Positions 1 to 64,000 of a stretch of DNA of 64,000 bases are shown piece by piece. A program made the position numbers and the translations under genes. The stretch comes from Lutibacter sp. (lineage in GTDB: Bacteria > Bacteroidota > Bacteroidia > Flavobacteriales > Flavobacteriaceae). Position 1 is the first letter of the stretch; the number at the start of each line of letters is the position of its first letter. The notes beneath the pieces were generated by a model. It did no database searches and was not told the origin of the DNA. It was given only the letters and a program-made list of their open reading frames with translations. The DNA lies in contig JAUXPH010000040.1 in the NCBI GenBank assembly GCA_030683995.1, positions 62,001 through 126,000 on the forward strand, in the 5' to 3' direction.

Positions 1-410
1 GGGCCCGAATTTGCCATCGATAAAATACCTGCTCTGTTGTGTTTCAACAAAAGATTTCCCAAGCTGTCTTTAGGAAACTCATCGCTAAATTTATAGCCTG
101 GATCGCCTTCTCCCGTGCCCAAAGGATCACCGCTTTGAATCATAAAATCCTTAATGACCCTATGAAAAATAATGCCATTGTAATACTTTTTTCCTTTTTT
201 TGCGCCAACAACATACGGATTTGTACCCATAGCCAACGAAACAAAATTAGCCACCGTTACCGGTGTTTTTTCAAATTCGAGTTTCAACAAAATATCCCCT
301 TTATTGGTTTCCATATTTGCATATAAACCATCACCCAAGTCGGCATATTTAGTTGGCTTACAAGAAATTACAAATAATGACAATAAAATTATAATGATTT
401 TGGCTTTCAT
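1..410 (-). CDS. Cyclophilin-type peptidyl-prolyl isomerase lipoprotein (C-terminus cut by window edge)
   Basis: The reverse strand from the ATG at 408-410 stays open to base 1, so about 136 N-terminal residues are present and the end lies outside the window. The protein starts with a lipoprotein signal peptide (lipobox FVISC, lipidated Cys17). The cyclophilin fold follows: an [12 protein letters not shown] strand, then the core motif [15 protein letters not shown], then [15 protein letters not shown]. Cyclophilins catalyse cis-trans isomerisation of Xaa-Pro bonds; the signal peptide places this one in the periplasm, probably membrane-anchored. It lies downstream of two further prolyl-isomerase lipoproteins on the same strand, separated from them by a hairpin terminator, so it is probably transcribed separately. 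The family call is firm. Its physiological clients are unknown. Confidence 0.9.
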
Positions 411-586
411 TTGAGTTATATTTTTTTTATATGGGCGCACAATGTTTTAAATTTGTTTACAAGTTTCACTCCACCTAAGGTTTTTACAAACAGCTTTTTT
501 TGTTTATTTTAAATGTAAATATAATTTGTTTGTTTATACAATCACCAAATTAATTTTATAATTTAAACTGTATGTTACAAATAATT

Positions 587-628
587 AAAATGCCCTTTTA
601 AACATATCGCTTTAAAAGGGCATTTTAT
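587..628 (-). terminator. Hairpin terminator after the FKBP gene
   Basis: Perfect 16-bp stem (587-602 with 611-626) around an 8-base loop, with A/T ends on both sides. It lies 43 bases past the FKBP stop codon and before the cyclophilin start, so it should end the DHH-gldI-FKBP transcript. Confidence 0.75.
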
Positions 629-670
629 TTGTTTATGTTTTACAAATCAACAATGCAAAACTTATAGGTT

Positions 671-1399
671 TTATTTTTTTATTTCCAACAATTCAACTTC
701 AAAAATTAAAGTTGCAAATGGTTTAATTGGTCCGCCTTCACGTGGTGTTGCGCCGTATGCCAAATCTTGAGGAATAAAAAACTTGTATTTTGAACCAACA
801 CTCATTAATTGAAGTCCTTCAGTCCATCCTTTAATAACTCTGTTTACCGGAAATTCTGCTGGCTCTTTTCTCTCAACTGAACTATCGAATACAGTACCAT
901 CGATTAAAGTTCCGTGATAATGAACTTTTACGGTTGAAGTTTCTGAAGGCTTTTCACCTTTTCCTTCTTTTAGCACAATGTATTGCAAGCCGCTTGGAGT
1001 AACTTGAACGCCACTGGCTGTTTTATTTGCTTCTAAAAATTTAACACCTTCAGCTTTTACATCAGCAAATTCAGTTTCCATTCTTTTTTCCATCTCTTCT
1101 TGTTGTTTTTTCATAGCTTCTTCTTGCTTTTTTTGAAAAAACGCCCTTAAGATTGGTTCTGTATTTTCAACAGTTATAAGAATGTTTGTGGAATCCAATC
1201 CATTCATTACGCCTTGAATAAAAAGGTCTTTGCTGATTTCAGGAAAATTGGCCTTTAATTTACTTGAGATGTCTATTCCTAAGGCATAGCTCACTGTATC
1301 CACTTCGGTTTTTAACGATTTTTGTGTGGCTCCCTTATTGTTACAGGACACCATTGATAAAATTATTGTAATTACTGCTAAAATTTTAATTGCTTTCAT
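671..1399 (-). CDS. FKBP-type peptidyl-prolyl isomerase lipoprotein
   Basis: 242 residues. A signal peptide ends in a lipobox with Cys19 (SMVSC). An FKBP N-terminal dimerisation-type region follows ([16 protein letters not shown], then a Lys/Glu-rich helix at about 90-120), then a C-terminal FKBP domain from about 150 ([40 protein letters not shown]). This is the layout of Mip/FkpA-type periplasmic folding catalysts. Its start overlaps the end of the upstream gldI by four bases (ATGA), so the two are translationally coupled. It is the last gene of the DHH-gldI-FKBP operon. It probably assists folding of exported or gliding-machinery proteins; this is inferred from context. Confidence 0.92.
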
Positions 1400-1932
1400 T
1401 TTTTCTTATTGATTTTAATTAATTGAACTTTAAATATTAATGGTTGATTTATTGCTATTTTATTGTCATCTCCTAAGTATCCATAAACTTTATGAGATGG
1501 AAACAGAAAAGTTGCCTCATCTCCGGCGCCCATCAGTTTTAATCCGTTTCTCAAGCCTTCAATGATTTCTTGTTTGTCAATGATATAAGTTTTTTCCCCT
1601 ATTTCTTCGGTACTGTAAATTTGGGTATTATGAATATCATAGACTGCAAATGTATAAAAAACTTGGTCTCCAATTTCAGGTAAATTTCTTATGGCGTTTT
1701 TTTGATTAAAGGTGTACCAAAATCCGTTTGGAGAAGCAAAATATTCCGTAAGAGAATCTTTTTCCATGAAAGCGGCAAAAGCTTTTTCTTCATTTTCGTT
1801 CATTGTTTTATTGAACATCACAGATTCCTTTAAAAAAGTGCTCGTTTTTCTTAAAACAGGTTTACGCGGAATGGGGTTTACGCATGAAACCATCAAAATT
1901 AGAAAAATATAAAGAAAATAATTATTCTTCAT
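1396..1932 (-). CDS. gldI: Gliding motility-associated peptidyl-prolyl isomerase GldI-like lipoprotein
   Basis: 178 residues with lipobox Cys17 (LMVSC), followed by one FKBP-type domain ([56 protein letters not shown]). Size, lipoprotein nature and position between a DHH phosphoesterase and a second FKBP lipoprotein match gldI of gliding Flavobacteriia, where the protein is needed for gliding/type IX secretion, presumably by folding periplasmic or outer-membrane components. The 5' end overlaps the DHH gene by 11 bases and the 3' end overlaps the FKBP gene by 4, so all three form one operon. The FKBP fold is certain. The GldI assignment rests on family likeness and gene order. No other gld gene is in the window. 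Confidence 0.82.
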
Positions 1933-2953
1933 AAGAAGTTAGCAATTCATTTTTAAACTTAGGTATGATATTTAAAAACTTTGTAATGGTATCTTCCAGC
2001 GAAAGTTCCGATCTTCCTCCAGCAGCATTGTCGTGCCCGCCGCCATTAAAATGCTTTCTGGCAAATTTATTAACTGAAAAACTTCCTTTGGATCTAAAAG
2101 AAATCTTTATAATTTTTTGTTCAACATCTTCTATAAAAATAGCGGCAAAAATAACATCTTCAACCGATAGTCCATAATTTACAATGCCTTCTGTATCTCC
2201 TTTTTGAAAATCAAACTCATCCAATTCGGCCTGAGACAAAGCAATATAAGCGGTTTTCAGTTCGGGTAAAACCACCAAATTGGTTAAAGCTTTTCCTAAA
2301 AGCTGCAAACTGCCGTACGAATTGGTATCGTAAACATTGTTATAAATTTTGGCATTGTCTGCCCCTTTATCAATTAAATCGGCAACAATTCTGTGAGTTT
2401 CACTGGTGGTTGAAGGAAATCGAAACGATCCCGTGTCCGTCATAATTCCGGTGTAAATACAGGTTGCTATATCTTTATCAATCACTTCAACATCATCTAA
2501 CTTTTCTAAATAATGATAAACCATTTGACAAGTCGAGCAAATAGAAGTGTCTGAAAATACGTATTTTGCAAAATCCTCAGGTTGTTGATGATGGTCTATC
2601 ATCATAAAAAAGCCCTTAAATTCCTGCAAGGTATTTTGCATATCGTCTCCTACCCTGTTTAAGGCGTTAAAATCCAATATAAAAATAACAGAAGCTTCTT
2701 CAATGGCTTTTTTTGATTGCCTGTTTTGCGTATCAAATTTCAAGACTTCTTTTGAACCCGGCAGCCATTTTAAAAAATTAGGATAATCATTTGGTGACAC
2801 AACAGTTGGGTGATGTCCCATTTTTTTCAGATAATGATACATCGCCAAACTGGCGCCAATGGCATCACCATCGGGGTTTTTATGCGGAACGATTACCACT
2901 TTTTGGGGTGTCGCAAACAACGCTTTTATTTCCTTGATATCACTTTTGTTCAT
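1922..2953 (-). CDS. DHH-family phosphoesterase (NrnA-like oligoribonuclease/pAp phosphatase)
   Basis: About 343 residues from the ATG at 2951-2953 (MNKSDIKEIK). An upstream in-frame ATG at 2989 would add 12 unconserved residues and lies upstream of the likely -7 promoter box, so the shorter form is preferred. DHH motifs are clear: PHKNPDGDAIGASLA, an ILDFN strand, MIDHHQQP with the name-giving Asp-His-His, and a C-terminal DHHA1 motif GGGHDNAAGG. NrnA-like enzymes degrade short RNA oligonucleotides (nanoRNA) and dephosphorylate 3'-phosphoadenosine 5'-phosphate, using two metal ions, in the cytoplasm. It is the first gene of the operon with gldI. The exact substrate (nanoRNA, pAp or cyclic dinucleotide) cannot be told from sequence alone. 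Confidence 0.88.
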   Translation of the reverse strand: MNKSDIKEIKALFATPQKVVIVPHKNPDGDAIGASLAMYHYLKKMGHHPTVVSPNDYPNFLKWLPGSKEVLKFDTQNRQSKKAIEEASVIFILDFNALNRVGDDMQNTLQEFKGFFMMIDHHQQPEDFAKYVFSDTSICSTCQMVYHYLEKLDDVEVIDKDIATCIYTGIMTDTGSFRFPSTTSETHRIVADLIDKGADNAKIYNNVYDTNSYGSLQLLGKALTNLVVLPELKTAYIALSQAELDEFDFQKGDTEGIVNYGLSVEDVIFAAIFIEDVEQKIIKISFRSKGSFSVNKFARKHFNGGGHDNAAGGRSELSLEDTITKFLNIIPKFKNELLTSYEE

Positions 2954-2960
2954 AAGGGTG

Positions 2961-2994
2961 CAAATATACAAAATTATAGTATATTTCATTTCAA
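2961..2994 (-). promoter_or_regulatory. Candidate promoter of the DHH-gldI operon
   Basis: On the minus strand TATATTTG (2961-2968) matches the Bacteroidetes -7 consensus TAnnTTTG, with a TTG 23 bases upstream (2992-2994). It sits only 7 bases before the preferred ATG at 2953, so the mRNA would be nearly leaderless. Confidence 0.4.
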
Positions 2995-2996
2995 TT

Positions 2997-3012
2997 ACAA
3001 ATGTACATTTGT
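2997..3012. promoter_or_regulatory. 16-bp perfect palindrome that reads as a -7 box on both strands
   Basis: ACAAATGTACATTTGT is its own reverse complement and contains TACATTTG (TAnnTTTG) on each strand, between the divergent DHH and PhoD-like genes. No good -33 TTG was found at the right distance on either side, so it could equally be a regulator site. Confidence 0.35.
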
Positions 3013-3161
3013 TGGAATTGTATTTATGAAGATTTCAGTATTGCTTATTGGGTTTTCATACTGGTTTTTGCCTTATAAGTGTTTAAAAATAAATTCATTA
3101 CCAAAATTATTGGTTGAAAAAATATAAATATTATTGCGTTGTTTAATTTTAAAATGTAAAA

Positions 3162-4202
3162 ATGAACTATTTTAAATCGATTTTAATTCTGTTTTTACTT
3201 ATTTCTTCTTGTAAAACGAATGAAAAACAAAATAACAATAAGCTTGTTTCAAACAAAACCAAAACTGATTTTGTGATTGCATTTGGTTCCTGCAACAACC
3301 AGACATTATCGAATCCGTTTTGGGCCGAAATTGAACAAAACAAACCGAATATATGGATTTGGGGTGGTGATATTATTTACACCGATACTTATGATATGGC
3401 CTATATGGCAGAAAACTATCGAATTCAAAAAAATAATGCTGATTATGCCGATTTTACTAAAAAAGTAGAAATTCTTGGCACTTGGGACGATCACGATTAT
3501 GGTTTAAATGACGGCGGTGTTGAATATTCAAAAAAAGAAGAAGCGCAACAATTGTTTTTAGACTTTCTTGATGTTCCCAAAAATGATGTTCGCAGAAAAC
3601 AGGAAGGTGTTTATTTCGCCAAAGATTATAGTGTGAACGACAAAACCATAAAGATCATTTTATTGGACACGCGCTATTTCAGAAGCGCATTAACTCCCGA
3701 TAATGAAACCAAAAAACGGTTCAAACCAAATGAGTATGGTGAAGGAACCATGCTGGGTGAAATACAATGGGAATGGCTGAAAAATGAACTCCAAAACTCA
3801 AAAGCAGCTTACAATATTATTGTCAGCAGCATTCAGTTTTTATCGGATGAGCACGGATTTGAAGCTTGGGGAAATATGCCGCACGAAGTTGCTAAACTGG
3901 AAAATCTCATTAAATCAAGCGGCGTAAAAAATACGATTATTCTTTCCGGAGATCGGCATATTTCTGAAATTTCAAAAAAGGAAATCGATGGATTAGCTTA
4001 TCCGCTCATCGATTTTACTTCGAGCGGACTTACGCATTCCTACACTGATTTTAAAGGAGAGCCAAACAAATACCGATTGGGAAATGTGGTTTCAAAAAAG
4101 AGTTTTGGGCTATTAAATTTCGATTTTAAAAACGACGCAATCACCTTTGAAATAAGAGGCGAAAACAATGATATTTATGAAACCTTCACGCAAATTTATT
4201 AG
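3162..4202 (+). CDS. PhoD-like metallophosphatase lipoprotein
   Basis: 346 residues with a lipobox signal peptide (LLISSC, Cys17). Calcineurin-like/PhoD metal-site motifs appear in order: IAFGSCNN, WIWGGDIIYTD, LGTWDDHDYGLND, an LLDTRYFRS strand, and SGDRHISEI near the end. PhoD-family enzymes hydrolyse phosphomonoesters or phosphodiesters with Fe/Ca-type metal centres outside the cytoplasm. This protein lacks the N-terminal beta domain of Bacillus PhoD and is the short form common in Bacteroidetes. It stands alone, divergent from the DHH-gldI operon. The family is clear. The natural substrate, and any link to phosphate starvation, is not visible; no Pho box was recognised. Confidence 0.85.
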   Translation: MNYFKSILILFLLISSCKTNEKQNNNKLVSNKTKTDFVIAFGSCNNQTLSNPFWAEIEQNKPNIWIWGGDIIYTDTYDMAYMAENYRIQKNNADYADFTKKVEILGTWDDHDYGLNDGGVEYSKKEEAQQLFLDFLDVPKNDVRRKQEGVYFAKDYSVNDKTIKIILLDTRYFRSALTPDNETKKRFKPNEYGEGTMLGEIQWEWLKNELQNSKAAYNIIVSSIQFLSDEHGFEAWGNMPHEVAKLENLIKSSGVKNTIILSGDRHISEISKKEIDGLAYPLIDFTSSGLTHSYTDFKGEPNKYRLGNVVSKKSFGLLNFDFKNDAITFEIRGENNDIYETFTQIY

Positions 4203-4205
4203 TAA

Positions 4206-4238
4206 TTTGGTTGCTTTATTAAGAAAATAGTATCTTTG
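4206..4238 (+). promoter_or_regulatory. Bacteroidetes-type promoter of ndk
   Basis: TTTG at 4206-4209, a 21-base spacer, then TATCTTTG at 4231-4238, a full match to TAnnTTTG. Transcription should start near 4245, leaving a leader of about 25 bases before the ndk ATG at 4270. Confidence 0.7.
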
Positions 4239-4269
4239 CGCCGATTTTATAAATTAAAGACAATTAAAA

Positions 4270-4689
4270 ATGGCAACAAACAGAACGTTTACCATGTTGA
4301 AACCCGACTCCGTAGAAAAAGGATATATTGGGGCAATCTTGGAAAAAATTAATGCTGCAGGATTTAGGATTGCAGCCATGAAAATGACACAAATGACCGT
4401 TTCCGATGCGAAGGCATTTTATGCAGTTCACAGCGAACGTCCATTTTATGGCGAATTGGTTGAATTTATGTCGAGCGGGCCAATTGTAGCCGCTATTTTA
4501 GAAAAAAACAATGCGGTTGAAGATTTTCGCGTATTGATTGGCGCAACCAATCCTGCCGATGCTGCTGAAGGCACCATCCGTAAATTATACGCTTCTTCTA
4601 TGGGAGAAAATGCAGTTCACGGTTCAGACAGTGATGAAAATGCAGCCATTGAAGGCGCTTTCCATTTTTCTGGCAGAGAAATATTTTAA
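4270..4689 (+). CDS. ndk: Nucleoside diphosphate kinase
   Basis: 139 residues, the usual length for bacterial Ndk. It opens with the typical strand [13 protein letters not shown], has [12 protein letters not shown] in the middle, and carries the catalytic histidine in the motif [12 protein letters not shown]. The enzyme transfers the gamma phosphate between nucleoside triphosphates and diphosphates through a phosphohistidine, balancing NTP and dNTP pools in the cytoplasm. It is monocistronic, with its own strong promoter, between a PhoD-like gene and the convergent pheT. Nothing is odd in the sequence. Confidence 0.97.
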
Positions 4690-4777
4690 TCCTATCCCCC
4701 GACCCCTTCCGCGGCAGGTAAACTTTCCCAAGGAATAGGGAGTTTGAGTTGAAAGCAGTAAATTATTTTCAAAAAAG

Positions 4778-4798
4778 AACTTTTAACTTTTAACTTTA
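4778..4798. repeat. Short 7-bp tandem array at the pheT 3' end
   Basis: Three heptamers, AACTTTT, AACTTTT, AACTTTA; the last three bases are the pheT stop codon on the other strand. Two-unit versions of the same sequence occur at 7497-7510 and 25594-25607. The preceding 50 bases (4690-4740, between ndk and pheT) hold GC-rich imperfect hairpin sequence without a gene. Confidence 0.7.
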
Positions 4799-7222
4799 TC
4801 TAAGCGTTGCCCCTGCGTTTTTTTCAAAAGTTTGCTGCAGTTTTTGCATAACCTTGTCTATTTGTACATCGGTCAGGGTTTTGGTTTCATCCTGTAATAG
4901 GAAGCTCACCGCATAGGATTTCTTTCCTGCTTCCAAATTTTCGCCTTCGTACACATCAAACAAATCCACTTCTTTCAAAAGGTTTTTTTCTGCCTGAAAC
5001 GCCAGGTTGTACAATTCGCCAAAAGTAATTTCCTTATCAAGCAATAAAGCAAAATCTCTTTTTACCGATGGAAATTTAGGCAATTCCGATACTTTTATGG
5101 CCGATTTTCCTGCAAGTTTCAATACATTTTCCCAATTGAAATCGACAAACAACACTTCTTGTTTGATGCCAAATTCCTTTAAAACAGATCGTTTTACCAA
5201 GCCAAGTTCCGCTAGTTTAACTTTTCCGGAGTTTAAGGAAATTCCTTCAGAAAAGACATCGCTTTTCATCGGAGCTATTTTTATGTTTTGGATGCCCAAT
5301 CGTTGCAATAATGCCGTGGAAACCCCTTTCAGATAAAAGAAATCCGAAGGTTTTTGGGCTACCTTCCAATGGGCGGCTGTTCTGTTTCCTGTCACAAACA
5401 AGGTCAGGTGTTTTTGCTCTTCATAGCCGCTTTCAAAGTGGTGGTACGATTTCCCGAATTCAAAGAACTTTAAGGCGTTGTTTTTTCTGTTGATATTGTA
5501 GATTACGGATTCTAATCCGCTGAATAACAACGACTGACGCATCACACCTAAATCGTTGCTTAAAGGGTTTAATATCGCCACATTGTGCTGTTCATTCAAT
5601 GTTTCTGACAGCGTAACATAATCGGCTTTGGTCAAACTGTTTGCCATCGTTTCATTAAATCCGAGCGACACTAACTGATTGGCCACCACATTTTCAATTT
5701 TAACGCCTTCAAATTCTGAGAAAGAAATGGAAGTATTCAGTTTGTGGGAAAATTCGACATTGTTATAGCCGTACACCCGCAATATTTCTTCAATCACATC
5801 CGCTTCTCTGGTCACATCCACCCTGTAAGAAGGAATGGACAATCCCAATCCGGCTTCCGTAACGCTGTTAAATTTGATATCTAAAGAAGCCAATATGTTT
5901 TTTACCGTTTCTCTGGGGATTTTTGCGCCAATCAACCGATCCATTTTTTCATAGGACAAAAAGACTTGGAAATCTTCGATTTTTACAGGATATAAATCCA
6001 CTATTTCAGAAGATACCTTTCCTCCGGCCACTTCAACAATTAAATTTACTGCACGTTTTAACGCATATTTGGTGATGTTTGGGTCGATTCCCCTTTCAAA
6101 TCTGAACGAAGCATCGGTATTTAACAGATGTCTTTTTGCAGTTTTCCGAATGGCTACTGAATTAAAATAGGCACTCTCTAAAAATATGGACGTGGTGTTT
6201 TCCGATACTCCCGAATGCAATCCGCCAAAAACCCCTGCCATACACATTGGCTCTTCCAAGCCGTTGCAAATCATCAAATCTTCTTCGTGCAATTCGCGCT
6301 CTACCCCATCTAACGTTGTAAATTTAGTGCCTGTTGGCAATGTTTTTACAATGACTTTATTTCCTTTAACAGCTGCGGCATCAAAAGCGTGCAACGGTTG
6401 TCCCAATTCGTGCAGCACATAATTGGTCACATCCACCACATTGTTGATGGGTTTTATTCCTATGGCTTTCAATTTGTTTTGAAGCCAGGAAGGCGATTCC
6501 TTGATGACAATATCGGAAATGGTCACCCCAACATACCGTGGGGCTTTTTCAACATCTTCCACCACTACATCAAATTTCAATGTCCTGTCGTCTACCCTAA
6601 AATTGCTTACGGATGGCGAAATCAATTCCAACGGGATCTGACGGTGCATCAATCCGGCGCGTAAATCCCTTGCCGTTCCGTAATGGCTCATCGCATCTGC
6701 CCTGTTTGGTGTCAGACCAATTTCAAAAACCTGATCCGATTCCACTTTAAAAACACTGGCAGCTGAAGTACCAGGAATAAGCGCGTCATCCAATACCATA
6801 ATTCCATCGTGATCGGTTCCCAGTCCCAATTCGTCTTCGGCGCAAATCATTCCGTGACTTTCTTCGCCCCTGATTTTTCCTTTGTTAATGGTAAAACCTT
6901 CCCCGTTTTTATCATACAACATCGTCCCTATGGTTGCTACAGGCACTGTTTGTCCGACCGCCACATTGGGTGCACCACAAACAATTTGCAACAATTCCCC
7001 GGTTCCTATATCTACGGTGGTGACTTTTAATCGGTCGGCATTCGGGTGTTGGATGCAGGTGATTACTTTACCTACCACCACACCGGCCAAACTTCCTTTG
7101 ATGGATTCAACGGTTTCTATCCCTTCCACTTCAAGGCCTAAATCGGTTAACAATTCTCCTGTTTTTTCAGCTTCCCAGTCAACCTTCAAAAATTGTTTTA
7201 ACCAATTATATGATATTTTCAT
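4796..7222 (-). CDS. pheT: Phenylalanine--tRNA ligase beta subunit
   Basis: 808 residues from the ATG at 7220-7222 (MKISYNWLKQFL, the standard PheT start). An in-frame ATG 42 bases upstream would add a non-homologous stretch and is rejected. Domain order: N-terminal B1, tRNA-binding OB fold (about 40-150; VVGKVITCIQHPNADRLKV, IVCGAPNV), B3/B4 editing domain, B5 domain, catalytic-like core (VKRDFALLLDKEI) and C-terminal anticodon-binding FDX-ACB domain. PheS2PheT2 charges tRNA-Phe; the beta subunit edits mischarged Tyr-tRNA-Phe. No pheS is adjacent; in Bacteroidetes the two subunits are often encoded apart. Convergent with ndk. Confidence 0.96.
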   Translation of the reverse strand: MKISYNWLKQFLKVDWEAEKTGELLTDLGLEVEGIETVESIKGSLAGVVVGKVITCIQHPNADRLKVTTVDIGTGELLQIVCGAPNVAVGQTVPVATIGTMLYDKNGEGFTINKGKIRGEESHGMICAEDELGLGTDHDGIMVLDDALIPGTSAASVFKVESDQVFEIGLTPNRADAMSHYGTARDLRAGLMHRQIPLELISPSVSNFRVDDRTLKFDVVVEDVEKAPRYVGVTISDIVIKESPSWLQNKLKAIGIKPINNVVDVTNYVLHELGQPLHAFDAAAVKGNKVIVKTLPTGTKFTTLDGVERELHEEDLMICNGLEEPMCMAGVFGGLHSGVSENTTSIFLESAYFNSVAIRKTAKRHLLNTDASFRFERGIDPNITKYALKRAVNLIVEVAGGKVSSEIVDLYPVKIEDFQVFLSYEKMDRLIGAKIPRETVKNILASLDIKFNSVTEAGLGLSIPSYRVDVTREADVIEEILRVYGYNNVEFSHKLNTSISFSEFEGVKIENVVANQLVSLGFNETMANSLTKADYVTLSETLNEQHNVAILNPLSNDLGVMRQSLLFSGLESVIYNINRKNNALKFFEFGKSYHHFESGYEEQKHLTLFVTGNRTAAHWKVAQKPSDFFYLKGVSTALLQRLGIQNIKIAPMKSDVFSEGISLNSGKVKLAELGLVKRSVLKEFGIKQEVLFVDFNWENVLKLAGKSAIKVSELPKFPSVKRDFALLLDKEITFGELYNLAFQAEKNLLKEVDLFDVYEGENLEAGKKSYAVSFLLQDETKTLTDVQIDKVMQKLQQTFEKNAGATLR

Positions 7223-7295
7223 TTTTATTTTCTTTTTAACGAAAGGCAAAGATAAAAAATACAATTCAGTTGTTTGGTTTCATCGTGGTTTTTTT

Positions 7296-7405
7296 GATTT
7301 ACGAACTACGATTTTTGATTTATGATTGTTAGATAAGTTATGGATTTAAAATTTGTCCTGCAGTCATACGGTCGTTTGATTTACGATATACGAATTATGA
7401 CTTCG
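7296..7405. repeat. Degenerate heptamer repeats of the GATTTAC type
   Basis: Five contiguous 7-mers beginning with GA at 7296-7330 (GATTTAC, GAACTAC, GATTTTT, GATTTAT, GATTGTT), then four more at 7378-7405 (GATTTAC, GATATAC, GAATTAT, GACTTCG). The 16-mer GATTTACGATATACGA at 7378-7393 recurs exactly at 9907-9922, showing that a repeat family is dispersed in this genome. Confidence 0.75.
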
Positions 7406-7668
7406 GTTAGAATGGCGTTATACGGAAGCAGCCTAGGCAGTGAGGCAAGTTCAGTAAATATCTTTCATTTTACAACATATTTATTTTCAAGTTTTTAACT
7501 TTTAACTTTAGACAGAGAAAATTAATTTATAATTTCCTTAACAGTTACATCAAAAAGTATGTTGTATTATTGTTGAGTAGGCAATTAAAAAAATAACCAA
7601 TGATTAAAAAGCGATTAAAATTGGTTTAAAATATAATATTGATTGATTGATTTGTTTTATTGTTCTTA

Positions 7669-7761
7669 AAGGGTTTCCGAAAAGTTAAACTAAGAAATGA
7701 AATTGTAGCTGTAGTTGGCAAAAGAATTCATCTCAAAAAAATTAACTTCTCAGAAACCCTT
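7669..7761. mobile_element. 93-bp MITE-like inverted-repeat element
   Basis: The 20-base ends (7669-7688 and 7742-7761) are reverse complements with two mismatches; the outer arm begins AAGGGTTTC. CTTA lies directly outside both ends (7665-7668 and 7762-7765), which would suit a 4-bp target duplication. The 53-base interior has no coding capacity. The element stops one base before the recG stop codon. No matching transposase is in the window, so it is either a non-autonomous element or a simple hairpin. Confidence 0.45.
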
Positions 7762-7766
7762 CTTAG

Positions 7767-9872
7767 TTAACTGATGTTTGCCCAAAGCGTGCTGTCTTTG
7801 CTCAATTCCTGATAAGCGACTCTTATAAACCTATTTTCCGGCAAATTTAAATCGGGATCTTTTTCCAACAACGCCATCGCCATCATTCTTGCGGTTTTTA
7901 ACAGACCTGCATCTTTTACCAAATCGGCGATTTTCAGGTTCAGGATGCCGCTTTGCTGGGTGCCCATCAAATTTCCGGGTCCCCTCAGTTTTAAATCCAC
8001 TTCCGCAATTTTGAATCCGTCACTGGTTTCCACCATGGTTTTTAACCGCACTTTCGCATCATCAGACAATTTAAAGCTCGACATTAATATGCAATAGCTC
8101 TGTTCTGCCCCACGACCAACCCTGCCGCGCAGCTGATGCAGTTGCGACAAGCCAAAACGCTCGGCACTTTCTATCACCATCACGCTCGAATTGGGAATGT
8201 CCACCCCCACTTCAATCACCGTAGTCGCCACCATAATTTGGGTTTCCCCTTTTTGGAAACGCTGCATTTCATATGCCTTGTCCTCCGCCTTCATTTGTCC
8301 GTGCAAAATGCTGATCTGGTATTGCGGCCTGGGAAATTCCCGCACAATACTTTCATAACCATCCATCAAATCTTTATAATCCATGGCTTCCGACTCATTG
8401 ATCAACGGATACACCACATACACCTGTCGGCCTTTGGCAATTTCTTCCTTCAAAAATTTAAATACCGACAACCGGTTTGCATCGTATCGGTGCGCCGTTA
8501 CCACTTCTTTTCGGTTTGGTGGCAACTCATCAATTACGGAAATGTCCAGATCGCCATACAAACTCATCGCCAAGGTGCGGGGAATTGGCGTTGCCGTCAT
8601 TACCAAAATGTGCGGAGGCAGCACATTCTTTTTCCACATTTTTGAACGTTGTTCCACCCCAAAACGGTGCTGCTCGTCGATAATGGCTATGCCCAAATTA
8701 TAAAATTTCACCTTGTCTTCAATCAGCGCGTGTGTTCCTATCAATATGTGCAGCTCTCCCGATTCCAGTTGCTGGTGAATCACTTTCCGTTCCTTTGCTT
8801 TGGTTGAACCTGTGAGCAGTTTTATGTTCACGTTCATTCCTTTCAGCAAATTGGTCAATGCATTATAATGTTGGTTGGCTAGGATTTCCGTAGGTGCCAT
8901 AAAAGCGGCCTGAAATCCGTTATCCATCACAATCAAAATGGTGAGCAAGGCCACAATGGTTTTTCCTGATCCCACATCGCCCTGTAGCAAACGGTTCATT
9001 TGGGCGTTGGATCCCATATCTTTCCTGATTTCCTTCAACACCCGTTTTTGAGCGTTTGTAAGTTCAAAAGGAAGGTTGTTGTTGTAAAAATTGTTAAAAT
9101 AATCACCCACTTTCAGAAAAGGATAGCCTTTAAACTTCGATTTTCTGATGAGTTTCTTCCGAAGCAATTGCAATTGGATAAAAAAGAACTCCTCAAATTT
9201 AAGACGGTTTTGTGCCTTGGTCAGCAATTCCTGATTTCTTGGAAAATGGATGTTCAGCAAGGCTTCGTTTTTTGAAATGAGTTTTAATTTTTCAATGACA
9301 TCTGCAGAAAGTGTTTCTTTAAAATTGCCGTGAAACTCTTCAAACAAGCTTTGGATCATTTTGGAAATCACCCTGTTGGTGACACCTTTGTTCACCAGTT
9401 TTTCGGTGGATGGATACACTGGCTGCATAGCGGTGCGCAGACTTTTATGGTATTCGGTCAGCAATTCCATTTCAGGATGCGGCATAGAGAACAGGCCTTT
9501 AAAAAAATTCGTTTTTCCAAAAATCACATAAGGCGTGTTTATTTTAATCGCCTCTTTGATCCATTTCATGCCCCTGAACCACACCAATTCCATCGTGCCG
9601 GTTTCATCCGCAAAAGTGGCCACCAACCTGCTTCCTTTTGGCTGTTGCACGGTTCTCAATTCCGTTATTTTCCCCAGAATCTGAATTTCTGAGTTATTTT
9701 GCTGCAGCTGGCTGATTTTCATAAACTGGGAACGGTCGATATACCGGTTCGGAAAAAAATTCAGCAAATCACCAAACGTGCGGATGCCGAGTTCCGATTT
9801 CAACAAATCGGCCCTGCCCGGACCTACACCCTTTAAATAGGATATTGCAGTGTTTAGGTTATTAATTGACAT
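7767..9872 (-). CDS. recG: ATP-dependent DNA helicase RecG
   Basis: 701 residues from the ATG at 9870-9872 (MSINNLNTAISYLKGVG). A start six codons upstream is possible, but this one fits known RecG starts better. The N-terminal wedge/OB domain (about 60-150) is followed by the superfamily 2 helicase core: Walker A GDVGSGKT, DEQH box IIDEQHRFG, TATPIPRT, and the C-terminal helicase motifs with VATTVIEVGVDIPN and QLRGRVGRG. RecG remodels stalled replication forks and branch-migrates Holliday junctions. It is a single gene between repeat-rich gaps. The stop codon is one base from the MITE-like element, but the reading frame is intact and the C-terminal TRG-like region (LRGPGNLMGTQQSG) is present. 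Confidence 0.96.
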   Translation of the reverse strand: MSINNLNTAISYLKGVGPGRADLLKSELGIRTFGDLLNFFPNRYIDRSQFMKISQLQQNNSEIQILGKITELRTVQQPKGSRLVATFADETGTMELVWFRGMKWIKEAIKINTPYVIFGKTNFFKGLFSMPHPEMELLTEYHKSLRTAMQPVYPSTEKLVNKGVTNRVISKMIQSLFEEFHGNFKETLSADVIEKLKLISKNEALLNIHFPRNQELLTKAQNRLKFEEFFFIQLQLLRKKLIRKSKFKGYPFLKVGDYFNNFYNNNLPFELTNAQKRVLKEIRKDMGSNAQMNRLLQGDVGSGKTIVALLTILIVMDNGFQAAFMAPTEILANQHYNALTNLLKGMNVNIKLLTGSTKAKERKVIHQQLESGELHILIGTHALIEDKVKFYNLGIAIIDEQHRFGVEQRSKMWKKNVLPPHILVMTATPIPRTLAMSLYGDLDISVIDELPPNRKEVVTAHRYDANRLSVFKFLKEEIAKGRQVYVVYPLINESEAMDYKDLMDGYESIVREFPRPQYQISILHGQMKAEDKAYEMQRFQKGETQIMVATTVIEVGVDIPNSSVMVIESAERFGLSQLHQLRGRVGRGAEQSYCILMSSFKLSDDAKVRLKTMVETSDGFKIAEVDLKLRGPGNLMGTQQSGILNLKIADLVKDAGLLKTARMMAMALLEKDPDLNLPENRFIRVAYQELSKDSTLWANIS

Positions 9873-9899
9873 TTGGCTTTTTGAAAACACGAAGATAAG

Positions 9900-9941
9900 G
9901 ATTTGTGATTTACGATATACGATTTGTGATTTTGGATTTTC
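9900..9941. repeat. Six tandem degenerate heptamers
   Basis: GATTTGT, GATTTAC, GATATAC, GATTTGT, GATTTTG, GATTTTC in exact 7-bp register in the gap between recG and dinB. Same family as 7296-7405. Confidence 0.8.
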
Positions 9942-10003
9942 AAACCAAATAAACAGTTACACAACTAAACGATTCAACAATTTTTTATTTCCCCCTTTGG
10001 GAG

Positions 10004-11164
10004 CTAAGGTGCTTTATCAATGGTAATTGCCCTTACAACCGCCTTATCGCCATAACGTTCACGCATTTTATCCATTGCGTGGTACAAATTCACCATTTTG
10101 GCATTGTCTTCAAACAAATTAATCTGCTGTCCGCCACTCACCAAATCGCTAAACTTCACGCCTATCAATCTGACCAGCAACCGCCTTTGGTACAAGCTGT
10201 TGTAAAGTTCCATCACAATTGGCAAAATAGTGTGGTCGGCCGAACTGTAAGGTATTTTTTTCTGTTTTGTATACGTTTGAAAATCGGAATATCGGATTTT
10301 AAACGTAATGCACGCAGTTAATTTATTGCTTTTTCGCAATTGAAAAATCAAACTTTCTGTCATAGCAACAATAGTGCTTTTCAGTTTTTCAAGATCTGTG
10401 GTGTCTTTATCAAAAGTGTTTTCCGATGAAATGGATTTCCGTTCGTGGTATTTTACAACGGGCGAGTTGTCTATGCCGTTCGCTTTTTTCCAAATGCCGC
10501 TGCCGTGTTTTCCAAAAACTTTGGTCATCATCCCAATCGGCATTTCCTGAACGGTTTGAATGCGTTTTATGCCCAAGTCGCACAATATATTGTAGGTTTT
10601 TTCGCCCACCATCGGAATTTTACGGACAGATAGCGGTGACAGAAAAAACTTTTCGGTGCCGCTGTTTATTTTCATTTCGTTGTTGGGTTTCGCCTCTCCC
10701 GTGGCGATTTTTGAGACGGTTTTGTTAACGGACAAGCCAAAAGAAATGGGTAATCCGGTTTCTTTAATTATTTTTTTACGCAATTCCGAAGCCAATTGGT
10801 GACAGCCAAAAAATTTGTCCGTTCCCGTTAAATCGATATAAAATTCGTCTATGGAAGCTTTTTCATACAAAGGCACCGACTCGTTAATCACATCGGTCAC
10901 CAATTTTGAAAATTTGGTATAAATTCCTGAATTGCCTCGCAATACAATGGCTTCCGGACATAATTGTTTCGCCATCCGCATAGGCATTGCAGAATGAACG
11001 CCATATTTACGGGCTTCATAACTGCACGAAGCCACCACGCCTCTATCCGAAATTCCGCCAATTAATATGGGTTTTCCTTCCAGTTTGCTGTCGATTACGC
11101 GCTCGCAGGACACAAAAAAAGTATCCAAATCCATATGTACAATAGAACGTTCCAAAGTGCTCAT
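10004..11164 (-). CDS. dinB: Y-family DNA polymerase IV (DinB-like)
   Basis: 386 residues. Y-family landmarks: the metal-binding opening SIVHMDLDTFFVSCE, the SYEARKYGVHSAMP finger motif, the second acidic site YEKASIDEFYIDLTG, and the helix-hairpin-helix region GEKTYNILCDLGIKRIQTV, then the little-finger domain. These polymerases copy damaged templates at low fidelity. The start codon overlaps the stop of the upstream dnaE-type gene by four bases (ATGA), so the two polymerases are translationally coupled. With the divergent XRE-S24 regulator and the exonuclease/GIY-YIG gene it forms a probable damage-response module. No beta-clamp motif was assigned with confidence at the C-terminus. Confidence 0.94.
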   Translation of the reverse strand: MSTLERSIVHMDLDTFFVSCERVIDSKLEGKPILIGGISDRGVVASCSYEARKYGVHSAMPMRMAKQLCPEAIVLRGNSGIYTKFSKLVTDVINESVPLYEKASIDEFYIDLTGTDKFFGCHQLASELRKKIIKETGLPISFGLSVNKTVSKIATGEAKPNNEMKINSGTEKFFLSPLSVRKIPMVGEKTYNILCDLGIKRIQTVQEMPIGMMTKVFGKHGSGIWKKANGIDNSPVVKYHERKSISSENTFDKDTTDLEKLKSTIVAMTESLIFQLRKSNKLTACITFKIRYSDFQTYTKQKKIPYSSADHTILPIVMELYNSLYQRRLLVRLIGVKFSDLVSGGQQINLFEDNAKMVNLYHAMDKMRERYGDKAVVRAITIDKAP

Positions 11165-14130
11165 ACCAGTAATTTTTTAGGAATATCGGCATATCTCGGA
11201 TCCTGGATAATGGCCAGTTTTTCCATTTTTTCTATTTCAACCGTGATACAGTCAAATTCCTCCGTCACTTTTCCCGTTAATTCATACACGCCTCTTCCTT
11301 TAAACGGATATTTTTTTGCGGCTGGCGGAAAATGTACCGTATCAATATGTTCTCCTTTTACATCCGTAAAATTGCCAAAATACATCAAATCGCCTTTAGA
11401 AGTGCTGACTCTTTTTGCCGTTATGTAATAGCCGTAAACTGTTACGTTTTTGCCAATGTAATGTGCCATATCACTCGCAACCAATTGTTGATGAATGGGT
11501 TGTGTCAATAAATCAAACGGACTGCACAATGGGAAACCGAGGTATTGAATTTCATCAAACGCATCTTCAAAACTGCTGCAACTGAGTTTCGGCGTGTTGT
11601 ACATAATTTTTTCCGATTTAAAAAGTGTGGAAACATGTTCTTCCAAACACACTTTATTCACTTTCATATAGGCTTCCCACAACAATTCGCGTTTATTTCT
11701 TCCCGTAAACTGAAAAGCATTTATTTTAATGAGAATGGAAAGCTGTTCCAATGAAATAGCAACACGTTCAATAAAATCGTCCAAATCCAAAAACAAGCCG
11801 TTTTTCTCCCGCTCGTTTACAATTTTTGTCGCATTTTTCAATTCAAAACTTTCCAGCATCATAAAACCTAAATAAATGTGGTTTCCTTCAATGCAATTCT
11901 GGTAACCAGACTTGTTAATGGTTGGCGGATGAATAACTGCACCGTTCATTCTTGCCTCGTGCACATAATATTCCGGCTGGTAAAATCCGCCGAAATTGTT
12001 AAGCGTTGCCACCAAATATTCCAGCGGATAATAGGCTTTTAAAAACAGACTTTGGTAGCTTTCAACCGCGTAGGAAGCCGAATGGCCTTTGGCAAAAGCG
12101 TAACCTGCAAAACTTTCAATTTGTCGCCAAATTTCTGAAGTCAGCTCATAACTATGCCCCTGATTTTTGCAATTTTCAAAAAACTGGGCCTGCACTTTTG
12201 AAAATTCTTCTCTTGATCTAAATTTTCCGCTCATTCCGCGCCGCAACATATCCGCTTCACCCAAAGTTAAACCGCCAAAATGATGCGCCACTTTAATCAC
12301 ATCTTCCTGATAAACCATCACGCCAAAAGTTTCGGGCATAATTTTAAGCAATATCGGATTCGCTTCTTTTCTGCGTTCGGGGTTTCTGTAGCGCAAAATA
12401 TATTCCCGCATCATCCCCGATTTTGCAACGCCGGGACGAATTACCGAACTCGCGGCCACCAATCCCAAATAATTATCCACCTGCAATTTTTTCAGCAACA
12501 TCCGCATCGCGGGAGATTCTACATAAAAGCAGCCAATGGCCTTCGCATTTTTCAGCAGGTATTTAATTTTTGAATCTTCTTTGAAGCGTTTGATGTCGTG
12601 AATGTCAATATCGGGATGCGCTGGATGGTTGTATTTCACAATGTCAACCGCTTCCCTAATTTTTCCCAACCCGCGCTGACTTAAAATATCAAATTTATAC
12701 AAGCCAACATCTTCTGCCACAACCATATCAAACATCGTGGTTGAAAATCCTTTTGGCGGCAAATAAGTGGCGGTATAACAATCGATTGGCTTTTCTGAAA
12801 TTAAAATTCCGCCGGGATGAATGCCCAAATAATTGGGAAATCCCTCAATATATTTGCTGTAAATCAACACCAGTTTCGACAAGTCGTCCAACTCATTCGG
12901 ATTGAAATTCCGCATAGAAAGCTTGTCTATTTCTTCTTTCGGCAATCCAAAAACTTTTCCCAATTCCCTAACCGAAGCTCGGTATTTAAAGGTGTTGTAA
13001 ACGGCAATCAACGACGTGTTTTTAAATCGGCCAAAAATAAAATTCATCACATCATCCCGGTCGCGCCAGGAAAAATCCAAATCGAAATCGGGCGGATTTA
13101 TTCTGTATAAATTGATAAAACGTTCAAAATATAAATCCAGTTCTATGGGATCAACGTCGGTAATTCGCAGCAAATACGCCACAATGCTATTGGCGCCGCT
13201 TCCCCTGCCTACATAATAATATTTTTTGCTTCGGGCATATTTCAATATTTTCCAATTGATTAAAAAGTAGGAAACAAATTGTTTTTCCTGAATCATTTGA
13301 AGTTCTTTTTCCAATCGCACAAACACCCGTTTCCCCAATTTTTTATACCGATAATTTAATCCGTCATACGCCAGTTTTCTCAGCAGTTTAAAATCCAGTT
13401 CCTCATTGTTGCTGTAGGTTCTCTGATTTTTAGGCTCATTTTTAGAAAAATCAAAGCTGATGTGACAATGGTCCAACATCCGCTGTGTGTTTTCAATAAT
13501 TTTCGGATATTCTTCAAACATATCTTTCAACGCTTTTTCAGAAATCATAACGTCCGATTCGGCTCCTTGTTCCGATTTTGGCAGTTTGCTCAGCAAAACA
13601 TTGTTGTCGATGGCGCGCAACAATCGGTGCGTGTTAAATCCTTTTTTATGTTGAAATGAAACTGTTTGCAACACCACCAATTTATCCTGATGCAATCGCC
13701 ATTCAGAAAACTTCAGCTGATTTAAATCGGAAGGTTTTACGCCCATAAACTCATTTTCTTGAAGCTCCATCACCGTATTTTGATACGGATAAATCACATA
13801 CGTGTCCGCAATGTATTTTGCCCGTTTTGGAATCGTTATTTTATCCAAATGCAAAAATTCCGACAGGTATTTATTCAGTTGCCGCAAAGCCTCATTATTT
13901 TTTGCCAGCATCACAAATTGTTGCTGCGCACCATTTCTGAAATCGATGCCCAAAACTGGTCTTATGTTGTATTTTGGAGCCAAACGCACAAAATCCAAGT
14001 TGGCCGAAGTGCTGTTGATATCGGTCAACGCCATTACCGTAATATTGTGCTGAAATGCCTGCTGCAACAAGGCTTCCGGCGCTATTGTGCCATATTTTAA
14101 ACTATAATATGTATGGGTGTTCAAATACAT
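11161..14130 (-). CDS. DNA polymerase III alpha subunit, short (error-prone DnaE-like) form
   Basis: 989 residues, about 170 shorter than a replicative DnaE. Domain order: N-terminal PHP domain (NTHTYYSLKYG, VMALTDINS), C-family polymerase palm with catalytic acids in PPDFDLDFSWRDRDD, fingers with YVGRGSGANSIVAYLL and FAKGHSASYAVESYQ, tandem HhH region, and a C-terminal OB-fold (GKNVTVYGYYITAKRV). The PHP motif reads HTYYS rather than HSxxS, and proofreading by PHP is unlikely. Co-transcription with dinB, short length and location beside an S24 regulator suggest a translesion polymerase like DnaE2 of ImuAB-DnaE2 cassettes rather than the chromosomal replicase, but this is inference; a second, longer dnaE elsewhere in the genome would support it. 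Confidence 0.9.
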   Translation of the reverse strand: MYLNTHTYYSLKYGTIAPEALLQQAFQHNITVMALTDINSTSANLDFVRLAPKYNIRPVLGIDFRNGAQQQFVMLAKNNEALRQLNKYLSEFLHLDKITIPKRAKYIADTYVIYPYQNTVMELQENEFMGVKPSDLNQLKFSEWRLHQDKLVVLQTVSFQHKKGFNTHRLLRAIDNNVLLSKLPKSEQGAESDVMISEKALKDMFEEYPKIIENTQRMLDHCHISFDFSKNEPKNQRTYSNNEELDFKLLRKLAYDGLNYRYKKLGKRVFVRLEKELQMIQEKQFVSYFLINWKILKYARSKKYYYVGRGSGANSIVAYLLRITDVDPIELDLYFERFINLYRINPPDFDLDFSWRDRDDVMNFIFGRFKNTSLIAVYNTFKYRASVRELGKVFGLPKEEIDKLSMRNFNPNELDDLSKLVLIYSKYIEGFPNYLGIHPGGILISEKPIDCYTATYLPPKGFSTTMFDMVVAEDVGLYKFDILSQRGLGKIREAVDIVKYNHPAHPDIDIHDIKRFKEDSKIKYLLKNAKAIGCFYVESPAMRMLLKKLQVDNYLGLVAASSVIRPGVAKSGMMREYILRYRNPERRKEANPILLKIMPETFGVMVYQEDVIKVAHHFGGLTLGEADMLRRGMSGKFRSREEFSKVQAQFFENCKNQGHSYELTSEIWRQIESFAGYAFAKGHSASYAVESYQSLFLKAYYPLEYLVATLNNFGGFYQPEYYVHEARMNGAVIHPPTINKSGYQNCIEGNHIYLGFMMLESFELKNATKIVNEREKNGLFLDLDDFIERVAISLEQLSILIKINAFQFTGRNKRELLWEAYMKVNKVCLEEHVSTLFKSEKIMYNTPKLSCSSFEDAFDEIQYLGFPLCSPFDLLTQPIHQQLVASDMAHYIGKNVTVYGYYITAKRVSTSKGDLMYFGNFTDVKGEHIDTVHFPPAAKKYPFKGRGVYELTGKVTEEFDCITVEIEKMEKLAIIQDPRYADIPKKLLV

Positions 14131-14214
14131 TTTTTCAAAAAAAATTAGGCGGTAAACTTTTTTTTGCTAAATTAGCTCAAAATATTAGCAATTGTTGCTC
14201 ATAAATTTAGCATT
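14131..14214. promoter_or_regulatory. Divergent control region with three dyads, likely operator of the XRE-S24 regulator
   Basis: The 84 bases between the dnaE-type gene and the XRE-S24 gene contain GCTAAATTAGC (14166-14176, palindrome around one base), AGCAA-3-TTGCT (14187-14199) and ATAAATTTAGC with palindromic core TAAATTTA (14202-14211). All are built from the words TTAGC/TTGCT. They are spaced about two helical turns or less apart and lie within promoter distance of both genes. No clean TAnnTTTG box was found, so the promoters themselves are not placed. Operator function is inferred from position and symmetry. Confidence 0.5.
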
Positions 14215-14988
14215 ATGAATTATTTGTCACAAAATATCAAACACATCAGGACCTTAAAAGGTTTGACGCAGGAGCAATTTGCGGAGGATTTAAAAGTCTC
14301 CCGCTCGCGCATAAGTTCTTATGAAGAAAACAGGGCCATTCCTCCTGTCGAATTTTTAATCGACTTGTCCGATTATTTTAAAATTCCCATCGATATTTTA
14401 ATCAAAAATGATTTGTCAGGCGCAAAAGATGTTTCGTTTATTGAAATTGGAAACAGAAGGGTTTTATTTCCCATTACCGTTGATGGCGCTAACGAAGATT
14501 TGATAGAAATTATTCCGATTGAAGCTTCCGCAGGTTATTTAAGAGGCTACGCCGACCCGGAATATATTGAGCATTTGGAGAAAATTAAATTGCCGTTTTT
14601 GCCCACGGGAACGCACAGGGCATTTCCCATAAAAGGAGATTCTATGTTGCCGGTAAAAAGCGGTTCTTATATTGTGGCGCGTTTTGTTGAAGAAATAAGC
14701 AACCTAAAAGACGGTAAAACGTATATTGTGCTCACGTTAAACGACGGCATTGTTTACAAGCGGGTTTTTAGCAAAATAGCAGAACACAATATGTTGTTGC
14801 TGGTTTCCGACAACAAAAAATACGATGCTTATTATGTGCCTGTTGATGAAATACTGGAGTTGTGGGAATTTACCTGCAGCATCAACACGCAGGAATATGA
14901 GGAACACGAATTAAAAATAAGCAGCATTGCCGCTATGTTAAATCAGTTGGGAATTGAGTTAAAAGCACTTGAAAAATCGATTAAATAA
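14215..14988 (+). CDS. XRE-family regulator with S24 (LexA/UmuD-like) self-cleavage domain
   Basis: 257 residues. Residues about 5-60 form a Cro/C1-type helix-turn-helix (IRTLKGLTQEQFAEDLKVSR, then SRISSYEENRAIPP). A C-terminal peptidase S24 domain carries the catalytic serine in KGDSMLPVKSG (Ser143) and a lysine in VYKRVF (Lys182). A plausible Ala-Gly cleavage bond is present in EASAGYL (Ala106-Gly107). The Ser-Lys and bond-Ser spacings are close to those of LexA and UmuD. Such proteins repress until RecA filaments trigger self-cleavage. The gene faces the polymerase operon across a palindromic region and is directly followed by the nuclease gene (TAA then ATG). It is therefore the obvious candidate regulator of the whole module. 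Control of damage genes is inferred, not shown. Confidence 0.9.
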   Translation: MNYLSQNIKHIRTLKGLTQEQFAEDLKVSRSRISSYEENRAIPPVEFLIDLSDYFKIPIDILIKNDLSGAKDVSFIEIGNRRVLFPITVDGANEDLIEIIPIEASAGYLRGYADPEYIEHLEKIKLPFLPTGTHRAFPIKGDSMLPVKSGSYIVARFVEEISNLKDGKTYIVLTLNDGIVYKRVFSKIAEHNMLLLVSDNKKYDAYYVPVDEILELWEFTCSINTQEYEEHELKISSIAAMLNQLGIELKALEKSIK

Positions 14989-16389
14989 ATGTACACAATC
15001 ATTGACATAGAAACCACCGGACACAGTTCAAAAATTACGGAAATCTCCATTTTTGTGTATGATGGCGAAAAAATAATTGACGAGTTTACGACCCTTGTGA
15101 ATCCGGAATGCAGCATTCCTCCTTTTATCACCAATTTAACTGGAATTACCAATGCGATGGTGAGCAATGCGCCTAAATTTTATGAAATTGCCAAAAAAGT
15201 GGCCGAAATTACCAAAGACACCATTTTTGTGGCGCACAACGTAAACTTCGATTACAACATCATACAAAAGGAATTTAAGGATTTGGGATTTGAGTTCAAG
15301 CGAAAAAAACTGTGCACCGTTCGCTTATCGCGAAAATTAATTCCAAATTTAAGATCGTACAGTTTGGGTGCGCTTTGCGTTACGCAAAATATTGTGATTA
15401 AAGACCGTCATCGGGCAAAAGGAGATGCGGAAGCCACGGTGATTTTATTCGAAAAACTATTGTTTTTGGATAATGATCAAACAGTATTTAACACTTTTTT
15501 AAATCCGCGCTCAAAACAATCGACCTTGCCGCCTTTATTGCCGAAAAAAACGGTTGATGAACTTTCGGAAAATTCGGGTGTTTATTATTTCAAAAATGAG
15601 AAAAATGAAGTCATTTATGTTGGAAAAGCCAAAAATATAAAACAACGCGTGCTGAGTCATTTTTATGATAAATCAAAGAAAGAAATTACGATGTGTCTGG
15701 AAACAAGCAATGTTTCCTGTGTTGAAACCGGCAGTGAACTGTTGGCGTTGTTATTGGAATCTTCAGAAATAAAAAGCATCTATCCCAAATACAACCGGGC
15801 ACAAAGAAGGGCTCAGGAAAGTGTCGGTTTATTTTCTTACGAAGACAGAGATGGCGTTATCCATCTGGCTTACAACCGATTGAAATTGGTTACTTCTCCT
15901 TTAATGAAGTTTTCCAATATTACGGAATGCCGGATTTTTCTGGAGAAATTATGCGAAGAATTTGAATTATGTCCGAAATATTGCCATCTGCAAACCAATG
16001 TTTCCACTTGTTTTCATTACCAGATAAAAAAATGCAAAGGCGTTTGCAAGGAAGAAGAACCCGTTGATTTGTACAATTTAAGAGTGCAAAAGGCTATTGA
16101 TTCCTTAAAATTTAATACAGAAAATTTTATCATTAAAGAAACCGGCAGAACCACCAATGAATATGCTTATGTTTTAATTTTAAACGGAATTTACAAAGGA
16201 TTTGGCTACGCCAGCAAAAAACAAAAAATCACTTCCGCTGAAGGTTATTTTGGAATGCTAAGCGCACAAAAAGAAAACAACGATGTTCGTCGGATTTTAA
16301 ATGCCTATGTGGGCAAAAATAGCACGAGCATTGTTCCGATAGATTATGTCAGCACGCCGTTTGAACTTAATTTTTCTACAAACAGTTAG
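14989..16389 (+). CDS. DEDD exonuclease / GIY-YIG endonuclease fusion (Cho/UvrC-like)
   Basis: 466 residues. Residues 3-160 are a DnaQ-type 3'-5' exonuclease: Asp6/Glu8 in IIDIETTG, His83 and Asp88 in VAHNVNFDYN, His141 and Asp146 in HRAKGDAEAT. Residues about 195-280 form a GIY-YIG nuclease (SGVYYF, then VIYVGKAKNIKQRV), as in the UvrC N-terminal half and Cho. A cysteine set at 328/332, 341, 349 and 353 (CFHYQIKKCKGVC) has the 8- and 4-residue spacing of the UvrC iron-sulfur site. The UvrC C-terminal RNase H-like and HhH domains are missing. It starts immediately after the XRE-S24 stop codon, so the two are co-transcribed. Probable role: incision and trimming near bulky lesions alongside DinB/DnaE; inferred from domains and context. 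Confidence 0.88.
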   Translation: MYTIIDIETTGHSSKITEISIFVYDGEKIIDEFTTLVNPECSIPPFITNLTGITNAMVSNAPKFYEIAKKVAEITKDTIFVAHNVNFDYNIIQKEFKDLGFEFKRKKLCTVRLSRKLIPNLRSYSLGALCVTQNIVIKDRHRAKGDAEATVILFEKLLFLDNDQTVFNTFLNPRSKQSTLPPLLPKKTVDELSENSGVYYFKNEKNEVIYVGKAKNIKQRVLSHFYDKSKKEITMCLETSNVSCVETGSELLALLLESSEIKSIYPKYNRAQRRAQESVGLFSYEDRDGVIHLAYNRLKLVTSPLMKFSNITECRIFLEKLCEEFELCPKYCHLQTNVSTCFHYQIKKCKGVCKEEEPVDLYNLRVQKAIDSLKFNTENFIIKETGRTTNEYAYVLILNGIYKGFGYASKKQKITSAEGYFGMLSAQKENNDVRRILNAYVGKNSTSIVPIDYVSTPFELNFSTNS

Positions 16390-16490
16390 CTCCTACGGAG
16401 CTATTTTAGTCCCGGCGGGACGACCTGTTTTTAGAAAAAAAGAATTCCCTTGAAACTAGCCCCAGCGGGGCGAACTGTTTGTAAAACCCT
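16389..16490. repeat. Mini-hairpin repeat island (copy 1)
   Basis: Three perfect 5-3-5 hairpins: GCTCCTACGGAGC (16389-16401), GTCCCGGCGGGAC (16409-16421) and GCCCCAGCGGGGC (16459-16471), each of the last two followed by GAcCTGTTT or GAaCTGTTT and then an A-rich tail. The first hairpin begins in the stop codon of the nuclease gene. A related, more complete island lies at 53222-53367. It might also act as a terminator for the convergent nuclease and guaB genes. Confidence 0.75.
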
Positions 16491-16551
16491 ATTAATATTG
16501 AAATTAATCAGTTTTGATAAATTTTTATCGGACAATAATAATTCCCTAAAA

Positions 16552-18033
<1,482 letters not shown>

Positions 18034-18051
18034 TTAATAATTAATTGCGTG

Positions 18052-18059
18052 CAAATTTA
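18052..18059 (-). promoter_or_regulatory. Candidate -7 box of guaB
   Basis: TAAATTTG on the minus strand, a full match to TAnnTTTG, 30 bases before the guaB ATG. No TTG is visible at the expected -33 distance, so the call is tentative. Confidence 0.4.
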
Positions 18060-18070
18060 GACTATTTAAA

Positions 18071-18580
18071 TTAAATAGCGCTATTTATGGTTTTTTTGAA
18101 AAATAAAATTTGATATACTATGGCTATGGTGGCCGACACAAAACTAAAAGTCATTAATATTCCTGAAAATATCACCACATATTTAAACCAGGTGATGCCG
18201 CTCCAAAGCAAATAAATTCCGCCAAAAGTTAAAATGATGGAAAAAAATGGTTCTATCATTAAAAAATATTTAAACTTTTTATTGATGGATGTTGTGGCAA
18301 GAATTAAGGAAAGCAAAAAGAAAATAACTGATAAGGAAAGAATGTGGTTATGGACAACCGTAAGAATTTCTCCTTCACTTTTTTTGAATTTCATCACTTC
18401 GGCGGCTTCATCATTTTCATTTCCCAAGTAATGGCTCTCAATTTCTGAAGAACTCATTGAAGTTGTATTGTTCACAAAACTCAATCCACCATAAAAACCG
18501 ATGCTAAGTACAATAATAAACACTAAAATAAGCGATTTTATTTCTTTAGGAAATTGATGTACGAGTCCGTGAATTTGCAT
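18071..18580 (-). CDS. Four-helix membrane protein of unknown function, linked to an FMN-binding protein
   Basis: 169 residues with four predicted membrane helices (about 14-35, 76-96, 106-126, 132-158). A 40-residue acidic loop between helices 1 and 2 contains SHYLGNENDEAAE. Histidines sit at the start of helix 2 (VVHNHILSLS) and in the N-terminus (IHGLVHQFP), a pattern compatible with metal or haem contact, but no known haem motif is present. The start codon overlaps the stop of the FMN-binding protein gene by one base, so the two are translationally coupled. I do not recognise the family. Context (porin, covalent-flavin protein) suggests membrane electron transfer or metal handling; this is speculation. 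Confidence 0.8.
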   Translation of the reverse strand: MQIHGLVHQFPKEIKSLILVFIIVLSIGFYGGLSFVNNTTSMSSSEIESHYLGNENDEAAEVMKFKKSEGEILTVVHNHILSLSVIFFLLSLILATTSINKKFKYFLMIEPFFSIILTFGGIYLLWSGITWFKYVVIFSGILMTFSFVSATIAIVYQILFFKKTINSAI

Positions 18581-19104
18581 TATAATTGTTTTTTATGATG
18601 TAAAATTGTGACTGTTTTCAGCAGTTTATTGACCTCGTTAGTCATCGATTTTGCAGAAATTGTTGCCCCTGAAATTGCTGCAATATCTTTTTGATAGGTT
18701 AAATTTTCATTTGTGGTTTTGCCATTAAATTGGTTCAGCCATCGTTTGCTTCCCACTTCTGAACCGTGATCTTCCCTATAAACCAAAACTTTCACTTTTG
18801 AAACGATGAGATCTTTGTCAAAAATAACCATAAAATCGAAATAATCAGCCTTTCCAAAAGCCTGTCCCAAATAATAATAGCCCACTAATTTCTCTCCAGT
18901 TTTGATTTTAAAGAAATTTGTGTCATCAATTTTTATTGGAAGTGTTTCATTGACTTCAGAAGAAACAGAAATTGGCTGTTTTGAATATTTTTCAAAATTA
19001 AAAGCCGTTTTTATTTCTTTTTCAATCAGGGCTTCTATTCTTTTATTTGATGTGAAGCTCGAAACTAAAAGCACTACAATTGTTAAAAGGGCTATTTTTT
19101 TCAT
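18580..19104 (-). CDS. FMN-binding domain protein, exported
   Basis: About 174 residues from the ATG at 19102-19104 (MKKIALLTIVVLLVSSFTS, a signal peptide); an upstream ATG would place eight residues ahead of that signal and is rejected. The C-terminal half is an FMN_bind domain: DFMVIFDKDLIVSKVKVLVY, then EVGSKRWLNQFNG and the flavinylation motif ISGATISAKSMT, in which the first Thr would be joined to FMN through a phosphoester bond by ApbE. This is the domain of NqrC, RnfG and various extracytoplasmic redox proteins. Gene order is porin, this gene, 4-TM protein on one strand. No apbE or Nqr/Rnf gene is present in the window. Probable role: a periplasmic flavin electron carrier. Confidence 0.85.
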   Translation of the reverse strand: MKKIALLTIVVLLVSSFTSNKRIEALIEKEIKTAFNFEKYSKQPISVSSEVNETLPIKIDDTNFFKIKTGEKLVGYYYLGQAFGKADYFDFMVIFDKDLIVSKVKVLVYREDHGSEVGSKRWLNQFNGKTTNENLTYQKDIAAISGATISAKSMTNEVNKLLKTVTILHHKKQL

Positions 19105-19185
19105 TTTATAAATGTGATTAATAATCATTAAATGAGACCACCTTTAACAAACAAATGTAAAGGCAGCCTCATTGTAATTTAATTT

Positions 19186-20322
19186 TTAGAATGAAACAGC
19201 AACGCCGGCATTAAATACTTTTGAGGTATCACTTCCTGCTTTTGCGTTGTTCATTATCTGATAATCTATTTTAAAAGCCGCGCCATTCGCCACTTTATAA
19301 TTCAGTCCAAAAATGATTTCATCTCTGTCAAAAGCATCATTTGCCACCAAATTTCCTTCGGTGTTTGCGTGGGTATTGTGTTTTTCATAACGTAAAAACG
19401 GTGTCAATTTTTCTACGCCCTTTAAATTAAAACTATAAGCCACTTCTCCATACATACCGTACATTTCAGAACCTAAGTCTTTATTAGTTAGTAGATTATA
19501 CGCTTCCGTGTCGGTTAAATTTGTATGAATATATTGTCCTCTTAACTCTAAATTATTGTATTTATAGCGCGCATCAAACCCAATCATAGAAATACCGACT
19601 GTAGATGCTTCAATAGAAGAATCATCGGTTTGGGTTTTTCCAAAATAACCCGACAAACCTAGTCTAAGTCCAGAAATTCCATAGTAATCCAATTTGGCTG
19701 ATAAATTTGGGGAATTCACTATAGACTCAGCTCCCTTTTGACGGCCTTTTCGGAATCCGTCTGTTCCGCGCAAAATTCCTGTACCTATCCCTGAATTTAC
19801 AGCATAAGATTTAAATCCGTTAAATAAATACGCTTGATATTTTAGCGATGCATTGTCTATTTTTCCCGAAAAACCAATTCCTATTTCCCTCCAGGTTGTT
19901 GGCACAATATAATTATCCACATTCGGACGTTCAACGCCATAAAATGTTGTTGGCTCATGAAATTCGTTTATAATTCCCATTGGCACCAGCATTAAACCCG
20001 CCAATACATTGAAATTTTCGTTTACTTTGTACTTTAAATATGCTTGTTCAACATAAAGTTCTGAGACGTGTTCGTATTCTATTTCGGATAAAAAACTCAC
20101 TTTTTCGTTGAATTTGTATCCTAAAAACATAATCATTCGGTGGACATCTAATTTTCCCGGTGCTGCGCCATCAGGTTCATTATAATCTATTTGGGCATAA
20201 CCGCCAATTGACACACCTTCAGAAATTTTTGATCCAAAATTTTGGGTGTTTTCATTTGAATTTTCTTGTGCGAATCCAATGAAACCAATTAATAAAGCTA
20301 CTGCTAATCTTATATTTTTCAT
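19186..20322 (-). CDS. Outer-membrane porin (OprO/OprP-like beta barrel)
   Basis: 378 residues with a signal peptide (MKNIRLAVALLIGFIGFAQ). Alternating amphipathic strands run to a C-terminal aromatic end (FNAGVAVSF), typical of outer-membrane barrels. Internal landmarks resemble phosphate-selective porin family members: VSIGGYAQIDYNEPDG, VHRMIMFLGYKFNEKVSFLS, VEQAYLKYKVNENFNVLAG, PTTWREIGIGFSG. The substrate cannot be told. It heads a probable three-gene unit with the FMN-binding and 4-TM proteins, and its upstream region has two near-identical dyads around a -7 box, so expression is likely controlled by a dimeric repressor. The barrel call is firm and the specificity unknown. Confidence 0.82.
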   Translation of the reverse strand: MKNIRLAVALLIGFIGFAQENSNENTQNFGSKISEGVSIGGYAQIDYNEPDGAAPGKLDVHRMIMFLGYKFNEKVSFLSEIEYEHVSELYVEQAYLKYKVNENFNVLAGLMLVPMGIINEFHEPTTFYGVERPNVDNYIVPTTWREIGIGFSGKIDNASLKYQAYLFNGFKSYAVNSGIGTGILRGTDGFRKGRQKGAESIVNSPNLSAKLDYYGISGLRLGLSGYFGKTQTDDSSIEASTVGISMIGFDARYKYNNLELRGQYIHTNLTDTEAYNLLTNKDLGSEMYGMYGEVAYSFNLKGVEKLTPFLRYEKHNTHANTEGNLVANDAFDRDEIIFGLNYKVANGAAFKIDYQIMNNAKAGSDTSKVFNAGVAVSF

Positions 20323-20349
20323 TTTTTAATTTATGTTGATTAATTATTT

Positions 20350-20372
20350 TTATTTAGACTTGTTATAAATAA
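20350..20372 (-). promoter_or_regulatory. Dyad operator 1 upstream of the porin operon
   Basis: TTATTTA at 20350-20356 and TAAATAA at 20366-20372 form a 7-9-7 inverted repeat. It covers the expected transcription start (near 20371), just downstream of the -7 box TATTTTTG (minus strand, 20378-20385). A second copy lies 62 bases further upstream. Confidence 0.55.
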
Positions 20373-20411
20373 CGCAACAAAAATATATAAGATTAAAGAA
20401 ATAAAAAAACT

Positions 20412-20434
20412 TTATTTAGAATAATTATAAATAA
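20412..20434 (-). promoter_or_regulatory. Dyad operator 2 upstream of the porin operon
   Basis: TTATTTA (20412-20418) and TAAATAA (20428-20434) again spaced by 9 bases. The symmetry extends to 11-bp arms around one central base with a single mismatch. It sits just upstream of where a -33 element would be. The two copies agree at 18 of 23 positions. The shape recalls Fur/DtxR/PerR-type metal or peroxide operators, but the regulator is not identified. Confidence 0.55.
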
Positions 20435-20500
20435 GATGACTTATGTCATATTATTGAAAAACACAAAAATTTATATAATTGATTTTGAACAAATTAAGAA

Positions 20501-21358
20501 TTATTTAAAAATCTTCAATGCCTCATTATAAGCGCTTTCAAAACTCATTGCACTGATATTTGTGGCTGTTTTTTGCTGATTAAAGTAAGAAACAAGCTTT
20601 TCCATAGGCATATTTCCGGTTAAATCGTCCTTCGCCATCGGGCAACCGCCAAAACCCATAATGGCGCCATCAAAACGATTGCAACCAGCTTTGTAAGCCG
20701 CATCCACTTTTTCAAACCAAGAAGTTGGTGTTGTATGCAGGTGCGCGCCAAATTCAATGATTGGATAGGCCGGAATTAAATTCGAAAAAAGATAATCGAT
20801 AATTTCAGGGGTTGAACTTCCGACAGTATCGGACAAGGATAAAATTTTAACGCCCATTTTTGAGAGTTTATCCGTCCAGTTTGAGACAATTTCAACATTC
20901 CATGGATCTCCATACGGATTTCCGAATCCCATCGACAAATAAGCAACCACTTCTTTATTGGTTTTGGCGGCAATATTTAAAATTTCATTTAAAATTTCAA
21001 TGGATTCAGCAATCGTTTTTCCGGTATTCCGCATTTGAAAATTCTCGGAAATTGAAAAAGGATAGCCCAAATAGGTGATTTCTTCAAATTGCGAGGCCTC
21101 CTCTGCCCCGCGAACATTGGCAACAATCGCCAATAATTTACTTTGGGTTTTACTCAAATCAAGTTTTGAAAGCACTTCTACGGTATCACGCATTTGCGGT
21201 ATCGCTTTTGGTGAAACAAAACTCCCAAAATCTATGGTATCAAAACCAACCCGTAACAATGCATTTATATACTGCGCTTTGGCTTCCGTAGGAATAAAAT
21301 GAGATTTAATGCCTTGCATAGCATCTCTCGGACATTCTATGAGTTTTACTTTTTTCAT
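20501..21358 (-). CDS. Hydroxymethylglutaryl-CoA lyase
   Basis: 285 residues, the usual length. The family opens with KLIECPRDAMQGIK, has the TIM-barrel metal-ligand strand EFGAHLHTTPTSW and the catalytic cysteine in GFGGCPMAKDDLTGN. The enzyme cleaves HMG-CoA to acetyl-CoA and acetoacetate in leucine degradation. It is 21 bases downstream of a LysE-family exporter gene on the same strand, so they may be co-transcribed, although no functional link is obvious. No other leucine-degradation gene is nearby. Confidence 0.92.
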   Translation of the reverse strand: MKKVKLIECPRDAMQGIKSHFIPTEAKAQYINALLRVGFDTIDFGSFVSPKAIPQMRDTVEVLSKLDLSKTQSKLLAIVANVRGAEEASQFEEITYLGYPFSISENFQMRNTGKTIAESIEILNEILNIAAKTNKEVVAYLSMGFGNPYGDPWNVEIVSNWTDKLSKMGVKILSLSDTVGSSTPEIIDYLFSNLIPAYPIIEFGAHLHTTPTSWFEKVDAAYKAGCNRFDGAIMGFGGCPMAKDDLTGNMPMEKLVSYFNQQKTATNISAMSFESAYNEALKIFK

Positions 21359-21379
21359 TGGTTTTCAAATATACAAAAC

Positions 21380-22000
21380 CTATGAAGAAAAAAGGATAAA
21401 AACAGCAATCCCTGCAAACACAATAATTTTAAACCATTTTATTTTTGAATTGAAGGTTGGATGCGTTTTTAGGTAGGATGCAAAATTTCCGGACAGTAAA
21501 GAAACCAAGGAGAAAATAACCAATGCCTGAAGCATAAACAATCCGCCCAAAACATAAAATTGCACTACCGTACTTTGCGATGAACTGTATAAAAATCCGG
21601 GGAAAAATGCCAAAAAGAATATGGAAACCTTCGGATTTAAAACATTCATGATAAATCCTTGTTTAAAAAGTTTTAAGAGACTCTTTCGGTCGGCTTTCTC
21701 GTTCAACACCAATTCTTCATCCGATTTAAATGTTAAATAAGCCAGATACAATAAGTACAAGGCGCCAAACAATTTGATGGCAAAATAGATATTTTCCGAC
21801 TGTTTTATGAGTGCCGAAACACCAAAAGCCACTAAAGAGGTATGAATAATTATGCCTGAAACCAAACCGAGAGAAGTTGCAATTCCGTATTTTTTGCCAT
21901 TGGTCATACTTTGCACCAATACATAAATAATGTCGGGTCCCGGCATAATGGTGAGCAACATGGAAGCAACTAAAAACGACCCTAAAATTTCGTAATTCAT
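21380..22000 (-). CDS. LysE/RhtB-family amino-acid exporter
   Basis: 206 residues with about six membrane helices. The family signature is in the first helix and loop (MPGPDIIYVLVQSMTNGKKYGIATSLGLVSG). A second helix group begins at QGFIMNVLNPKVSIFFLAFFPGF, also typical. LysE/RhtB proteins export amino acids or related metabolites using the proton gradient. The substrate cannot be predicted. The gene precedes HMG-CoA lyase by 21 bases. The family call is firm. Confidence 0.9.
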   Translation of the reverse strand: MNYEILGSFLVASMLLTIMPGPDIIYVLVQSMTNGKKYGIATSLGLVSGIIIHTSLVAFGVSALIKQSENIYFAIKLFGALYLLYLAYLTFKSDEELVLNEKADRKSLLKLFKQGFIMNVLNPKVSIFFLAFFPGFLYSSSQSTVVQFYVLGGLFMLQALVIFSLVSLLSGNFASYLKTHPTFNSKIKWFKIIVFAGIAVFILFSS

Positions 22001-22136
22001 TTAAATTTTTTACAATTTCAAAGTTATCATTTTTCACCAAACAAAAAAACTTGTTTCAGCATCTTAAAATAGTCAAGCCAACTATTAAAAACACCAAAAC
22101 AAGTTTTGATTATTAACGCTTTTTTAAAAGACTTAA

Positions 22137-24044
22137 TTAAAATTTAAAATTCATTCCCACTTTAAAGTTTCTGCCTTTGGTGGTGTATCCTATTGTTTCC
22201 ACATAGTTTTCATTAAAAATATTATTTGCACTTATGAATACCAAAAATCGATCTTTTATCAATTGGTGGCTCGCAAATAAATCGACCAAACTATAGGCTT
22301 TTAAATTGATATTGTCTCCGGTTCCCCATTGGTCAAAATAAGTTCTTTTTGAAATATTTTTAAAACGCAGCGACAAATAGGTGTTTTTTAAGCTGTTGGT
22401 TTCAATCAATGCGGTGATTTTATGTTTTGGAATGTAGTCGGTATCCGTGTTTTTATAAATAAATGCATGGCCAAGTTTAACTGTGGCATCTTTAAGAATT
22501 TCATATTTTATTTCAGTCTCAACACCTCTTGCATATAATATTTCCTCGGAATTTGAGTAAGTCACCCAATCTGGTAAAATAATGGCATTTTCTTCTTCCC
22601 GGTAAAAGAAAACAGAATTAACTTCAACCTTGTTTTTTAAGGAATAGATAAATCCGAATTCCACACTTTTATCTTCTTCGGGCTTTAAAGCCAAATTTCC
22701 ATATTCAGAAAACAACTGATATGTGCTTGGCGCAATAAATGCCGTGCTTAAAGAGGAAATAAGTCTAAATTGCTTTGAAAAATTATAAGAAGGATTCACA
22801 TTATAAACCCAATGATTTCCATATTCACTGTGGTTATTTAGTCGCGCCCCAGCATTAATATTGAAGGCAGACAGCGAATTGTAAACTACCGTAAAATAAG
22901 GATCTATGGTATTATAATTTGCCAAACCTTCATCTATATTTCCGTACGGACTGTTGGTTTGGTTGCTTTGTTTTTGGTAATTTACCCCAGTAATCAACTG
23001 AAATTTATCAGAAAATTTATAATTATTGATAACATCTGCCACATAGGTTTTTCCCGTGTATTCAAAATGGTCGGTAGCATTTGACCAGCCATTGAAAATA
23101 TCTAACATTCTGTCATTTTTATTGTAAGACGCACTTGCGGAAAAAATCCCTTTCTCATAATTAAAGTTTGAGGAAAAACCAAAACGAAGTTGCTCATTTT
23201 CGCCATTGTTAATATTAGAATCCGAAAATGCGCCTCCATCAAAATCGTAAATATCTTTGTCGTAATTGCTGAACAACTGAACGTTAACCTTTTCATTAAA
23301 TTTGTAACCCAAACGTACAAAAGTGTTTGTAGCCTTAAACTGGTCGCTTTCAAATTTCACAGCGCTGTTTTCGTCACTGGCATCGGACAAACCATCAACA
23401 TTAGAAAAATTTCCAGAAGCCAAATAACTGAATTTATTCAAAACCCCATTAATTGTAATATTCTGGTTAAAGTCGTTCAAATCCAATTTTGAATCTTTTT
23501 GCGAATTATTCGTTCCTGCCGAAATTTCATAATTCATTGAAATTGGTTTGTCTAAAGGTTGTTTCAATTTAATATTGATAACGCCGGTAGCAGCGCCAGT
23601 TCCATATAAAGTGCTGGCGGCACCGTTCATCACTTCAATGGATTCAATCTGGTTTAGCGAAAGCAAACGCAAATCGAACGTGGAATTTACGCCCGATGGA
23701 TCACTTACCGAAACGCCATCAATAAGCACAATCACGTGACGGTCGCGCCCGCCTCTTATGTAAATACTTTTGTCTTTTCCGGCAGAACTGTTGCTGCAGT
23801 TAATGCTGATTCCGGCAATATTGTCCAATATCTCAGCAACAGTTTTCCCTTTTTGATTTTCAATTTCTTCAGGGGTAATTTGGTAAATAATTTTACCCAC
23901 CAATTCCTTTTTAATGGCAAATTTTGTGGCGGTCACCACAACTTCGTTTAATTGCTCAATGCTGTCATTTTTTTGTTGAGCGGTTAAGGTCGTTATTGCA
24001 AAAAATAAGCATAACGCACTTAAATGAAATGAATTTTTTTTCAT
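22137..24044 (-). CDS. btuB: TonB-dependent outer-membrane receptor for cobalamin (BtuB-like)
   Basis: 635 residues with a signal peptide ending at about LTAQQ. The TonB box/plug region (LNEVVVTATKFAIKKELVG, then SIYIRGGRDRHVIVLIDGV and STLYGTGAATGVINIKLKQ) is followed by a 22-strand type barrel ending in the aromatic KVGMNFKF. The length matches BtuB rather than the larger siderophore or SusC receptors. The decisive clue is the cobalamin riboswitch in its leader (24140-24312). It would import vitamin B12 or other corrinoids using TonB energy. A divergently transcribed BtuF-like lipoprotein gene supports this. No btuCD permease genes are in the window. Confidence 0.92.
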   Translation of the reverse strand: MKKNSFHLSALCLFFAITTLTAQQKNDSIEQLNEVVVTATKFAIKKELVGKIIYQITPEEIENQKGKTVAEILDNIAGISINCSNSSAGKDKSIYIRGGRDRHVIVLIDGVSVSDPSGVNSTFDLRLLSLNQIESIEVMNGAASTLYGTGAATGVINIKLKQPLDKPISMNYEISAGTNNSQKDSKLDLNDFNQNITINGVLNKFSYLASGNFSNVDGLSDASDENSAVKFESDQFKATNTFVRLGYKFNEKVNVQLFSNYDKDIYDFDGGAFSDSNINNGENEQLRFGFSSNFNYEKGIFSASASYNKNDRMLDIFNGWSNATDHFEYTGKTYVADVINNYKFSDKFQLITGVNYQKQSNQTNSPYGNIDEGLANYNTIDPYFTVVYNSLSAFNINAGARLNNHSEYGNHWVYNVNPSYNFSKQFRLISSLSTAFIAPSTYQLFSEYGNLALKPEEDKSVEFGFIYSLKNKVEVNSVFFYREEENAIILPDWVTYSNSEEILYARGVETEIKYEILKDATVKLGHAFIYKNTDTDYIPKHKITALIETNSLKNTYLSLRFKNISKRTYFDQWGTGDNINLKAYSLVDLFASHQLIKDRFLVFISANNIFNENYVETIGYTTKGRNFKVGMNFKF

Positions 24045-24139
24045 TTTTATGATTTAATAAATTAATAAATAAATCAGGTAAGTTTTTCAAGTACAGAAAC
24101 AACCATACTCAAACAATTCTCCCGAAAGTTTGAACTATA

Positions 24140-24312
24140 CAGATTTTGGCAGGTCTCCTGGCTTGCGTATTGTTATTTACCTTCCCGTCCTGAACGAACA
24201 GTGGCTTAAAGCTAATAACAACCGCCAATTTCTTGGCTAAGCTTACAGTTGCGGGAACAGCTTCGGATTTAAACCGAATTCCCTTTTCACTTGGTTATAC
24301 AGAAGTATAAAT
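24140..24312 (-). promoter_or_regulatory. Cobalamin (AdoCbl) riboswitch in the btuB leader
   Basis: Read on the minus strand, the leader carries the conserved riboswitch blocks in order: a GGGAA segment, a CCCGCAACTGTAA block and the B12 box GCCAGGAGACCTGCC (about 24148-24163), with paired arms between them. Excess coenzyme B12 would fold this leader so as to block expression of the receptor. About 95 bases separate the B12 box from the btuB ATG. Confidence 0.93.
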
Positions 24313-24330
24313 AAGAACCATAATCTGTTG

Positions 24331-24338
24331 CAAAAGTA
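24331..24338 (-). promoter_or_regulatory. -7 box of the riboswitch-btuB transcript
   Basis: TACTTTTG on the minus strand (TAnnTTTG). Transcription would begin near 24324, giving a leader of about 280 bases that holds the whole riboswitch. TTG words upstream are closer (about 12 bases) than the usual 17-23. Confidence 0.5.
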
Positions 24339-24379
24339 ATTAATTCAACTCAACTGACACGATTAAATTTTGAAAATAT

Positions 24380-24387
24380 TACCTTTG
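24380..24387 (+). promoter_or_regulatory. -7 box of the BtuF-like gene
   Basis: TACCTTTG, a full TAnnTTTG match, 15 bases before the ATG at 24403. This would give a short leader of about 9 bases without a riboswitch. No -33 TTG at the proper distance. Confidence 0.45.
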
Positions 24388-24402
24388 TGAAAATTTATTT
24401 TA

Positions 24403-25533
24403 ATGAAATTGTCCATATCAAAAATTTTCGCCTTTACGCTCTTAACGCTGCTATTTTCCTGTAAAAATGATCAAAAGAATATGGAATCAGCAGAAGAAAT
24501 AAATACCAAAAGCACCATTAAATACGCCAAAGGATTTGACATTCAGCATTTTAAAAATTACACAAAACTTTCCATAAAAGCGCCCTATCAAAATTCAACA
24601 GAGGTGTTTGAGTTTATACTTACACGCAATAAATCAAACAGTGAATTAAATACCATTCAAATTCCAATCAATTCAATTGTGGTCACCAGCACCACGCACA
24701 TTCCAATGCTCGAATTGTTGCAGGTTGAAAATAAATTGGTTGGCTTTCCTAATACCGATTATGTTTCATCCCCAAAAACAAGAAATTTAATCGCAAATGG
24801 TTTTGTTAAAGAACTCGGACACGAAGAAAGCATCAACACCGAATTGTTGCTCGATTTAAAACCCGATTTGGTGGTTGGTTTCTCGCTGAACAGCAACAAC
24901 AAAATGTTTTCTGTAATTGAAAAATTGGGAATCCCTGTACTTTTAAATGGCGACTGGCTGGAAGAAACGCCGCTAGGCCGTGCGGAATGGATTAAGTTTT
25001 TTGGTGTTTTATTTGATAAAGAAAAGATGGCAGACAGTATTTTTAATGACATTGAAAAAAATTATTTGGAAGCAAAAGATATTGCATCTAAAGCAACTGA
25101 AAAACCGACGGTAATTTCGGGCGGACTTTTTAAAGATGTTTGGAATTTGCCCGCAGGCGACAGTTTTGAAGCCGCTTTTTTGAAGGATGCCAACACCAAT
25201 TATCTGTGGAAAGATTCTAAGGGAAAAGGAAGCCTTTCCTTAAATATTGAAAATGTGTTCGAAAAAGGAAAAGATGCCGATTTGTGGATTTCCCCGAGTT
25301 ATTATAAAACTTTTGAACAGCTTAATAATGCCAATGTTATTTACTCTAAATTCGTTGCTTTTCAAAGCAATAACATATTTACCTATGTGAATAAACAAGG
25401 TGAAAAAGGCGGCATACTATATTTTGAGCTGGCTCCTGCCCGACCGGATTTGGTTTTAAAAGATTTGATTAAAATAGCGCATCCGAATTTGTTAAAAGAC
25501 TATGAACTAAATTTTTATGAAAGGTTAAATTGA
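24403..25533 (+). CDS. ABC transporter substrate-binding lipoprotein, probably cobalamin/corrinoid (BtuF-like)
   Basis: 376 residues with a lipobox signal peptide (LLFSC, Cys20). The body is a periplasmic-binding-protein type III fold, as in BtuF/FhuD/FepB: IVVTSTTHIPMLELLQVENKLVGFPN, LLLDLKPDLVVGFS, IEKLGIPVLLNGDWLEETPLGRAEW. It faces the riboswitch-controlled btuB gene, which suggests corrinoid as ligand. The siderophore alternative cannot be excluded from the protein alone, since the fold is shared. The gene lacks its own riboswitch, so it may be expressed even when B12 is plentiful. No permease or ATPase gene follows; a GC-rich imperfect repeat and parC come next on the other strand. Confidence 0.83.
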   Translation: MKLSISKIFAFTLLTLLFSCKNDQKNMESAEEINTKSTIKYAKGFDIQHFKNYTKLSIKAPYQNSTEVFEFILTRNKSNSELNTIQIPINSIVVTSTTHIPMLELLQVENKLVGFPNTDYVSSPKTRNLIANGFVKELGHEESINTELLLDLKPDLVVGFSLNSNNKMFSVIEKLGIPVLLNGDWLEETPLGRAEWIKFFGVLFDKEKMADSIFNDIEKNYLEAKDIASKATEKPTVISGGLFKDVWNLPAGDSFEAAFLKDANTNYLWKDSKGKGSLSLNIENVFEKGKDADLWISPSYYKTFEQLNNANVIYSKFVAFQSNNIFTYVNKQGEKGGILYFELAPARPDLVLKDLIKIAHPNLLKDYELNFYERLN

Positions 25534-25652
25534 GAGTTTACAGTTAAATAAATCTGAATATTATGAGTTATTAGGTTGTTGATAAATCGCCTTAACTTTT
25601 AACTTTTCTCCCTTCGGGGGTTATAGTGGTCTATTTTGGGGTTAGGGAGCCT

Positions 25653-28292
25653 TTAAAACAACTTAATTTGTCCGGCATCATCGGCCAGATTGTCATTTTC
25701 AGAATCCGAATCATCATCAGAAGAATCCGTGCCGTCATCAATCACTTCTTCATCATTCACTTCAACATCTGCAATAACTGGAGGTTCGTAAGGCAGTGGC
25801 TCCAACATATTCACTTGCTTGATTTTATCGGCGGTTAATTGATTTCCTTGCGCTTTTATGCCTTTAATGGCGATAAATTCTTCAAAATTTAATTGAACAG
25901 GTTCCAAATTTCGTTTTGAAAACAATATTTCAGCCATTGGCCTAAAATCTGTGGCAACAATTTCCAATTGCGATTTTGGATGCTCCGAGATGAAAAGTTC
26001 TTCCTTATTCGGATTGTCAATCATAAATCGTTTCACAAAATATTTTTCCTTGTCGCCATCATAATAAATGACTGAAATCGGTTTTTCAGGAATCCATTTT
26101 TCCAGCACAATCATATCACTGTCGAAATGTGTGGTAAGTTCGGGTTTAATGGTTTTAATGATTCCTTTCTGGTTGATGATCAGCAATCGGTCTTCCGGCT
26201 TAAATTCGCCCAATAATTCCCCTCTTTTATCAGCATTTAAACGTTGCACGGTTTCATCAAACCAAATTTTTCGAGGTTTCAGTGTTGAAACACCTTCCGA
26301 TTTCAATTCAATTTTTTTGATTGGGTGTTTTGTAACGATATTTCCCCTTGAACTTCGCCCTTTGATGGCCAAGTCTGAAAAATCAATATCCCATTTCAGC
26401 TTTTTCACGCTTCCGGTGGCACGTAAATTAATGGTGATTGTTTCCGCTTCCCCATTCGGATTTTCGGTAAAATAAAGCACTTGTGATCCTTTATTTCCTG
26501 CTGTTAAATCGTATTCTTTATCGCGCGTAATTCCGGTAACATTAAAGCGTTTTATATAACTCGGACCGTTTTTTCCGTCTCTGTATATCATATTGTAAAC
26601 GGTGCGCGTATCGTTCTTTTTAAACACCGCAACGTGAATAATGTCTTTTCCCACAAAGGTTTTTGCATCAACTTTGGTGACCAGCATCGCTCCGTCTCTT
26701 CTAAAAACAATCACATCATCAATATCTGCGCAATCATCAACATATTCATCTTTTTTAAGCGAAGTGCCCACAAAACCTTCTTCTTTATTTACATAGAGTT
26801 TTGTGTTTCTCATCACCACTTTGCTGGCAATAATATCGTCAAACAACCTAATTTCAGTCAAACGTTCTTTTCCTTTCCCGTATTTGAGTTTTAAGTTTTT
26901 AAAATAGTCAATGGCAAATTCAATAATGTTGGCCAAATGTTTTTTGACTTCCTCAATTTTTTCTTCCAAACTTTCTATATACTGTTTGGCTTTATCGATA
27001 TCAAATTTTGATATTTTCTTGATGCGGATTTCTGTAAGACGCACAATATCTTCCTCGGTAATCGGGCGTTTTAAATGTTTGATGTGCGGTTTTAATCCTT
27101 CATCAATCGCTTTAATTACACCTTCCCAAGTACTCTGATCCTCAATATCTCGGTAAATTCTGTTTTCAATAAAAATCCTTTCCAAAGAAGCGAAATGCCA
27201 TTGCTCATCCAACTCATTTAGTTGAATTTCAAGCTCCAGCTTCAGCAATTCCACCGTGTGGTTTGTTGAACGAATTAAAATTTCTGAAACGCCTATAAAA
27301 ACCGGTTTATTATCGTCGATCACACAACACAAAGGCGAAATCGGATTTTCACAGCTGGTAAAAGCGTAAAGCGCATCAATGGTTTTATCAGGTGAAATGC
27401 CGTTTGGCAAATGCACCAAAATTTCAACATTGGCGGCGGTATTGTCTTCTATTTGCCTGATTTTAATAGTGCCTTTTTCGTTTGCTTTTAAAATGGAATC
27501 GATTAAAGTGGATGTGGTAGTTCCGAAAGGAATTTCGGTAATCACCAATGTTTTTTTATCAAGTTGGCCAATTTTTGCCCGAACCCTTATTTTTCCGCCT
27601 CTTTTTCCATCGTGATAGTTAGAAACATCTGCAATTCCACCGGTTAAAAAATCTGGAATCAACGTAAAAGGTTTCCCTTTTAAATGTTTTATGGAAGCAT
27701 CAATCAATTCATTAAAATTGTGCGGCAAAATTTTTGTTGAAAGTCCGACTGCAATTCCCTCTGCGCCTTGCGCCAATAACAACGGAAACTTTACGGGTAA
27801 ATCTATCGGTTCTTTTTTTCTGCCATCGTAAGAAGATTGCCAATCTGTCGTTTTCGGATTGAAAACAACTTCCAAAGCAAATTTGGACAAACGCGCTTCA
27901 ATATATCGCGCTGCTGCCGCTCGGTCGCCGGTTAAAATATTTCCCCAGTTTCCCTGCATGTCAATCAGCAATTCTTTTTGGCCTAACTGCACCAAAGCAT
28001 CAGAAATTGACGCATCTCCGTGCGGATGATATTGCATGGTATGACCAACAACATTCGCCACTTTATTGTAACGGCCATCATCCAAATCCTTCATGGAATG
28101 CATGATTCTGCGCTGAACAGGTTTAAAACCATCTTTTAAGCCAGGAACCGCACGCTCTAAAATAACATAAGAAGCATAATCCAAAAACCAGTCTTTGTAC
28201 ATCCCTGTAACCTTGGTAATGGTTTCCTGGTTGCCAAATTCCTCGTTTAAATGTTCTTCTAAATGTTCGTTTTCGTTGTTGTCTTCTTCCAT
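25653..28292 (-). CDS. parC: DNA topoisomerase IV subunit A
   Basis: About 879 residues from the ATG at 28290-28292 (MEEDNNENEHLEE); an ATG five codons upstream is possible but less likely. The breakage-reunion domain has the active tyrosine in DRAAAARYIEARLS (Tyr130) and the quinolone pocket HPHGDASISDAL. The C-terminal half has beta-propeller-like repeats and a long acidic tail (DDGTDSSDDDSDSENDN). With ParE it unlinks daughter chromosomes. parE lies just upstream on the same strand, 178 bases away across a heptamer repeat array. The residue matching GyrA Ser83 is alanine. Identification as ParC rather than GyrA follows from pairing with parE and the domain sequence. Confidence 0.93.
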   Translation of the reverse strand: MEEDNNENEHLEEHLNEEFGNQETITKVTGMYKDWFLDYASYVILERAVPGLKDGFKPVQRRIMHSMKDLDDGRYNKVANVVGHTMQYHPHGDASISDALVQLGQKELLIDMQGNWGNILTGDRAAAARYIEARLSKFALEVVFNPKTTDWQSSYDGRKKEPIDLPVKFPLLLAQGAEGIAVGLSTKILPHNFNELIDASIKHLKGKPFTLIPDFLTGGIADVSNYHDGKRGGKIRVRAKIGQLDKKTLVITEIPFGTTTSTLIDSILKANEKGTIKIRQIEDNTAANVEILVHLPNGISPDKTIDALYAFTSCENPISPLCCVIDDNKPVFIGVSEILIRSTNHTVELLKLELEIQLNELDEQWHFASLERIFIENRIYRDIEDQSTWEGVIKAIDEGLKPHIKHLKRPITEEDIVRLTEIRIKKISKFDIDKAKQYIESLEEKIEEVKKHLANIIEFAIDYFKNLKLKYGKGKERLTEIRLFDDIIASKVVMRNTKLYVNKEEGFVGTSLKKDEYVDDCADIDDVIVFRRDGAMLVTKVDAKTFVGKDIIHVAVFKKNDTRTVYNMIYRDGKNGPSYIKRFNVTGITRDKEYDLTAGNKGSQVLYFTENPNGEAETITINLRATGSVKKLKWDIDFSDLAIKGRSSRGNIVTKHPIKKIELKSEGVSTLKPRKIWFDETVQRLNADKRGELLGEFKPEDRLLIINQKGIIKTIKPELTTHFDSDMIVLEKWIPEKPISVIYYDGDKEKYFVKRFMIDNPNKEELFISEHPKSQLEIVATDFRPMAEILFSKRNLEPVQLNFEEFIAIKGIKAQGNQLTADKIKQVNMLEPLPYEPPVIADVEVNDEEVIDDGTDSSDDDSDSENDNLADDAGQIKLF

Positions 28293-28321
28293 ATTATTCA
28301 ATCGCAAATCCTTATAAAAAA

Positions 28322-28473
28322 GTTAAATGTTATGTGTTAAATGTTAAATGTTATGTGTTAAAAAAATGATTAATAATCCAACAATAACCAATAACTTATA
28401 ACCAATAACTAACAACCAATAACATATAACTTATAACCAATAACTAATAGCAATAACCAATAACTTATAACTA
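28322..28473. repeat. Two heptamer tandem arrays between parE and parC
   Basis: At 28322-28363 six units of GTTAAAT/GTTATGT. At 28384-28473 thirteen units of the ATAACCA/ATAACTT/ATAACTA type in strict 7-bp register except one 6-base unit (28447-28452). The last unit contains the parE stop codon (minus strand). No hairpin or coding capacity was seen. Confidence 0.9.
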
Positions 28474-30324
28474 TTCTTCAATAACATCCAATTCAAATTT
28501 CAAATTTTCTATGATAAACTTTTGGCGGTCGGGCGTATTTTTTCCCATATAAAATTCCAATAATTTATCGATAGACATTTCTTTATCAAGCATTACGGGA
28601 TCCAAACGAATATCATCTCCAATAAAATTGGCAAATTCATCGGGTGAAATTTCACCCAATCCTTTAAATCGCGTAATCTCCGGTTTTCCTCTTAAAGTGT
28701 CAATGGCTTGTTGTTTTTCTTCCGGGGAATAGCAATAAAAAGTTTGTTTTTTATCCCTAACCCTGAACAATGGCGTATCTAAAATATATAAATGGCCTTC
28801 TTTGATCAGTTCTGGAAAAAACTGCAAAAAGAAAGTGATTAACAGCAAGCGAATATGCATCCCGTCCACATCGGCATCGGTTGCAATCACAATGTTGTTA
28901 TACCTTAATTCTTCTATGGATTCTTCAATATTTAAAGCCGCCTGCAACAAGTTAAATTCTTCGTTTTCATACACAATTTTCTTGTTCATTCCGTACGAAT
29001 TTAAAGGCTTTCCGCGCAAACTGAATACGGCTTGCGTATTTACGTTCCTTGATTTGGTGATGGAACCGCTGGCAGAATCTCCTTCGGTAATAAATAAGGT
29101 GCTTTCTAACCGATTTTCTTTCTTTAAATCGTTTAAATGAACCCGGCAATCACGTAATTTTTTATTGTGCAATCCAGCTGTTTTTGCGCGTTCACGGGCT
29201 AATTTTCTGATGCCCGATAAATCGTTTCGTTCTTTTTCGGCCTGTAATATTTTTTTTTGGATTCTTTCTGCAGCAATCGGATTTTTATGAAGGTAATTAT
29301 CCAAATTGGTTTTCACAAAATCGGTGATATATGCCCTAACTGAAGGCAATCCGTCGCCCATTTCCGTAGAACCCAGTTTGGTTTTGGTCTGGCTTTCAAA
29401 AATTGGTTCCATAACTTTGATGCTGATGGCCGAAACAATTGATTTTCGAACATCCGCAGCGTCGTAGTTTTTGCCAAAAAACTCGCGTATGGTTTTCACG
29501 ATGGCTTCCCTAAAAGCATTTTGATGGGTTCCGCCTTGCGTTGTGTGTTGTCCGTTTACAAAAGTGTGATATTCTTCACTGTATTGGGCTTTGCTGTAGG
29601 TAATTGCTACCTCAATGTCATTTCCTTTCAAATGAATTACCGGAAACAACATCGCCTCTTCAGTAATATTTTCTTCCAACAAATCTTTCAATCCGTTTTC
29701 AGAAAAATACTTTTCTCCGTTAAAAATGATAGTTAAACCTGTGTTTAAGTACACATAATTTTTAATCATTTTTTCAATATACTCGTTCCTGTATTTGAAT
29801 TTTGTAAAGATGCTTTTATCGGGAACAAAGGTCACTTTAGTTCCTTTTCGATGCGCGGTTTCTTCAGGTTTTTCAACGTGGGTGATATTTCCCTTCTCAA
29901 ATTCGGCAAACACCGTTTTCCCTTCCCTGAAAGACTGCACTTTAAAATAAGATGACAAAGCATTTACGGCCTTGGTTCCCACACCATTTAGTCCGACCGA
30001 TTTTTTAAACGCCAAAGAATCATATTTTCCGCCGGTATTCATTTTAGAAACCACATCCACCACTTTTCCTAATGGAATACCACGACCATAATCTCGAACG
30101 GTCACCGTCTCTTCTTTCACCAAAACTTCAATTGTTTTGCCGGCGCCCATCACATATTCATCAATGGAATTGTCGATAACTTCTTTGATAAGAATATAAA
30201 TACCGTCATCGGGAGATGAACCGTCGCCTAATTTTCCGATATACATTCCGGGGCGAAGACGAATATGTTCTTTCCAATCAAGCGATCGAATATTGTCCTC
30301 GGTATATGCTGTTTGATCTATCAT
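28471..30324 (-). CDS. parE: DNA topoisomerase IV subunit B
   Basis: 617 residues, ParE-sized (GyrB is longer). The GHKL ATPase domain comes first ([61 protein letters not shown]), then the transducer, and the TOPRIM domain with [12 protein letters not shown] and the metal-binding [12 protein letters not shown]. The C-terminal domain ends KFELDVIEE. With ParC it forms the ATP-driven decatenase. Transcribed in the same direction as parC. No separate promoter for parC was recognised, so they may share a transcript. Confidence 0.95.
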
Positions 30325-30423
30325 TTATTCTGTATGGTTCTTGAAGCGTGGCTAAAGTACTATTTTGCTTTAAGAAAATAAAAAAAGTATGTCAAAATAA
30401 TTATCAACACAATAAAGTTTTAA

Positions 30424-30452
30424 AAGTTCAAAAGTTTCAAGTTTCAAGTTTA
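30424..30452. repeat. Short heptamer array in the parE-ychF gap
   Basis: AAGTTTC, AAGTTTC, AAGTTTA at 30432-30452, preceded by an imperfect unit. Same 7-bp period as the other intergenic arrays but a different sequence. Confidence 0.6.
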
Positions 30453-30505
30453 TGCCAGTGGAAAATTGGTTATTTATAGATTAAAAAAACGATTAAACGC
30501 TTTAT

Positions 30506-30546
30506 CACCCTGAGCGCACCCGATAGCTATCGGGCCGAAGGGAAAC
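30506..30546. repeat. GAGCGCA hairpin repeat, long variant, downstream of ychF
   Basis: CACCCTGAGCGCA, then the perfect 16-bp palindrome CCCGATAGCTATCGGG (30519-30534), then CCGAAGGGAAACG. The outer CCCT/AGGG can also pair. A short variant without the central palindrome lies at 59606-59630 downstream of murA. The element starts 3 bases past the ychF stop on the minus strand and may act as its terminator. Confidence 0.7.
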
Positions 30547-30548
30547 GT

Positions 30549-31643
30549 TTAAACATTAAACCTAAAATGCATAATATCACCGTCTTGCACAATATATTCT
30601 TTGCCTTCAACGCGCATTTTCCCTGCTTCTTTCACTTTGGCTTCACTTCCGTATTTCACAAAATCATCATAAGCAATCACTTCTGCCCTGATAAATCCTT
30701 TTTCGAAATCGGTATGGATCACTCCGGCTGCTTGCGGTGCTGTGTCTCCAACATTAATAGTCCAGGCTCGCACTTCTTTAACTCCCGCAGTAAAATAGGT
30801 TTGCTGATTTAATAATTTATAGGCAGTTCTGATTAAAACAGACGCTCCCGGTTCTTTCAATCCTAAGTCTTCCAAAAAAAGCTGGCGTTCTTCAAAGGAT
30901 TCCAACTCTGTGATATCCGCTTCTGTTCCAACGGCTAAAATGATTACTTCCGCATCTTCATTCTTTACGGCTTCTTTTACGATATTAACATACTCATTTC
31001 CGTTAACGGCCGATTTTTCATCAACATTACAAACGTATAATACGGGTTTATCCGTGATAAACTGCAATGGTTTTATATATTCTTCGCGTTCTTTTTCGGT
31101 TAAATCAATCGCCCTCACCGATTTGGCGGCTTCCAGTCCTTTTTTAACTTTTTCTAAAACCTCCAATTCTTTTTGGGCTTCCTTTACGCCTGTTCTTGCA
31201 GCTTTTTTAACCTTTTCAATTTTCTTTTCTAACGTTTCCAAATCTTTTAACTGAAGCTCAAAATCAATGGTTTCTTTATCTCTTAAAGGATCAATAGTGG
31301 TATCAACGTGGATAATATTGTCATTGTCGAAACAACGAATCACATGGATAATGGCATCCGTTTCTCTAATATTCGCTAAAAACTGATTTCCTAATCCTTC
31401 TCCTTTGCTTGCGCCGCGAACCAATCCTGCAATATCAACAATATCAACCGTTGCTGTTTGCACACGTACAGGTTTTACCAATTCTTCCAATTTTGCCAAT
31501 CGGCTGTCCGGCACATTCACCACCCCAATATTTGGTTCGATGGTGCAAAACGGAAAGTTTGCGCTTTGCGCTTTTGCATTGGACAAACAATTAAATAAGG
31601 TCGATTTTCCTACATTTGGCAATCCTACTATCCCTGCTTTCAT
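30549..31643 (-). CDS. ychF: YchF-type OBG-family ATPase
   Basis: 364 residues, the family norm. The P-loop is GLPNVGKST, the switch region [20 protein letters not shown], followed by a coiled-coil insertion (about 125-175; [18 protein letters not shown]) and the C-terminal TGS domain ([20 protein letters not shown], ending [13 protein letters not shown]). YchF binds ribosomes and hydrolyses ATP in preference to GTP because its G4 motif is altered. It acts in translation and stress responses. Monocistronic, followed by a hairpin repeat. Confidence 0.96.
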
Positions 31644-31911
31644 ATGTTAATAATTATTTTATTTTTTAGGTCATATGTAATTCGCATATCTTTAAAGGAA
31701 ATTATATTTTATTTCCGTTATGCTCATTTCATATTGATATTTTTATTAAATTTTACTGAAAAAGTGCTTTTTTACGAGCGTGCAAATATACTATTTTCAA
31801 TGATATAAATTTAAGATTTTTTGGTTTATATATTGAACTAAAAATAGGTTAATATGTTTTCATTTTTTGATAATAATTGTATATTAGCCTTAAACATTAA
31901 CCAAATTAACA

Positions 31912-34605
31912 ATGAAAAAATTAAACATTCTATTAGTATTGCTCTGTTTCTTTGCAAATATTGCAGTTGCTCAGGAGCTTATTTCAGGAATTATCACAGA
32001 TGCATCAGGCGATCCATTACCAGGCGCAAGTGTGGTTGAAAAAGGCACTTCAAATGGTGCTGTTGCCGATTTTAACGGGAATTATAAAATATCCGTGGCG
32101 AAAGGAAAAATACTCGTTTTTAGTTTTGTAGGATATCAATCCCAAGAAATTACGGTGACCAAAAACGTTATAAACGTAAAACTGGAAAGTGGTGAACAGT
32201 TGCGGGAAATTCAAATTGTGGGCTCAAGAAGCACGAAAAGAACTGCCGTAGACACGCCAGTTCCAGTTGATGTTATTGATGTAAGCCAACTGGCCACCAA
32301 AAACGGAAACGTTGAAATCACCCAAATTCTGCAATATGCAGCACCTTCATTTAATGCCACTAAACAATCGGGATCTGACGGTGCCGACCATATTGTTCCA
32401 GCTTCATTAAGAGGATTGGGTCCTGACCAAACACTGGTTTTGATCAACGGAAAAAGAAGACACCAATCATCGCTTGTCAATATTTTCGGAACGCGAGGCA
32501 GGGGAAACTCGGGAACAGATTTAAATGCAATTCCGGTTGCCGCAATCAAAAGAATTGAAGTCTTAAGAGACGGCGCTTCCGCTCAATATGGTTCTGATGC
32601 CATTGCCGGCGTTATCAATATTGTTTTAAAAGATAACACCGATGGCGTTACCGGAGGAATTACTTATGGCGCATACAGCACTACCATAGGTGAAGGCTGG
32701 GAAGAAGCAACCGGAGAGACTTTGCACAATGTTGAAGGAAAAAACAGAATGGACGGAAAAGACAAACGTTTTGATGGAGAAACCACAAAATTAGATTTGA
32801 ATTATGGCGTAAAAGTTGGCGAAAAAGGATATATGAACTTTACCACTGAATTGTTTTCAAAAGAAAAAACACTGCGTCCTGGTTTTGATTGGAGAAAAGG
32901 ATACGGGAGCGCCGCTGTTGATGCTTTTAACTTTATGGTTAACGCAATGATTCCTGTTTCTGACAATACAGAAATTTACGCTTTTGGCGGCAAAAATTAT
33001 CGGGATACAAATGCAAATGCTTTTTCAAGAGGCAGTTTTGATGATGATCCTGATGGTGAGCTTAGAACTGTTCCAAGTTTATATCCAAACGGATTTACGC
33101 CGCAAATTACTTCAAATATTATAGACGCTTCTGTTTCTGCAGGCGTCAGACATAAAATGGAAAATGGATGGAATGTTGATTTTAACAACACTTATGGAAA
33201 AAACAGCTTCCATTATTTTATTAAAAACACCAACAACGCTTCTTTAAAAGATGCCTCTCCTACCGATTTTGATGCAGGCGGACATAGCCTTTCACAAAAC
33301 ACAACAGGGGTTGATTTCAATAAATATTTTGAAGATGCAGCAAGCGGAATCAACCTTGCTTTCGGAATGGAATACAGAACGGAAAATTTTATTATTTTTT
33401 CGGGTGAAGAAGCTTCTTATGCTTTGTATGATGAAGACGGTTTGCCAGTGACAAATCCGGCCACACAAACAGTTGCAATGTCTCCAAATGGAAATGACCT
33501 TCCGGGAGGCTCACAAGGATTTCCAGGTTACAGTCCGGATAATGAAGTAAACAGAAGCCGAAGCAATTTAGGGCTTTACGTCGATTCTGAATTTAACTTA
33601 AGTGATTCATTTTTGGTTGCGGTTGCTTTGCGTTATGAAAATTACAGCGATTTTGGCAATACCTTTAACTACAAATTGGCCAGCAGATTTAAAGTGAATG
33701 AAAATTTATCGTTACGCGGTTCCTTATCTACCGGTTTTAGAGCACCATCATTAGCGCAACTTTACTACAATTTAATATTCACAAATATCGTTGGCGGCGC
33801 ATCATTGACCTCTTTGCTTTCCGCAAATAACAGTACAATTACCAAAGGGTTCGGCATCAATCAGTTGACTGAGGAAAAAGCATTGAATGGCAGTATTGGA
33901 TTTACCTTTAATAAAGGCGGATTTACGGCAACAGTGGATGCCTATTCTATTAGTGTGGACGACAGAATTGTGTTAACCGACAATTTTGATGCTTCCGGAC
34001 TAGGAATTCCGGGTGTTGAGGCCGCACAGTTTTTTGCGAATGGCGTTGACACAAGAACTCAAGGGCTTGATATGGTTTTTACCTACAGCGGTTCAATTGA
34101 CAGCGATAACTCTTTCAGTGTTGGTTTAACCGGAAATATTAACGACCTTAAAATTGAAAAAATTCACAATGGAAGCCTAAATGAATACACTTTCTTTAGT
34201 CCGTTTTCACGTGCCTATCTTGAAGCTGCGGCTCCAGATTATAAATTTGGGTTGAATTTGGGCTTTACCCATAAAAAATTCAACGCAAATATTAATTTGA
34301 CACAATTCAGTGAAGTTAAATTACAAGATTTTCAATGGGTAGACACGCCTGCAACAACCCAAGCAGAAGCCAACGATTTGTATGCCGTGGCAACGGACAC
34401 CTATAAAAAAGCGATGGTGGTGGATTTAAATCTCTCGTATGAAATTTCCAAATCATTTACTTTCACCGTTGGCGGAAATAATATTTTCAACAAATATGCA
34501 ACGCCTCAATTTGATGGCTGGACCGATCAGGGCGGATTGATGGATTCTGTTCAAATGGGTTCTGATGGGGCTTATTTCTTTGGAAGAATTGGTTTTAAAT
34601 TATAA
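31912..34605 (+). CDS. TonB-dependent receptor with carboxypeptidase-like regulatory domain, substrate unknown
   Basis: 897 residues with a signal peptide ending AVAQ. Residues about 22-95 form a CarboxypepD_reg-like beta sandwich (ISGIITDASGDPLPGASVVEKG, DFNGNYKISV). A plug follows (QILQYAAPSFNATKQSG, SLRGLGPDQTLVLINGKRR, VEVLRDGASAQYGSDAIAG-type motif as IEVLRDG), then a large barrel ending FFGRIGFKL. It imports an unknown large or scarce substrate through the outer membrane. There is no SusD-like gene next to it, and the length is shorter than SusC, so it is not a standard glycan-uptake pair. A strong hairpin terminator follows. Upstream, 268 bases (31644-31911) contain short inverted AT-rich words but no recognised promoter. 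Confidence 0.9.
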   Translation: MKKLNILLVLLCFFANIAVAQELISGIITDASGDPLPGASVVEKGTSNGAVADFNGNYKISVAKGKILVFSFVGYQSQEITVTKNVINVKLESGEQLREIQIVGSRSTKRTAVDTPVPVDVIDVSQLATKNGNVEITQILQYAAPSFNATKQSGSDGADHIVPASLRGLGPDQTLVLINGKRRHQSSLVNIFGTRGRGNSGTDLNAIPVAAIKRIEVLRDGASAQYGSDAIAGVINIVLKDNTDGVTGGITYGAYSTTIGEGWEEATGETLHNVEGKNRMDGKDKRFDGETTKLDLNYGVKVGEKGYMNFTTELFSKEKTLRPGFDWRKGYGSAAVDAFNFMVNAMIPVSDNTEIYAFGGKNYRDTNANAFSRGSFDDDPDGELRTVPSLYPNGFTPQITSNIIDASVSAGVRHKMENGWNVDFNNTYGKNSFHYFIKNTNNASLKDASPTDFDAGGHSLSQNTTGVDFNKYFEDAASGINLAFGMEYRTENFIIFSGEEASYALYDEDGLPVTNPATQTVAMSPNGNDLPGGSQGFPGYSPDNEVNRSRSNLGLYVDSEFNLSDSFLVAVALRYENYSDFGNTFNYKLASRFKVNENLSLRGSLSTGFRAPSLAQLYYNLIFTNIVGGASLTSLLSANNSTITKGFGINQLTEEKALNGSIGFTFNKGGFTATVDAYSISVDDRIVLTDNFDASGLGIPGVEAAQFFANGVDTRTQGLDMVFTYSGSIDSDNSFSVGLTGNINDLKIEKIHNGSLNEYTFFSPFSRAYLEAAAPDYKFGLNLGFTHKKFNANINLTQFSEVKLQDFQWVDTPATTQAEANDLYAVATDTYKKAMVVDLNLSYEISKSFTFTVGGNNIFNKYATPQFDGWTDQGGLMDSVQMGSDGAYFFGRIGFKL

Positions 34606-34628
34606 GATAGAAATTCTATTTAATAAGA

Positions 34629-34665
34629 AAGAAGGTGTATTTTTCAAAATACACCTTCTTTTTTT
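34629..34665 (+). terminator. Strong hairpin terminator after the TonB receptor
   Basis: Perfect stem GAAGGTGTATTTT (34631-34643) with AAAATACACCTTC (34646-34658) followed by a run of seven T, 24 bases past the stop codon. A 9-2-9 hairpin, CAAGGGGTT with AACCCCTTG (34691-34710), lies further on. Confidence 0.88.
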
Positions 34666-34757
34666 AGCTAAATAAACCCTTGAACTGTGGCAAGGGGTTT
34701 TAACCCCTTGTTGAAAAAAGTGATGATTTTAAAGTAATAATTTTCATTCAAACAAAT

Positions 34758-35804
34758 CTAAGAATGCAACTCTAAATATTTATCCACAAATATTTTAATG
34801 CCATCTTCAATATTTGTCTCAGGTTTAAAATCGATATAATTAAATAAACTTTCAACATTGGCATACGTGCTTTGAACATCGCCTGGCTGCATCGGTTTAA
34901 AGACCATTTTTCCTTTTTTGCCCAAGGCTTTTTCAATAGCTTTTATAAAATCCATTAAAGCAACCGGACTGTTATTTCCGATATTAAAAATCTGATAAGG
35001 CTTTGTGCTTTTGGAAGAAGTTGGCTTTTTTGGGTTAAACGCAGGATTATTTTCTTTTGGCGCCAAAGGAATCAATCGTTTAATGCTTTCAACAATATCG
35101 CCCACATAGGTAAAATCGCGACTCATATTTCCGTTGTTGAACACTTCAAATTCTATATCTTCCACAATGGCTTTCGTAAAAATATGCAGCGCCATATCTG
35201 GTCTGCCCCAAGGTCCGTACACCGTAAAAAAACGCAAACCTGTTGAAGGAATGTTGTATAAATTGGCATAGGAATGCGCCATCATTTCATTGGCTTTTTT
35301 GCTTACGGCATACATTGCAAGCGGATGGTCGGTACAATTGTCTTCCTGAAAAGGAATATCTTCGCTTAAACCATAAACGGAACTTGAAGAAGCAAACAAT
35401 AAATGTTCCACCGGAAAAGCCCTGCAACTTTCCAAAATATTTAAAAATCCGGTAATATTGCTGTCCACATAAGCGTGCGGATTTTCCAATGAATACCTCA
35501 CGCCTGCCTGCGCCGCCAAATTGACAACGTAATCAAATTGCTGTTCTTTGAAGAGATTTTTCAGAGGTTGTAAGTCCGTTAAATCCAATTTTATAAAGGA
35601 AATCGAAGCTAATTTTTGCAATTTATTATATTCAATCTTACCCGTTTCAAAACCAAGGTCTTTTAACCGCGCATATTTTAATTGAGGATCATAATAATCG
35701 TTAATATTGTCCAATCCAACCACTTCATAATTCGATTTCACTAACAGTTTTGCCAAATGATGGCCAATAAAACCAGCCATTCCGGTAATTAATATTTTCT
35801 TCAT
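34758..35804 (-). CDS. NAD-dependent sugar-nucleotide epimerase (UDP-glucuronate 4-epimerase-like)
   Basis: 348 residues, an extended short-chain dehydrogenase. The Rossmann motif is ITGMAGFIGHHLA, the catalytic Tyr-Lys pair is in YAVSKKANEMMAHSYA, the serine strand is LLFASSSSVYGL, and the fingerprint NINDYYDPQLKYARL is typical of UDP-glucuronate epimerases. They convert UDP-glucuronate to UDP-galacturonate for surface polysaccharides. No capsule or LPS genes surround it in the window, so the pathway cannot be placed. Convergent with the TonB receptor gene. Confidence 0.87.
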   Translation of the reverse strand: MKKILITGMAGFIGHHLAKLLVKSNYEVVGLDNINDYYDPQLKYARLKDLGFETGKIEYNKLQKLASISFIKLDLTDLQPLKNLFKEQQFDYVVNLAAQAGVRYSLENPHAYVDSNITGFLNILESCRAFPVEHLLFASSSSVYGLSEDIPFQEDNCTDHPLAMYAVSKKANEMMAHSYANLYNIPSTGLRFFTVYGPWGRPDMALHIFTKAIVEDIEFEVFNNGNMSRDFTYVGDIVESIKRLIPLAPKENNPAFNPKKPTSSKSTKPYQIFNIGNNSPVALMDFIKAIEKALGKKGKMVFKPMQPGDVQSTYANVESLFNYIDFKPETNIEDGIKIFVDKYLELHS

Positions 35805-35914
35805 TTAAAAGAGTTTGGATTTATATTTCAAACAAAAATAAAACTAATTAGCCAAACCGATTAAATGTGCGCTATTTATTTCAGAAAGAATTCAAAAAAT
35901 TGAAATATACTGCC

Positions 35915-35922
35915 TAAATTTG
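35915..35922 (+). promoter_or_regulatory. -7 box of ftcD
   Basis: TAAATTTG (TAnnTTTG), 20 bases before the ftcD ATG at 35943. A TTG lies only 12 bases upstream, closer than usual. Confidence 0.4.
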
Positions 35923-35942
35923 ACCTGTAAATTGAAAAAAAA

Positions 35943-37631
35943 ATGAACAAACAATTAATAGAATGCGTACCAAATATCAGTGAAGGGCGCGATATTGCCA
36001 AAATAAACGCCATTGCTGCCGTTGTTGAAACTGTTGAAGGCGTTAAATTATTAGATGTTGATCCAGGAAAAGCAACCAACAGAACGGTCATTACTTTTGT
36101 AGGCGAACCGGCAAATGTGATTGAAGCCGCGTTTAGACTGATTAAAAAAGCTGCGGAATTGATTGATATGAGCAAACATACAGGCGAACATCCTCGTTTT
36201 GGCGCCACCGATGTTTGTCCGCTCGTGCCAATCTCCGGAATCACTTTAGAAGAAGCGGCCGTTTATGCCCATAAATTGGGGGAACGCGTTGGCAAAGAAT
36301 TGGGAATTCCCGGTTATTATTATGAAAATGCCGCAACTAGCGAAACACGTAAAAACTTGGCAAACTGTCGTGCCGGTGAATACGAAGGATTGAAAGAAAA
36401 ATTGGTAAATCCGACTTGGAAACCCGATTTCGGTCCAGCCGAATTCAACGAAAAAGTTGTAAAATCTGGCGCTATCGCAATTTCTGCACGCGATTTTTTA
36501 ATCGCCTACAACGTCAATTTAAATACCACATCAACACGACGAGCTAATGCCATTGCTTTCGACATTCGTGAAGCCGGAAGGGTAAAATATGAAAATGGCG
36601 TTTCAGGAAAAATGTTGTTGGATAAAGATGGCGAGCCAATTCGCATTCCGGGAAAATTAAAAGCGGTAAAAGGAATTGGCTGGTATATTGAAGAGTACGG
36701 AATTGCCCAAATTTCCTATAATTTAACCAATATCAACATCACGCCTATGCACATCGCTTTTGACGAAAGCGAAAAATCGGCGATTGAAAGAGGATTGCGC
36801 GTTACAGGATCAGAATTGATTGGATTGATTCCGCTAAAAGCAATGTTGGATGCCGGAGACTATTTTTTACGCAAACAACAACGTTCTTTAGGAATTTCAG
36901 AAGCTGAGAAAATTAAAATCGTCGTAAAATCTTTGGGATTGGATGATTTAAAACCCTTTAACCCAAATGAAAAAATCATTGAGTATTTGCTTAAAGACGA
37001 TACTAAAAAACTGATCGATTTAACAGTGACTGGTTTTGCCGAAGAAACTGCCGCAGAATCCATCGCGCCAGGAGGCGGATCCATTTCGGCCTATGTTGGC
37101 GCTTTAGGCGTTTCATTGGGAACGATGGTTGCCAATTTATCGGCGCACAAAGCCGGTTGGGACGACAAATGGGAATTCTATTCCGATTGGGCAGTAAAAG
37201 GCCAGACATACAAAAATAAATTATTGCAGTTGGTGGATGAAGACACCAACGCTTTTAATAAAATTATCGAAGGATTCAGAATGCCGAAATCGACCGACGA
37301 GGAAAAAGAAGTCCGCAAACAAGCGATAGAAAAAGCAACTATTTATGCCACTGAAATTCCGTTTCAGGTGATGGAAACTGCTTTTAATTCTATGGAAGTG
37401 ATGCAGGCGATGTTGAAAGAAGGCATGCAAAGTTCCATTTCCGATGCCGGTGTTGGCGCCTTGTGCGCAAGAACTGCCGTTGTTGGCGCTTATTTCAATG
37501 TTCGCATCAATGCAAAAGACATCAAAGACCGGGTTTTTGCCGAAGACATTTTGGCAAAAAGTGAAGTCATTTATAAAAAAGCGCTTGACATTGAAAAGGA
37601 GGTGGTGGATTTTATTATGTCGAAAGTTTAA
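35943..37631 (+). CDS. ftcD: Glutamate formimidoyltransferase / formimidoyl-THF cyclodeaminase
   Basis: 562 residues, two enzymes in one chain. The N-terminal formiminotransferase domains (about 3-320) start LIECVPNISEGRDIAKINAI and include HTGEHPRFGATDVCPLVP. The C-terminal cyclodeaminase (about 350-560) has APGGGSISAYVGALGVSLG and the helical bundle. It moves the formimino group from N-formimidoylglutamate to tetrahydrofolate and releases ammonia to give methenyl-THF, the last stage of histidine breakdown. No other hut genes are in the window. Stands alone, ended by a strong bidirectional terminator. Family assignment is firm. Confidence 0.95.
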   Translation: MNKQLIECVPNISEGRDIAKINAIAAVVETVEGVKLLDVDPGKATNRTVITFVGEPANVIEAAFRLIKKAAELIDMSKHTGEHPRFGATDVCPLVPISGITLEEAAVYAHKLGERVGKELGIPGYYYENAATSETRKNLANCRAGEYEGLKEKLVNPTWKPDFGPAEFNEKVVKSGAIAISARDFLIAYNVNLNTTSTRRANAIAFDIREAGRVKYENGVSGKMLLDKDGEPIRIPGKLKAVKGIGWYIEEYGIAQISYNLTNINITPMHIAFDESEKSAIERGLRVTGSELIGLIPLKAMLDAGDYFLRKQQRSLGISEAEKIKIVVKSLGLDDLKPFNPNEKIIEYLLKDDTKKLIDLTVTGFAEETAAESIAPGGGSISAYVGALGVSLGTMVANLSAHKAGWDDKWEFYSDWAVKGQTYKNKLLQLVDEDTNAFNKIIEGFRMPKSTDEEKEVRKQAIEKATIYATEIPFQVMETAFNSMEVMQAMLKEGMQSSISDAGVGALCARTAVVGAYFNVRINAKDIKDRVFAEDILAKSEVIYKKALDIEKEVVDFIMSKV

Positions 37632-37726
37632 TCCCCCTAACCCCCGAAGGGGGGACGGAGCGTAAAGAAAACAGCCAGTGGCTGTTTTTAGCGAACGGGC
37701 CAGCTGGCGCAAGGGCAATCAAAAGT
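37632..37726. repeat. Hairpin-rich repeat stretch after ftcD
   Basis: CCCCCGAAGGGGGG (37641-37654), AACAGCCAGTGGCTGTT (37670-37686, 8-1-8) and the palindrome GCCAGCTGGC (37699-37708) lie one after another. The last core recurs in a 16-bp palindrome at 52929-52944, and CCCCCTAACCCC-like words recur near 4690 and 25610. Confidence 0.65.
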
Positions 37727-37771
37727 AAAAGGTTAAAATTAAACTACTGGTGTTTAATTTTAACCTTTTTT
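37727..37771. terminator. Bidirectional terminator between ftcD and valS
   Basis: A perfect 18-bp stem (37727-37744 with 37752-37769) around a 7-base loop, with A-run on the left and T-run on the right, between convergent genes. Confidence 0.88.
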
Positions 37772-37805
37772 ATGTCACTTTTCTATCTTCTTATTTCCTG
37801 TAGAA

Positions 37806-40433
37806 TTACAAACTTGCCAAACTCGCTTTCAACGTTTCAATTTTGGCCAAAGCATCGGCTTCTTTGTTGCGCTCGTTTGCGATAACCTGTTCCGGGGCGC
37901 TGCTCACAAAACGTTCGTTGCTCAATTTCTTTTGAACCGATTGCAAAAAACCTTCTGTATATTTTAGTTCTTCCAATAATTTGACTTTTTCTTCTTCCAC
38001 ATTGATGTCAGCTTCCATCGGAATAAAATACTCATTCGATTTTACGCGGTAACTCAAAGCACCTTCCACTTTTTCTGACACATAAGTCAGAGAAGCTATA
38101 TTTCCCAGTTTTTCAATAACAGCATCAAAATAATTTGATGTGTTTTCATTGTTAATCACCAAAAGATCAATCGTAAATTTAAAGGCAATATTCCGATCTT
38201 TTCTGATGGTTCTGATTCCTGAAATTACTTCAGATGCAAATTTAAAGTCATTGATCAAATCTTCATTTACATCTGTAAATTTTGGATATTCCCCAATGAT
38301 CAAAGCTTCATCAGGGGTTCTTTCAGTAATATCCTGCCAAATTTCTTCTGATAAAAATGGCATAAAAGGATGCAATATTTTTAAATTATCTTCTAAGAAA
38401 CCGACAACCGAACTGTATGTTTTGGCATCAATTGGCTGCAGATATTCTGGTTTTACCATTTCTAAAAACCAAGAAGAAAAATCGTCCCAAATAAGTTTGT
38501 AAGTAATCATTAAAGCTTCGCTGATGCGATATTGTTCAAATGATTTTTCAAGTTCGCTCAATGCCTGCTGAAATTTTGCTTGGTACCATTCAATGGCAAC
38601 TTTGGCAGATTTTGGTTGTTCAATAGTTTCTGAAACTTCCCATCCTTTAATCAAACGGTAAGAATTCCAAATTTTATTGGAAAAGTTACGCCCTTGCGCC
38701 ACCAAATCTTCATCAAACAGCAAATCGTTTCCTGCTGCCGAACACAACAACATTCCCACACGAACGCCATCTGCGCCAAAATTTTCAATCAACTCGATGG
38801 GATCAGGAGAATTCCCAAGGGATTTCGACATTTTCCTGCCTTGTTTATCGCGCACAATTCCCGTAAAATAAACATTGGTGAATGGTTTTTCATTTCTGAA
38901 TTCATAACCTGCAAAAATCATGCGGGCAACCCAAAAGAAAATAATATCCGGGCCGGTCACCAAATCATTGGTCGGATAATAATAGTTAATGTCTTTATTG
39001 TCAGGATTTCTAATTCCGTCGAAAACCGAAATTGGCCACAACCAAGACGAAAACCAAGTGTCTAAAGCATCTGGATCCTGTTTAATATCTGTGGACGTTA
39101 AATTTTTTCCAACAATTTCAGAAGCCAGTTTCACAGCTTCATCCATCGTTGAAGCCACCACAAAATCGTTTACGCCATCGCCATAAAAATAAGCCGGAAT
39201 GCGGTGTCCCCACCATAGCTGGCGCGAGATGTTCCAATCCCTGATATTTTCCAGCCAATGTCTGTAAGTATTGTTATAATGTTTCGGGAAAAAGTGAATT
39301 TCTTCATCTTCCAGAACCGCTTTTAATGCCGGTTTCACAATGGTATCCATTTTTAAAAACCACTGTGCAGAAATTTTTGGCTCAATCACTTCTTTGGTTC
39401 TTTCAGAAGTTCCAACTTTATGAACATAGGATTCAATTTTAGCCAAACTGCCTGAATTTTCCAATTCTTTGGTGATTTCTTTACGGACAACAAATCGGTC
39501 TTTTCCTTCATAATGCAAGCCATAAGAATTCAACGTGGCATCATCATTAAAAATATCCACCACTTCCAACTGGTGTTTTTCACCCAATACTTTATCATTT
39601 GGATCGTGAGCAGGTGTCACTTTTAAACAGCCCGTTCCAAATTCAATATCCACATAGTCATCTTCAATAATGGGAATTACCCTGTTGGCAATTGGAACAA
39701 TGGCTTTTTTTCCTTTTAAATGCGAAAAACGCGGATCATTCGGATTGATACAAATGGCGGTATCGCCAAAAATTGTTTCCGGACGCGTGGTTGCAATGGT
39801 TAAAAATTCGTTACTGCCTTCAATTTTGTATTTAAGATAGTATAAATTGCCTGCTTTTTCTTCATAAATTACTTCTTCATCAGACAAGGTTGTTTTTGCT
39901 GAAGGATCCCAATTTACCATTCTGTAACCACGATAAATCAGCCCTTTTTTATACAAATCAATAAAAACTTTTACTACGGATTCGCTTAAATCTTCATCCA
40001 TCGTAAACTTTGTGCGTTCCCAATCGCAGGAAGCGCCCAGTTTCTTAAGCTGTTCCAAAATAATGCCACCGTGTTCATCTGTCCATTCCCAAGCGTGCTT
40101 CAAAAATTCTTCACGTGTTAAGTCCGATTTCTGAATTCCCTGTTCTTTCAATTTAGCGACAACTTTGGCTTCGGTTGCAATGGATGCGTGATCAGTTCCC
40201 GGAACCCAACAAGCGTTAAAGCCTTTTAGTCTGGCCCTTCTGATCAATACATCTTGAATGGTATTGTTCAGCATATGCCCCATATGTAAAACGCCCGTTA
40301 CGTTTGGAGGCGGAATTACAATGGTGTATGGCTCTTTTTCATTGGGTGTTGAATGAAAATAATTGTTCTTCATCCAGTAATCATACCATTTATTTTCTAT
40401 TTCTTTGGGACTATATTTTGTTGCTAAACTCAT
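37806..40433 (-). CDS. valS: Valine--tRNA ligase
   Basis: 875 residues. Class I signatures: [18 protein letters not shown] (HIGH-type) and [18 protein letters not shown] (KMSKS). An editing CP1 domain lies between them ([16 protein letters not shown]). The anticodon-binding helices ([20 protein letters not shown]) and a C-terminal coiled coil (about 800-870, [20 protein letters not shown]) follow. It charges tRNA-Val and clears Thr-tRNA-Val. It is monocistronic with a -7 box just upstream. Length and domain set are normal. Confidence 0.97.
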
Positions 40434-40461
40434 TTTGGTATATTATTTGTAATACGATTCG

Positions 40462-40469
40462 CAAATGTA
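40462..40469 (-). promoter_or_regulatory. -7 box of valS
   Basis: TACATTTG on the minus strand (TAnnTTTG), 28 bases before the valS ATG. No TTG at the standard -33 distance. Confidence 0.45.
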
Positions 40470-40491
40470 CAATTATAAGACATAAAATATT

Positions 40492-40521
40492 TTTGAAAAC
40501 TTAAAAAAAATACTAACTTTA
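40492..40521 (+). promoter_or_regulatory. Promoter of the DUF1573 gene
   Basis: TTTG (40492-40495), an 18-base spacer, then TAACTTTA (40514-40521), one base off TAnnTTTG. The start codon is at 40540. Confidence 0.55.
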
Positions 40522-40539
40522 CCTATTAAATATAAAATT

Positions 40540-40947
40540 ATGAGAAAAATAATCACCTTATTCGTTTTGGGATTTTTAACATTCACAATGAATGCCCAAG
40601 AAAAACAAGTAACAGATAAACCTAAAGACCCAAATGCCCCTGTTTTTGAGTTTGTTACAGAAGTTATTGATTACGGAAAAATCGCTTTGAATGCTGATGG
40701 CGTTCGCACATTTAAATTTAAAAATGTTGGCAAATCTCCATTGGTGATTAACGACATTAAGTCAAGTTGCGGTTGTACCGTTCCGAAAAAACCAGCCGGA
40801 CCAATATTGCCTGGTGACAATGGTGAAATTGAAGTGAAATATGACACCAATAGAGCGGGCGGTTTTTCAAAATCGATTACCGTTGCTTCAAATGCTGATG
40901 AACCTGTTAAAATGCTACAGATTAAAGGCATTGTATTAAAAGAGTAA
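40540..40947 (+). CDS. DUF1573 exported protein
   Basis: 135 residues: a signal peptide (MRKIITLFVLGFLTFTMNAQ) and one DUF1573 immunoglobulin-like domain. Family hallmarks are FEFVTEVIDYGKIALNADGVRTFKFKN-type strands and IKSSCGCTVPKKP, with the conserved CGC pair, then TVASNADEPVKMLQIKGIV. Single-domain DUF1573 proteins are very common in Bacteroidetes and are assumed to be periplasmic or surface proteins; the function is not known. Own promoter, and a hairpin terminator that overlaps the stop of the convergent protease gene. Confidence 0.88.
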   Translation: MRKIITLFVLGFLTFTMNAQEKQVTDKPKDPNAPVFEFVTEVIDYGKIALNADGVRTFKFKNVGKSPLVINDIKSSCGCTVPKKPAGPILPGDNGEIEVKYDTNRAGGFSKSITVASNADEPVKMLQIKGIVLKE

Positions 40948-40967
40948 TTTCAAATTAGTTATATTAT

Positions 40968-41000
40968 AAATGACCTTCAGCAATGAGGGTCATTTTAATT
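40968..41000 (+). terminator. Terminator of the DUF1573 gene, overlapping the protease 3' end
   Basis: AAATGACC (40968-40975) pairs with GGTCATTT (40988-40995), followed by a T-rich tract. The stop codon of the convergent aspartyl protease (40990-40992) is inside the right arm. Confidence 0.65.
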
Positions 41001-42339
41001 TTAGCATATCTTTCAAGTAAAAATGGTATTCATAATCTTTTCCATTTCGTTCCACAACCAATGATATCCTGCTGTTTTCCTTCTGGAAAAATTTCCCGAT
41101 TATTTCATCCAACGGCAATTCATAGGTAAACTTTCCGTTAATTTTTATCACAATATCTCCAGCCAACAAACCTGCATTGTAGGCGGGAGAACCATCTTGT
41201 ATACTTTGAATTTTATAGGACGGTTTAAAAGTATATTTATAGTTATAGTCCAAAATAACGGTATTTTTCTCATTGACATTGCCGTCTGCCAGTCCAATTG
41301 AAGCAAAATTTTGTTCTTTTACCAAAAGTTTTCCGTTATAAACCAGCTCAATGCCACTCATATTGTAATTGAATGGTTCCTTAAAATAACTTCCCTTTTT
41401 CAAGGAAATTTTCTTGTTTCTATAATCAAATGTCACATTAAATCGTTTCAAAACCGAAGCGCCCAAACTGCCGTTTCTTTCATCAAACTGGCGCGCATAA
41501 GAAATGGAAGCCGAGTCTGGAAATGAGACTGTCGGATTTTTTAATTCAAATTTCCCAATAACCAAGGCCTCAATTTTTGATCTTTTACCATAAACTGCAC
41601 CGCTTAACCCTTCTCCCAATAAATCATTGAAATACTTTTTTGGCGGTAAAATATCGGGATGGCTATTTTCAAACAACCACAATGCATCACTTCCGCCTGA
41701 ATCGATCAACATTTTTACAGGAATCGTTTTTACTGAAGCCGAGTCTAATTTTACGCCCACATTGATATAGGGTTTTAACTTAAAAAATTCCAAATCAAAC
41801 GTTTCGCATTTTTTGCAAATTTTGGGTTTGTATGTATCGGGTTTGTAAAAATTGATGCGTTTTGTGCCATAATTTATATCCACCACAAAATCTTTTAAAA
41901 TTTCATAACCAATAATTCCGTGAACCGTAATTCCGAGCTTTGAGGATAAATCGAAACTGTCATCCAAAATCAGGTATAAACTTTGATTGAAACCTTTTAT
42001 ATTGCCAAAAGTAAATAAGTTGCCTTTAGACAATACCGCTTCAACCGATTCTTCACTGCCCAAACCCTGTAATTTTACTTTCTCCTTGTTATTGAGCATC
42101 ACAGAATCCTTGGCGTATAAATTAAACAAAAGTGTTGTGCCTACCCCTGAATCCAAAATAAAGTTCAATGGCCTTCCGTTGACTTCAATAGGAAGTACAA
42201 TCAAGTTATTTGAAAGTTTAAACGAAACAGACTGCCTTTCTGAAGCATTTTCAAATTGAAACCTGCCTTGAGAAATCACATCGGATACGGAAAATAGGAG
42301 TATAATTGAAAAAAGAATCGTTACTATATTGGATTTCAA
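40990..42339 (-). CDS. Retropepsin-like aspartyl protease with C-terminal PDZ domain, exported
   Basis: 449 residues with a signal peptide (about 1-23). Two pepsin/retropepsin half-sites are visible, LDSGVGTTLLF (about 60) and MLIDSGGSDALWLF (about 210), each with the catalytic Asp-Ser-Gly, so one chain carries both lobes. A PDZ domain follows at about 365-440 (SIQDGSPAYNAGLLAGDIVIKINGK). Related Bacteroidetes proteins are annotated as aspartyl protease family. They are thought to act in the periplasm, but their substrates are unknown. A single gene. Confidence 0.87.
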   Translation of the reverse strand: MKSNIVTILFSIILLFSVSDVISQGRFQFENASERQSVSFKLSNNLIVLPIEVNGRPLNFILDSGVGTTLLFNLYAKDSVMLNNKEKVKLQGLGSEESVEAVLSKGNLFTFGNIKGFNQSLYLILDDSFDLSSKLGITVHGIIGYEILKDFVVDINYGTKRINFYKPDTYKPKICKKCETFDLEFFKLKPYINVGVKLDSASVKTIPVKMLIDSGGSDALWLFENSHPDILPPKKYFNDLLGEGLSGAVYGKRSKIEALVIGKFELKNPTVSFPDSASISYARQFDERNGSLGASVLKRFNVTFDYRNKKISLKKGSYFKEPFNYNMSGIELVYNGKLLVKEQNFASIGLADGNVNEKNTVILDYNYKYTFKPSYKIQSIQDGSPAYNAGLLAGDIVIKINGKFTYELPLDEIIGKFFQKENSRISLVVERNGKDYEYHFYLKDMLKLK

Positions 42340-42495
42340 TGTTTTTTGCCTTTAATTTTTGTGTTAAGTTACAAAAACACTTCACTATTACATAACTTTT
42401 ATAAAAATTTTAACCTTTAACAAATGCACGCAAAAGGCAAGAATTTCAAAAATAATTTCGCAATTTTGCAGGTAACTATTATTAAATAAAATTCA

Positions 42496-43689
42496 ATGCC
42501 TAAAATCTCATTTAAAGGTGCAACTATGCCCGAATCTCCAATCAGAAAATTGGTTCCTTATGCTGAAGATGCTAAAAAAAGGGGTATTAAAGTTTTTCAT
42601 TTGAATATTGGGCAGCCTGATATAAAAACACCAAAAGTGGCATTGGATGCCGTAAAAAATAACACTGTTGAAGTGCTTGCTTACAGCCGTTCAGAAGGCT
42701 CTGAAGATTATCGAAAAAAGCTCGCAAACTATTATATTAAAAGGAATATTCCCGTAACTGCGGATGAAATTATTGTCACAACCGGAGGTTCTGAAGCCTT
42801 ATTGTTTGCAATGGGAAGCATTACAGATCCTGGAGATGAAATTATTATTCCTGAACCATTTTATGCAAATTACCTCGGATTTTCAACAGCATCGGGCGTG
42901 AAAATTGTTCCGGTGATTTCAAAAATTGAAGATAATTTTGCCTTGCCTCAAATTGCCGAATTTGAAAAGCTGATTTCTTCAAAAACCAAAGCCATTTTAA
43001 TTTGCAATCCCAATAATCCGACCGGCTATTTGTATTCCAAAGAAGAAATTCAAAAACTGGCCGATATTGTAAAAAAACACGATTTATTTTTGATTGCAGA
43101 TGAGGTTTACAGGGAATTTATCTACGACAATGAAGAATACCAATCTGTTTTAAGCAGTTTTGGATTGGACGATCACGCCATCATTATTGATTCCGTTTCA
43201 AAACGTTACAGCATGTGCGGCGCAAGAATTGGTTGTTTGGTAAGTAAAAACAAGGAAGTTATCGGCACTGTTTTAAAATTCGCGCAGGCAAGATTAAGTC
43301 CGCCAACATTTGAACAAATCGCCAGTGAAGCTGCTTTGGAAACTCCACAATCTTATTTTGATGAGGTGATTGTTGAATATAAAGCCCGAAGAGATATTTT
43401 AATTGCTGAAATGAATAAAATTGAAGGCGTAAAAGTGGCCACACCGAAAGGCGCTTTCTATTGTGTTGCCGAACTTCCTGTGGATGATGCCGATAAATTT
43501 GCGCAATGGTTGTTGGAAGATTTTAATTTGGAAAATCAAACGGTTATGGTGGCTCCTGCGGCAGGATTTTATTCCACCAAAGGATTTGGCACCAAACAAG
43601 TTCGGATTGCTTATGTGCTCAAAAAAGAAGATCTTGTTCGTTCCGTAGAAATATTGAAAGCTGCCATCAAAAAATACAACCAAAAATAG
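42496..43689 (+). CDS. PLP-dependent aminotransferase, class I/II (aspartate-aminotransferase-like)
   Basis: 397 residues. Fold-type I features: LNIGQPDIKTPK at the N-terminus, the substrate loop TGGSEALLFAMGSI, the cofactor strand CNPNNPTGYLYS and IADEVYREFIYD, and the PLP lysine in DSVSKRYSMCGARIG. The C-terminal arginine site is GTKQVRIAYV. It transfers amino groups between an amino acid and a keto acid; substrate (aspartate, aromatic or alanine) is not clear. It is followed at once by murB, whose TTG start adjoins this stop codon, so the two are co-transcribed. Confidence 0.88.
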   Translation: MPKISFKGATMPESPIRKLVPYAEDAKKRGIKVFHLNIGQPDIKTPKVALDAVKNNTVEVLAYSRSEGSEDYRKKLANYYIKRNIPVTADEIIVTTGGSEALLFAMGSITDPGDEIIIPEPFYANYLGFSTASGVKIVPVISKIEDNFALPQIAEFEKLISSKTKAILICNPNNPTGYLYSKEEIQKLADIVKKHDLFLIADEVYREFIYDNEEYQSVLSSFGLDDHAIIIDSVSKRYSMCGARIGCLVSKNKEVIGTVLKFAQARLSPPTFEQIASEAALETPQSYFDEVIVEYKARRDILIAEMNKIEGVKVATPKGAFYCVAELPVDDADKFAQWLLEDFNLENQTVMVAPAAGFYSTKGFGTKQVRIAYVLKKEDLVRSVEILKAAIKKYNQK

Positions 43690-44691
43690 TTGGAAATTCA
43701 ACAAAACATACCGTTAAAACCTTACAATACGTTTGGCATTCAAGCAAATGCCAAGCGTTTTGTTACCGTGGATTCAGTCAATGAATTAAAAGAAATCATC
43801 GCTTTGGAAAAAGACTTGTTTTTGTTGGGCGGCGGAAGCAATATTTTGTTGATCAAAGATGTTGAAAAATTGGTAATTCATCTTAACACCAAAGGAATTA
43901 TTATAAATGATTTTAATGAAGATGAAGTATTAGTCACTGCCGAAGCCGGTGAAAATTGGCACGAATTGGTGCTTTGGTGTGTTTCCCAAAACTATGGCGG
44001 CTTGGAAAATTTGGCATTGATTCCTGGAAATGTAGGCACTTCGCCCATTCAAAATATTGGCGCTTACGGCGTTGAAATTAAGGATGTTTTTCAGCAATTG
44101 GAAGCTATTGACATCGCATCAGGAAAAACAAAAATTTTCGAAAATGAGGATTGCGATTTTGGATACCGAAATTCTGTTTTCAAAAATGAGTTGAAGGGAA
44201 AATTCATTATTTTGAATGTTACCTTTAAACTCACCAAAAAAAATCACAACATCAATATTTCTTACGGAGCCATCAAAGATTTGTTGACAGACAAGGAAAA
44301 TCCTTCCATCAAAGAAATTGCTGATGCGGTAATTGCCATCAGACAAAGCAAACTTCCTGATCCAAAGGAAATTGGGAACAGCGGCAGCTTTTTTAAAAAT
44401 CCGATTATATCCTCCATTTTATTTGAAGAACTGTCGGAAAAACAACCTGAAATCCCTCACTATATCATTTCTGAAAACGAAATTAAAATTCCGGCCGGCT
44501 GGTTAATTGAACAATGCGGATTTAAAGGAAAACGATTTGGAGACGCCGGCGTTCACGAAAAACAGGCATTGGTTTTGGTGAATTACAGTAGCGCAAGCGG
44601 AAAAGAAATTTATGCTTTGGCGCAAAAAATTCAGCAAAAAGTGTTGGAAACATTCAAAATTTCCCTTGAAATTGAAGTGAATGTCATTTAA
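43690..44691 (+). CDS. murB: UDP-N-acetylenolpyruvoylglucosamine reductase
   Basis: 333 residues starting at a TTG codon at 43690, directly after the TAG of the aminotransferase. The TTG start is chosen because the conserved MurB opening (PLKPYNTFGIQANA) begins only seven residues later, and no ATG lies between. The FAD-binding motif is LFLLGGGSNILLIKD. Further motifs are LALIPGNVGTSPIQNIGAYGVE and the catalytic serine region IGNSGSFFKNP. The C-terminal domain has AGWLIEQCGFKGKRFGDAGVHEKQALVLVN-type strands. MurB reduces UDP-GlcNAc-enolpyruvate to UDP-MurNAc with NADPH for peptidoglycan. Its end overlaps the convergent manA by four bases. Confidence 0.95.
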   Translation: MEIQQNIPLKPYNTFGIQANAKRFVTVDSVNELKEIIALEKDLFLLGGGSNILLIKDVEKLVIHLNTKGIIINDFNEDEVLVTAEAGENWHELVLWCVSQNYGGLENLALIPGNVGTSPIQNIGAYGVEIKDVFQQLEAIDIASGKTKIFENEDCDFGYRNSVFKNELKGKFIILNVTFKLTKKNHNINISYGAIKDLLTDKENPSIKEIADAVIAIRQSKLPDPKEIGNSGSFFKNPIISSILFEELSEKQPEIPHYIISENEIKIPAGWLIEQCGFKGKRFGDAGVHEKQALVLVNYSSASGKEIYALAQKIQQKVLETFKISLEIEVNVI

Positions 44692-45656
44692 ACGGTCACC
44701 TCTAACAACTTACAATTTTTTGAGGCGATAATCAGTTGTTCCGCAGTCGCGGGAATCAACACTGTTTCTCCATAATTAATGATTTCCGAATGTTCTTCCA
44801 TTGAAATTGTGGCTTTTCCCTGAACACACATAAAAACAACAAAGGAATCTGTGTTCGTGTAGTCCAATTCTTTTTCTCCGACAACGTGTATAAAATTGGT
44901 TGTGAAATACGCGCATTTAACAACGGTATTCAATGAATTTATAAAAGTGGAATAGTTGTGCTTAGCCTTAATTTTGTCACTAAAATTAATGGCTTCAATG
45001 GCCAAATCGGTATGCAAAGCTCTCGGATTTCCTTGGTCGTCTACCCTGTCCCAATCGTAAATTCTATAGGTAATATCTGATGTTTGCTGAATTTCTGCAA
45101 GCAAAATGCCTGCGCCAATGGTATGAACTGTTCCCGGTTCAATAAAAAAAACATCGCCGGCTTTTACCTTTTCATAATTTAAGATGGATGGTATTTTCTT
45201 TTCGGCCACATAATTTAAATATTGATCAGGCGTAATTCCTTTGCTAAATCCCACAATAAGCTTTGAACCTGAATCAGCTTGCATAATGTACCACATTTCG
45301 GTTTTTCCAAAGGAATTGTGCAGTTTTTTTGCAAGTTCATCATTTGGATGCACCTGAACGGACAAATCTTCTTTTGCATCAATAAACTTTATCAGCAGCG
45401 GAAAATTGTTTCCAAAATGCGCATAATTATTTTCACCAACCAATTCCGATTTATAGGTTTCCAACAATTCCCGCAAGGATTTTCCTTTCAATTTTCCGTT
45501 TGAAACTATGGAAACATTATCTTCTACATCAGACAATTCCCAACTTTCACCAACATTTTTCAAGGTTGATTTTTTATGGAGTTTGGAGACTAATTTTGTT
45601 CCGCCCCAAATTTTTTCTTTTAATATGGGATAAAACTTAATTGGATAATTTAACAT
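44688..45656 (-). CDS. manA: Mannose-6-phosphate isomerase, class I
   Basis: 322 residues, the short form. Landmarks: KIWGGTKLVSKLHKK, the metal-site strand LSVQVHPNDELAKK, KTEMWYIMQADSG, and the substrate region FFIEPGTVHTIGAGILLAEIQQ. It interconverts mannose-6-phosphate and fructose-6-phosphate using Zn, feeding GDP-sugar synthesis. The start codon abuts the stop of the upstream cysteine desulfurase, so these two genes share a transcript. The metabolic link between them is not obvious. Confidence 0.93.
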   Translation of the reverse strand: MLNYPIKFYPILKEKIWGGTKLVSKLHKKSTLKNVGESWELSDVEDNVSIVSNGKLKGKSLRELLETYKSELVGENNYAHFGNNFPLLIKFIDAKEDLSVQVHPNDELAKKLHNSFGKTEMWYIMQADSGSKLIVGFSKGITPDQYLNYVAEKKIPSILNYEKVKAGDVFFIEPGTVHTIGAGILLAEIQQTSDITYRIYDWDRVDDQGNPRALHTDLAIEAINFSDKIKAKHNYSTFINSLNTVVKCAYFTTNFIHVVGEKELDYTNTDSFVVFMCVQGKATISMEEHSEIINYGETVLIPATAEQLIIASKNCKLLEVTV

Positions 45657-46793
45657 CTACTTGATCAATTTTATAAGTGTTTGAATTACGTAATCAATTT
45701 CTTCCTTCGTATTAAATTTACTGAAAGAAAAACGTACAGAAGTTTTTTCAGCTTCTTTTTCGGGTAAAATTGCGTGCAATACGTGTGAACCCATATTGCT
45801 TCCGCTTTGGCAGGCACTTCCGCCTGAAACCGCGATGCCTTTTAAATCCAAGTTAAAAAGCAACATCGCATAATTTTTTGGAAAACGAACATTTAAAATG
45901 ATGTAACTGCTTTCCGTTTCATTTGCTGATTGTCCATTAAATTCAATTCCTTTAAAATTTTGCTTCAATTCTTCAATAAAATAATTTTTAAGTTGTTGAA
46001 TACAAGCCGACTCTTCCTGCATATTTGTACAAGAAATTTCCAGTGCTTTTTCCATGCCCAAAATGCTGTGCACATTTTCTGTACCTGCTCTGGCACCTCG
46101 CTCCTGCTCTCCGCCGTGCAAAATTGGCTGAATACCAAATCCTCGCTTTATGTAAGCAAATCCAACCCCTTTTGGGCCGTGAAATTTATGGGCGCTTGCC
46201 ACAAAAAAATCAATGGGCGTCTGTTTAATATCAATGTTAAAATGCCCAACGCCTTGAACTGCATCACAATGAAATAAAGCATTGTTGGCAAGACAAAATT
46301 GCGAAACCAATTTCAAATCTAAAATATTTCCTATTTCATTATTTACGTGCATCAAACTTACCAATTTCTTTTCGTCGGATTCTTGAAGCAGCTGTTCTAA
46401 ATGCGAATAATTTACATTTCCGCTTTCATCCAAATCAACAAATTTAACGTTTATACCAAATTCTTTTTGCAAGTTTTCTACAGTATGCAAAACCGCGTGA
46501 TGTTCAATTATGGATGAAATAATGGTGGTAACACCTAAATTGGTAACGGCATTTCTAAGTATTAAATTGTCCGCTTCACTCCCTCCAGCCGTAAAAACTA
46601 TTTCCTGGGCTGAGGCATTAAAATGTTTGGCAATATTTTTACGGGCCGTTTCAACCATAGATTTTGCCTTACGCCCAACGTGATGAATTGACGAAGGATT
46701 CCCGTAAACATTGGCCATTGCGATTGATATGACATCAATAACTTGGGGCAATATTGGTGTTGTGGCAGCGTTATCTAGGTAAATTGTTTTCAT
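45657..46793 (-). CDS. Cysteine desulfurase (NifS/IscS-like)
   Basis: About 378 residues from the ATG at 46791-46793 (MKTIYLDNAATTP); an ATG three codons earlier is less likely. Fold-type I PLP enzyme: LDNAATTPI, TAGGSEADNLILRNA, CDAVQGVGHF, PLP lysine in VASAHKFHGPKGVGF, and the catalytic cysteine loop SGGSACQSGSNMGSH. It takes sulfur from cysteine as a persulfide for Fe-S clusters or thiolated tRNA. No iscU, sufU or mnmA is adjacent, and SUF-type SufS differs in length, so the partner is unknown. Operon with manA. Confidence 0.92.
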   Translation of the reverse strand: MKTIYLDNAATTPILPQVIDVISIAMANVYGNPSSIHHVGRKAKSMVETARKNIAKHFNASAQEIVFTAGGSEADNLILRNAVTNLGVTTIISSIIEHHAVLHTVENLQKEFGINVKFVDLDESGNVNYSHLEQLLQESDEKKLVSLMHVNNEIGNILDLKLVSQFCLANNALFHCDAVQGVGHFNIDIKQTPIDFFVASAHKFHGPKGVGFAYIKRGFGIQPILHGGEQERGARAGTENVHSILGMEKALEISCTNMQEESACIQQLKNYFIEELKQNFKGIEFNGQSANETESSYIILNVRFPKNYAMLLFNLDLKGIAVSGGSACQSGSNMGSHVLHAILPEKEAEKTSVRFSFSKFNTKEEIDYVIQTLIKLIK

Positions 46794-46827
46794 TAAAAAC
46801 AAAAGTAATTAAAATAGTTGGTTTCAA

Positions 46828-46860
46828 TTGGTGCTGACTTGCCTAAAACTGTTATTTTTG
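46828..46860 (+). promoter_or_regulatory. Promoter of the small lipoprotein gene
   Basis: TTG (46828-46830), a 22-base spacer, then TATTTTTG (46853-46860), a full TAnnTTTG match. The ATG at 46878 lies 17 bases downstream. Confidence 0.6.
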
Positions 46861-46877
46861 CGTTGAAATTAAACCTT

Positions 46878-47360
46878 ATGAAGAAAATATTGATACTCTT
46901 TTTGGCGTTCACCCTTAATGCTTGCAATGATGGTGATTTTGATGTTCCTGTCTTTGAATTTACCGAAAAAGTAAATGTGTGCGGTAAATATGTTTTATAT
47001 ATAGCAAGTACCAAGAACACAGAAGTTTTGGTTCTTACACTTCCTTCAACAGCTCTTGGAACCGCTCCAACAGTTGCGCTTCCAATTTCAACTACGGTGA
47101 CAGCGACCTATCGAATTTTTGATAAAGGTATTACGGCAACTTATTTTTGTCAGGACATTCCACCATTGGAGCCAAAAATTATTAAGGAACTTAAAGCAGA
47201 TGGAGGCACTATAAACATTGCTGCCACAGAAATGTTGACAAATAGTGTTGTCACTGGCTATTCTTATGAAATTACCATTTCAAAACTGTCGTTTAACGAT
47301 GATAAAGAGCGCGTTTTCTTTGAAAGCTTTAATTTTGGAACGATAAAAATTAACAATTAA
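46878..47360 (+). CDS. Hypothetical lipoprotein
   Basis: 160 residues from the ATG at 46878 (MKKILILFLAFTLNAC), chosen because it gives an immediate lipobox (Cys16) and lies downstream of the promoter; an earlier in-frame ATG at 46818 lies upstream of the promoter. The mature part is beta-rich with an early Cys (VNVCGKYVLYIAS) and a second Cys (TYFCQDIPPLEP) that might form a disulfide. No family was recognised. It faces the Smr gene and their 3' ends overlap by four bases. Confidence 0.8.
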   Translation: MKKILILFLAFTLNACNDGDFDVPVFEFTEKVNVCGKYVLYIASTKNTEVLVLTLPSTALGTAPTVALPISTTVTATYRIFDKGITATYFCQDIPPLEPKIIKELKADGGTINIAATEMLTNSVVTGYSYEITISKLSFNDDKERVFFESFNFGTIKINN

Positions 47361-47920
47361 TTTTTCGGATTTTGGTAAATGACCACTTCGGTTGCACCCA
47401 AACCATACTTTTGAAAGGAAGCATCATTCCAGTAAACGTTGTACTTTTTAAATAGAAATTCCAATTCTGTTTTTAAAACTCCGGCACCCATTCCGTGGAT
47501 AAAAACTATTTTTGGAATCCGGTTTTTAATGGCAAATTCCAATTTGTGCTTGGCAGTTTCCAGCTGAAGGGTCAGCATATCATAATTGTCCATTCCTTTT
47601 GTTGAAGCAATGAGCTGATTGATATGCAGATCAACTTCCATAGGCGGTAACTTGTCGGGTTTCAAATTGGTCTTAAAATTTGGAGCTTGTTTTCTGGAAG
47701 AAGATTCATTGATTTTTTCAGACAAATATTCATTGTCGATATCGCTGAATTTAGAAAGTTCTTTCTGATTTTCTGTAATGATTACCAATTCTTTTGGCGC
47801 ATATTCATAAGAAAATCCGTCCTCATCTTCAACCACAATTTTATTGGGATGCACGGCAATCACTTTTCCTTTTATAACATCGTCAATTACCGCAATTTTA
47901 TCCCCAACTTTAAAATCCAT
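47357..47920 (-). CDS. Smr domain protein (MutS2-type Smr nuclease domain)
   Basis: 187 residues. The N-terminal 60 residues form small barrel-like strands (FKVGDKIAVIDDVIKGKVIAV), the C-terminal Smr domain has MEVDLHINQLI, and FIHGMGAGVLKTELEF is the HGxG motif. Smr domains nick DNA or cleave RNA and are found at the end of MutS2. Here the domain stands without a MutS core. Its role could be in RNA quality control or recombination; sequence cannot decide. Convergent with the small lipoprotein gene. Confidence 0.87.
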   Translation of the reverse strand: MDFKVGDKIAVIDDVIKGKVIAVHPNKIVVEDEDGFSYEYAPKELVIITENQKELSKFSDIDNEYLSEKINESSSRKQAPNFKTNLKPDKLPPMEVDLHINQLIASTKGMDNYDMLTLQLETAKHKLEFAIKNRIPKIVFIHGMGAGVLKTELEFLFKKYNVYWNDASFQKYGLGATEVVIYQNPKN

Positions 47921-48275
47921 ATGCTTAAATTTAATTTAAATGAATAAACAAAGTTATGACAATAATTTGTTCAAAAACAGAATTAAGCCACAAACTGTCG
48001 AACCAAAAAGAAATTTGGATTCAATGACATCAATATATTAAAATTGGTGACTATTTGGACGCAAACATCAATAAATATTCATAAAAATCTTGTAAAATAG
48101 CAGGTAATTGTCTTTTTATACTTGCTGAATTACCTGTCAAGATTCCCTTTAACAGCATTTAAATCATTATAAAACAATCCTTTTTGATTTAGCCAAGTGC
48201 TAAAATATTTTTATAAAAAAAGCTTCTGCTATATAAACAATACTATATAATTTAGGCAATTTAGCGGCTCTAATT
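47921..48275. other. AT-rich gap upstream of the Smr gene and downstream of glgB
   Basis: 355 bases without a credible gene. The one clear structure is a perfect 9-bp inverted repeat, CAGGTAATT (48101-48109) with AATTACCTG (48128-48136). It has an 18-base loop and could serve as glgB terminator or a small regulatory hairpin. Confidence 0.5.
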
Positions 48276-50183
48276 TTAACAGAATTTTAAAATTGAAATT
48301 CCCAATGGCGGCAAAACAAGAATGGCCGCATATTCATCAACTTTTTTCGGCTGTTTTTTTATGGTGATTTTTTCTGCGTTTACATGCCCGCTTCCTCCAT
48401 ATTTCTCAAGATTGCTGCTAAATACTTCCTGCAATTTTCCTTTTCTTGGAACACGGATTTTATAATTCTCTAATGTTTGCGGCGAAAAATTACAAATCAC
48501 CAACACATCGTCTTTCGGATTATTCCCTTTTCTTAAATAAGAAATCACTGAATTCTCGGAATCATCGTAACTTACCCATTCAAAACCTTCATTACTGAAA
48601 CCTTTTTCAAATAAAGCCGGCGTGGATTTATAAAATAGGTTTAAATCCTTAAAATAGTTTTGCGTGTTTTTATGCGGATAAAACTCCAATAAATTCCAGT
48701 CCAAACTTTTTTGAAAATTCCATTCTTCATAATGCCCAAATTCGCTTCCCATAAACAACAGCTTTGTGCCGGGATGCGTAAACATATAGCCATACAACAA
48801 ACGAAGATTTGCAAAACGTTGCCATTCATCGCCCGGCATACGTCCCAAAATGGTTTTTTTTCCGTGCACTACTTCATCGTGAGAAAGCGGCAGCATAAAA
48901 TTCTCGGTAAAAGCGTAGGTTAAACTGAAAGTGATTTCATTTTGATGGTATTTTCTGTAAATGGTGTCTTTAGAAAAATAATCCAAAGTATCGTGCATCC
49001 AGCCCATCATCCACTTCATTCCAAAACCCAATCCGCCCATAAAAGTTGGTTTGGAAACCATAGGAAAAGCTGTGGATTCTTCCGCAATAGTTTGCACATC
49101 GGGGAACGATTTATACACTTCTTCATTCAATTCCTTTAAAAACAAAACCGCATCCAGATTTTCATTTCCGCCATAAATATTTGGCTCCCATTCACCGTCT
49201 TCACGCGAATAATCTAAAAACAGCATTGAGGCTACAGCGTCAACGCGCAATCCGTCGGCGTGATATTGTTCAAGCCAAAATATAGCGTTGCTGATTAAAA
49301 AAGAACGGACTTCATTTCTTCCGTAATTAAAAATAAGGCTTTTCCAATCCTGGTGATATCCTTTTCTTTTATCTGGATGTTCATATAAATTTGAACCATC
49401 AAAATAGCCAAGACCGTGTGCATCTTCAGGAAAATGTGAAGGCACCCAATCCAAAATAATTCCTATATCGCTTTGGTGCAATTTATCGACCAAATATTTT
49501 AATTCTTCCGGATAACCAAAACGAGACGTTGGCGCAAAATATCCGGTAACCTGATAGCCCCAAGAAGGATCGTACGGATATTCCATAATCGGCATAAATT
49601 CTACGTGGGTAAAATTCATTTCTTTCACATAAGTCACCAATTCATCGGCCAATTCAAAGTAAGACAAAGATCTGTTTTCCTTGCCTTTTTTTCTCCAAGA
49701 ACCCAAATGCACTTCGTAAACAGAATAAGGCGCATCTAACGCATTGTTTTTTTTGCGTGTCTGCATCCAGCTTTTATCTTCCCATTTGTAGGAATCTTCC
49801 CAAACTACCGAAGCGGTTTTGGGCGGATGTTCACACCTGCGTGCATATGGATCGGCTTTTTCGGATACGTAATTGTTAATATTTGAATGAATTTTATATT
49901 TATAAACATTCCCTTTTCCTACGGATGGAATAAATCCTTCCCAAATACCTGAGGAATCCCAACGAACATTCAAATTAAATTCTCCATCAACCCAATGATT
50001 AAAATCACCAATTACGGAAACCTGTTTGGCGCTGGGAGCCCAAACCGCAAAATAAGTGCCTTTAACACCATTTACCGTAATACTGTGAGAACCAAATTTA
50101 TCGTACAAACGATAATGCTTTCCGCTTTTAAATAAATCAATGTCGAAATCTGTAAAAAGGCTGTGTGTTATTACATTGGTCAT
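48276..50183 (-). CDS. glgB: 1,4-alpha-glucan branching enzyme
   Basis: 635 residues. The N-terminal CBM48 domain (about 30-130; GTYFAVWAPSAKQVSVIGDF) precedes the GH13 barrel: EVHLGSW, VEFMPIMEYPYDPSWGYQ, GLRVDAVASML with the nucleophile Asp, TIAEESTAFP with the acid Glu, and MLPLSHDEVVHGK. It makes alpha-1,6 branches in glycogen. It is the last gene of glgA-glgC-glgB, only three bases after glgC. The longer N-terminal domain N1 of some GlgB proteins is absent. Co-expression with the synthase and pyrophosphorylase is clear from spacing. Confidence 0.95.
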   Translation of the reverse strand: MTNVITHSLFTDFDIDLFKSGKHYRLYDKFGSHSITVNGVKGTYFAVWAPSAKQVSVIGDFNHWVDGEFNLNVRWDSSGIWEGFIPSVGKGNVYKYKIHSNINNYVSEKADPYARRCEHPPKTASVVWEDSYKWEDKSWMQTRKKNNALDAPYSVYEVHLGSWRKKGKENRSLSYFELADELVTYVKEMNFTHVEFMPIMEYPYDPSWGYQVTGYFAPTSRFGYPEELKYLVDKLHQSDIGIILDWVPSHFPEDAHGLGYFDGSNLYEHPDKRKGYHQDWKSLIFNYGRNEVRSFLISNAIFWLEQYHADGLRVDAVASMLFLDYSREDGEWEPNIYGGNENLDAVLFLKELNEEVYKSFPDVQTIAEESTAFPMVSKPTFMGGLGFGMKWMMGWMHDTLDYFSKDTIYRKYHQNEITFSLTYAFTENFMLPLSHDEVVHGKKTILGRMPGDEWQRFANLRLLYGYMFTHPGTKLLFMGSEFGHYEEWNFQKSLDWNLLEFYPHKNTQNYFKDLNLFYKSTPALFEKGFSNEGFEWVSYDDSENSVISYLRKGNNPKDDVLVICNFSPQTLENYKIRVPRKGKLQEVFSSNLEKYGGSGHVNAEKITIKKQPKKVDEYAAILVLPPLGISILKFC

Positions 50184-50186
50184 AAA

Positions 50187-51449
50187 TTATATGCTAAAAC
50201 CATTAGGAATTAAAGCGTTTTTTTTGACCACAACAATACCATCTCTCACCACATAAGTGTCTGTTTCTATATCCTTTAAATGCTTTCCGCCGTTAATTCT
50301 AACATCATTGCCAATACAACAATTCTTATCTAAAATGGCATTTTTGATGAAACAGCGCTTGCCGATTCCCATAGAAACAATTTTTTCATCAACAATATGT
50401 TCAAGAGGCTGGTAAAAATCGGAACCCATCATATAAGTATTGATAATGGTTGATTCGGTATCAATCCTTGAACGAACCCCAATCACAGAATGTTCAATTT
50501 TCCCTGCGTTTATGATGCAGCCATCCGCAATTACCGTTCTGTCCATTGCGGTTCCTGAAATTTTTGTGGTAGGCAACATTCGGGCATGCGTATAAATTCT
50601 TTTTTGCGTGCTGTACAAATCAAACTTCGGAAAATCATCTGTCAATCCTAAATTGGCTTCAAAAAACGAGTCTATATTTCCAATGTCGGTCCAATAGCCT
50701 TCATATTGAAAACTTACAATTTTATGTTTATCGATGGCCTGCGGAATAATTTCTTTGCCAAAATCATTTGTGTCAGGATTGGCCATCAATTCAACCAAAA
50801 GATCTCTGTTAAAAATATAAATTCCCATAGAAGCCAAGTAATTACGGCCTGCCCTTTTCATTTCATCACTAACTTCTGAAGTCCAATCCGGCAACAAATC
50901 AGCGGCAGGTTTTTCAATAAAAGAAGTGATTTCATCCTGATCGTTTGTTTTTAAAATCCCAAATGATGTGGCATCTTTTGCATTCACAGGAATGGTTGCA
51001 ATGGAAATGGCCGCTTTCATTCTTACGTGTTTTTCAACCATTTCCTCAAAATCCATCTGATACAATTGATCACCAGACAAAATCAAGGCATAATCAAAAT
51101 CGTGATTTAAAAAGTGGTGCATACTTTGTCGTACCGCATCGGCAGTTCCCTGAAACCACGTGCTGTTTCCGGGTGTTTGCTCGGCTGCCAAAACATCAAC
51201 AAATGCGGAGCTGAAAAAACTAAAATGATAGGTATTTTTAATATGCCTGTTTAATGATGCCGAATTAAATTGCGTTAACACAAAAATGCGTTTGATGTCC
51301 GAATTAATGCAGTTTGAAATCGGAATGTCCACCAACCTGTATTTACCCGCAATTGGCACTGCAGGTTTAGAACGCGTTTGTGTTAACGGGTGTAACCTTG
51401 ATCCCTGGCCTCCGCCTAAAATTATTGATAAAACTCTATTCCCAACCAT
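50187..51449 (-). CDS. glgC: Glucose-1-phosphate adenylyltransferase
   Basis: 420 residues. The nucleotidyltransferase opening LGGGQGSRLHPLTQTRSKPAVPIAGKYRL-type motif (starts at about residue 11), then ISNCINSDIKRIFVLTQFNS, YALILSGDQLYQMDFEEM, and FIEKPA are standard. A left-handed beta helix follows (about 310-415; IENSVIGVRSRI-like repeats). It makes ADP-glucose from ATP and glucose-1-phosphate, the committed and normally allosterically controlled step of glycogen synthesis. It is placed between glgA (3 bases) and glgB (3 bases). Confidence 0.95.
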   Translation of the reverse strand: MVGNRVLSIILGGGQGSRLHPLTQTRSKPAVPIAGKYRLVDIPISNCINSDIKRIFVLTQFNSASLNRHIKNTYHFSFFSSAFVDVLAAEQTPGNSTWFQGTADAVRQSMHHFLNHDFDYALILSGDQLYQMDFEEMVEKHVRMKAAISIATIPVNAKDATSFGILKTNDQDEITSFIEKPAADLLPDWTSEVSDEMKRAGRNYLASMGIYIFNRDLLVELMANPDTNDFGKEIIPQAIDKHKIVSFQYEGYWTDIGNIDSFFEANLGLTDDFPKFDLYSTQKRIYTHARMLPTTKISGTAMDRTVIADGCIINAGKIEHSVIGVRSRIDTESTIINTYMMGSDFYQPLEHIVDEKIVSMGIGKRCFIKNAILDKNCCIGNDVRINGGKHLKDIETDTYVVRDGIVVVKKNALIPNGFSI

Positions 51450-51452
51450 AAC

Positions 51453-52862
51453 TTACTGATTTAATGATTTATACAAATTGATATATGCCAATGCCGATGC
51501 ATCCCAAGAGTGGTTGATGCCCATTATTTTTTTTCTTATTTTTTGATATTTTTCTTTATTTTCAAACAAATTAGCCCCTCTTTCGATCGCTTCAGTGATT
51601 TCTGAAACCGAAACTTCTTTATGGCAAATTCCAAATCCGTCCTTTTCTGAAATATCTATAACCGTATCTTTTAAACCGCCAATACTTCTCACAATCGGAA
51701 TGGCACCGTAGCGCAAAGCGTACATTTGGTTCAATCCGCAAGGTTCAACCCTTGAAGGCATCAAAATAAAATCGGCTCCTGCGTAAACAATATGCGCCAA
51801 TTTTTCATCATATCCAATAAAAGCATTGTAAGTTCCTTCAAAATTTTTTTTAAGCGCAATCAATTGTGATTCAACAACATCATTTCCCGAACCCAATAAA
51901 AATATGGATATATTTTCATTTTGAAGCGCTTTTTCAAAGGTTTCCGGAAATAAATCGGCTCCTTTTTCTCCCACCAATCGCCCAATAAATGCAAAAAGCG
52001 GTTTTTCAAAATTCAAATTATACCGACTGCAAAGCCATTTTTTATTGACTTCCCTTCCACTTTCAACAGTATTTATGCTGTAATTTTCCACCAAATAAGC
52101 ATCCGTTTCCGGATTCCATACTTCCCAATCAATCCCGTTCAAAATCCCTACACATTTTGCGCTTTCAGCACTTAACAAACCTTCCAAACCGTTGGCTGCG
52201 TTCTTCAATTCTTCCATATAACTAGGAGAAACCGTGGTCACTTTCCAAGCGCATTTTATGGCTGACGCCAACGGATTGATGTTTCCAAACCAATCTAACA
52301 GCCCAACATTGGCAAAATTAAATTCAGGTATCAAACCCACTTTGCTGTGTGAAAACCAACCCTGATATTGCGCATTGTGAATGGTAAGCACAGTCGGAAT
52401 ATTTTTCAATGCCGCATAATCGCTGCATTGTGTCATCATAAAAGGAATCAGTCCGGTATGGTGATCGTGAATATGCACCGTTGTTGGCTTTTCATCCCAA
52501 GTCAACATCCAATTTAAAGCAGCAATCTGAAATGCCAAAAACCGATCGGTATCATCCATCGAATACACATAATCTTTAAACAGCAATTCAGGAACATCCA
52601 CCAAATAAAGGTTAAAACCAATATTGCTGTGATTCCAAGTTTTTATTTCAAAGGGAAATTCTTGTTTCCCAAGCCTTAATTTCGATTTAAAAATAACAGA
52701 AAACGCTTCACTTTTAGTGAATTTATTGTCATAAAAAGGCATAATTGCTTCCGCAGTAAAACCCGAATCATTTTGGTATTTTGGCAACGCTCCAACCACA
52801 TCGGCCAAACCGCCAACTTTTGCAACCGGATAACATTCTGCGCTCAAATGCGTTATTTTCAT
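51453..52862 (-). CDS. glgA: Glycogen synthase (ADP-glucose type)
   Basis: 469 residues, GT5 family. The N-terminal lobe begins THLSAECYPVAKVGGLADVVGALP, the ADP-glucose KxGGL motif. The C-terminal lobe has FIGRLVGEKGADLF and PSRVEPCGLNQMYALRYGAIPIV. It adds glucose from ADP-glucose to the growing alpha-1,4 chain. It is first in the glg operon; the region upstream (52863-53486) holds hairpin repeats and no clear promoter was placed. Confidence 0.95.
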   Translation of the reverse strand: MKITHLSAECYPVAKVGGLADVVGALPKYQNDSGFTAEAIMPFYDNKFTKSEAFSVIFKSKLRLGKQEFPFEIKTWNHSNIGFNLYLVDVPELLFKDYVYSMDDTDRFLAFQIAALNWMLTWDEKPTTVHIHDHHTGLIPFMMTQCSDYAALKNIPTVLTIHNAQYQGWFSHSKVGLIPEFNFANVGLLDWFGNINPLASAIKCAWKVTTVSPSYMEELKNAANGLEGLLSAESAKCVGILNGIDWEVWNPETDAYLVENYSINTVESGREVNKKWLCSRYNLNFEKPLFAFIGRLVGEKGADLFPETFEKALQNENISIFLLGSGNDVVESQLIALKKNFEGTYNAFIGYDEKLAHIVYAGADFILMPSRVEPCGLNQMYALRYGAIPIVRSIGGLKDTVIDISEKDGFGICHKEVSVSEITEAIERGANLFENKEKYQKIRKKIMGINHSWDASALAYINLYKSLNQ

Positions 52863-52928
52863 AATTGCTGCTTATTTAATACTTTATCGTTCAGGAAATT
52901 AAAAAACATTTTAAAAATTTGGGCGTTC

Positions 52929-52944
52929 CCTGCCAGCTGGCAGG
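52929..52944. repeat. 16-bp perfect palindrome
   Basis: CCTGCCAGCTGGCAGG equals its reverse complement. Its core GCCAGCTGGC also occurs at 37699-37708 in the repeat stretch after ftcD. Confidence 0.75.
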
Positions 52945-53221
52945 TCGGGCTTTCCATTACAATCTTTTTTACTTCGCCAAAAGGCGAATTAAAAAAGTAT
53001 TTTCATTTCAATCCCTAACGCGCATAGAACAAAACAATAAAATGATTACAAAATTCGGCTATAAAAATGTCGGTAATCATTGAATTTATTCATAAATACG
53101 AAAAATGAAATTACAAAAAAATCTTTAATAAGTAAAGTTTTTAAAATATATATTTAATCATTGTTGTCCAGTAAAAATTCTTTGCAATTCAATAATCACA
53201 ATCTAAATGGGGCTTAACAAA

Positions 53222-53367
53222 CAGGTCGCCCCGATGGGGCTTTAAATACTGAATTTTTCTATTTTTCTACAAACATTTCGCTCCTATGGAGCTTTTTTAG
53301 TCCCAGAGGGACGGCCTGCCAGTAGAAAAATAGATTTTCAAAAAACAAGCCCCATCGGGGCGACCTG
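53222..53367. repeat. 146-bp palindromic mini-hairpin element (copy 2)
   Basis: The ends are exact 19-bp inverted repeats: CAGGTCGCCCCGATGGGGC (53222-53240) and its complement (53349-53367). Inside them a 13-bp pair, TCTATTTTTCTAC with GTAGAAAAATAGA, continues the symmetry. The centre has two more 5-3-5 hairpins, GCTCCTATGGAGC (53280-53292) and GTCCCAGAGGGAC (53300-53312). The same hairpin types in similar order form the island at 16389-16490. This looks like a REP/BIME-like repeat; no RAYT transposase is in the window. Confidence 0.85.
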
Positions 53368-53427
53368 TAAGTTTTGCAAAATTTAATCGGACAATAATGA
53401 TATTTAATAAAAACAGCAGAAAAACAA

Positions 53428-53455
53428 AAGAGGAAAATTTTTCAATTTTCCTCTT
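53428..53455 (-). terminator. Terminator of the aconitase gene
   Basis: Perfect 12-bp stem AAGAGGAAAATT with AATTTTCCTCTT around a 4-base loop, followed on the minus strand by a T-rich run. It lies 31 bases past the aconitase stop. Confidence 0.8.
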
Positions 53456-53486
53456 AAAATTATAAATTACAAACAGTTTGTTTTAA

Positions 53487-55760
53487 CTATTTAACTTGTG
53501 CTGCTTGTTCTTTTTTGATCAAGTTTAACGCGGATCCTTCTTTAAACCATTCAATCTGACTCTGATTGTAGGTGTGGTTCAATTGAATAACATCTTTGCT
53601 TCCATCAGCGTGAACAAGTTCCAAAGCCAGTGTTTTTCCAGGAGCAAATTTATCCAAATCCAAAAAGTTAAACGTATCATCTTCCTGAATCAAATCGTAA
53701 TCCGCTTCATTGGCAAAAGTCAACCCCAACATTCCCTGTTTTTTAAGGTTTGTTTCGTGAATACGCGCAAAAGATTTCACAATAACCGCCGCAACGCCCA
53801 AATGACGAGGTTCCATAGCCGCATGTTCACGTGACGAACCTTCACCGTAATTATGGTCGCCCACAACAATCGAATAAACGCCCGCTGCTTTGTAAGCTCT
53901 TCCGGTATCAGGCACAGCACCAAATTCACCTGTCAGCTGATTTTTAACTTTATTGGTTTCTTTCCCAAAAGCATTTACCGCACCAATTAAACAGTTGTTT
54001 GAAATATTGTCTAAATGTCCGCGAAAACGCAACCAAGGTCCTGCCATTGAAATATGATCAGTGGTGCATTTTCCATAAGCTTTTATCAATAATTTAGCAC
54101 CTTTTACGTTGGTTCCAATCGGTTGAAATGGCTCTAACAATTGCAATCTTTCTGATGTTGGGCTCACCAAAACCTCAATTTTGCTTCCGTCTTCAAATGG
54201 CGCCACAAATCCGGCATCATTTACATCGAAACCATTTGGCGGCAATTCAAAACCTGTTGGCTCAGCAAATTTCACTTCCACCCCATCTTCATTGATTAAC
54301 GTATCGGTCATCGGATTAAAATCCAATCTTCCTGATATTGCTATGGCAGCCACCATTTCCGGTGAAGCCACAAAAGCGTGTGTATTCGGATTCCCGTCAG
54401 CTCTTTTTGAAAAGTTCCTGTTAAAAGAGTGAATAATCGTATTTTTTTCTTGTTTTTCAGCACCTTCCCTCGCCCACTGGCCAATACATGGTCCACAGGC
54501 ATTGGTGAATATTTTAGCGTTCAAATCTTCAAAAATGGTTAACAAACCATCTCGTTCAGCCGTAAAACGCACTTGCTCTGATCCCGGATTGATTCCAAAT
54601 TCGGCTTTTGAAACAATATTATTGTCTACTGCCTGTTTTGCCACTGAAGCTGCTCTCGACAAATCTTCATAAGATGAATTTGTGCAAGAACCGATTAATC
54701 CCCATTCCACTTTTAATGGCCAATCATTTTTTAATGCTTTTTCAGTCATTTCACCAACTGGCGTAGCCAAATCTGGCGTAAACGGGCCGTTTAAATGAGG
54801 TTTAAGTTCAGATAAATTAATTTCAATGACTTGGTCGAAATATTTTTCCGGATTTGCATATACTTCATCATCGCCTGTTAAATAAGCAGCTATTTTATTG
54901 GCCTCATCAGCCACTTCATTACGGTCGGTTGCGCGCAAATAACGTTCTATGGAGGCATCATAACCAAAAGTGGAAGTTGTGGCGCCAATTTCAGCACCCA
55001 TATTGCAAATGGTTCCTTTTCCTGTTGCAGACATTGCTTTTGCGCCTTCACCAAAATATTCTACAATGGCGCCGGTACCTCCTTTTACAGTCAAAATACC
55101 AGCAACTTTTAAAATCACATCTTTAGGCGCAGTCCAACCCGATAATTTTCCGGTTAACTTCACACCAATCAATTTTGGAAATTTTAATTCCCAAGCCATT
55201 CCGGCCATTACATCTACCGCATCCGCACCACCTACACCAATTGCAATCATTCCCAATCCGCCGGCATTTACGGTATGTGAATCTGTTCCAATCATCATTC
55301 CTCCCGGAAATGCATAATTTTCTAACACCACTTGATGGATAATTCCAGCACCCGGTTTCCAAAAACCAATGCCGTATTTGTTAGAAACAGATGCCAAGAA
55401 GTTAAATACTTCACTGCTGTTGTTTAGGGCCGACTGTAAATCTTTATCAGCGCCAATTTTAGCCTGAATTAAGTGATCACAATGAACTGTTGTTGGCACA
55501 GCCACTTTTGTTTTACCGGCCTGCATAAATTGAAGCAATGCCATTTGTGCGGTTGCATCCTGGCAAGCAATTCTGTCGGGCGCAAAATCCACATAATCTT
55601 TTCCGCGAACAAAAGCCGTTTTCGCTTTACCGTCCCAAAGGTGGTTGTATAATATTTTTTCAGCTAAAGTTAAAGGTTTTCCAACTACAGTTTTAGCGGC
55701 ATCAACACGTTCTGCCATTCTGCTGTAAACACCTTTAATCATATCAATATCAAAAGCCAT
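53487..55760 (-). CDS. Aconitate hydratase (mitochondrial-like form)
   Basis: 757 residues, the size of mitochondrial aconitase rather than the longer AcnA or AcnB. The 4Fe-4S cysteines are in [13 protein letters not shown] and [10 protein letters not shown]. The substrate loops include [24 protein letters not shown] and the C-terminal swivel domain with [23 protein letters not shown]. It interconverts citrate and isocitrate in the TCA cycle. It stands alone between a repeat-rich gap and an acyltransferase gene, with a promoter-like sequence upstream and a hairpin terminator. Confidence 0.95.
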
Positions 55761-55793
55761 ATCTATAATTTTAATTAAGTTATTTTAATTTTG

Positions 55794-55829
55794 CGAAGGT
55801 ACGAAAAATGATTGCTTTAATTAACAAAA
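55794..55829 (-). promoter_or_regulatory. Candidate promoter of aconitase
   Basis: On the minus strand TACCTTCG (55794-55801), one base off TAnnTTTG, with TTTTG 23 bases upstream (55825-55829). Confidence 0.45.
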
Positions 55830-56008
55830 TGGCAGTAACAAGCGCATTTTTATAGATATAAATATTTACAAACCCTATTTTTTTTAAAACGGTAAAAAAG
55901 GATCTCGAAAACGTTGTAATTATTAAAATATGATAAAAGATAATTGATAAAATTTACAGTTTGACAGCTCAAAAATCAACTTTCTGCTTATTAAAAATTC
56001 AATTTTAC

Positions 56009-57130
56009 TCATTTATACTTTCTGTCTCTGAACTTTAAAATAGGCAATTCAAAATAGCGATAAATAATATTTGAAAAAATAATGGTGATACTCAAAAATA
56101 AAAATATTAAACCCACTTTTTGTGAAATAGATTTTGTGGATACTTCAAATATCTCCTGCATTCCAAGTAAAACTATGGAGTAATTCACCAAATAAATGGC
56201 ATAGGAATTTACGCTTATAAATTTAATGGCTCCAGAAAACAATCCTGAATAATTCAACGTTGAAAAATAAGGAAATAATAATGCCAAGCTTAAAATTACT
56301 GTTTGCAAGTAAACAAAAACATAAAAACCCAAATTGGTTTCGGGCAATAAATTAAAAACATAAATAAACAAATGAAGCAACGTAAAAATAAGCACGCCAG
56401 CAATTAAAAGATGCAATTTGTATTTTTTCATAATTTCTGGGTATTTTCGGGTCACAAATACAACTAAAAAACCCATATAAATTGAGTCAATTCTATAAAT
56501 AACCACTTTTCTGAAAGATGAACTCCAATCACCTAATGAAGTTATTTCAGCAGAAAAATAATACAATGATTTTAAGCATGTCAATCCTAAAATAGTTACC
56601 AAAGTAATCCAAAGAAATAATTTTTCCTTATTACTGTTTTTTAGCAACTTAAAACTAAAAAAAAGCAAGAAAGGCAATAACAAATAGGCATATTCTTCGA
56701 TGGACAAACTCCAAGCTTCTGTAAAAAAATCGGGATGCGGTGTTGAAAAATTTTGCAAAAAAGGAATATATAAACCAATGGTTTTTGGCAAATCTTTCCC
56801 TAAAAACAAAAAAATTGAAACATTTAATATTAGCACCAAAAAGTAATTGGGAAGGGTTCTAAACCATCTGCGCTTCCAGAAACTTAACAAATCTTTAGTG
56901 CTTGTTTTGTGAAGTTCTATGTGTTTTAAAAGAATTCCCCCTATTAAAAAACCGCTTAAAACAAAAAACAAATCAACGCCAATGGCACCTAAAATTTTTA
57001 TTCCGGTAAAAATGGGAGTTACTGAATTTGGAAATACCAACAATGTTGCGTGTGACATTACCACCAAACAAATAGCAACGGACCTAAGAAAATCCAATCC
57101 GAAAACCCTATTGCTTTGCGAAGTGTTCAT
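56009..57130 (-). CDS. Acyltransferase family 3 membrane protein (OafA/YrhL-like)
   Basis: 373 residues with about ten membrane helices. The family motif near the N-terminus is GLDFLRSVAICLVVMSHATLL, with the conserved Arg and His; further on come DLFFVLSGFLIGGILL and SLSIEEYAYLLLPF, also typical. These enzymes put acetyl or other acyl groups on surface sugars, peptidoglycan or small molecules at the membrane. The acceptor cannot be predicted, since no polysaccharide genes are nearby. It is a single gene, and it and its surroundings are notably AT-rich. Confidence 0.88.
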   Translation of the reverse strand: MNTSQSNRVFGLDFLRSVAICLVVMSHATLLVFPNSVTPIFTGIKILGAIGVDLFFVLSGFLIGGILLKHIELHKTSTKDLLSFWKRRWFRTLPNYFLVLILNVSIFLFLGKDLPKTIGLYIPFLQNFSTPHPDFFTEAWSLSIEEYAYLLLPFLLFFSFKLLKNSNKEKLFLWITLVTILGLTCLKSLYYFSAEITSLGDWSSSFRKVVIYRIDSIYMGFLVVFVTRKYPEIMKKYKLHLLIAGVLIFTLLHLFIYVFNLLPETNLGFYVFVYLQTVILSLALLFPYFSTLNYSGLFSGAIKFISVNSYAIYLVNYSIVLLGMQEIFEVSTKSISQKVGLIFLFLSITIIFSNIIYRYFELPILKFRDRKYK

Positions 57131-57204
57131 TTTTTAAAATTTGAATAAATGTAACCTTTTTATTCAAATTACGGGTTTTCAAAATCTTCTTAAAAAGAAA
57201 AAAT

Positions 57205-57497
57205 AGCAGGTCTGTAAGCCGGATTTTGTACTTCGAAAAGTTCTTATCATTTATCTAGACCATAAATTACTTTATAGCTCAAGCTGCCTACCCCTTGAAA
57301 TAATGCGAGTCACACTAAAATTTCAATATACATGGCATTTCACCGCATAGAGTTTACCTGGTTTCACTACAGCCGAACTGTACTTGCTTTCTGTTGCACT
57401 TGTCCTCGGCTTACGCCGGATGGATGTTATCCACTATGCTACTCTTTGGTGTCCGGACTTTCCTCTCCAATAAATTGAAGCGATAAGACGACCTACT
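57205..57497 (-). ncRNA. rnpB: RNase P RNA (bacterial type A)
   Basis: The minus strand carries the P4 strand GAGGAAAGTCCGGAC, the mid segment with GGGTAGGCAGC, and the 3' part with CCGGCTTACAGACC. The ends pair as P1: AGTAGGTC (57490-57497) with GACCTGCT (57205-57212), one G-U pair. RNase P RNA is the catalytic RNA that trims tRNA 5' leaders. A -7 box ten bases upstream fits the predicted 5' end near 57500. It lies between the grpE-dnaJ terminator and the acyltransferase gene. Confidence 0.96.
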
Positions 57498-57506
57498 AAT
57501 TTTTTG

Positions 57507-57514
57507 CAAAAATA
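57507..57514 (-). promoter_or_regulatory. -7 box of rnpB
   Basis: TATTTTTG on the minus strand (TAnnTTTG), ending about ten bases before the first paired base of RNase P RNA. No TTG at -33. Confidence 0.5.
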
Positions 57515-57531
57515 AACTAAAAATTGAACAT

Positions 57532-57559
57532 AAAAAAACCCACTCAAAGATTGAGTGGG
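57532..57559 (-). terminator. Terminator of the grpE-dnaJ operon
   Basis: CCCACTCAA (57539-57547) pairs with TTGAGTGGG (57551-57559) around a 3-base loop, followed on the minus strand by a run of seven T. Confidence 0.85.
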
Positions 57560-57662
57560 AAAATTGCTATGAAAAAGAAAAAGTGTTGTCAGATATTTCG
57601 CCAACAACTTTTCAAATATAAATTATTTTTAAAATATTATAAAATTTTTTAACATTTATTTT

Positions 57663-58784
57663 TTACGAAAACATATCTTTTACTTTTTCAAAAAATGATT
57701 TGTCTAATTTTGAAGGATTGGGTTTAAAATTTTCATCCTTTTTATTGGCTTCAAAAAAAGCTTCTTGTTCCGTTGATAGGATTTGGGGAGTCCACACATT
57801 GATATGGATCAACAAATCGCCATTTCCATAATTGTCTATGCTTGGCAATCCTTTTCCGCGCAAACGCAAAATTTTTCCGGATTGTGTTCCCGGCTCAATT
57901 TTAATTTTTACTTTTCCTGTCACGGTATCAATATTTTTTGAAATTCCCAATACGGCTTCAGAAAAATTAATATACAAATCGAAGTGCAGATTTGTTCCTT
58001 CTCTTTTTAAGGTTTCGTGGGCAATTTCTTCAATAACCACAATTAAATCCCCATCAATTGCATTGTTGCCCGGAGCCGCATTTCCTTTTCCGTTTACTTT
58101 TAACTGAACGCCTTCCGTAACACCGGCAGGAATTTTTATGGAAACGGTTTCTTCTTTAAATTCTAATCCGTCGCTGTCTGCATTTTTTGGTCTTTTATCC
58201 AAAATTTCACCTGCTCCGTGACAAGTCGGACAAGTAGATGCCGATTGCATACGTCCTAAAATAGTGTTGGTTACGCGCATCACCTGACCGGCTCCATTAC
58301 ACGTGGTACAAGTTTTATAGGTGGCACCTTCGGCCATTACTTTTCTGCGAACTTTTACCTTTTTTTCTACGCCGTTGGCTATTTCCTCTAATGTTAATTT
58401 AACCCTAATGCGCAAGTTGCTTCCTTTCACCCGTGCTCTTCCACGACTTTGGCCACCAAAACTGCCGCCACCAAAACCACCACCAAAAATATCTCCAAAC
58501 TGACTGAAAATATCCTCCATGTTCATTCCGCCTCCGCCATAGCCTCCTCCGCCACCGCCATTTTCAAATGCCGCATGGCCATATTGGTCATAACGCGCTT
58601 TCTTATTTTCGTCGCTTAAAATTTCGTATGCCTCCGCAGCTTTTTTAAATTTTTCTTCGGCTGCTTTATTTCCCGGATTTTTATCAGGATGAAATTCTAC
58701 CGCTTTTTGTCGATACGCTTTTTTGATTTCTGCAGGGGTTGCCTTTTTGGAAATACCCAGTATTTCGTAATAATCTTGCTTCAT
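57663..58784 (-). CDS. dnaJ: Chaperone DnaJ
   Basis: 373 residues. The J domain (1-68) has the HPD motif in [12 protein letters not shown] Gly/Phe-rich linker follows (about 75-125), then a zinc region with only two CxxCxGxG motifs (CTTCNGAG and CPTCHGAG) instead of the four of E. coli DnaJ, and C-terminal substrate-binding domains ([20 protein letters not shown]). It stimulates DnaK ATPase and hands it clients. It follows grpE by eight bases in one operon. The reduced zinc region appears usual for the phylum, though this was not checked here. Confidence 0.95.
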
Positions 58785-58792
58785 TTTTTTAT

Positions 58793-59326
58793 TTATTGTC
58801 CTATTACAACTCTTGGAAATCTGATCACTTTTTCACCTAATTTGTATCCTTGCTCAAGGACATCAATAATTTTTCCTTTTAAATCATCGCTTGGTGCAGG
58901 AATTTGAGTAATGGCTTCGTGCAATTCAACATCAAAAATATCGCCTGCATTTACATCAATAACACTTAAGCCTTTTTGGGCTAATGAGTTGCGTAATTTA
59001 TTGTTAATCAGCTCTATTCCTTTTAATAGTTCGTTATTTTCATCGCTGGCTTTTTTAATTTCATTTAAGGCCCTGTCAAAATCATCCAAAATGGGCAATA
59101 AAACTGTCATTAATTCCTCATTGGCAGTTTTAAATAACTCAATTCGCTCACGTGAAGTGCGTTTTTTATAGTTTTCAAACTCAGCAAATAATCGTAAAAA
59201 TTTGTCTTTTTCCTGAATAAGATCTAGTTTCATCTGCTCCTCAACACTAACTTCCTGAGTTTCTTGCTGATTAACTTCTTGTTCATTTATTTCTTTTGGC
59301 TCCTTATTGTCTTTCTTTTTACCCAT
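58793..59326 (-). CDS. grpE: Nucleotide exchange factor GrpE
   Basis: 177 residues. A Glu/Gln-rich N-terminal tail (about 1-35) precedes the long coiled coil ([25 protein letters not shown]) and the C-terminal beta domain ([29 protein letters not shown]-like, [10 protein letters not shown]). GrpE releases ADP from DnaK. It is first in the grpE-dnaJ operon behind a good promoter; no CIRCE element was found. dnaK is not in the window. Confidence 0.95.
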
Positions 59327-59362
59327 AATTTTTGCATAAAATAATTATCCTTTATTCGCTTG

Positions 59363-59394
59363 CAAAAGTATTGCCATTTTTTGAGATATGCCAA
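59363..59394 (-). promoter_or_regulatory. Promoter of grpE-dnaJ
   Basis: On the minus strand TTG (59392-59394), a 21-base spacer, then TACTTTTG (59363-59370). The start codon is 36 bases downstream. No inverted CIRCE repeat. Confidence 0.65.
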
Positions 59395-59423
59395 TATGAC
59401 ACTTGATAATTGATAATTAAAAA

Positions 59424-59546
59424 GACGGAAGTCAGAAGTCGGAAGTCGGAAGTCGGAAGACCGATGACGGAAGACCGATGACGGAAGTCAGAAGTCGGAA
59501 GACGGAAGACGGAAGACCTAAGACAGAAGACGGAAGACGGACGGAA
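59424..59546. repeat. 17-unit heptamer tandem array (GACGGAA/GTCGGAA)
   Basis: Seventeen consecutive 7-base units plus four bases, mainly GACGGAA and GTCGGAA with variants GTCAGAA, GACCGAT, GACCTAA and GACAGAA, in strict register. Just before it are two units of TTGATAA (59403-59416). It lies between the grpE promoter and the murA 3' end. Purine-rich on the plus strand, unlike the other AT-rich arrays. Confidence 0.92.
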
Positions 59547-59552
59547 TAAGCA

Positions 59553-59630
59553 TCCCGATAACTTTATCGGGACGGAAGTTAGAATTTTGAAGCAGAAATA
59601 AAGGTCACTGAGCGCAGTCGAAGTGAAACG
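59553..59630. repeat. Hairpin CCCGATAACTTTATCGGG and GAGCGCA repeat, short variant
   Basis: CCCGATA (59553-59559) pairs with TATCGGG (59564-59570). Further on, CACTGAGCGCAGTCGAAGTGAAACG (as two parts: CACTGAGCGCA, then GTCGAAGTGAAACG, 59606-59630) matches the element at 30506-30546 except for the central palindrome. Located just past the murA stop on the minus strand. Confidence 0.7.
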
Positions 59631-59658
59631 ATTAAACGCATCAACAAATTAACAATTT

Positions 59659-60966
59659 TTAATCTACCCTAATTATTCTAGCGCCGATAGCCTGTAAACG
59701 TTCGTCAATATTTTGGTAACCTCTGTCTATTTGTTCAATATTTTGGATGGTGCTGGTGCCTTCTGCAGAAAGTGCGGCGATCAATAATGAAATTCCCGCT
59801 CTAATATCAGGTGAAGCCATGGTTGTGGCTTTTAAGCTCGATTCATGGTTCATTCCTATAACAGTAGCTCTGTGCGGATCGCAAAGAATTACTTTAGCGC
59901 CCATATCAATCAATTTATCAACGAAGAACAAACGGCTCTCAAACATTTTTTGATGAATGAGCACGCTGCCTTTTGCCTGTGTGGCAACAACTAAAATAAT
60001 GCTCAATAAATCGGGTGTAAAACCTGGCCAAGGCGCATCGGAAATCGTTAAAATTGAACCATCAATATAATTTTGTATTTCGTAACTTTCTTGTTCCGGT
60101 ATGAAAATATCATCGCCTCTTTTTTCTAAATTAATTCCGATTTTCTGAAAAACACGCGGTATCACGCCCAAATCGTTCCAACTCACATCTTTAATGGTAA
60201 TGGAAGATCTTGTCATGGCCGCCATTCCAATCCAGCTGCCGATTTCAATCATGTCGGGTAAAATTCGATGAGAACAACCTTTTAATTTTTTAACGCCTTT
60301 TATATGCAATAGATTTGAGCCTATGCCTTCAATTTTTGCGCCCATACTGTTCAACATTTTACACAATTGCTGAATATAAGGTTCACAAGCGGCATTGTAA
60401 ATTGAGGTAATTCCTTTGGCCATAACGGCCGCCATTACAATATTTGCGGTTCCGGTTACTGAAGCTTCATCCAACAACATATCGGTTCCGATAAGTTGTT
60501 TTGCTTCAACACCATAAAAACGCTCATCTTTATTGTATCTGAAAGTGGCACCTAATTGAATGAATCCTTCAAAATGGGTGTCTAATCGGCGTCTGCCAAT
60601 TTTATCGCCGCCGGGACGTGGAATATATCCTTTTCCAAATCGTGCCAATAGCGGACCAACAATCATAATTGAACCGCGCAAAGCACTTCCTTCGACTTTA
60701 AATTTTTCTGATTCTAAGTATTCTAAATCTAGTTCATCTGCCTGAAAAGCGTACGTATCCGGACTCATTTTATCCACTTTTACGCCCAATTCGCTTAAAA
60801 TATAGATCAATTTGTTCACATCTCTAATATCTGGAATGTTGCTGATAATCACTTTTTCTGGAGTCAGCAAAACTGCGCAAATTACTTGAAGCGCTTCATT
60901 TTTAGCACCTTGAGGCGTGATGCTTCCGCTTAATTTATGACCTCCTTCTATAACAAATGTTCCCAT
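59659..60966 (-). CDS. murA: UDP-N-acetylglucosamine 1-carboxyvinyltransferase
   Basis: 435 residues, EPSP-synthase fold. It begins FVIEGGHKLSGSITPQGAKNEALQ with the Lys-Asn pair, and ends with IDRGYQNIDERLQAIGARI. The active-site loop reads RPGGDKIGRRRLDTHFEGF: the usual catalytic cysteine (Cys115 in E. coli) is Asp121. MurA transfers enolpyruvate to UDP-GlcNAc, the first committed step to peptidoglycan. The Asp form is active in other bacteria and is not attacked by fosfomycin. It follows the DUF4290 gene by 21 bases and is probably co-transcribed. Confidence 0.96.
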   Translation of the reverse strand: MGTFVIEGGHKLSGSITPQGAKNEALQVICAVLLTPEKVIISNIPDIRDVNKLIYILSELGVKVDKMSPDTYAFQADELDLEYLESEKFKVEGSALRGSIMIVGPLLARFGKGYIPRPGGDKIGRRRLDTHFEGFIQLGATFRYNKDERFYGVEAKQLIGTDMLLDEASVTGTANIVMAAVMAKGITSIYNAACEPYIQQLCKMLNSMGAKIEGIGSNLLHIKGVKKLKGCSHRILPDMIEIGSWIGMAAMTRSSITIKDVSWNDLGVIPRVFQKIGINLEKRGDDIFIPEQESYEIQNYIDGSILTISDAPWPGFTPDLLSIILVVATQAKGSVLIHQKMFESRLFFVDKLIDMGAKVILCDPHRATVIGMNHESSLKATTMASPDIRAGISLLIAALSAEGTSTIQNIEQIDRGYQNIDERLQAIGARIIRVD

Positions 60967-60987
60967 TATATTGGTTGATGAATTGGT

Positions 60988-61602
60988 TTATTGTTTCTTT
61001 TTCAGTATTTTAACTTTTCCTGCCGGCTTTCTCTTCTTCATCAATTCTTTAACTTCCGACAAGGTTTCATTTTTACCTTCCAAATCAATTTTTCCTTTTG
61101 ACAAATCGAGTAAATGATTGTAAATGATATGATCATCCACCGTATCTTTATTCCAGTTTAAATAACATTTTTTCATGTGGTTGGCAATGGCAAAATACAA
61201 TGCTTCTCGCGCTTCACCTTCTTCCCAAGTTAAGGCCACATCAATCATTGTTTGAATGTTATTGCCATAAAATCGGTATTTTGAATCATATTTTGGATAG
61301 GCCAAACTTTCTGGTTTTGCCGCCAATTCTTCTCTTTCTGGCTTTGGATAAGGTGATTCAGCTTCCAATTTAAAATCGGACATAATAAACAGCTGATCCC
61401 ATAATTTGTGCTTAAAGTCGGGCACATCGCGCAAATGCGGCTGCAAATTCCCCATTACATCAACAATGGCTCTTGCCATTCTGTTGCGTTCTTCATCATC
61501 TTCAATGGCCACACAATTGTCTATTAATTTTTGGACGTGTCTGCCGTATTCCGGGATAATTAAATGGGGCCTTTCTGAATTGTATTCTAAATCAAATTCC
61601 AT
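60988..61602 (-). CDS. DUF4290 family protein
   Basis: 204 residues, mostly helical, soluble, no signal peptide. The start EYNSERPHLIIPEYGRHVQKLI and the central ALTWEEGEAREALYFAIANHMKKCYLNWNKD are typical of the DUF4290 family found in Bacteroidetes. The basic C-terminal tail is KKRKPAGKVKILKKKQ. The function is unknown. It is 21 bases upstream of murA, an order I recall as common in the phylum, which hints at a link to envelope synthesis or its control. Confidence 0.85.
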   Translation of the reverse strand: MEFDLEYNSERPHLIIPEYGRHVQKLIDNCVAIEDDEERNRMARAIVDVMGNLQPHLRDVPDFKHKLWDQLFIMSDFKLEAESPYPKPEREELAAKPESLAYPKYDSKYRFYGNNIQTMIDVALTWEEGEAREALYFAIANHMKKCYLNWNKDTVDDHIIYNHLLDLSKGKIDLEGKNETLSEVKELMKKRKPAGKVKILKKKQ

Positions 61603-61667
61603 GAGTCTGTTCTTTCTATAATATTTTTTGCAAATTACAATATAAAAATTGGTTTTACAATGTGTAT

Positions 61668-63995
61668 TTAGCCTATAATTACAAGCTTTGCGAATTGTAA
61701 CAATAATTTTTTAACGCCATCTGAAGCAAATCTTATCTCTGCTTTTTGGTTCGCGCCGAAACCGTCTAAACTAATCACTTCACCTTTTCCAAATTTTGCG
61801 TGTTCAACTATGGTTCCTACAATTATATTGTCGTCAAATAAATTTGCGGATGAAGCCATTGAAGCATCCACTTTTTTAAAGTTTTTTGGACTTGACAATT
61901 CTATTGGCGGCTGCATTGGTTTTTTTAACGGCGCACGCTGAATCGGTTTTTTAAAACGGATTCTGTCTTGCGGAATGTCATCAAAAATATCTCCATCAAT
62001 AAAAGAATTCTGTTTTGGCGGTGGCATTTTTGGTGTTAAATGTTCTAAAAAAACCTCGTCAATTTCTTCTAAAAAACGACTTGGCTCGCAATCCACCAAT
62101 TTTCCCCACCGGTATCTTGTTTGTGCATAAGTTAAATACGCCTGTTTTTCTGCCCGGGTTAAGGCCACATAAAATAATCGGCGTTCTTCTTCCAATTCAC
62201 TTCGGGTATTCATACTCATTGCGGATGGAAATAAATTTTCTTCCAAACCAACAATGTAAACAAACGGAAATTCCAATCCTTTTGCCAAATGGATTGTCAT
62301 AAGGGAAACGCGCGGCTTATCATCTTTATTTTTGGTGTCTAAATCTGTCGCCAAAGCAACATCTTCCAGGAAAAAAGCCAAAGAATCATCTGCTTCATTT
62401 TCTTTTTGTTCTTCAATAAAATCTTTTAATCCATTTAATAATTCCTGGATATTTTCAACCCTGCTAACGCCTTCTGGGGTGCCTTCACTTTCCAGATCCT
62501 GAATTAACCGTGTTTTTTGAATCACAAATTCTGCAATTTCAAAAGCATTTTTAGTTTGCGATTCAATTTGAAAATGCTGCATCATCGTCACAAAATTCAA
62601 CAATTTTGTTTTGATGCCCGAGTTTAGGTTTAAATCAAAAGTGTTTAGATTCAGCAACAACTCAAAAATCGATATTTTATAGTGATTTGCCGCTACCGAA
62701 AGTTTATCAATGGTAGTGTCTCCAATGCCTCTGGCCGGATAATTGATGATTCTTTTTAGCGCTTCTTCATCGGTTGGGTTCACAAGCAACCGCAAATATG
62801 CCAAAGAATCTTTTATTTCTTTGCGCTGGTAAAATGACAATCCGCCATAAATTCTATAGGCAATGTCTTTCTTCCGAAGTGCATCTTCCAAAGCACGTGA
62901 TTGCGCATTGGTACGATACAAAATAGCAAAATCAGAGTTTTTCATCTGCAAATTCATCGCATTGTCGAAAATTGAATTTGCGATAAACCGGCCTTCATCT
63001 GCTTCCGTGAAAGTACGCAAGACTTTTATTTTTGCGCCATCACCGTTATCGGTCCAAATTTGTTTGTCGAGTTTGGTTTTATTTTTTTCAATGACGCTAT
63101 TGGCAGCTTCAACAATATTTTTTGTGGAACGGTAATTTTGCTCCAATTTAAAAATAGCCACATTATCGTAATCTCGCTGAAAATTCATGATATTTTTAAT
63201 GTTTGCGCCACGAAAAGCATAAATACTTTGCGAATCGTCGCCCACCACACAAATATTCTGAAATCTGTCGGCCAAAGCTTTTACAATTAAATATTGCGAA
63301 TGGTTTGTATCCTGATACTCATCGACCAAAATATACCTAAACCTGTCTTGATATTTTGCCAAAACCACCGGAAAACGAGTCAGTAATTCATTGGTTCTCA
63401 GCAATAAATCATCAAAATCCATAGCGCCTGCCTTAAAACAACGATCCACATATTCTTGATAAATTTTACCCATTTCCGGACGTTGGGTCATTTTATCGGC
63501 TTCCAATAAATCGGGATCATTGTAATACGCTTTTACGGTAATTAAACTGTTTTTGAAGGAGGAAATCCGACCCAACACCTGTTTTGGTTTGTAGCGGTCT
63601 TTATCCAGTTCCATTTCTTTGATTACTGACGAAAGCAATCTTACGGAATCCTGAGTATCGTAAATGGTAAAATTAGAAGGAAATCCCAATCTGTCTGCTT
63701 CAGAACGTAAAATTCGCGCAAAAACAGAGTGAAAAGTTCCCATCCATAAATTTTTGGCTTCAGAAACGCCCACAACCGTTGCAATACGGTTTTTCATTTC
63801 ACGCGCTGCTTTGTTGGTAAATGTCAACGCCAAAATATTGAAAGGATCAACATTCTGACTCATCAAATGAGCGATTCTATAGGTTAAAACACGCGTTTTA
63901 CCTGAGCCTGCACCAGCAATAATTATCATTGCGCCTTCTTTGTGCAATACGGCGGCTTTTTGCGATTCGTTAAGATTTTCTAAGTAGTTGGTCAC
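61668..63995 (-). CDS. UvrD/PcrA-type 3'-5' DNA helicase
   Basis: 775 residues, complete; the ATG is five bases from the window end. Superfamily 1A motifs: Q motif LNESQKAAVLHKEG, Walker A IAGAGSGKTRVL, Walker B ILVDEYQDTNHSQY, GDDSQSIYAFRGA, LEQNYRSTKNI, and motif V/VI VSLMTIHLAKGLEFPFV and FYVALTRAEK. The C-terminal tail is a Tudor-like fold (GTIVEHAKFGKGEVISLDGFG) used by PcrA to bind RNA polymerase. Such helicases act in nucleotide-excision repair, replication conflict and removal of RecA filaments. The upstream region lies outside the window. Confidence 0.95.
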   Translation of the reverse strand: MTNYLENLNESQKAAVLHKEGAMIIIAGAGSGKTRVLTYRIAHLMSQNVDPFNILALTFTNKAAREMKNRIATVVGVSEAKNLWMGTFHSVFARILRSEADRLGFPSNFTIYDTQDSVRLLSSVIKEMELDKDRYKPKQVLGRISSFKNSLITVKAYYNDPDLLEADKMTQRPEMGKIYQEYVDRCFKAGAMDFDDLLLRTNELLTRFPVVLAKYQDRFRYILVDEYQDTNHSQYLIVKALADRFQNICVVGDDSQSIYAFRGANIKNIMNFQRDYDNVAIFKLEQNYRSTKNIVEAANSVIEKNKTKLDKQIWTDNGDGAKIKVLRTFTEADEGRFIANSIFDNAMNLQMKNSDFAILYRTNAQSRALEDALRKKDIAYRIYGGLSFYQRKEIKDSLAYLRLLVNPTDEEALKRIINYPARGIGDTTIDKLSVAANHYKISIFELLLNLNTFDLNLNSGIKTKLLNFVTMMQHFQIESQTKNAFEIAEFVIQKTRLIQDLESEGTPEGVSRVENIQELLNGLKDFIEEQKENEADDSLAFFLEDVALATDLDTKNKDDKPRVSLMTIHLAKGLEFPFVYIVGLEENLFPSAMSMNTRSELEEERRLFYVALTRAEKQAYLTYAQTRYRWGKLVDCEPSRFLEEIDEVFLEHLTPKMPPPKQNSFIDGDIFDDIPQDRIRFKKPIQRAPLKKPMQPPIELSSPKNFKKVDASMASSANLFDDNIIVGTIVEHAKFGKGEVISLDGFGANQKAEIRFASDGVKKLLLQFAKLVIIG

Positions 63996-64000
63996 GGGAA

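Follow-up and report, generated by a model that had tools for sequence, protein, structure and literature searches.

Can a single phage-type repressor stand in for LexA over two DNA polymerases and a nuclease in a flavobacterial chromosome? The question is raised by a compact locus of Lutibacter sp., found in the stretch of DNA analysed here (the window, 64,000 nucleotides). The original prediction, made from the letters of the window, was that such an S24 repressor replaces LexA at this place. The host organism is a marine Bacteroidota bacterium.

In Bacteroidetes that lack LexA, SOS genes are known to be under HTH_3-S24 repressors (Sanchez-Osuna et al. 2021, PMC8565304). Their predicted targets include dinB in an operon with DNA polymerase III alpha, a GIY-YIG exonuclease (COG0847) and the repressor itself (COG2932). 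In Elizabethkingia, mitomycin C raises expression of the regulator gene and of the error-prone polymerase gene opposite it. The Bacteroidetes regulators form a clade of their own, apart from HdiR and phage CI, with an extra C-terminal α-helix and either CTAA-N5-TTAG or GGA-N5-TCC in their own promoters; WP_075324850.1 and WP_025606010.1 are the reference regulators (PMC8565304).

Results

Organisation of the locus

The dnaE and dinB genes lie on the minus strand with an overlap of 4 bases (11161-11164) and diverge from the HTH_3-Peptidase_S24 and Exo/GIY-YIG genes on the plus strand (Table 1). The nuclease gene begins one base past the stop codon of the S24 gene, leaving no gap. Coordinates and domains confirm the layout as first described: overlapping polymerase genes, an S24 gene divergent across 84 bases and an adjoining Exo/GIY-YIG gene.

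Table 1 Features of the Lutibacter sp. locus, in window coordinates.
Feature	Position	Strand	Remarks
RecA-NT-like tail of Y-family polymerase, residues 355-376	10037..10102	-	ungapped match to RecA
QINLF clamp-binding type motif of Y-family polymerase, residues 347-351	10112..10126	-	sequence only
dinB-type gene (Y-family, DinB/PolY)	11164..10004	-	386 aa; IMS, IMS_C
dnaE-type gene	14130..11161	-	989 aa; PHP, DNA_pol3_alpha, finger, HHH_6
Divergent promoter/operator spacer between dnaE and regulator	14131-14214	.	exactly 84 bases
Perfect palindrome GCTAAATTAGC	14166..14176	.	dnaE side of spacer
Operator 1, candidate, CTCA-AAATA-TTAG	14176..14188	.	7 of 8 positions of CTAA-N5-TTAG
Operator 2, candidate, CTCA-TAAAT-TTAG	14198..14210	.	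7 of 8 positions of CTAA-N5-TTAG
HTH_3-Peptidase_S24 regulator gene	14215-14988	+	257 aa
Ala106-Gly107 cleavage-site codons	14530..14535	+	A and G in 81/81 regulators
Catalytic Ser143 codon	14641..14643	+	kept in 81/81 regulators
Catalytic Lys182 codon	14758..14760	+	kept in 81/81 regulators
RNase_T + GIY-YIG nuclease gene	14989-16389	+	466 aa

Related loci were taken as the best-scoring 80 of 541 confirmed relatives from one scan. Since a single genus contributes many of them, the counts refer to close kin and cannot be treated as independent. Among these best 80 of 541, a polymerase match diverges from the regulator within 300 bp in 48 loci (including two remnants or partials, L013 and L080) and an Exo/GIY-YIG gene follows the regulator within 700 bp in 58; many relatives have a regulator with no adjoining polymerase arm. 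The gene order had been expected to be conserved. The arrangement does recur, but the exact four-gene order is present in only 16 of the best 80 of 541 (the polymerase matches of one, L049, are split), and 10 further loci carry the polymerase genes reversed. recG (9890..7767, minus strand), 113 bp past dinB, was considered as a fifth gene and left out because the 80 related loci, some on contigs that stop near dinB, contain zero RecG matches.

A survey of 38 genomes of the genus, with the cassette dnaE defined at ≥76% identity, found it in 23. All 23 have regulator matches, 20 at full length and 3 in pieces on different contigs. The regulator occurs where the cassette dnaE is absent in 9/38 genomes (one with a dnaE remnant), and 6/38 have neither.

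The existence of both a dnaE-dinB and a dinB-dnaE order could mean that polymerase cassettes were swapped beside a single conserved regulator. In the DnaE tree the two orders form two deep clades (100/100), and the dnaE-first rows are not one clade in the regulator tree. A single dnaE-first origin in the regulator tree was not rejected by an AU test (43 rows, p = 0.215), and for this reason swapping is not claimed. Vertical descent with one rearrangement suffices, which leaves exchange of cassettes quite unlikely.

The regulator

The regulator has an N-terminal HTH_3 domain (PF01381, 5.1e-14) and a C-terminal Peptidase_S24 domain (1.4e-7). It was compared with the regulators of the related loci (81 sequences, the window plus the best 80 of 541); beyond the invariant residues listed in Table 1, the C-terminal tail is strongly conserved. 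A structure model of poor quality (mean pLDDT 65, pTM 0.41) predicts a helix at residues 230-256, mostly at pLDDT <50. The host genome is 99.95% complete, and the locus regulator is its only S24 match. A search for lexA had been proposed; no canonical LexA (winged-HTH plus S24) was found in the genome, the sole S24 match having an HTH_3 N-terminus. The description of the regulator as Cro-like is not borne out, since HTH plus S24 is CI-like; HdiR and phage CI repressors have the same HTH_3 N-terminus and S24 C-terminus.

This likeness admits another explanation, in which the S24 protein would be a prophage-type remnant or an otherwise unrelated XRE-S24 repressor that neighbours the polymerases incidentally. 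Many bacterial XRE-S24 genes are phage-derived, and the HTH_3 domain of this one resembles phage CI. However, in a single scan of viral contigs none of the 14 pattern matches was a confirmed relative of the regulator, a result that does not decide its origin. The neighbourhood recurs, operator-like sites lie in the shared spacer, none of the 38 genomes has a cassette dnaE without regulator matches, and the function of the family is published (PMC8565304). An incidental neighbour is thus very improbable.

The regulator fits the non-canonical LexA type of Bacteroidetes (PMC8565304), its assignment to the CTAA-N5-TTAG group resting on the operator. The likeness can be summarised as (i) HTH_3 plus S24, Ala-Gly, Ser-Lys and a conserved C-terminal tail; (ii) a self-operator of CTAA-N5-TTAG type in two copies; (iii) dinB-dnaE and a GIY-YIG exonuclease as neighbours or targets; (iv) an error-prone polymerase gene facing the regulator, as Elizabethkingia also has. 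The locus differs in that its operators read CTCA-N5-TTAG, in that its spacer has no GGA-N5-TCC although the host belongs to the Flavobacteriaceae, and in that its regulon appears limited to one locus.

Operator-like sites in the spacer

The two candidate operators are 16-nt direct repeats in tandem, 22 bp apart, and both fit CTMA-N5-TTAG. Both are asymmetric (CTCA/TTAG) and one position off the published palindrome; substitution in either dyad abolished binding of both regulators tested (PMC8565304). Operator 1 stands at -39 from the regulator start, the same place as in many close relatives. The regulator promoter has a TAnnTTTG-like element (5 of 6, 14202-14209) that operator 2 overlaps. 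A perfect TAnnTTTG is found upstream of 44/79 regulators, against a shuffled mean of 1.9, most commonly near -15, within the stretch that corresponds to operator 2. On the dnaE side, the perfect palindrome overlaps a TAnnTTTG-like element of the minus strand (5 of 6, 14167-14174) and is a candidate for a third contact or a dnaE promoter element.

The operator pattern has 5 matches within the window, a number equalled in 16/100 shuffles, so the pattern alone is not rare. A site with at most one mismatch to CTAA-N5-TTAG lies at about -39 or -17 in all 26 upstream sequences of the closest group (the window and L003-L027). Such a site is present in 37/81 upstream sequences, against a mean of 9.8 and a maximum of 18 in 200 shuffles, and we read its absence from the remaining 44/81 as motif drift in other genera. 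GGA-N5-TCC, which most Flavobacteriaceae regulons use (PMC8565304), does not occur in the 84-bp spacer.

Extent of the regulon

The host genome was scanned with the strict pattern GCTNA-N5-TTAGC, the reversed pattern serving as control. The 19 rows obtained, at 16 distinct places, compare with 16 control rows, so the strict pattern as such is not enriched. The two spacer sites reach PWM scores of 18.5 and 19.6. None of the other 14 places, three of them inside open frames, lies close before a repair gene recognised by eye, and this suggests that the regulon may be shrunken to the locus. No good site was found upstream of recA, uvrC or SRAP, where the PWM score is at most 5.6 (the best score at recA).

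The regulator might instead control many SOS genes (recA, uvr genes, SRAP, UDG), the locus being the best-marked part of a wide regulon. Regulons of about 9 operons are described in several families (PMC8565304), and a weak site (PWM 11.4) is located 268 bp upstream of the earliest possible start of a UDG gene; diverged sites would escape the strict pattern, and the repair genes examined were few. Set against a scan near control level, the lack of further sites before recognised repair genes and the low scores upstream of recA, uvrC and SRAP, a wide regulon seems rather unlikely. In the host genome the regulon appears confined to the single locus.

The polymerase pair

The catalytic Asp/Asp/Glu of the Y-family polymerase is intact in 44/44 sequences, in agreement with the prediction of a full DinB rather than a dead ImuB. 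The locus dinB is the only Y-family match in the host genome and its active site is intact; thus no ImuB was found in the genome. Within the QINLF motif, Q347 and F351 are conserved in 44/44 sequences and L350 in 41/44. The tail of the protein scores 38, ungapped, against the N-terminus of the genome's own RecA (500 shuffles gave a mean of 12.1 and a maximum of 30). The locus DnaE retains its polymerase Asp residues and has a degenerate PHP site, LTDI (Ile in 42/44), where we take LTDH to be the PHP consensus. A second, longer dnaE had been sought elsewhere in the genome and was found as an open frame of 1473 aa, bringing the DNA_pol3_alpha matches to 2; the locus dnaE is therefore not the only one of the genome.

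A Y-family protein paired with a second DnaE whose PHP site is degenerate, as in DnaE2, could point to a classical ImuA-ImuB-DnaE2 mutasome in which ImuB has diverged; that system, under LexA, likewise places such a pair under an S24 repressor. It differs from the locus, which has another repressor, a catalytically intact Y-family member that is also the sole one of the genome, and no visible ImuA. The predicted absence of ImuA holds for the listed open reading frames of the locus, which include no ImuA gene. An active PolY paired with DnaE2B is moreover a separate Bacteroidetes type, DnaE2B-PolY-RecA (PMC6511836, PMC12926913), and a classical mutasome is hardly credible here. The locus resembles this putative DnaE2B-PolY-RecA mutasome, known for example from Cellulophaga algicola, in its active-looking PolY, RecA-NT-like tail, clamp motif, adjoining DnaE2-like polymerase with degenerate PHP and lack of a detected ImuB. 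There is no difference in the features compared, the match being one of sequence features.

The Exo/GIY-YIG nuclease

The nuclease combines a DEDDh exonuclease, a UvrC/Cho-type GIY-YIG domain and a Cys-rich region. The DEDDh positions are kept in at least 59/60 sequences, and the GIY-YIG Tyr/Gly/Arg/Glu and six Cys within residues 322-353 are kept in 60/60. The PRK07883, Cho and UvrC models (NCBIfam) score below their curated cut-offs. The protein had been called UvrC-like; it is of the Cho+Exo type and not UvrC, and the genome has a separate UvrC-like frame of 616 aa. The N-terminal DEDDh exonuclease, the GIY-YIG domain and the Cys-rich region are common to Cho+Exo and Cho-like+Exo proteins (PMC1564403; PRK07883), a likeness that covers residues up to about 380, all but the C-terminal ~80. 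The Cho+Exo proteins listed in 2006 were from Betaproteobacteria and Actinobacteria (PMC1564403), whereas the locus nuclease is from Bacteroidota.

HTH-only paralogues in sister species

An HTH-only paralogue of the regulator, devoid of an S24 domain, takes the regulator's place opposite dnaE in 6/38 genomes of the genus and in one genome from a different genus; the full regulator is located elsewhere in these genomes. The window's own genome has the one-locus form only, without this paralogue. The HTH-only protein is 72 aa long in 5/5 complete genus copies and 75 aa in the other genus; the genes at L113 and L116 start with GTG, and the HTH stretch SRSRISSYE is kept in 4/5 complete genus copies. 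All 6 genus copies have the strict operator at the full regulator's place; the copy from the other genus has no operator within one mismatch. Downstream DNA is visible for 6 copies: 5 of them are followed by an SRAP gene, and in the sixth the SRAP frame looks broken.

The pN/pS values of the HTH-only genes (0.16-0.51, 10 pairs), compared with 0.14-0.33 for the same part of the full regulators (21 pairs), indicate purifying selection. Plain pseudogenes are disfavoured by these values, by the constant length and by the shared C-terminus.

Discussion

We propose that the locus is very probably a compact SOS locus of one Lutibacter-like member of the Flavobacteriaceae under a non-canonical, phage-CI-like LexA. 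Motif binding and mitomycin C induction have been demonstrated in other species (PMC8565304); for the Lutibacter-like host we infer binding, cleavage, repression and the enzyme roles. In the undamaged cell, a dimer of the S24 regulator would bind the two tandem CTMA-N5-TTAG sites in the spacer and shut both divergent promoters, that of its own gene with the nuclease and that of dnaE-dinB. RecA filaments on damaged DNA would induce the Ser143-Lys182 dyad to cut the regulator's own chain between Ala106 and Gly107, and expression of both arms would follow. The Y-family polymerase, presumably held by the clamp via QINLF and by RecA via its RecA-NT-like tail, would bypass lesions together with the short, proofreading-free DnaE2-type polymerase. 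The Cho+Exo nuclease would nick beside bulky lesions and degrade the damaged strand. Once the RecA filaments are gone, fresh regulator would close the locus again.

The original prediction of an S24 repressor standing in for LexA over two polymerases and a nuclease is supported. It fits the cleavage and catalytic residues intact in every regulator compared, the two spacer sites, the sole S24 match, the intact Y-family residues and the second, longer dnaE. The system is not new, as the regulator family, motifs and targets are already described (PMC8565304). Switches of this type have been in the literature since 2021, so the locus provides a well-preserved example rather than a new kind of system. 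What is added to the literature is the pair of tandem CTMA-N5-TTAG sites, the sole S24 and Y-family matches, the possible one-locus regulon and the HTH-only paralogues.

It is conceivable, and we suggest it tentatively, that the SOS switch of sister species has gained a Cro-like partner in the HTH-only paralogue. Such a protein would be uncleavable and could shut the polymerase operon again once the full regulator is destroyed through RecA. If true, this would be a CI/Cro-like circuit within a chromosomal SOS response.

With one regulator, one 84-bp operator region, two mutagenic polymerases and one incision nuclease, the locus is a very compact example of SOS control in Bacteroidetes. This compactness, in a genome whose S24 and Y-family matches are confined to the locus, would make it a simple test bed for a minimal chromosomal SOS response. 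Should the HTH-only paralogues act as suggested, they would show that SOS regulators of phage type are also able to rebuild the Cro half of a phage switch.

Results

Rechecked coordinates bore out the original prediction of four genes in two divergent arms, with overlapping polymerase genes, an 84-base gap and a nuclease gene that follows the regulator gaplessly. For recG, which lies beyond dinB, none of the 80 related loci gave a match, though some of these end near dinB.

Coordinates of the locus, its predicted operators and its neighbour in the window (domain calls for the four genes from Pfam and NCBIfam)
Feature	Coordinates	Strand	Description
recG	7767-9890	-	113 bp downstream of dinB, same strand
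dinB	11164..10004	-	Y-family polymerase, 386 aa
dnaE	14130..11161	-	989 aa; 4-base overlap with dinB
Operator 1 (predicted)	14176..14188		CTMA-N5-TTAG site
Operator 2 (predicted)	14198..14210		CTMA-N5-TTAG site
HTH_3-S24 regulator gene	14215-14988	+	257 aa; start 84 bases from dnaE, opposite strand
Nuclease gene	14989-16389	+	RNase_T-type exonuclease fused to GIY-YIG domain, 466 aa; abuts regulator gene, no gap

The assembly (3.08 Mb, 99.95% complete) holds two C-family polymerase matches, the window dnaE and one with a 1473-aa open frame; the window dnaE is therefore not the only one of the genome, and the longer second dnaE that the original prediction proposed to search for is present. Y-family polymerase, RecA and the regulator itself each matched once. 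The S24 domain also matched once, in a search where E. coli and B. subtilis controls were positive, so the regulator is the only protein in which the S24 domain, known from LexA and UmuD, was found. A UvrC-type GIY-YIG domain lies in a separate 616-aa frame elsewhere. In addition to this frame and the exonuclease fusion, contigs C33, C54, C71 and C29 carry seven GIY-YIG frames that are small (93-128 aa) and stand alone.

Ala106-Gly107, Ser143 and Lys182 of the regulator are invariant in 81/81 sequences (the window and 80 loci); its predicted structure was a poor model. The nuclease was compared in 60 sequences that span 85% or more of its length: no fewer than 59 retain the DEDDh residues, and all 60 have the GIY-YIG tyrosines, arginine and glutamate as well as six cysteines within residues 322-353. 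One Flavicella locus (L057:8777-10153) has a stop codon within the nuclease reading. The polymerase Asp residues of DnaE are invariant (n = 44), and its PHP motif reads LTDI in 42/44 rather than the consensus LTDH, a change that suits DnaE2. The Y-family catalytic Asp/Asp/Glu are likewise invariant (n = 44), and the same alignment has a QINLF-type clamp motif downstream of them. Past this motif the tail is similar to the N-terminus of RecA from the same genome (22 residues without gaps, best score 38; 500 shuffles, mean 12.1, maximum 30), and PMC6511836 and PMC12926913 name a tail of this kind the "RecA-NT motif".

The spacer carries two 16-nt direct repeats, GCTCAAAATATTAGCA and GCTCATAAATTTAGCA, 22 bp apart, both matching CTMA-N5-TTAG. 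This pattern is not rare (five matches at four places in the window against 2.6 expected, with 16/100 shuffles reaching five), and the two spacer sites are therefore distinguished by position and pairing. With a weight matrix built from 49 sites of the window and L003-L027, a training set that includes the two spacer sites themselves, these scored 18.5 and 19.6, and 12.0 was the highest score elsewhere in the 64-kb window. When one mismatch to CTAA-N5-TTAG is allowed, every member of the closest group (26/26) has one or both of the sites, placed -39 and -17 relative to the start codon (-38 in L020), and 14 of the 26 have both. By the same criterion a site precedes the regulator in 37/81 sequences overall (shuffled mean 9.8, maximum 18); in more distant genera many keep the positions while the letters drift (CTAC/CTTA with TAAG/GTAG). 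Bacteroidetes promoters take the form TAnnTTTG. A perfect TAnnTTTG lies upstream of the regulator in 44/79 sequences (two of the 80 loci, with too little upstream DNA, being omitted), most commonly near -15, the place of operator 2; in the window both promoters match it at 5/6 positions, which shuffles often reach.

Genome-wide, the strict operator GCTNA-N5-TTAGC gave 19 rows at 16 places against 16 rows for the reversed control, and by eye no repair gene was recognised close behind the strict sites outside the spacer. Matrix scores upstream of recA, uvrC and SRAP were at most 5.6; a weak site (11.4) lies 268 bp before the first possible start of a UDG gene. On these results the regulon may be confined to the four-gene locus, on a check of few genes from which diverged sites would escape. 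Two copies of GCTTAGTTTTTTAGC, each where one of a pair of similar lipoprotein-like genes starts (contig C21, 81877 and 83781; L090 and L091), look like a coding repeat and not an operator.

At 96-99% identity, the regulator's nearest relatives come from MAGs that carry the names Lutibacter, Gelidibacter, Flavobacteriaceae or Flavobacteriia. In the best 80 of 541 confirmed relatives, the window's order (divergent dnaE-dinB, nuclease downstream) occurs at 16 loci (polymerase matches split in L049), and 10 loci have these four genes with dinB ahead of dnaE. By thresholds of our choosing, a polymerase match is divergent within 300 bp at 48/80 and the nuclease lies within 700 bp downstream at 58/80; in these counts three dnaE-only loci end at contig ends, L013 and L080 contain remnants or partial matches, and L079 (dinB 480 bp away) is scored as lacking a divergent polymerase. 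The DnaE tree fully separates the two orders. In the regulator tree dnaE-first rows are not one clade; an AU test does not reject a single clade (p 0.215).

Within the genus, 38 genomes that are related, so that their counts are not independent, comprise 23 with the cassette dnaE (at least 76% identity, contig fragments counted), all with regulator matches (pieces in G005, G014 and G031), nine with the regulator and no cassette dnaE, and six with neither (G017 and G035 being less than 90% complete). Remnants of the dnaE 5' end lie beside a full regulator in L013 and in L130 of G033, one of those nine (120 residues each), and in L126 of G011 (two pieces of about 30 residues); we read them as signs of polymerase-arm loss. 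On another contig of G011 (L125), a full-length dnaE match adjoins an open frame of 38 aa that corresponds to the start of the regulator.

Six genus genomes have dnaE apart from the full regulator, which lies elsewhere in the genome (L113 in G002, L114 in G004, L115 in G006, L116 in G023, L117 in G037, L118 in G003). Opposite dnaE, about 85 bp away, each has an HTH-only paralogue of the regulator. The five complete copies are all 72 aa, end in LxxLE plus one residue, and by Pfam have HTH-type domains (sub-threshold sigma-70 region 4 in two) and no S24 domain; the sixth (L116) ends at a contig end, where downstream SRAP is not visible. Over 10 pairs pN/pS is 0.16-0.51. The strict operator precedes the gene in 6/6, placed as at the full regulator (-18 with flanking G), and a second, distal site is strict in L114 only. 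Four of the five complete copies are followed, after 10-16 bp, by an SRAP gene (214-215 aa; Pfam SRAP 4/4). In L115 the SRAP-like frame seems broken by eye and the adjoining HTH-only gene is intact, which suggests that the small gene is retained independently of SRAP. Of 299 genomes sampled from the family, 79 gave a match at 1e-18, and a short HTH-only frame occurs in two, G006 and G149. The latter, of another genus, has a 75-aa HTH-only gene opposite dnaE (L133), with its full regulator at another place in the genome. By eye, a 216-aa SRAP-like gene lies 96 bp downstream of this copy, which is preceded by no operator when one mismatch is allowed.

Discussion

The four-gene locus is an example of an already described type of system. 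The published evidence can be summarised as (i) HTH_3-S24 repressors, with either GGA-N5-TCC or CTAA-N5-TTAG as their motif, govern Bacteroidetes SOS genes, as studied by EMSA and mitomycin C treatment, and among their predicted targets are the repressor itself, dinB together with DNA polymerase III alpha, and an exonuclease that has a GIY-YIG domain (PMC8565304); (ii) in Elizabethkingia anophelis, induction is reported for the regulator gene as well as for the opposite error-prone polymerase gene (PMC8565304); (iii) a Bacteroidetes pairing of DnaE2(B) with a Y-family polymerase that is active has been described (PMC6511836, PMC12926913), and the DnaE2 proteins of the phylum have shorter cores (PMC3919608); (iv) a Cho-exonuclease fusion is known, whose exonuclease was proposed to digest the damaged strand from the nick (PMC1564403).

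Among the papers listed in searches of the open-licence literature, none dealt, by title or abstract start, with an HTH-only or Cro-like SOS partner in Bacteroidetes. The HTH-only paralogue facing dnaE appears to be new, and we infer that it is a putative non-cleavable, Cro-like second repressor.
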